Origin: a virus
IMG/VR virus record: IMGVR_UViG_3300025096_000129
Location: 1 to 24,341 of that record
Strand: one strand, 5' to 3'
Length of the DNA: 24,341 bases
The notes beneath the pieces were generated by a model, which had not been told where the DNA came from, ran no database searches, and saw nothing but the letters and a program-made list of their open reading frames with translations. Below are positions 1 to 24,341 of this stretch, one piece after another. Position numbers and translations under genes: made by a program. The first letter of the stretch is position 1. Each line of letters opens with the position of its first letter.

Positions 1-2378
1 GACCCTACTTCAATATAAGGATCTGCAACAGAAGAAACAGAATTAGTTAATTTAACTCTAGCAGTATTTGATCCTAAGTTAGTAGTAGTTAAGAAATTCC
101 TCTTTGAACCAAATACTTCTATGTCTATTGGTGTTCCGTAACTGAATAGTTTAACAGTACCACGGTCACCACCATCAATGTAGTATGAAGCACCATACTT
201 GATAATATGCTCTGAACTAGAACCATATCCAAATGCAGTTGGTGTTCTCTTTGCATCTGCATAACCAAATTTATTTGAATTACCTCCACCATAAATCATG
301 TATGTAATTGGAAGAGTAGCATTACCTAGTGAAGATGCCTTCAACTGGTTAGAACATCTTAAATGGTGTACACGCACCCAACGTGCTTCTCCATTGCTTA
401 CAGGGACATACGCAAGGAATAGAGCACCAACAGCACCATACCATGAGAACTCAATCTTCATCATGGTAACCTTGTCAAATTCAAGGTTCCATAAACTGGT
501 ATCTTCCTTCTCCTCACCAGTTGATTCATCAATAACATTTGAACCTGCTCTCTTGTCTGCAGAAACATCACTGTAAAGTAGTTCAGCAGTTGATCCGTCT
601 AATCTATCTCCACTAAATCTTGAACGTGGTATACGATACTCATAAACATTCCAGAAGTCTTTCTTAATATTTTGATTAACCCAATCTCTATAGAAAGTAT
701 TAAGTGCAAGAATTTGACTTTTAATTGTTGCAGTAGATCCAACAGGTAGAGTTGTATCAATATATCCTTCTTTCGTTCCATCCGAAGATTCATACATGTA
801 TGGGAACATACCAGATGGTTTAACAGTACTATACATCTGGGTACTGTTTCCTAACACATTGTTAGCAGTTGGTTGTATGAATGGAACAGGAGTAATTAAT
901 GTATGTCCAGTTACCATTGAAGCAGTATTTACATCTGTTATCCCAGTAAGATTATTTTCTCCAGAACCAGTATTAAGAGTCTTAAGTCTTACTGAAGTAA
1001 CTCCAGTTGGATAATCATAAGTAACTTCTGAAACTTTATAGATGTTATCATCAGCCAATCCAGTAAGAGCATTCGTATTACTCTTCTTAGAATAACTTAC
1101 ATACTGGTTAGTAGAAAGTCCAATAGCATGACCACCAGAATAATAGAAACTAGGAACAGTTGAAACACCAACATTAACAATGAATGAAGTTGTTGTACCT
1201 ACTGTCTGAACATTATATCCATATGTTCTATTTGGATATGTTTTAATTCCACCTGCATAAGGAGTTGAACTACCTCCAGTGTAACTGTATTGACAGGTCA
1301 AACCAATACCGCCCAAGGTTAAGTACTTACCTTCACTAAACCCGTGAACACCATGAGTATATACTGTCATCAATCCAGTATCAATGTCATAATCAGCACT
1401 ATGAACACTTACACCAAGACCAACACTAGAATAAAGTATATCATCAAAGGTTGATGTAATACCTACTTCTACTTTCTCTTGTAAAAGTGAAGTATCATAA
1501 CAACCCGCATGACTAAGCATCAAATTATCTCTGTAAATACAGAGATCACCAAGTTTTATATTATCGTATGAAACAGTCTTACCAGTAACACCACTACCAA
1601 CATTCTGAGTACCATCAGATTCTGATCCTCTTGGTGACAATAAATCTAATGGGTTAGTTGCACCATAATCAGCAGTTTGTCCAGGAGTTGCAGTACTTGA
1701 AAATTCAACTGGGTTTTTGAATAAAATTGATTGCGTTCTTCTTACTACGCTAAAATTATCTCCTTGACCATTATTTCTCGTTTCCCAATAATATCCATCA
1801 TAGTTATCGAATATACCATACTTACGAACACATGGATTTTTAATTGCTGATCCAATATCTGATGTATCTAAAACATTACTATCAGTAGATTGAACATTCT
1901 GTATAGAAGTTTTAACACCAAATGTAGCAGCAGAAACACGACCAGGCTGATACCTGAAGAAACGTTTTGAAGTTAGGACAGCACATTCATCAGAAGGTGC
2001 TTCCAAAAGCGCACCAGACTCTTCTGGAACGTGAGTCAAACCCCATCCCATATCTTGAGTAATACCAGAATACTTACCAGTAGAAGTATCAACTGTTGCA
2101 AACTGCTCAGGATTGGAAGTCCATTCCGAAGGGTTTACATCGTAAGTATTAACATCAGCAAAAATACCAAGAGCAACTTCCGATCTTGGTATACCCAAAA
2201 GTGATAGTGCAACTTCAGATGCAACTTTATTCTGTTCCGCAACAGGAATAGTTGACTGGTCACTCGCAATAACAACAGGAATGGATTTCTCCGCTTTCTG
2301 TTGACCAGGAGGAACTGGAGCAGTTCTACCTACGACTGTAACAGCCGCATTATTATTAACATTAGTGTTGTCTGCCAT
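1..2378 (-). CDS. Large virion structural protein, C-terminus cut off by the window edge
   Basis: An open frame runs without a stop from an ATG at 2376-2378 to base 1, giving at least 792 residues. The stop lies outside the window. The N-terminus (MADNTNVNNNAAVTVVGRTA) leads into a segment with SEVALSLLGIPRSEVALGIF and then long beta-rich, Ser/Thr/Gly-rich sequence. Around residues 335-350 there is a THGVHGF-type motif like the HGL modules of the adjacent giant protein. Near residues 660-700 is FSWYGAVGALFLAYVPVSNG, a pattern I associate with structural proteins of marine T4-like phages. The ATG follows the stop of the giant gene by only 2 nt, and GGAG lies 10 nt before it, so the two are probably co-translated from one late transcript. 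I infer a virion or fibre-associated structural role; no enzymatic motif is visible. The exact function is unknown to me. Confidence 0.8.
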   Translation of the reverse strand, partial: MADNTNVNNNAAVTVVGRTAPVPPGQQKAEKSIPVVIASDQSTIPVAEQNKVASEVALSLLGIPRSEVALGIFADVNTYDVNPSEWTSNPEQFATVDTSTGKYSGITQDMGWGLTHVPEESGALLEAPSDECAVLTSKRFFRYQPGRVSAATFGVKTSIQNVQSTDSNVLDTSDIGSAIKNPCVRKYGIFDNYDGYYWETRNNGQGDNFSVVRRTQSILFKNPVEFSSTATPGQTADYGATNPLDLLSPRGSESDGTQNVGSGVTGKTVSYDNIKLGDLCIYRDNLMLSHAGCYDTSLLQEKVEVGITSTFDDILYSSVGLGVSVHSADYDIDTGLMTVYTHGVHGFSEGKYLTLGGIGLTCQYSYTGGSSTPYAGGIKTYPNRTYGYNVQTVGTTTSFIVNVGVSTVPSFYYSGGHAIGLSTNQYVSYSKKSNTNALTGLADDNIYKVSEVTYDYPTGVTSVRLKTLNTGSGENNLTGITDVNTASMVTGHTLITPVPFIQPTANNVLGNSTQMYSTVKPSGMFPYMYESSDGTKEGYIDTTLPVGSTATIKSQILALNTFYRDWVNQNIKKDFWNVYEYRIPRSRFSGDRLDGSTAELLYSDVSADKRAGSNVIDESTGEEKEDTSLWNLEFDKVTMMKIEFSWYGAVGALFLAYVPVSNGEARWVRVHHLRCSNQLKASSLGNATLPITYMIYGGGNSNKFGYADAKRTPTAFGYGSSSEHIIKYGASYYIDGGDRGTVKLFSYGTPIDIEVFGSKRNFLTTTNLGSNTARVKLTNSVSSVADPYIEVG

Positions 2379-2380
2379 GT

Positions 2381-5300
2381 TTACTCGACTCCGACTCTTC
2401 CTTTGGCGATGGTGAATACTTTCCTTATAGATATATATCCACTATCCACTCCGTTACTTACAGAAGTATAGGAGTTTGGTGGGTTAGGTGTAGTCAATAC
2501 TACTCTCTTATCAGCAGCAACAGTCAATTTTTTCTGAACAATTAGTTCTGTCGAACTTATGTTTGGACTCATTTGATGTCCTGGTAACTTAACGATGTCT
2601 CCTGTGTAAATTCCACTAAACTGTGCAGCAGTGGCTAAAGTAACCACATACTGAGTACATGCAGTACCAACTGCAGGTTCTGTATCAGCATTTGCCCAGA
2701 ATCCAGTTTGAATACCAATGTAAGTACCGAATCCTGATGGTTGATCTAAGAAACCAGTACCAACAATCTCATACCCTAAAGCAGATGATGCTGATCCAGC
2801 AAGAGTTGCTGTATCTGTTGCATTCATATTAAGTTGAATGTAACCATTGTCTCTACCTGTTCCATCTGCTTCAGTATCTTGAGTTAAGACATTAAAGTTA
2901 ATAAACTTAGATCCAAGAGTTGTTGTAGTAGTTGTACTATACAATCCAATCATTGTACCAATTCCAGCAACAATTGCGACCTTAGAACTGCTAATATTCT
3001 TAGGTTCACCATCCTCTAAGTATAATAACTCTGGTCCTTCAAAATTCTTACCAACTTCAATAGTGAGGTTAATAGAATCCCAATCACTATCATAGATGTC
3101 AGGGGATGGTACCCATTCATCAGATGGACCGAGAATAATATTATTCTGTGTAGTAATCTTACCAGTTGCATAAGCCTCTAGACCACTACCACAATTTCTA
3201 ATAATATTACCTCCAGTAGAAGCAACCTCGGTCACTGAAAGATCAACAGGTCCAGGGAAGTTTTCAAATAAGTTATCGTTAACTCTAATAACTGTAGAGT
3301 TCTGAGCATCCAATGGTTGGAATGGGAACCTATCAGTTTGAGCACCATCAACAAATGTAGAGTTCTCTACTGAAACTCTATTAGAATCTCTAAGATATAA
3401 TCCACTACCTGGAGTATTTCTAATTTCAACATCTTTGAATAATGTAGAGTCCACATGTCTCATATAAACAAGATAATTATCTAAATCTTGTACAAATGTG
3501 ATGTTATTACCACCATTACCATCAATTGTTAGGTCAGATATTGTGACATCCTTAGCAATTGTCGAACCAATACCAATAAAGGTTCCATCAAAAGGTAATG
3601 TTGTTCCACCAGAACTACCTAAATCAGTCTGATCAGTTGCATAATATTGTTGCTTCAAGAATGTATTCTTACCTTCACCTGTAAGAGTAAAGTTTGTAGG
3701 AATCACAATCTTATTTGATAAGTATGTTCCACTAGGAAGATCTAGATAATTACCACCTGATGCAACAGTATCAGCAACCGCATCAGCAAGTGCTTTAGTA
3801 TTATCATGAACAACTTTAACAACCGCAGTAGTACCAAATCCAACTACACCATTAAGTAGATAATTACCACTTACAGTAATAGAATCAGAACCTATTGCAG
3901 TAACTGAATCCATTTCCCAACCTCTTCGTTGTCCAGTGGTACCAATACATGGGAAATGAATTTGATTGGTTGCAACAGTACTTGTATGGAATCCTATAAA
4001 CTCATTAGAAGTTCCTTTAGCAGACCATGCTGTTTGCTCATAGACTCCATAATCTTTCCATGAAATATTAGAAACATCAGAACCCATTTCCTTTGGACCT
4101 AGAACAGCAATCAGTTTTGCTTGGCCACGATCTGCATTCGATGCAGTTCCTGCACCAGTATAATTTTGACGATAGATCAAAAGACCATGATTAACATCCG
4201 ATCTACCTAAATTTAAAACATTATGATTCAAATCATTGAAATTATCTAAAGTAGTATTAGCGATTCCTGCTCTTGCACCAGTTCCAACATAAGATCCTGT
4301 TGGAGAAATTTGAGAAGAGACACCAACCTTACCATTTCTCATATGATACTGTGCTTGCCAGTAATAATATGTCATTGTGGTATCAGCACCAGATGTTGGA
4401 ACCTGTGTAATTTTAACAGTATTACCAACTACAGGTGGATTAACAGTTACGCTATCAGAAGATTTAGTAACACCAAACATCTTAACTCTTTCACCAATAT
4501 TAAAGTGAGTAGTTGTTATACCACTAACTGTTAATTTGCTATTAGCAATTGCTCCCATACCAGAATAGATGGAACCATCATTACTGATATTATAACTTGT
4601 CAATCTATACGCATCTAACTCATGTGGGTCAACTAATTCATAACCTGTTCCTGCATCATTAACCTTAAGAACTTTATTTCTACCAAAGGTAACTTCTTCT
4701 GTAGTATTATTTGGTAAATCACTTAACTTAAAGTTCTCATAGACGTTAGCACGAATTGTTCCATTAACATCCAACTCATATGCAGGTGTTGCAGTCTTAA
4801 TACCAACAAACTGACTTGCCTTATTAATAACGAATGAAGGATTTGCTTCAGATCCAACTACAAAGTATGGATTATTAAGTGCGGTTCCTTTGATCGCTAT
4901 CTTAAGTGCTTCAATACCCTCTAGTGAAGTAGATGTTATCTTATTACCGAAGTTAACAGGTCCACTAAACTCAGATGGTAAATTACGATTAGGACCACCA
5001 CCAACACGTAATGTATTTCTTATATAAACATCATCAAATGTTGCTGTAGATGAATCATCTGTAAGTTCTCCAAGGAAATTCTCTTTTGCAGTTGCTCTTT
5101 CTCCAGTGAAGAAATCACCACGATCATTCATACCAGAATAGAATACAACACCACCATTCTCTTCCTTAGAATTGGATAGTATTTCTTCTTCAACAGTTAA
5201 TGCTCTTACTTGCTTTTGTGGCAATGCAGTTGAGTAGTTACCTGGCCCATAACCAACATACTCAAATGTATGACCAGAAGCACGAATACTTGAGTACCTA

Positions 5301-8300
5301 TGAGTCTCTGATGGAATTACTCTAATATTTCTAATAACGGATCCACTATCATGAGCAACAGACTTAGTTCCCAATACACCTCGAATAACAGTTACATCAT
5401 TACTATTAGCAAGAGACTTACTCTTAATTCTCATTACCTCATTATCAACCTGTAAGAAATCACCAGTACTCATTCCAACATAACTGGTTAATGATAAAGT
5501 AGTATTAGTGTTAGCAGTATTGATACCAGCAGACATTGTAGTACTAATACCTGCAGTCAGAGGTATTAGGTTCTCAGAAATATTTTCTAGTTCTAGTGAA
5601 TCACTTTGTCCATAAGATTGAAGACCAAGTTTATAGACTTCTCCACCAGTTTCTCCAGTTGTAGAAATACCGATAGTAGAATTAAATGTAAAGGTAGTTA
5701 GTCCAACCTTTTCCTTAACGATGAAATTATATCCATTATAAACGGTTGCTGCAGTTCCAACAAGACCAGCAATCTGAATCCTATTACCTACAGATAATCC
5801 ATGAGCCTTACTGGTTGTAACTGTAACAATACCAGCGACTGAAGTATTGGCAACACCAACTATTTCTGAGAATCCAACTGCTTCGTCAGTAACAAAGAAA
5901 ATACCAGTTGTTACACCTACAGGTCCAGTGTAGATACCAACATTAGATCCTGTAGTTTGTCCTGCTGGAACATTTGTATAAGTAATTGACTTAGCACTTG
6001 GTATACTTGTAATCTTATATGCACCATCATATCCATTATTACGATCATCAAGAGTACCAACACCCATAACCTGAACAACATCACCAATATTATTACTAAT
6101 ACCTGTTACTTGAACAATCGCATTTGCTGTAATACCAGTCAAACCAGGTACAGAAACGACCATCGTATTACCAATACCAAATGCAGAACCACCATCTACA
6201 ATCTGAACCGCAGAAATTGTTCCAGCAGTACTTACTACAACATTTGCAGTTGCTGAATCACCAACAATATTAGTACCAACTAAATTTGCATTGTAATACT
6301 CAGTTCCAACACCAGCAGAAGGTGAATATCCAGCACCTTGTGCAGTGATGGAAACATTAGTAACACTGTTTAAACTATGATTAGTGTCAGAGAATACGGT
6401 TGTTATACCAGAATGCTTACTCTCTGCAAAAGTAACTGCATATCCAACTCTATTGTCTCGTAGATAATTGATTGCTGTTTCTTTTGTAATACTATTCAAA
6501 GGATCATTTACAACAACCTTACCAATAAGACTGTTAGAAGCAGCAGTTACTGATTGTTGAGGATCATTAGTTGCATTATCCTTATCAACTGTAGGATAAA
6601 GTTGAGTAATATTTTGCTTAAACTTAAGATTTGAATATTCAGATACTGTTGGTCTGACATTACCAAGCAAACAAGTTAGATAATAGATTCCATCCTGACT
6701 ACCAGTAACATAATCCTGAATTGTGTCTACATCTTGAATAGTATATGTTGTATCATATTCATTTCTTTCAAATGCTGGCAAAGATGATCCCTGACCACCA
6801 GCAACACGTAAATTGCGAACATTATCGTCAAATATTCCACCAAGATTTGAACTTATATAACTAAAACCTTTTGTTGATGTTACCTTTGTGACTGAATAGT
6901 AACCATTATAACCATCAGCATCTACTCCAGTTGTATTAGTAGAACTCTTTACGTTCTTAATGTGAACTTTATCTCCAATACTAAGTCCATGTGGTGTTTC
7001 AGAAACCACATTAACCTGATAAGCATTAGCAGTATCAGTACTAATACCTGCAATAATTCTTGGGTTACGATTGGAGATTACATTTTGAATTGTAGATTCT
7101 TCACCAACGGTTTTTGATTCTTGAAGAACATAATTCTTCTCTGGTTTCTTAGCAATAGTATCAGTATAACTGCTAGGAATAACATAACGCAATTTGTAAA
7201 TACGATCAGATAATGCACGAGTCTCTGGTACTCTTCTCACATATAGCGAAGAATTATTTGATGCAATATCTGTAGAGAATCCAACAATTCCTTGATATAT
7301 TGAATTAGTAGTTGTTGTATTTGTACCAGTGATATACCAATTAGACTTACCAGTATCCCACTGAATTGGATGACCAAATTCACCAGGCAACTTATCCGTT
7401 ACTCTACTTACTATACTTAAAACACCACCTTTCTGGTTACTAATAGTAACTACAGGTGTTCCAGCAAGAGCATTGTTGAATGTAGTTGCTAATTTAATAG
7501 TACTTGCACCAGTGCTAACAACATAATATAACTTTCCATTCTCCAAACCATCTGGCACTCTACCATCATCACTATAAACCCTTACCGATTCCCCACTAAA
7601 GAAGTTGTGAGTACCAACTAAGGTTAATTGATTGGAAGTAATATTATTAGTATGTGTTGCTGTTCTTGCAACATTAAATGTCTTCTCCGCACTTGGACCT
7701 TCACCAGAAGGTGATGTCATCACTATAGGACTTTCATAAGTGACGTTTGCACCACCAGTAAGAGTGTCAATATAAACCTTTTCACCTTTCTTAGAACCAA
7801 CTCTAAATCCGTTGGTAATATTATTTGGTGGATTATCTTTATCTGTTGCACCATCAATATACAACTTAGATGTTCCACCAGCACCAATGTTTTGTGCCAT
7901 TAATGAAGGATCTAAGAGTCTCCAAATAACATTAATTTCCTTATTCTCTATGTCTTTTGGTGGAACAATGTGAGTAACATAACCTGTATCATCACGATCA
8001 AATGAATTCTTTCTAAATCCGTGAGAGATTAAAGCTTTAGCACCAAAGTTTGAGTTAGAGTTTGTAATAGACTGCTCACCACCAGACTCGGAAACAAAAT
8101 GATTGGCAAATCCAATAGCAAATGTTGATACTGCTTGAATTACAGCATCGTTAGTTGCTTTAATATGATAGTTCTTATACCTAGTTCTATAAGTTGCATC
8201 CTGATTTATATAAAGTGGTTTCTTAACACCAGAACCTACAGTAGCACTTGTGTCATAATCTCCTGTTGTCTTGTTATAAATTACAAATGCATTATCATCT

Positions 8301-9529
8301 TTCTGTAGACCAATACCAGTAAACTGAGCAACAACCATAGACTTAAATCCAGTTGCTTTTGCTCCATCACAATGCATTCCACACATACCATAAGCAGATC
8401 TCAATGAACAGTTAAAGATATATGGTGACGCACCTGTTACGTTATCAGCTTCAATAACGACTTTAGAGGAGGAAGTAGGATTGATTACATCATCAGTTGC
8501 ATCATCAAGTAACACATAACTAAACTGTCTCTCACTACTAATTCCAGATACTCTATAACTTCCTTCGTAAAGAGTAGAACTAATACCAGCAATACGAACG
8601 GGATCATCAACTGTTAAACCATGTGCATTTATTGTAGTAACAGTTGCAACTGTTCCACTAGATGTCAATGATTGTATTGTATTATCATCAGATCTAAGAT
8701 CACCAACAATTTTAAATTCAGAAGTATTTGGTTCAAAATCTTTGAATGTTGGATAATTAGGTATATTTCTATTACCAGTATTTGCACCATAAGCATTCAT
8801 CAACTTATAGTAATACTGTTGAAGATCACTAGTTCCAGTCAATTCTTCATTGTTTAATCCATCTGCATACTCAAAACAAGTTAACTTATGGTGAGATAAT
8901 GCAGGGTTTCTCTTCTCATTAAAGTTTTTACTGTAATATACAGCTTGATTTGCATCAAAAATACTGAATTGCCAGAAATAACATCCACCAGTTACACGGA
9001 ATATTGCTGATCTTGCTATATTACTATCATCTACATCAGGATTTGGAACATAAAGTGGTCTTACCTTTGTTTTTCTTAAATCAAGACCAACAATCGATGT
9101 TCCTTTCGGAACAATTACTCCACCATGTACTGAGTTAAATTTGGCAAGAATATTATCGGAGTTATTTAAATCAAATATTGTTGAGTTACTTAAATCTAAA
9201 TATGTTGCACTAGTGCTTGCTACTGACCCTGTGACATCATAATACTTTACTCCACTATCTTCTGCAATGGAAAGTCCTGGTCTATTGTCAACGATATGTT
9301 CACCTGGATATAGTAAGATAGTCGTTCTATCAAACCTATCATTATTCTGACCTGACTGATAAGCAAATCTCGCAGACTCCAACAATGCTCTCTGAATTGT
9401 CTTGAAGGGTCTCGTTAAGGAATTACCTTTATTATCAAAACTATCTGTTGCATCCAAGTCAGATGGATTAACATAAAGAATATTTCCATCCGTATTAATC
9501 AGAAAGTTTTCTAACCTAGAAAGAGGCAT
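2381..9529 (-). CDS. Giant modular virion/tail-fibre-like structural protein with beta-helix domains (2382 aa)
   Basis: A single uninterrupted 2382-residue frame, very long for any phage protein. Residues 1 to about 240 resemble a pectin-lyase-like beta-helix entry: LTRPFKTIQRALLESARFAY, then TTILLYPGEH. The middle carries several related beta modules with an HGL..gd.v.i.g core near residues 295-340, 845-890 and 1235-1280, and weaker copies elsewhere. A GAGY/GGSAF-type module lies near residues 1050-1135. Around residues 1560-1585 is a fibre-like segment, ELDVNGTIRANVYENF. Residues about 1905-2140 look like a second right-handed beta-helix: LADAVADTVASGGNYLDLPS, then repeated N/D-rich beta turns such as LYLRDSNRVSVENSTF. 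I infer an extended adsorption or baseplate-peripheral structure. The beta-helix fold does not by itself imply enzyme activity. A late promoter motif lies 30 nt upstream; no clear ribosome binding site is seen. Confidence 0.85.
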   Translation of the reverse strand: MPLSRLENFLINTDGNILYVNPSDLDATDSFDNKGNSLTRPFKTIQRALLESARFAYQSGQNNDRFDRTTILLYPGEHIVDNRPGLSIAEDSGVKYYDVTGSVASTSATYLDLSNSTIFDLNNSDNILAKFNSVHGGVIVPKGTSIVGLDLRKTKVRPLYVPNPDVDDSNIARSAIFRVTGGCYFWQFSIFDANQAVYYSKNFNEKRNPALSHHKLTCFEYADGLNNEELTGTSDLQQYYYKLMNAYGANTGNRNIPNYPTFKDFEPNTSEFKIVGDLRSDDNTIQSLTSSGTVATVTTINAHGLTVDDPVRIAGISSTLYEGSYRVSGISSERQFSYVLLDDATDDVINPTSSSKVVIEADNVTGASPYIFNCSLRSAYGMCGMHCDGAKATGFKSMVVAQFTGIGLQKDDNAFVIYNKTTGDYDTSATVGSGVKKPLYINQDATYRTRYKNYHIKATNDAVIQAVSTFAIGFANHFVSESGGEQSITNSNSNFGAKALISHGFRKNSFDRDDTGYVTHIVPPKDIENKEINVIWRLLDPSLMAQNIGAGGTSKLYIDGATDKDNPPNNITNGFRVGSKKGEKVYIDTLTGGANVTYESPIVMTSPSGEGPSAEKTFNVARTATHTNNITSNQLTLVGTHNFFSGESVRVYSDDGRVPDGLENGKLYYVVSTGASTIKLATTFNNALAGTPVVTISNQKGGVLSIVSRVTDKLPGEFGHPIQWDTGKSNWYITGTNTTTTNSIYQGIVGFSTDIASNNSSLYVRRVPETRALSDRIYKLRYVIPSSYTDTIAKKPEKNYVLQESKTVGEESTIQNVISNRNPRIIAGISTDTANAYQVNVVSETPHGLSIGDKVHIKNVKSSTNTTGVDADGYNGYYSVTKVTSTKGFSYISSNLGGIFDDNVRNLRVAGGQGSSLPAFERNEYDTTYTIQDVDTIQDYVTGSQDGIYYLTCLLGNVRPTVSEYSNLKFKQNITQLYPTVDKDNATNDPQQSVTAASNSLIGKVVVNDPLNSITKETAINYLRDNRVGYAVTFAESKHSGITTVFSDTNHSLNSVTNVSITAQGAGYSPSAGVGTEYYNANLVGTNIVGDSATANVVVSTAGTISAVQIVDGGSAFGIGNTMVVSVPGLTGITANAIVQVTGISNNIGDVVQVMGVGTLDDRNNGYDGAYKITSIPSAKSITYTNVPAGQTTGSNVGIYTGPVGVTTGIFFVTDEAVGFSEIVGVANTSVAGIVTVTTSKAHGLSVGNRIQIAGLVGTAATVYNGYNFIVKEKVGLTTFTFNSTIGISTTGETGGEVYKLGLQSYGQSDSLELENISENLIPLTAGISTTMSAGINTANTNTTLSLTSYVGMSTGDFLQVDNEVMRIKSKSLANSNDVTVIRGVLGTKSVAHDSGSVIRNIRVIPSETHRYSSIRASGHTFEYVGYGPGNYSTALPQKQVRALTVEEEILSNSKEENGGVVFYSGMNDRGDFFTGERATAKENFLGELTDDSSTATFDDVYIRNTLRVGGGPNRNLPSEFSGPVNFGNKITSTSLEGIEALKIAIKGTALNNPYFVVGSEANPSFVINKASQFVGIKTATPAYELDVNGTIRANVYENFKLSDLPNNTTEEVTFGRNKVLKVNDAGTGYELVDPHELDAYRLTSYNISNDGSIYSGMGAIANSKLTVSGITTTHFNIGERVKMFGVTKSSDSVTVNPPVVGNTVKITQVPTSGADTTMTYYYWQAQYHMRNGKVGVSSQISPTGSYVGTGARAGIANTTLDNFNDLNHNVLNLGRSDVNHGLLIYRQNYTGAGTASNADRGQAKLIAVLGPKEMGSDVSNISWKDYGVYEQTAWSAKGTSNEFIGFHTSTVATNQIHFPCIGTTGQRRGWEMDSVTAIGSDSITVSGNYLLNGVVGFGTTAVVKVVHDNTKALADAVADTVASGGNYLDLPSGTYLSNKIVIPTNFTLTGEGKNTFLKQQYYATDQTDLGSSGGTTLPFDGTFIGIGSTIAKDVTISDLTIDGNGGNNITFVQDLDNYLVYMRHVDSTLFKDVEIRNTPGSGLYLRDSNRVSVENSTFVDGAQTDRFPFQPLDAQNSTVIRVNDNLFENFPGPVDLSVTEVASTGGNIIRNCGSGLEAYATGKITTQNNIILGPSDEWVPSPDIYDSDWDSINLTIEVGKNFEGPELLYLEDGEPKNISSSKVAIVAGIGTMIGLYSTTTTTTLGSKFINFNVLTQDTEADGTGRDNGYIQLNMNATDTATLAGSASSALGYEIVGTGFLDQPSGFGTYIGIQTGFWANADTEPAVGTACTQYVVTLATAAQFSGIYTGDIVKLPGHQMSPNISSTELIVQKKLTVAADKRVVLTTPNPPNSYTSVSNGVDSGYISIRKVFTIAKGRVGVE

Positions 9530-9559
9530 TGTATTAACACACTAATTTTTCTTCTTACT

Positions 9560-9567
9560 TATTTATC
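9560..9567 (-). promoter_or_regulatory. T4-type late promoter GATAAATA
   Basis: The leftward strand reads GATAAATA, matching the T4-like late promoter core (TATAAATA, or NATAAATA in T4-like cyanophages) at seven of eight bases. It is intergenic, with 30 nt between it and the ATG of the 2382-aa gene. There is no sigma-70 -35 requirement in this promoter class. It would drive the giant gene and the following structural gene. Confidence 0.6.
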
Positions 9568-9595
9568 AAAGTTAATTGAAAAGGGTATTTTGCCA

Positions 9596-9653
9596 AAAAA
9601 TTGCCAGAGTTTTTTTTGCCCGATTTTTGAAACAAAAAGCTAATTTCGCTGGC
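9596..9653 (-). terminator. Possible weak terminator after the 116-aa gene
   Basis: Right after the stop of the 116-aa gene, the leftward strand has GCCAG (9653-9649) that can pair with CTGGC (9607-9603), followed by AATTTTTT. An AT-rich inner hairpin, TTTTTG/CAAAAA, lies within the loop. The outer stem is only 5 bp with a long loop, so this is tentative. Its place between a gene end and a late promoter fits a transcription-unit boundary. Confidence 0.3.
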
Positions 9654-10004
9654 CTAAGATGGTTTTGGATATGCTAACTTAACACTAGTGATTCCAACAT
9701 ACCAATCACCAGTCGTAGCAGCAACACCAAGTTTACCTGCTTTCATATCATGATATAACAAATCCAATTGTTCTCCAAGAGCAGGATAAACAGTGCTACC
9801 AACTCCCATTCCTGGTAGAGGACCAACCCTATTTGTTTTGTATTGAACTAATGCTTGTTCAGCATCTAGTTCTGCCCGTGCTGTATCAATCTTATCTTGT
9901 TCTAATGTGATAGAATTGTTAGAAGCATCAACTGCACCCGTACTATCGTCAACACTAACTGCATTCGGATATGCTTTATAAATTGCGTCGTGATCTAAAC
10001 TCAT
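9654..10004 (-). CDS. Conserved-looking small phage protein next to the fibre gene, function unknown (116 aa)
   Basis: The start ATG overlaps the stop of the 1045-aa fibre gene by 4 nt (ATGA), and GGAG lies about 9 nt upstream, so the start is well supported. The C-terminal half carries a pattern I have seen in small proteins beside phage fibre genes: TVYPALGEQLDLLYHDMKAG, then VGITSVKLAYPKP at the end. The middle (about residues 35-55) is probably helical and acidic. No membrane segment or catalytic motif is visible. Translational coupling to the fibre gene suggests a fibre-associated or fibre-assembly job, but that is inference from position only. A possible terminator follows. Confidence 0.7.
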   Translation of the reverse strand: MSLDHDAIYKAYPNAVSVDDSTGAVDASNNSITLEQDKIDTARAELDAEQALVQYKTNRVGPLPGMGVGSTVYPALGEQLDLLYHDMKAGKLGVAATTGDWYVGITSVKLAYPKPS

Positions 10005-13000
10005 CGGTCAAACTCCATAACTGTTATACTACTAGAAGGAGAGAATCCAGTACTGGATGATGCTCCTCTCTTATTAATCCATGCTTTGTACGCTGCACCA
10101 GCATTACCTGATCTGAATTCTACATGATATACATGAGTGCCAGCACCAGGACTATCTAAAATTGTTATTCCAACACTGTTAGTCTCATAATAACCAACCT
10201 GTCCTCCAGATTGACCAAAACAACGCTGATCTACACTACTTCCGTCTGTTCCATTTCCTATCGGAGTAGTACCTCTCATCAATCTTACCAAAGCATCATG
10301 TCCACCTGAATTTTCTGCTGCTACATTGACATTACATATGATTAAAAATTTACTTGAAGCACTCTTAGCAGTTACTGATATAGATAATCCAGTAACATCT
10401 ATCCAAGCTGTAGATTGACGAGATTGTCTATCAGTCTTGACTGCATTAGTGATATCAATAAGAGTCTGCCCACCACCCTGAAGATTTCCACTAACTGTTA
10501 AATTACCAGTGACAGCAACGTTACCTCCAATAGTTAACGGACCATCAAGTGCTGAAATACTTTGCCATGACCATTGAGTTCCACTACCACCAGATGTAAG
10601 AACCTGTCCAGAAGATCCTAAGCCACCATCAGACCATTGCCTTAATCCTTGTGTTTGTGCAGTAAATGCAACCAAATTTTCATCATTAGGATTCCATTGT
10701 AATCTACTAGCTTCATCATCCATTTTAATGGTTTGATACTGATTATCAGTAGTACTATCAACAAATAATATATTATGATATGCATCACCATTATCCGTTC
10801 TTATCTTAATTGCACCATCAACATTAGTAAAATTACCAAGAGTTCCTTGAAAATTGTTAGCAACAAGTGTATTACTGTTTGCATTATATACTAAATTCCT
10901 ATCGTATTTCAGGTCTTTATTTCCACTAGCATTATTTGCAGCATCACAAAAAACAATACCTCTACTAATAGTATCAGTATTACTCTCTGTTACAAATGCT
11001 TTTGTTGAAGTTGCAGCGTTACCTCCAGATTGAATATATCTACCATCCAAATCAACTGTTTGATTTGTTGCACCATTTATACTAGCAGTTAAAACACCAG
11101 TTCCAGTATCAAATGCTAATCCATTACAATAATAATTTGCTCCTGAATTATAATTTGGAGTACCCCAAGTACCATCATGCTTTAAGAATTGTCCTGCAGA
11201 TCCAGCAGCAGGAACATGTTTTGAGTTCCCTGTTCCAGCATTATGATCAAAAGCCCAATTAGAACTAATTGATTCTGATGTTTGTCCATCTACTGGAGTA
11301 TCATCAATTCCTCTCCATGAATTACCACCAGAACCTGTATCAGTATTTGTAAATGTAATCTTATCACCATTTCTTGCAATACTTAATCCAGTACTAGCTT
11401 CTAAAACTATAGAGTCAGCAGTTCCAGCACTAGGTGTAAGAGTAATTTTCTCTTCATCTGTATTATCACCATCAGTACATGAAATACCATAAGTTGTATT
11501 AGTATTAGTAGTGTAACTTGGCAATTTCCACGAACCATCATTAGCTAAAAATTTACTTCCATTACCACTTCCAGCAGCAGGAACATGAGCACTATTACCT
11601 TCAAGTTCCTTATGATCATAAGCCCAGTTAGAACTAATTGAAATTGCTGTTGAACCATTTGATGGAGTATCATGAATTGCTCTTTGGGTATCAGTATTGG
11701 GATTATTGACAAACTCCAGACCACTTGCATCTGCTTTAACTGCAACAAACTTACTTGCTTGAGAAGTATAATTTGCAGGTGCATCTGATAGTCCTGTAAA
11801 AGCAGTTACTAAAGTTGGTTTACCAGTTAAATCACCATATGCTCCAGAAAATAATGTAGGTTTGTTTAATATTGCAGCAGGTGCAGTACTAGAATTCCAA
11901 TCACTCTGAACTTGTGAAGTTAGATATGTACTAGTATCAACAGACCCATCTGCCTTTAAGAATTCAGATGAAGTTCCAGAAGTTTTTACAAATGAAGTTG
12001 CTTCCAATGCTCCAGTATCAGAATCAAATTTTAAACCAGCATTACTTTTAAGAGCAATATCAGCACCAGTTGCTTTTATAGCAAATACAGGAAAACAAGA
12101 TGTATCAGTTGCTTCATTAGCAACTGCCACTTGTGCTGCTGCTCCTGCTGCAAGAGTTCCTGCATTTGCCCATGCAACACCAGTTTGCGTTGATGTTAGA
12201 ACCTGACCGCTAGTACCTGTGATATCATTTTTGTCAGTCAGAGCTCCTGCAATGTCTATATCTGTAACTGCAATATCTGGGGTTCCAGTTAGACCACCAG
12301 AAACTCCTGGTGTAATATTAGCACTACCATCAAATGAAGTTCCACCAATCGTTCTTGCTGTTTCAAGTGCTGTTGCAGTAGCAGCATTACCAGTACAAGA
12401 TCCAGATGAACCAGATGCACTACCATTTAAAGCCCCACTGAAGGTTGTAGCACTAACAGTTCCTGTTACCGTTACTCCTGCATCAGTGGTTTCAAGTCTT
12501 AGTGTTGAAGTATTACTAACATTATGATATAACTCACACCCACTACTCTTAACAAATCTAGCAATATTACCACCACTCTCATTTTCCAACTCAATCGCAC
12601 TACCACTCATAATGGAGATAATCGCATCAGACTTAAGTTCCACTTGAGTAGAAGTAGAATTATGCTGAATCTCTAATGGATCATCAGCACCTATTGTTAT
12701 CTTTTGATCATCACCTGGTAAAGTGATACCTTTAACAGAAAGAACATTAGTGCTTGGATTATATCTTAAATCATCATCAACTCTGATTGGATTATTACCA
12801 CTCTTTGCACCAACAAATGTTAACCATTGTTCAGCATCAGTTGAATTTTCATTGACTCCTATATTACTTGCACTATTAACATTAGTAGTATTGGAATTTA
12901 TCCAATCAATTCCAGAACCAGTAGAAGAAAGTATCTGACCTGAATTTCCAATGTCTCCAGTACTATCCTTTAAAAATTTTACCTTATCAAATTCTGTAGT

Positions 13001-13138
13001 ACCACTGAATGTACTTATCCCACTAACTTTAAAATCTCGACTAGCAGATACACCATAAAGAGTGTCACTACCTATACCAGCAACAGCATCCTCTCCACCA
13101 GGAGTAGAATCATCAATGTATGTGTGGAATATTGCCAC
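10001..13138 (-). CDS. Tail-fibre-like repetitive protein with C-terminal knob-like domain (1045 aa)
   Basis: The start is GTG (13136-13138), preceded by AAGAGA about 5 nt upstream and a late promoter 27 nt upstream. The protein is Ser/Thr/Gly/Asn-rich and repetitive, as in phage fibres. A short GQ(I/V)L-(T/S)-(S/T)..G..W motif recurs at least three times (GQILSSTGSGIDW near the N-terminus, GQVLTSTQTGVAW, GQVLTSGGSGTQW). A module of about 56 residues beginning R(A/G)I.DTP..G is duplicated at 11513-11683 and 11150-11314. The last roughly 140 residues (from about STAWIDVTGLSISVT) are non-repetitive, ending SSSITVMEFDR, and resemble the globular tip domain of cyanophage fibres. I infer a fibre with a receptor-contacting C-terminal tip; the receptor is unknown. 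The 116-aa gene overlaps its stop. Confidence 0.82.
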   Translation of the reverse strand: MAIFHTYIDDSTPGGEDAVAGIGSDTLYGVSASRDFKVSGISTFSGTTEFDKVKFLKDSTGDIGNSGQILSSTGSGIDWINSNTTNVNSASNIGVNENSTDAEQWLTFVGAKSGNNPIRVDDDLRYNPSTNVLSVKGITLPGDDQKITIGADDPLEIQHNSTSTQVELKSDAIISIMSGSAIELENESGGNIARFVKSSGCELYHNVSNTSTLRLETTDAGVTVTGTVSATTFSGALNGSASGSSGSCTGNAATATALETARTIGGTSFDGSANITPGVSGGLTGTPDIAVTDIDIAGALTDKNDITGTSGQVLTSTQTGVAWANAGTLAAGAAAQVAVANEATDTSCFPVFAIKATGADIALKSNAGLKFDSDTGALEATSFVKTSGTSSEFLKADGSVDTSTYLTSQVQSDWNSSTAPAAILNKPTLFSGAYGDLTGKPTLVTAFTGLSDAPANYTSQASKFVAVKADASGLEFVNNPNTDTQRAIHDTPSNGSTAISISSNWAYDHKELEGNSAHVPAAGSGNGSKFLANDGSWKLPSYTTNTNTTYGISCTDGDNTDEEKITLTPSAGTADSIVLEASTGLSIARNGDKITFTNTDTGSGGNSWRGIDDTPVDGQTSESISSNWAFDHNAGTGNSKHVPAAGSAGQFLKHDGTWGTPNYNSGANYYCNGLAFDTGTGVLTASINGATNQTVDLDGRYIQSGGNAATSTKAFVTESNTDTISRGIVFCDAANNASGNKDLKYDRNLVYNANSNTLVANNFQGTLGNFTNVDGAIKIRTDNGDAYHNILFVDSTTDNQYQTIKMDDEASRLQWNPNDENLVAFTAQTQGLRQWSDGGLGSSGQVLTSGGSGTQWSWQSISALDGPLTIGGNVAVTGNLTVSGNLQGGGQTLIDITNAVKTDRQSRQSTAWIDVTGLSISVTAKSASSKFLIICNVNVAAENSGGHDALVRLMRGTTPIGNGTDGSSVDQRCFGQSGGQVGYYETNSVGITILDSPGAGTHVYHVEFRSGNAGAAYKAWINKRGASSSTGFSPSSSITVMEFDR
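11150..11314 (-). repeat. Second copy of duplicated fibre module
   Basis: Encodes RGIDDTPVDGQTSESISSNW and on to GTWGTPNY. It aligns with the module at 11513-11683 over its whole length, sharing the SISSNWA(Y/F)DH and HVPAAGS blocks. Confidence 0.75.
11513..11683 (-). repeat. First copy of duplicated fibre module
   Basis: Encodes RAIHDTPSNGSTAISISSNW and on to GSWKLPSY. It aligns with the module at 11150-11314 in the same fibre gene; the copies differ by a small length change in the middle. Confidence 0.75.
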
Positions 13139-13165
13139 TTAATCTCTTTTATAATACCTAAAAGT

Positions 13166-13173
13166 TATTTATT
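13166..13173 (-). promoter_or_regulatory. T4-type late promoter AATAAATA
   Basis: The leftward strand reads AATAAATA, a NATAAATA late-promoter core, 27 nt before the GTG start of the 1045-aa fibre gene. It overlaps the last base of the stop codon of the 57-aa ORF. Position and spacing match the other late-promoter candidate at 9560-9567. Confidence 0.6.
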
Positions 13174-13346
13174 CATTCTTCACTGAAGATTATTTCTCCT
13201 CTTAACTCAGCAAGTTTAGTAGTAGCAAGAGCTTCCACACATGTCCAATAAGTTTCTCCACTTACGAGATTCTCATCAGTAAAATATGCTGCCATATCAT
13301 CCTGAAGATCCTGCAATTCTCTGAGTTGATCTCTACGAATCTCCAT
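13173..13346 (-). CDS. Small acidic ORF of unknown function (57 aa)
   Basis: ATG at 13344-13346 opens a 57-residue frame, MEIRRDQLRELQDLQDDMAA to GEIIFSEE, ending in TGA at 13173-13175. It fills most of the otherwise empty gap between the 268-aa gene and the fibre gene, and lies 47 nt after the former. A weak AGG lies about 6 nt before the ATG. The composition is acidic with a likely N-terminal helix and one Cys. Same strand, fit to the gap and lack of competing frames support it as real, but I recognise no family. It could still be a chance frame. Confidence 0.5.
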   Translation of the reverse strand: MEIRRDQLRELQDLQDDMAAYFTDENLVSGETYWTCVEALATTKLAELRGEIIFSEE

Positions 13347-13393
13347 AAAAAACCTACACCGTTGAACTATAATAACAAAGAAAGATCATTCTG

Positions 13394-14200
13394 TCAAGCA
13401 AAATAACTTTCATTATTAGGATCTTCAGCAAGGAATTTTATTCCTTCCACTGTGGACTTTCTTTTTTCTAAAAAATCTATTCCAGAAACAGATGCCCATC
13501 TCTCAACATATTCCTTTAGAAGTTCTGCTTTTATATGAGTAATTGAGGAATTCATATAGTTATCCCTCTTAGATCTCTCCGCACTTATTAGACCAAGCAA
13601 TGTAGTTCTTCTTGCTGAAAAAAGTGTATTTACATGTCCAGGATATGCAGCATTATATGAATCACTACTTGTTATTTTACAATCATTTACGGCACCACTT
13701 GGAACAGGATCTTTTACTTCTTGTGCTACGAACGTTCCAGTTGCACCAATTCTAGTATCAATACCTTTTCCCAAATTTCCTGTAATTATTGTTGTAGGAT
13801 TTGTTCCCGTAGTCATGTCAGTAGAAGGACCATATACACCTGTCGAATATGGTGTATCACCAGCATGAGTAAGGTCTTCACAATCATTCCTACCACCCTG
13901 AACAACATCAAAACTTACACTAGGTCCATCAGGATCACCGTCTACATCTTCCTCTCCACAACCAGTTGCACCACTTACAGAACCAATAAGATCACTAAGA
14001 ACTTTTAGTTCTTGCACTAAAGCATTAACAGGTATTGTCATTTCAGCAATTGTCTCATCAAATTTTGCTGCTACTGGAAGAAGACGTTGTATATTATCTT
14101 TCGATTCAGGTAACTGCAACTCATTGATATCTTTAATTTGCTTCTTTACCAATGCAACTTCATCATTACATTTTGCAATGACTTCTAATCTTCTTGTCAT
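13394..14200 (-). CDS. Virion-associated protein of unknown function (268 aa)
   Basis: The ATG overlaps the upstream stop by 4 nt (ATGA), with a strong GGAGGGG ribosome binding site about 6 nt before it. Residues 1-75 and about 200-260 look helical and charged and could form coiled coils (for example LVKKQIKDINELQLPESKDN). Between them lies a Gly/Thr/Asp-rich, probably beta or disordered segment (residues about 75-180) with GEEDVDGDPDGPSVSF and several Cys. No catalytic motif, signal peptide or membrane segment is visible. It is the last large gene of the spike block, so I infer a structural or baseplate role; I do not recognise the family. Confidence 0.65.
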   Translation of the reverse strand: MTRRLEVIAKCNDEVALVKKQIKDINELQLPESKDNIQRLLPVAAKFDETIAEMTIPVNALVQELKVLSDLIGSVSGATGCGEEDVDGDPDGPSVSFDVVQGGRNDCEDLTHAGDTPYSTGVYGPSTDMTTGTNPTTIITGNLGKGIDTRIGATGTFVAQEVKDPVPSGAVNDCKITSSDSYNAAYPGHVNTLFSARRTTLLGLISAERSKRDNYMNSSITHIKAELLKEYVERWASVSGIDFLEKRKSTVEGIKFLAEDPNNESYFA

Positions 14201-15036
14201 GATACACCCCTCCCATAATCGTATCCAGCAATAGAGAATTGTTCAGGGTCTTTGGGATAGTCTTTTGGTGACTCTCCTTCATACTCAACAATCAAAGGTT
14301 CTCCATCAATTCTAGAAGCCCACACTTCATAATAACACGATGGCAAACACTCGTCTCCTTTTCTGTTACTAATAGTTATCTTATTCTTATCTACAGACTT
14401 CACATATGGATGCTGTGCCTTTCCCACAGGAGTTAAAGATACTGTGATACTATCATAATCAACTAACCCATCCCAATACTCTGGAAGTTCTATAGTTTCA
14501 CTATCCTTTACCTTTCCTCTCACATAAATTGCTGCCTCTGGACCTTCTACACAGATGTGTCTTACTCGATGTCCTTTCTTTTTAGGATGTTCTATATCAA
14601 ATCCTTTCCAAGTCTGTTTATTAATAATTGCTGACATCGCAACGAATGGACCAACAACCTTTGTTGCACCAGCAGAAGTAACTGCACCAGTAAACTTTGC
14701 AGCACCAGTCACTTTATGGAAACCTGTTACAGTATGTGCTCCATTAAAGAATGATGCTGCAGTACACGTATATAATCCAAGTTGATTAGTAGCACCCATA
14801 AAATTAGATATACCAATAACCTCAAGAGAAAATGGTAATGCTAATGGTGGTACTACTGCTGGTGGGCCAATACTAACTGCTGCTCGTGGAATTCCAGGTA
14901 AACTAACACCAAAAATAGTCAGTCCAGGACATGTTAATGTCCCTGTTGGTAGAACATTTGGAAGATTTAATTTTGAAATGTCTGGTGTTCCTACATGAAT
15001 TGCACCACTTTGTATCTCTGCGTTTCTTAATGTCAT
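14197..15036 (-). CDS. Spike/fibre-associated protein with Gly hexad repeat and conserved C-terminal domain (279 aa)
   Basis: Three parts are visible. Residues 1-69 are Pro/Gly-rich (TCPGLTIFGVSLPGIPRAAV). Residues 70-129 form ten consecutive hexads ending in Gly: Gly at 75, 81, 87, 99, 105, 111, 117, 123 and 129, with Ala at 93. This strict period suggests a beta-solenoid or a trimeric beta fibre. Residues about 144-260 carry a domain I associate with marine phage fibre proteins: GFDIEHPKKKGHRVRHICVE, EGPEAAIYVRG, LPEYWDGLV and SLTPVG. It starts 6 nt after the 229-aa gene with no clear ribosome binding site, and its stop overlaps the next gene. The place right after the spike genes suggests a spike-tip or short-fibre component; this is inference. 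Confidence 0.7.
   Translation of the reverse strand: MTLRNAEIQSGAIHVGTPDISKLNLPNVLPTGTLTCPGLTIFGVSLPGIPRAAVSIGPPAVVPPLALPFSLEVIGISNFMGATNQLGLYTCTAASFFNGAHTVTGFHKVTGAAKFTGAVTSAGATKVVGPFVAMSAIINKQTWKGFDIEHPKKKGHRVRHICVEGPEAAIYVRGKVKDSETIELPEYWDGLVDYDSITVSLTPVGKAQHPYVKSVDKNKITISNRKGDECLPSCYYEVWASRIDGEPLIVEYEGESPKDYPKDPEQFSIAGYDYGRGVS
14650..14829 (-). repeat. Ten tandem hexapeptide repeats (xxxxxG)
   Basis: Encodes residues 70-129 of the 279-aa protein. Nine of the ten units end in Gly at exact six-residue spacing, for example AHTVTG, FHKVTG, AAKFTG. The repeat is conserved in protein, not in DNA. Confidence 0.8.
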
Positions 15037-15042
15037 AATAAT

Positions 15043-15732
15043 TTATTTTTTTAGATAATATGCATTAAATTTATCCATAAGATTCATAATCTTATCCATC
15101 AAACTACCTGCAAGAGGATTATCTGCACCAGAAGAAGTTGTAACAGGTGCAGATCTACAGTGCAAATCAACAGCACTACCACCAAATACTGAAACATCCA
15201 TTTCTGTTCTTATGTCTACACCACTTCCTTCCAATTCTAATTTTTCCCCAGATTCTATTACCGTCTGACCAGTACTCATAAGTTTAATTTGACCCTTATC
15301 TGTACTATTCTTTGCTTCGAGAGTAATGTTACGACCCCTTAAAGTAATATCACCATCACCGTTTGCTTCAATCACAATATTACCACCATCAGTATGTATT
15401 TTAAAAGCAAGACTTCCATCTGTTACATCTTCACTTTCTCCCGTATAAAATTCCATTGATTTATTTGATCGCATCTTCATATTTCCTTGCTTATAAAAAT
15501 GCAAACCTTGAATAGTATCTGTAGTCATACAATACTCTGCGACTCCATGAGCAGTAGTATCACCACCAGAAGTTATCTCAAATCCAGGATATCCTCTACG
15601 ATAATAATCAGCAAAGACTTCCTTGGCAGCATCTGCTACTATTTTTTTTACTTCATCCTCACTCAACCCATTTAGAAAAGTTTCTTCTCCTTCTTGGATT
15701 TTATCAGTACTAATACCTGCAGAACTTGTCAT
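15043..15732 (-). CDS. Separate spike beta-solenoid protein, like the gp5/VgrG C-terminal needle (229 aa)
   Basis: A textbook AGGAGGT site (15738-15744) precedes the ATG, overlapping the stop of the gp5-like gene. Residues 1-75 include an acidic helix (SEDEVKKIVADAAKEVFADY). Residues about 78-192 are alternating beta strands and turns of the type seen in the beta-helical needle of T4 gp5 and VgrG: GNIVIEANGDGDITLRGRNI, then ITLEA, IKLMSTG, TVIESGEKLELEG, VSVFGGSAVDLH. The C-terminus is a short amphipathic helix (LMDKIMNLMDKFNAYYLKK). The upstream gp5-like protein has the OB fold but no such needle, so I infer that this protein supplies the membrane-piercing needle as a second polypeptide. Sure that it is a beta-solenoid-type spike protein; the split-gp5 reading is inference. 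Confidence 0.75.
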   Translation of the reverse strand: MTSSAGISTDKIQEGEETFLNGLSEDEVKKIVADAAKEVFADYYRRGYPGFEITSGGDTTAHGVAEYCMTTDTIQGLHFYKQGNMKMRSNKSMEFYTGESEDVTDGSLAFKIHTDGGNIVIEANGDGDITLRGRNITLEAKNSTDKGQIKLMSTGQTVIESGEKLELEGSGVDIRTEMDVSVFGGSAVDLHCRSAPVTTSSGADNPLAGSLMDKIMNLMDKFNAYYLKK

Positions 15733-15742
15733 AATTTACCTC

Positions 15743-17953
15743 CTATGGACAATCAATTACACTGGTGATACCAATCAATGGTTTCTTCCTTCTAGCCTCT
15801 GCACCATCATCAGTAATAGAAAGATCTTTATATGCCATCACTGGAACAAATTCTGCTCCATATCCAGTATCAGTATTTATTTTGATACCTGGAGCAGTTC
15901 CGAACTGATCTGGAACAAATGGAACTCTGACATCAACAATAGATCCACCTGGAGTTATAGTAATTGGGAAATTGCTATTACCAATACCAATTGTATCGCC
16001 ACCAGTATAACCTATACCTGGTCTAACAACATAGATATTTGTCACAATTCCAACAACACTCGTAGTAAGACCAACAGTATTACTACAGTATCCATAACCA
16101 CGATCCAAAAGAACAACCTGACTAATGGCACCATTGTCATCTACAATTGCTCTTGCATTTACACCACTACCATGACCAGTATTATCAATTATTGCAATGG
16201 AAACGTTATCAGTATATCCACTACCTCCATTCAGAACTTCAATAGAGAATATTCTACTATCATTTCCAACAATAATTTTTAACTCTGCACCAGTTCCCTC
16301 TCCAGTAACTTCCACTTTAGGTGGAATGCATTTGGGATAAACATATCCAGGATATGCAGGAGAGATATCATCTTGATCAGTAGGATTATCATTTCTCTTG
16401 TTACATGCATCAAAGATGGAATTCTTTCCACCAAATAATGTAATAGTAGCAACAGCAGATTCAATTGAACCAAGACCTTTATCTAGTTTACCAGAAGAAT
16501 CTCCTCCAGTCAAGGTATCGACACTAGAAAGAAGATCCTTAACAGGAGTTCCATTATATTCTTTATTCAATACAGTTTCAGCATCAGTACCACCAATACC
16601 AGAGATTGCATCACCAAGTTCCTTTCCAATATTAGTGAGACTGGAACTTATACCAGTAAAGACATTCATATTCTCGACTTGTTTCTGCCAATTATCTGGT
16701 GGTTTCGGAATTGCTCCATTAACAGAAGATATCCATTGAGATGGTTTTGTACATTTAAACTCATCACATCCAATGAAACTATAAATTGATTGTGCTAAAC
16801 TACCAGCATTTCTAAGAAGACCTGTGACTTTAGCCAATCCACCAGTTAACCATTGAACTCCCTTTAAAATTGGATCCAACAAACCCTCAATTTTATCAAA
16901 AACTTTTGCAAGAAGACCTGAAACGAATTGTTCTGCAGCACAAACTGGGCCATTAACTAATCTTCCAAGTAAATTTTGGAACATATTAGAAATGAAGGTT
17001 CCAATATTATCAATTACCTTTTTAAAGACACAATACAGAAGACCCAAAATACCTTTCAATCCCTTCTGCATTAATGCATCTTGGAGGAATGATGTTACTC
17101 CTGCAGGAGATGCTTTAAATAATCCCAAAAATTTACCAAAAAGCCAAGTCAATTTACCAACAACTTTTTTCTTAACTTGATTTATAATATCTTTTAAAAT
17201 AGCACCGACTTGCTTTTTAATCTTTTCAAGTTGATACTTCATATTAACAACTTCATTAGTAATTGGATTCACCCAATCACCAGCATTTTGCTCAAGAATT
17301 TGTGTATATGCAATGAAATTCTGAAGTGCTAAAGTTATTCTACCAACTGAATTCTTTCTACATGGATCATCCAGTGCAGTATATTTTGTCGTCTTCGACT
17401 CGAATGCTCTTGCTGCATCACTTCCACCCACTTTCTTATCCTTACTAACCATGTTAGTTCCAGATTGATTGTCTGGAGTATACTTTCCATCAATCTTGGT
17501 TGCTTTAACTTTATTACCTGGATGACCTGTCCATACTTCAAAATTATTACTATCATTTGCTATAAGATCATCTTCTTTAATACTTGTAGTCACTGCAGCA
17601 GGACGATCAAGCAATCCCATAATCACTGGTTGTTGTGCTTCTTCCCCATCCATGAAAAAACCAACTGCGGTTTCTCCACCGACCAATGCATGAGTCTCAC
17701 CTCTTCCTCCAGTTCCTCCACCAACAATTGGGTCATTCATAATATGAGCCCAAGGGAGGTCAGATTCAGTCAATGAGTTATCCCAAGGATGATATCCAAT
17801 AATTCTAACCTTAACTCTTTGACTTCCATCTCCATTCTGAGCCATTGCTAAAGATTGGTCTTTCCAAACATCAGGATGGGCTACTCGGCCAATCCACCAA
17901 GTAAACCCATCTCTTCCGAGTTGATTAGATTTAAATAATGATTCGTCTATCAT
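15743..17953 (-). CDS. gp5: gp5-like baseplate hub/spike protein with OB fold, no visible lysozyme domain (736 aa)
   Basis: Residues about 18-118 match the N-terminal OB fold of T4 gp5: TWWIGRVAHPDVW, RVKVRIIGYHPWDN, LPWAHIMNDPIVGG, VGFFMDGEEAQQPVIMGLLD. T4 gp5 then has a lysozyme domain and a beta-helix; neither is visible here. Residues about 240-400 are instead a run of amphipathic and hydrophobic helices (KLTWLFGKFLGLF, GILGLLYCVFKKVIDNIGTF) ending with paired Cys (CDEFKC). Residues about 545-680 hold repeated beta units with GGSGYT, RGYGYC and PGIGYT turns. At 736 residues it is longer than T4 gp5 (575). The protein would form the central hub under the tail tube with the gp27-like protein encoded just upstream. 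The ATG overlaps the stop of the 88-aa gene (ATGA). Confidence 0.8.
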   Translation of the reverse strand: MIDESLFKSNQLGRDGFTWWIGRVAHPDVWKDQSLAMAQNGDGSQRVKVRIIGYHPWDNSLTESDLPWAHIMNDPIVGGGTGGRGETHALVGGETAVGFFMDGEEAQQPVIMGLLDRPAAVTTSIKEDDLIANDSNNFEVWTGHPGNKVKATKIDGKYTPDNQSGTNMVSKDKKVGGSDAARAFESKTTKYTALDDPCRKNSVGRITLALQNFIAYTQILEQNAGDWVNPITNEVVNMKYQLEKIKKQVGAILKDIINQVKKKVVGKLTWLFGKFLGLFKASPAGVTSFLQDALMQKGLKGILGLLYCVFKKVIDNIGTFISNMFQNLLGRLVNGPVCAAEQFVSGLLAKVFDKIEGLLDPILKGVQWLTGGLAKVTGLLRNAGSLAQSIYSFIGCDEFKCTKPSQWISSVNGAIPKPPDNWQKQVENMNVFTGISSSLTNIGKELGDAISGIGGTDAETVLNKEYNGTPVKDLLSSVDTLTGGDSSGKLDKGLGSIESAVATITLFGGKNSIFDACNKRNDNPTDQDDISPAYPGYVYPKCIPPKVEVTGEGTGAELKIIVGNDSRIFSIEVLNGGSGYTDNVSIAIIDNTGHGSGVNARAIVDDNGAISQVVLLDRGYGYCSNTVGLTTSVVGIVTNIYVVRPGIGYTGGDTIGIGNSNFPITITPGGSIVDVRVPFVPDQFGTAPGIKINTDTGYGAEFVPVMAYKDLSITDDGAEARRKKPLIGITSVIDCP

Positions 17954-18216
17954 TCGTCGTATACTCTACACTCAAATGCATCTGGATGATTATCACAATA
18001 AACCTCTAAGTGCTTATCTTGATGTCTTGTATGATAGTCATTAATAGCACCATCATTCTTATCTACCACATCATCCTTATGGTATCCTTCATAATTTGCA
18101 TGAACATCTTTCAGATCTGATTCACTGTACTCTAACATTCCATGATTAACATGTTCCTTATGATCCTTTGGATCTAAGTAAACTTCGTGTTCTAAATCGT
18201 GTTTGATTTCTGACAT
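17950..18216 (-). CDS. His-rich acidic small protein between hub and spike genes (88 aa)
   Basis: AGGAGA lies about 7 nt before the ATG and overlaps the hub gene stop region; the stop overlaps the gp5-like start by 4 nt, so translation is probably coupled to both. The protein has 11 His in 88 residues, two Cys near the C-terminus, and many Asp and Glu (for example LDPKDHKEHVNHGMLEYSES and DYHTRHQDKHLEVYCDNHPD). There is no membrane segment or signal peptide. The composition suggests metal binding, but no named metal-site family is recognised. Its position between hub and spike suggests a small spike-associated or assembly factor; unknown otherwise. Confidence 0.65.
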   Translation of the reverse strand: MSEIKHDLEHEVYLDPKDHKEHVNHGMLEYSESDLKDVHANYEGYHKDDVVDKNDGAINDYHTRHQDKHLEVYCDNHPDAFECRVYDE

Positions 18217-18224
18217 AATTTCTC

Positions 18225-19568
18225 CTAACTTTTTTCTGGTGAAGAGAATCCATAAGAATCTCTAATTAACTTAAGTGAGGTAGTGCTCTGACTGATAGCA
18301 AAGTGATGACGTAACTCTTTAATGAGATACTTGCCACTTGCTTCATGATCTACTTCAGTTGATTGCCCTTGCTTTAAAGAAGGGAAATCACATGCAATAA
18401 TATCACCAACCTTAAGGTTTATATTACACGGTACAAGAATATTTAGTGCCTGTGTAAACAATAAGTTATATCTAGAAAATGATTTTGCCATATCTGCTTC
18501 ATCTCTTCCAGAAGTTTTAGTCACATCTAAACTTGTAACACCATGATCAGAAGTCCTTACTACTTGTCTAGACATATTATCAATTGGAACTGATAAATCA
18601 TTTCCACCCAACTTAGTTGAAAGTTCATTCTTCAAATCATAATCATACACTGATACTCTCTGACTTCTTGTATTATAAAAAACCGTTCGATTAGAATACA
18701 TTCCAACTGCCAATGCCTTTCTAAGATCAATATTCTTATCTAGTTTCCATTTAAGAATCCTACGATTATTCTCCAATTTATTATGTTCTACAGAACCTAA
18801 TGATGTCCAGAAGTATGTGGTTACTTTTTTCTTTTTCTTTTTCTTGGAACCAACATCTTTTGTTGTGGTAGCAACAACCATCTTATCAATACTTCTAAAA
18901 TTAAAACCATCTTTATTTTCAAAGAATAAGAATCCTGCAGTTCCTTTTGCCTTTCCATTCTTAGTTCCATCCTTACCAGATGTTCCTTTGACTCCACTCG
19001 CAGATAAAGACTTTGGTGATAACCAATGAAGTATATGAAATGGTTTCTTACTGTTACCATAGAATCCAAATCTATTACTAGTCTTCTCAACTTCAGAGAT
19101 ATTATCGTCAGAAATTTTCAATTGATCCTTTAGAATACTTTTAACATGAGTATCAATTGTATTGTCCTCAGAATATTTCTTATAACATCTTACAGTTTCG
19201 TTTGCAATGAATGCTCTTGAAACTAAATTCAAAGTAAAAGTTTCTGATTGTCCTTGTGCAGCTAAATTACTTACCTTATAAACATATAATGAATTATCAT
19301 CATCCCCCTCACCATCTTCCTTTCCAAAAGTGAATGTTCCTGATGCTGTTTCATAACTCATTGCGACTCTCTCGCCACCACGTATCGGCAACTCACTGAC
19401 GAGATTTATATTCGTCATGACCTGTAGAGTCATACTTACAGTTGGTTCTAAGATATCTTCAAAGTAATCTGTAGATTGAACAGCATTAGTCAAGTCAATT
19501 CTCTTTGATCCATCTACGGATTCGAGCATCAGATAATGATATTTTAGTGCCGATAGTGCTTCTGCCAT
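18225..19568 (-). CDS. gp27-like baseplate hub protein (447 aa)
   Basis: The order of motifs fits the gp27/gpD hub fold: an N-terminal beta domain with DYFEDILEPTVSMTLQVMTN and LPIRGGERVAMSYET, then FTLNLVSRAFIANETVRCYK, TIDTHVKSILKDQLKI, FHILHWLSPKSL and FFENKDGFNFRSIDKMV. The C-terminal ASGKYLIKELRHHFAISQST parallels the end of T4 gp27 ([20 protein letters not shown]). The length is close to T4 gp27 (391). Residues 242-248 are seven Lys in a row. It would form the trimeric ring joining tail tube to the gp5-like spike, whose gene follows after the 88-aa ORF. The ATG shares a base with the upstream stop (TAATG) and no good ribosome binding site is seen, so coupling is likely. Similarity is at motif level, so the assignment is good but not certain. 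Confidence 0.72.
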   Translation of the reverse strand: MAEALSALKYHYLMLESVDGSKRIDLTNAVQSTDYFEDILEPTVSMTLQVMTNINLVSELPIRGGERVAMSYETASGTFTFGKEDGEGDDDNSLYVYKVSNLAAQGQSETFTLNLVSRAFIANETVRCYKKYSEDNTIDTHVKSILKDQLKISDDNISEVEKTSNRFGFYGNSKKPFHILHWLSPKSLSASGVKGTSGKDGTKNGKAKGTAGFLFFENKDGFNFRSIDKMVVATTTKDVGSKKKKKKKVTTYFWTSLGSVEHNKLENNRRILKWKLDKNIDLRKALAVGMYSNRTVFYNTRSQRVSVYDYDLKNELSTKLGGNDLSVPIDNMSRQVVRTSDHGVTSLDVTKTSGRDEADMAKSFSRYNLLFTQALNILVPCNINLKVGDIIACDFPSLKQGQSTEVDHEASGKYLIKELRHHFAISQSTTSLKLIRDSYGFSSPEKS

Positions 19569-20698
19569 TAGTGAGAGAGTTTATTAAGTAAGAACAGTTC
19601 TGATATATTTACTACATCAGATCCACCACCAACTGTATCATTACCTGCTTTCGACTGTGATGGAGGTGGTTGATTGGAAGTTGATGCATTAATTATTGGT
19701 TGAACATTTTGTGAATCTATTGGATATAATATAACTGGATTTTTAGATGAATTTGTAATGTATTGTTGTTCTAAAGCCTTTGGTGTAATTGCTGCAGACT
19801 TCACTAATAGTCCTTCAATCTTGGCAGTCAAGTGTTGATACGTTCTACGATCCTTAACATCAAGTTGTGATCGAGTATTTATTAACTGATCAATCTCTTT
19901 ATTGATGAGATCCTTTTGTTTGGATGCCTCTGTTTTAAATCGATTCTTAAACTGCTCCTTTTCCAAATTTCTTTGATACTCAAGAGTACCTGGTCCTGCA
20001 TTCCATTCTTCTTTACTTAAACCATGACCTTTAGTAATATCACCGACAATTAATGTCGCAGCAAGAGATGCAGGATTTTTAGTCGCTGCAGAAGTAATCA
20101 CTTTTGCTGCATTGATTACTGGTTTTATTTTATTTTTAATTTGTATTCTTCTATATTCAAGTTCACTAACTGTTCTCAATCTAGAAGTTGCATTACGAGG
20201 GAGTTTAGGAGTCTTTGGAGTCTTAGGAAGTTTTGGAGTCTTTGGTCCTGTCAGAGATCGTCGAGCATTTTCTGGAAATCCAGTTAATGATCCACGTATT
20301 GCTGTTGATGCTGTTGTTGATGTTGTTGTTGATGATCCTGGAAGTTTAGGAGTCTTTGTAATCTTCGGAAACTTTGCAGTAGTCGGAAGTGGAAGTTTTT
20401 CTGCACCATCAATATCTACATTAGCAGTTGATGATCCATCTACATCGTTACCACCACCTTTCTTTTTATTTTTAGCAAGAGCAGCAAGAGCAGCAATCAA
20501 CGCACCCAATGCAAGTATTGGTAATAAATTAAATCCACTTTTCTTTTTTACATCACTCTTTGATGGTAACTTAATTCTTTCCAACTCCTTAGTATTCTTA
20601 GATACTATCTTTAAGAACTTATTAAAGTCACTCTCTTTTCTGAACTTTATTTTCCTAAGAGCAACAGTATTCTTAGTGGGTTTTATCTTTAACTTCAT
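19568..20698 (-). CDS. Basic membrane-segment protein in the tape-measure region (376 aa)
   Basis: Residues 1-52 are strongly basic. Residues about 55-76 form one hydrophobic segment (GFNLLPILALGALIAALAAL) followed by KNKKKGGG. A Pro/Lys/Thr-rich stretch follows (residues about 101-170) with repeated TPKLP units. Residues about 185-310 are charged and helical. The start overlaps the upstream stop (ATGA) and the stop overlaps the hub start (TAATG). I recognise no family. Its place between the larger membrane-segment protein and the hub is where contractile-tail phages carry a tape measure or a tube/hub adaptor. It could be a second tape-measure piece, a gp29-type hub protein, or an ejected internal protein. 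Confidence 0.6.
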   Translation of the reverse strand: MKLKIKPTKNTVALRKIKFRKESDFNKFLKIVSKNTKELERIKLPSKSDVKKKSGFNLLPILALGALIAALAALAKNKKKGGGNDVDGSSTANVDIDGAEKLPLPTTAKFPKITKTPKLPGSSTTTSTTASTAIRGSLTGFPENARRSLTGPKTPKLPKTPKTPKLPRNATSRLRTVSELEYRRIQIKNKIKPVINAAKVITSAATKNPASLAATLIVGDITKGHGLSKEEWNAGPGTLEYQRNLEKEQFKNRFKTEASKQKDLINKEIDQLINTRSQLDVKDRRTYQHLTAKIEGLLVKSAAITPKALEQQYITNSSKNPVILYPIDSQNVQPIINASTSNQPPPSQSKAGNDTVGGGSDVVNISELFLLNKLSH

Positions 20699-22038
20699 AC
20701 TGTTATATTACATTCTGCTGCTGTTTTAAAGCACCCATACATATCAGTGTTTCTAGAATCGAACCAAGCAATATCAGAACTAGTAGTGGTATTTCCATTA
20801 GTATTCACTAATTTTTGTCCATTACCAGTTCGATTACCACCACCTGTATTAAAGGGAATTATCGTAGCACCATTCTCATTGTTATTTTTATTAACTGAAG
20901 ATACTTCATTAACTTTATTTTTATTTTCTACTTTATTTTTATTTTCTACTTTATTTTTATTTTCTACTTTATTTTTATTTTGATATTTTGCGTCTACCTG
21001 ATTAACCATATTTGCTGCAGCCTTACTAAATTTTACACTCCAAGCTGCTACTTTAAACTGATCTTCCCTTCCCAACCATGAAGCCCTTATCTGTGCCATG
21101 TTATCGGGTACCAATTGACCATCTTTAACTCTATATGGTACTTTATTACGAAGATTTTCTGGCAATTCTTTTATCATCTTATTGAACAATGCCACCTTAT
21201 TAGCATTTATTTCTTCATTCTTATTAGATTGATTATCTTTTAAATTGGAAAGCTTAGAATCAAAATTTTCTAGGTCGGAAGTTGTTTGTCCTGTATCACT
21301 AGATGCAACAAAACCCTGTTCTTCTAATTTTTTTATTCTTTTATCTATACTATTTGTCTTTTCACCACTCTCATTCATTTGATTTCTTTTTAATTTTAAT
21401 AAAGCAAGTGTTCTTTCCTCACCAATTTCATTGATAGATGCACCAACTCTTGAATTCATATCGGTTATATCTGTATCACGAGTAAAATACTTTACAAGAG
21501 GAACATTTTCAGCAATAAGATCCTTTAGAATAAATTTAACTATCGGTGTTATAGCTTCTCTAAATTCTTTTTTTGCCAATAACCATACTAATCCTCCAGT
21601 AGCAAAACCTAACACCCAAGGATTTGTAAGTATACTAGTAAGTCCACCAATCAATCCAATCAAACCACCACCAATACCCAATAAACCACCAAGTCCACCA
21701 AACAATCCACCAAACAATCCACCTTTTTTACCTCCACCACCAAAACCTTTTGCCGTCTGAGCAATTGATTTTTTCAATGCCATAGCAATCTCAAAGGTTG
21801 AAGCAAGAGATTTCTTAATTGCTGTCAGATTTTTTTGTAGTATCTTTACTGTCTTCTTAGAACCAAAGAAATTTGTATATGCTGCTCCAAATTTCTGAGA
21901 CTTATTATCACTTCTGGGTTCTGATATGTTCTGCGTTTTAGTCTGTAATGATCTAATATTATTCTTCGCAGCACTAATTAAACCTCCTCCTGCAGGTCTA
22001 ATTACTCTTGTTGGTTTAAAAAATGGAGAAATTGCCAT
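20695..22038 (-). CDS. Tape-measure candidate with Gly-rich hydrophobic core (447 aa)
   Basis: ATG directly follows the TAG of the 58-aa ORF, with AGG just upstream. Residues 1-98 are basic and helical (KKTVKILQKNLTAIKKSLAS). Residues 99-133 are a Gly-rich hydrophobic stretch (GGLFGGLFGGLGGLLGIGGG) and residues about 137-155 a second membrane-type segment (TNPWVLGFATGGLVWLLAKK). Charged helices follow, then about four VENKNK repeats near residues 353-375. Tape-measure proteins typically combine helices with hydrophobic segments and lie right after the tail-assembly chaperones, as here. T4 gp29, the tail-length determinant, is longer (590 residues). I infer a tape-measure or gp29-like role from position and architecture; no sequence match to gp29 is evident by eye. 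Confidence 0.6.
   Translation of the reverse strand: MAISPFFKPTRVIRPAGGGLISAAKNNIRSLQTKTQNISEPRSDNKSQKFGAAYTNFFGSKKTVKILQKNLTAIKKSLASTFEIAMALKKSIAQTAKGFGGGGKKGGLFGGLFGGLGGLLGIGGGLIGLIGGLTSILTNPWVLGFATGGLVWLLAKKEFREAITPIVKFILKDLIAENVPLVKYFTRDTDITDMNSRVGASINEIGEERTLALLKLKRNQMNESGEKTNSIDKRIKKLEEQGFVASSDTGQTTSDLENFDSKLSNLKDNQSNKNEEINANKVALFNKMIKELPENLRNKVPYRVKDGQLVPDNMAQIRASWLGREDQFKVAAWSVKFSKAAANMVNQVDAKYQNKNKVENKNKVENKNKVENKNKVNEVSSVNKNNNENGATIIPFNTGGGNRTGNGQKLVNTNGNTTTSSDIAWFDSRNTDMYGCFKTAAECNITV
20913..20981. repeat. 18-bp tandem repeat, about 3.8 copies
   Basis: Near-perfect direct repeats of an 18-bp unit (plus strand ctttatttttattttcta; units at 20913, 20931, 20949 and a partial one at 20967). 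On the leftward strand they encode VENKNK repeats within the tape-measure candidate, and they keep the reading frame. Confidence 0.9.
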
Positions 22039-22215
22039 CTACCTATTTGCCTGTTGTGCTTTTAAATTTTCCTCTTCAATGTATTGATTTAAAAGACCGA
22101 GATATACTTCTCGCTCCCACGGCATCATGTTTTCAATCTCAGTTAGTGAGTATTTATGGTGTTGCATCAACGAAAAGTTAAGTTTATAATATGACTCAAG
22201 ATCAATATGAGCCAT
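22039..22215 (-). CDS. Small hub-assembly/tail-chaperone-like ORF, possible -1 frameshift extension of gp26 (58 aa)
   Basis: ATG at 22213-22215 lies 2 nt after the gp26 stop. The 58-residue product (MAHIDLESYYKLNFSLMQHH, then EIENMMPWEREVYLGLLNQY, ending QQANR) is helical and charged. The frame is in the -1 register to gp26 and is open back through a TTTTTTC heptamer in gp26. It can therefore be made alone or as the tail of a gp26 fusion of about 301 residues. Its place after gp26 matches T4 gene 51 (baseplate hub assembly catalyst). The PWERE(V/I)Y..LL pattern recalls small tail-assembly chaperone segments. The tape-measure candidate starts immediately after its stop (TAGATG). The gp51 equivalence is inference. 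Confidence 0.7.
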   Translation of the reverse strand: MAHIDLESYYKLNFSLMQHHKYSLTEIENMMPWEREVYLGLLNQYIEEENLKAQQANR

Positions 22216-22230
22216 AATTAAACGAAAAAA
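22193..22230 (-). other. Candidate -1 programmed ribosomal frameshift site in gp26
   Basis: The leftward strand reads T TTT TTC in the gp26 frame (22230-22224), the X XXY YYZ form of a -1 slippery site, one sense codon before the gp26 TAA. After a -1 slip the frame reads R-L-I and then the 58-aa ORF, with no stop. Ten nt downstream, GGCTCA (22213-22208) can pair with TGAGTC (22198-22193) as a 6-bp stem (one G-T pair) with a 9-nt loop. Confidence 0.6.
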
Positions 22231-22943
22231 CTCGTTAGACCCTCCAACGTCACGTCACTTTCAACTTTTGTGTTTGGATTCTTTACTTTGATTGTATGCG
22301 ATAACTTAGGCATAGTCTCAAAGAAAGTCTCAATCTGCTTAAATTGACCAGAGTTTAACCCTTCCATCCACTGAGTCAATTCTTTTTTAGTACAGTCAGA
22401 AGCTGCCCAAGACTCTTCTTCATTATAAACTACATCAATACATGATGAGATAATTTCAAATGACTGTTCAATTTGTGCAGCATCTTCTGCACCAAAATCA
22501 AAATTACTTTTAACAAATTCATTAAGAGAAGGATACTTCATTCTTAATGTTAAATCATCATCTAATTCAATATCAGGACTATGCTCCTTTGGTTTATTAA
22601 CCTTTATCTCATCAATATAAATTTTGACTTCGACTTGAGTTTCTTCATCATCGGGACATGTCACAACTAAATCAATTGCTTCTCCAACTGACTTCCCTCG
22701 AATATTCAAAAAGATATATTCAATATCAAATGTTGGTAGGTCATCAACTTTAATTCCCCTTGTACTGATACAAGACTTCAAAGTTGTTTTAATGGCATCA
22801 GTAATTTGTTTCTGATCTCCACTTTCCATTGCAAGAATTAATATCTTCTCTTCTCGTACAAGAAATGGACGATATTTTATCTTCTTCCCAGAAGAAGGTA
22901 GTACCAACTCATAGGTTGGAGTAGTAATTTTTGGTAAAGGCAT
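22218..22943 (-). CDS. gp26: gp26 baseplate hub protein (241 aa)
   Basis: The N-terminus carries the gp26/T4 baseplate-protein signature: YELVLPSSGKKIKYRPFLVR, followed directly by EEKILILAMESGDQKQITDAIK. Acidic helical sequence follows, including DAAQIEQSFEIISSC and ELTQWMEGLNSGQFKQIETF. The length is near that of T4 gp26 (208). In T4, gp26 acts with gp51 in building the central baseplate hub. Here it sits between a tube-family gene and a tape-measure candidate, which is where other phages carry tail-assembly chaperones. It ends ...TSFFV with a slippery run at the two Phe codons. The nearest SD-like AGGTG is about 13 nt before the ATG, a long spacing; a TCTAAATA late-promoter-like octamer lies 25 nt upstream. 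Confidence 0.85.
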   Translation of the reverse strand: MPLPKITTPTYELVLPSSGKKIKYRPFLVREEKILILAMESGDQKQITDAIKTTLKSCISTRGIKVDDLPTFDIEYIFLNIRGKSVGEAIDLVVTCPDDEETQVEVKIYIDEIKVNKPKEHSPDIELDDDLTLRMKYPSLNEFVKSNFDFGAEDAAQIEQSFEIISSCIDVVYNEEESWAASDCTKKELTQWMEGLNSGQFKQIETFFETMPKLSHTIKVKNPNTKVESDVTLEGLTSFFV

Positions 22944-22968
22944 AATCTTTATAGCACCTCAGTGTAAT

Positions 22969-22976
22969 TATTTAGA
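22969..22976 (-). promoter_or_regulatory. Late-promoter-like variant TCTAAATA before gp26
   Basis: Differs from TATAAATA at one base and lies 25 nt before the gp26 ATG, close to the spacing of the two better late-promoter candidates. It overlaps the stop codon of the upstream tube-family gene. In AT-rich DNA this could be chance. Confidence 0.3.
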
Positions 22977-23703
22977 TGGCAATTCTAACCTCTCCATGTT
23001 TTTCAACAGTGTGTCGTAAGTAACTAAAAGTAACTGACACTTGAGTGATTGTACTACCCTCATATGTTAATGGTATAGAGTTAAGAGTTCTTGGGAACGC
23101 ATCAATAAACCTATACGTTAACATAGGTTGATTGGTGAATTTCTTCTTCTTTGCATTTGGACTCTGTACAAGATCTCTTTCAAATTTAGTAATTGATAAC
23201 ACTCTCTTATACTCATCAGGATATCTCATCCTTGCATATGAATTCCGTTCTCTATATTGATTCAATTGGCCAACAACTCTTCCATCATATCTACCATTAC
23301 TCTCATTGTGTATTGGATTAATATAATTCATCCACTCCTCAAATAGTCTCAAAATATTATATTGATTATCCACATAGAAAGTTAAATCAAATTCAGTATA
23401 TAATCTTCTTGTAGCAATCTTCTCAAGCATTCCCTGTCTAGATCCAGGTTCTTCTACAACATCAAAATCGGTTGAAGGAAGAGTTGCATCAGAACATAAG
23501 AAGTCATACTTCTCATCTGTGGATTTAACATCCAAAAAGAGACCGCAATTAGTTAAGTATTCAAGTAAATCCAAATCATTACCCGTAGGGGATCTACGAA
23601 CAAGATCCAATGAAACCTTGAACTGACTTGAGATTGCAAGTTTGGAAAGGATCGAACTTGCGTCCGACATATTCAAATATAGTGATTCCGTATCGACAGA
23701 CAT
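22972..23703 (-). CDS. Tail tube/tube-initiator family protein, gp54- or gp48-like (243 aa)
   Basis: The layout fits the gp19/gp54 tube-fold family: an N-terminal FKVSLDLVRR strand, a central LTFYVDNQYNILRLFEEWMN (compare the EACNYRAMQDWVNSV region of T4 gp54), and a C-terminal AFPRTLNSIPLTYEGSTITQ followed by VSVTFSYLRH (compare ISVSAPELSYDGDNQITTFD in gp54). The length lies between T4 gp19 (163) and gp54 (320). These proteins form or start the tail tube on the baseplate; the location before gp26 suggests a tube initiator rather than the main tube. No Shine-Dalgarno is visible before the ATG. Assignment to the family is fairly good; the exact member (gp54, gp48 or a tube paralogue) is not settled. 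Confidence 0.68.
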   Translation of the reverse strand: MSVDTESLYLNMSDASSILSKLAISSQFKVSLDLVRRSPTGNDLDLLEYLTNCGLFLDVKSTDEKYDFLCSDATLPSTDFDVVEEPGSRQGMLEKIATRRLYTEFDLTFYVDNQYNILRLFEEWMNYINPIHNESNGRYDGRVVGQLNQYRERNSYARMRYPDEYKRVLSITKFERDLVQSPNAKKKKFTNQPMLTYRFIDAFPRTLNSIPLTYEGSTITQVSVTFSYLRHTVEKHGEVRIAI

Positions 23704-23710
23704 CTAAATA
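23703..23710 (+). promoter_or_regulatory. Late-promoter-like variant TCTAAATA before gp4
   Basis: The same octamer as before gp26, on the plus strand, 26 nt before the gp4 ATG. It begins at the first base of the divergent gene's start codon, within a divergent intergenic region of only 33 bp. Confidence 0.3.
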
Positions 23711-23736
23711 GATTTTATAGTTATACTAATATATGT

Positions 23737-24180
23737 ATGTCCAAAAGTGGTAAATATTATCCGAGGTATCCCAGAAAGTATAGAGGAGACCCAACTAACA
23801 TAGTTTATAGGTCACTTTGGGAAAGAAAATTCATGAACTACTGTGATATCACAGAGAGTGTTAATGAATGGGCCTCTGAAGAATTTTGGATTCCATATAG
23901 ATCACCACTTGATAATAAAGTACATCGTTACTTTCCTGATTTCTTTCTTAAATATAATGACACAAATGGTAAACGACGATCAATGGTTGTAGAAGTCAAA
24001 CCAGATAAAGAAACAAAAATGCCAATCACAAATCCTAAAAAGAGAACTAAATCGTGGGCATACTCTGTTAGAACATGGGCGATCAATCAAGCAAAGTGGA
24101 AAGCAGCAAAAGAATATTGTAAAGACCGTGGATACGAATTCAAAATTATGACTGAATACGATCTAGGTATCAAAAGATAA
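23737..24180 (+). CDS. gp4: gp4 head completion protein, PD-(D/E)xK nuclease-like (147 aa)
   Basis: A close match in length and layout to T4 gp4 (150 residues): SGKYYPRYPRKYRGDPTNIV parallels SGKWVPKNISKYRGDPKKIT in T4, followed by YRSLWERKF, WIPYRSPLDNKVHRYFPDFF and VVEVKPDKET, and near the end KWKAAKEYCKDRGYEFKIMT. In T4 the protein is needed to finish filled heads for tail joining. The residues P67-D68 and E86-V87-K88 fit a PD-(D/E)xK nuclease core, with an upstream Glu in LWERKF; nuclease activity is inferred from this pattern. It is transcribed divergently from the tail block. No clear Shine-Dalgarno precedes the ATG at 23737, which is chosen because family similarity starts right after it. 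Confidence 0.92.
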   Translation: MSKSGKYYPRYPRKYRGDPTNIVYRSLWERKFMNYCDITESVNEWASEEFWIPYRSPLDNKVHRYFPDFFLKYNDTNGKRRSMVVEVKPDKETKMPITNPKKRTKSWAYSVRTWAINQAKWKAAKEYCKDRGYEFKIMTEYDLGIKR

Positions 24181-24341
24181 TGGGAAGAAAAACATTAAAA
24201 CAAAGACAAGAAAGGGATGCTGCTCGTGCTGCAGATGCAACCATTGGTGGTAGAATCAAAGCAAAAGCAGAAATGTCTGGTGGAACTGATACTGACTGGT
24301 ATGCTAATGAATTATATGCTGAACTTTCTGAAGTAGCAGAG
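24180..24341 (+). CDS. Unknown protein, N-terminal 54 residues only
   Basis: ATG at 24180-24182 shares a base with the gp4 stop (TAATG), and the frame stays open to the window edge. It begins MGRKTLKQRQERDAARAADA, basic and Ala/Arg-rich, then GGTDTDWYANELYAELSEVA. Coupling to gp4 suggests a head-completion or nearby structural gene. In T4 the gene after gp4 is gp53, but I see no gp53 resemblance in this fragment. Unrecognised. Confidence 0.6.
   Translation, partial: MGRKTLKQRQERDAARAADATIGGRIKAKAEMSGGTDTDWYANELYAELSEVAE

Follow-up and report, generated by a model that had tools for sequence, protein, structure and literature searches.

Do gp26 and the 58-residue open reading frame (ORF) that follows it encode two separate proteins, or are they a single tail assembly chaperone gene whose second part is reached by a programmed -1 frameshift? 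The question is raised by the linear virus record IMGVR_UViG_3300025096_000129, whose 24,341 bases form the stretch analysed here (the window) and which, judged from the relatives of its gp26, is derived from a T4-like marine phage. On the sequence signals described below, we consider it very probable that a programmed -1 frameshift makes a short and a long tail assembly chaperone from gp26 and the 58-residue ORF. In the mechanism proposed, both would be parts of one recoded gene. Most ribosomes would end at the gp26 stop, giving rise to a short chaperone of 241 residues. A minority would pause, with a GGAGGG element paired with the 16S rRNA behind them and a hairpin in front, and would slip back by one base on T TTT TTC, where TTT-TTC would re-pair as TTT-TTT; these ribosomes would bypass the stop and produce a 301-residue fusion of gp26 and a gp51 domain. 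By analogy with gpG/gpGT of phage lambda, the role of the short form would be to coat the tape measure protein and that of the gp51 extension to bring in subunits of the tube or hub, after which both forms would leave.

Gene order and slippery site in the window

The genes concerned are all located on the minus strand. Upstream of gp26 lies a gene of the tail tube family (22972..23703; Phage_TTP_2 PF23849, E 3.8e-19; PHROG_45, E 1.6e-34). It is followed by the gp26 ORF (22218..22943; T4_baseplate PF12322, E 3.3e-75; PHROG_150, E 1.3e-82), which would encode the short chaperone form (TAC-N), and by the ORF that would be annotated as gp51 (22039..22215; PHROG_634, baseplate hub assembly catalyst gp51, E 2.5e-27). 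The latter also matches positions 241-278 of the 282-position PHROG_150 gp26 profile (E 1.9e-5), which was a first hint that some members of the family hold both parts. The next gene downstream encodes 447 residues (20695..22038) and is a tape-measure candidate by position only. Its translation contains a Gly-rich hydrophobic stretch; no PHROGs family matched it at 0.1, Pfam gave nothing above a curated cut-off, and its iterated profile matched none of 17 named loci and likewise gave no link to T4. The first-pass annotation had placed the pair between a tube-family gene and a tape-measure candidate, of which the tube-family assignment stands and the tape-measure identity is left unconfirmed by these searches.

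Two other loci, those of Vibrio phage D484 (L166, 5083-5644) and Aeromonas phage ZPAH1 (L178, 5673-6333), carry a second tail-tube-family ORF downstream of the chaperone and the large gene. Elsewhere in the window, an 88-residue ORF (17950-18216) that adjoins the tail lysozyme/hub gene was found to contain a CP12 C-terminal domain (PF02672, E 6.8e-8; PHROG_2603); CP12 is a regulator of the Calvin cycle and is carried by cyanophages.

The gp26 gene runs from 22943 to 22218 and ends in ACG AGT TTT TTC GTT TAA. Its heptamer T TTT TTC (22224..22230) has the X XXY YYZ phase and is followed by one sense codon, GTT, and the 0-frame stop codon TAA (22218..22220). The -1 frame entered at the heptamer reads R-L-I-M-A-H and continues free of stops into the 58-residue ORF. 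This open extension of 61 residues (22039..22224; RLI plus the 58 residues of gp51) would be the TAC-C part of the fusion, to which gp26 would contribute 240 residues. A heptamer separated from the gp26 stop by a single sense codon, and a stop-free passage through R-L-I to a product of about 301 residues, had been claimed in the first-pass annotation; both were borne out on the sequence, the length being 301 exactly. No other in-frame X XXY YYZ is present in the gp26 of the window. Among the 15 minus-strand ORFs taken as genes there is one further in-frame TTTTTTY. This TTTTTTC is located far from the end of the tail lysozyme/hub gene (15743-17953), and there is no sign of its use.

Conservation of the junction among relatives

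In total, 283 loci were assembled. We excluded those of T4, 44RR and ZHF as well as 10 incomplete ones, which left 270 junctions that include the window twice (as itself and as L159) and some overlapping loci on one contig. After removal of L102, L181 and L159, the remaining 267 loci were reduced to 126 representatives with gp26 proteins less than 85% identical. A scan of viral contigs with the gp26 of Vibrio phage D484 found no relative.

The alignment of junctions across relatives showed a strictly kept reading register. A gp51 profile match was obtained in 266 of the 270 junctions, always in the -1 register and never in another, and in 265 it was located in the same open -1 ORF, the exception being L181, which has a broken gp26. 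The same holds for 122 of the 126 representatives, and for L165, L168, L169 and L174 there was no match at the threshold. Exactly 8 nt separate gp26 residue 240 from the start position of gp51 in 153 of 154 viral-contig loci with both genes, some of which overlap on one contig; L102 is the exception. Its gp26 is devoid of the 3' end including the heptamer and stops just before gp51, as a result of either a deletion or an assembly fault. All 15 named phages, belonging to at least eight taxa according to record labels, have an open -1 frame of at least 59 codons across the stop.

The heptamer is similarly widespread. TTTTTTY was present in 249 of the 270 junctions, and the 21 junctions without it correspond to 19 of the Ackermannviridae type (4 named phages and 15 PhaxI-related contigs), L102 and L181. 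At the level of representatives, 112 have TTTTTTC and 9 have TTTTTTT, so that 121 of 126 carry an in-frame TTTTTTY; the other five (L165, L170, L173, L174 and L200) are Ackermannviridae or their kin and have kept a T_TTY tetramer. It is in frame in 12 of the 15 named phages, and the three without it are Ackermannviridae. The gp26 stop lies one codon past the heptamer, as in the window, in 107 of the 121 heptamer-bearing representatives, and it is TAA in 46, TAG in 36 and TGA in 25 of these. The first-pass annotation had named the loss of the heptamer, or another register of the second ORF, in relatives as grounds for refutation; its reading came through this comparison, as heptamer and -1 register are both conserved. 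The heptamer U_UUU_UUC is among the more efficient ones according to PMC4066793.

The 19 loci of the Ackermannviridae type (L165, L170, L173, L174 and L190-L204) lack the heptamer, yet their -1 frame is open and a T_TTY tetramer occupies the equivalent position, the sites being ATT TTC, GTT TTC and CTT TTT, and gp51 was detected in 17 of them, in the -1 register. These sites may still shift by A-site re-pairing and are candidate single-tRNA frameshift sites; for E. coli tetramers, U_UU.C and U_UU.U are given as the next best after A_AA.G (PMC4066793).

Codon choice at the slippery site is fixed. The Phe239 codon is TTT in all 121 heptamer-bearing representatives, as compared with a TTT fraction of 0.69 for Phe elsewhere in gp26, and the preceding codon, for which seven different ones are used, ends in T in all 121. 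Among 186 columns, Phe239 has the lowest and residue 238 the second lowest normalised synonymous entropy. Within the same 121 open frames, T|TTTTTY was found at only 5 of 118 interior Phe-Phe pairs. Binomial p-values for codon bias, here and below, take no account of shared ancestry and serve only as a guide; the argument is carried by the column and segment controls.

RNA signals flanking the slip site

An internal Shine-Dalgarno (SD)-like element, GGAGGG (22240..22245, minus strand), lies 9 nt before the heptamer and is a putative stimulator. A Glu-Gly pair is present at this fixed place in 104 of the 121 representatives. The codon of Glu234 is GAG in 89 of these 104, as compared with a background of 0.28 elsewhere in gp26, and 63 of 93 codons for the preceding Leu have a final G (background 0.29). 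For 15 well-populated Glu columns, the GAG fraction was 0.86 at Glu234, 0.72 at Glu12 and 0.10-0.38 at the other 13. Pairing energies with the anti-SD sequence, calculated using the 16S rRNA tail, reach their minimum just at this site, with a mean of -7.6 vs 0.07 (sd 1.4) across the scanned positions. The element was at or below -5 kcal/mol in 103 of the 121 representatives, and the best site of the approximately 330 nt scanned falls there in 69 of them, the window included, and elsewhere in 52. The SD-like element is under synonymous constraint.

A second, weaker sign of RNA-level constraint was observed at the gp26 start (codons 1-14, window 22943-22902), where the GAG fraction of Glu12 is 0.72 and the fraction of Leu13 codons with a final G is 0.86. 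The first two gp26 windows, analysed for 60 of the 121 representatives, have a modest structure excess (mean z -1.29 and -1.13), and a start-region element is possible.

Downstream of the heptamer, the window can form a hairpin (22190..22216, minus strand; arms 22216-22208 and 22198-22190) that holds the gp51 ATG. Its stem of 9 bp, including one G-U pair, has a 9-nt loop and begins 7 nt after the heptamer. The stem of 6 bp located 10 nt downstream that had initially been pointed out is thus present, but is larger and nearer. The fold of 22223-22150 has an energy of -14.1 kcal/mol (z -2.95), and 1 of 200 shuffled sequences was as stable. In an alignment (A3) of 82 of the 121 heptamer-bearing representatives, which leaves out distant groups with other sequences at this place, two more pairs are possible below the stem, one in 80 and the other in 50 of 80 distinct sequences, so that the extended stem has up to 11 pairs and starts 5 nt after the heptamer.

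The case for the hairpin is based on the folding of each sequence against a codon-preserving null and on pair counts for a named structure. Compared with the resampling of synonymous codons, the 121 representatives had a mean z of -2.75, with p <=0.05 in 88 (again 88 when the resampling was repeated) and a z of -3.5 for the window. Control segments in the later extension had mean z values of -0.17 to -0.34, with 10 to 16% of sequences at p 0.05, which is somewhat above nominal, and interior gp26 control windows beyond the first two had z values of -0.73 to +0.03 (60 of 121 representatives, approximate start points). Among 107 representatives with the same spacing, 72 keep 8 or 9 of the 9 pairs, and 78.4% of the cells are paired, as compared with 21-41% for slid partners. 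Third positions facing the stem favour pairing in these 107: GAG in 72 of 78, TCA in 71 of 77, CTT in 70 of 100 and GCT in 49 of 67. Other extension columns have GAG at 0.14-0.61, TCA at 0.25 and CTT at 0.01-0.53, and these controls are partly unclean, with one other Glu column at 0.61 for GAG and one Leu column at 0.53 for CTT. The hairpin is more stable than the encoded protein predicts and is under synonymous constraint.

The alignment A3 provides further data on this structure. In the 11-pair version, 89.9% of its cells are paired as compared with 26-45% for slid partners, a favourable figure since distant groups are excluded; shuffles already gave a mean of 87.0%, and none of 500 reached the observed value. 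One stem pair occurs as U-A, A-U and G-C. Changes on both sides were seen in 3 pairs, a number that 39 of 500 shuffles also reached, and in 13 cells, fewer than for three of six slides, namely -2 (21), -1 (17) and +2 (25). RNAalifold returned no consensus hairpin for A3, and a local alifold run likewise gave none. Taken alone, the covariation evidence for the hairpin is thin. The hairpin signal at p 0.05 was found in 77 of 87 representatives with the gp51 ATG vs 11 of 34 without it, some of the latter forming other stems in this region. Both stimulators, that is, an SD-like element at or below -5 kcal/mol and a hairpin at p 0.05, were present in 77 of the 121 representatives.

Products, rival readings and known systems

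Links to the T4 proteins emerge from profile comparisons. The profiles used were built without T4, 44RR and ZHF and hold ZPAH1 (Straboviridae); the iterated profiles with which their members were collected did include T4, 44RR and ZHF, and E-values were scaled to 1000 sequences. T4 gp26 matched the gp26 profile at E 7.6e-26. The open frame of T4 gp51 matched both the gp26 profile (residues 43-215, E 1.3e-4) and the gp51 profile (residues 236-273, E 6.5e-7), as did gp51 of 44RR (E 8e-8 and 3.8e-10, respectively) and of ZHF (E 5.1e-5 and 1e-11). Judged from these matches, T4 gp51 is one chain that joins a gp26-like and a gp51-like domain, so that T4 has a separate gene for the long form. Aeromonas phage ZPAH1 (L178), classed in Straboviridae like T4, has the heptamer and a gp51 in the -1 register, unlike T4, 44RR and ZHF. 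Both arrangements occur under the name Straboviridae, which by these sequences places the switch to two genes inside that family.

The AlphaFold2 model of gp26 (50 sequences) has a mean pLDDT of 85.9, and that of gp51 has three helices and a pLDDT of 78. Searched against BFVD, the gp26 model matched gp26 proteins of the T4-like kind and, with a weaker match (E 1.2e-5; TM 0.35 and 0.42), gp51 of an Acinetobacter phage. Against solved structures, the top two Foldseek hits were to the HK97 tail assembly chaperone 2ob9, with E-values of 0.65 and 0.97 that are not significant. Upon realignment of the hits, 3fgx had a Z of 7.9, 2ob9 of 7.8 and 3klu (YqbN) of 7.0, the next being 5.0, and according to a warning of the tool a Z below 8 may mean a common arrangement only. 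All three alignments fall within gp26 residues 1-95, and we take 3klu to be a member of a phage chaperone family. Residues 1-86 of gp26 align with 2ob9 over 84 residues with an rmsd of 4.0, but with 8% identity and with gp26 being more than twice as long. Overall, the gp26 model resembles the HK97 chaperone weakly to moderately in structure, and no relevant chain was retrieved from PDB sequences with the gp26 profile. PMC3004832 lists T4 gp26 and gp51 among the hub assembly chaperones and describes gp51 as required yet absent from the particle. According to the same source, genetics is said to support T4 gp26 as a part of the hub, which is a poor fit to a chaperone that leaves. The view of gp26 and gp51 as a frameshifted chaperone pair, put forward in the first-pass annotation, gains support from the two-domain gp51 of T4, the T4 hub-chaperone listing and the fold similarity to the HK97 protein.

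An alternative to the frameshift is the synthesis of two separate proteins, with gp51 translated from its own ATG (22215) by termination-reinitiation and the T run being incidental. Records list gp51 as a separate gene, and an ATG precedes the gp51 core in 94 of the 121 representatives, the first one being at the same codon in 86. However, this ATG is inside the hairpin and lacks an SD sequence, the mean anti-SD energy being -1.0 kcal/mol, as compared with -8.4 kcal/mol at the element before the heptamer in the 87 representatives with that ATG. Furthermore, the ATG is absent in 27 of the 121 representatives, of which 6 have only GTG or TTG and 21 have none of the three, and these 21 keep the gp51 domain in the -1 frame nonetheless. 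In these 21 the fusion is the likely source of gp51, although a rarer start such as CTG, found at the usual ATG codon in 4 of 107 representatives, could serve instead. In line with such missing starts, gp51 is annotated from an inner ATG in P-HM2 and is unannotated in ACG-2014d. Separate translation also leaves the fixed heptamer, the SD-like element and the hairpin unexplained; we regard it as very unlikely, and, as far as can be judged from sequence, the fusion is likely to be the product that carries the gp51 domain. The two modes might coexist in lineages that keep the ATG, resulting in three products, and the conserved position of this codon in 86 of the 121 representatives and the closeness of the gp26 stop and the gp51 start are in favour of this. 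Yet the start would again be without an SD sequence and within the hairpin, and the columns of the ATG themselves take part in stem pairs and may be conserved for the sake of the structure; such a combination is unlikely, though worth keeping in mind.

The frame change might also arise before translation or outside the cell. The homopolymer at the site is what transcriptional slippage would need to generate mRNAs of altered length encoding the fusion, but the T6 run is short, it has the phase of tandem slippage in all 121 carriers, and the other five representatives do not have such a run there. The Ackermannviridae, with shorter T runs, keep the register wherever gp51 was detected, and the SD-like element and the hairpin point to the ribosome, making this explanation extremely improbable. 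That a sequencing error or a decayed gene fusion underlies the break is suggested by nothing other than a frame change at a homopolymer, and it can be dismissed almost entirely, since the break recurs across many contigs and isolates, in 265 of 270 junctions (some loci overlap on one contig), and makes use of all three stop codons. Stand-alone gp51, transcriptional slippage and sequencing error were rejected on these grounds. Returning to the programmed -1 frameshift, we hold a more detailed version of it with moderate confidence: a full cassette of the dnaX type would set the ratio of short to long form, the hairpin would bury the gp51 start so that gp51 is made as a fusion only, and lineages would have kept the frameshift (including ZPAH1), reduced it (the tetramer of the Ackermannviridae) or adopted a separate long gene (T4, 44RR and ZHF). 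We infer from the signals and their conservation that slippage occurs, and its frequency and role, as well as the chaperone action, would be as outlined at the outset.

Vladimirov, Gautam and Davidson reportedly found frameshifting in several T4-like groups in 2022, with a poly-T -1 slippery signal. Papers citing this work (Virology 566:9-15) credit it with the identification of T4-like tail assembly chaperones with frameshifting; that on phage Adele (PMC12846349) refers to it on the poly-T signals of chaperone genes in T4-like phages, and the PRFect paper on the use of a separate long gene by some of these phages. Going by these citing papers, the idea of a frameshifted gp26/gp51 chaperone is already in print since 2022, with the same genes, the same short and long forms and the same poly-T -1 signal. 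The present analysis describes the SD-like element, the hairpin and the start-less lineages of gp51, which may also be covered in the full text of that article; among the literature matches listed, which did not extend to this full text, no description of an SD-like element or hairpin at gp26-gp51 was recognised. What looks new is the completeness and conservation of the RNA signals around the slip site.

Xu, Hendrix and Duda are said to have described lambda gpG/gpGT and similar frameshifted chaperones in 2004. The lambda heptamer differs from T TTT TTC, and the T4-like tail is contractile. The lambda system resembles the present one in having a -1 frameshift near the end of the short ORF, a long form in the minority and adjoining tail genes (PMC5009743). 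Phage Adele, of the Vandenendeviridae, has a conserved -1 extension and an invariant poly-T motif; it belongs to another family, its motif is GTTTTT, and an SD-like element or hairpin is absent from the description in the excerpted text of PMC12846349. On sequence features, the layout at gp26-gp51 is very close to that of E. coli dnaX, which has a homopolymeric heptamer with an upstream SD-like element (PMC3711429, PMC5009743) and an 11-bp hairpin 5 nt downstream (PMC8861025), as compared with 9 to 11 bp at 5-7 nt here. The genes are unrelated, and slipping gives the shorter product in dnaX whereas it would give the longer one here.

T4-like phages abound in the sea, and the records examined have gp51 as a tiny separate baseplate gene, in shortened form or unannotated. 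Treating gp26-gp51 as one recoded chaperone gene would correct this annotation and would tie the locus to a general mechanism of tail assembly. Furthermore, the 121 representatives provide naturally varied candidates for bacterial frameshift sites, of which 77 show the two additional signals at the cut-offs chosen, and, together with the lineages that appear to have lost parts of the cassette, they may serve as material for testing the contribution of each signal.
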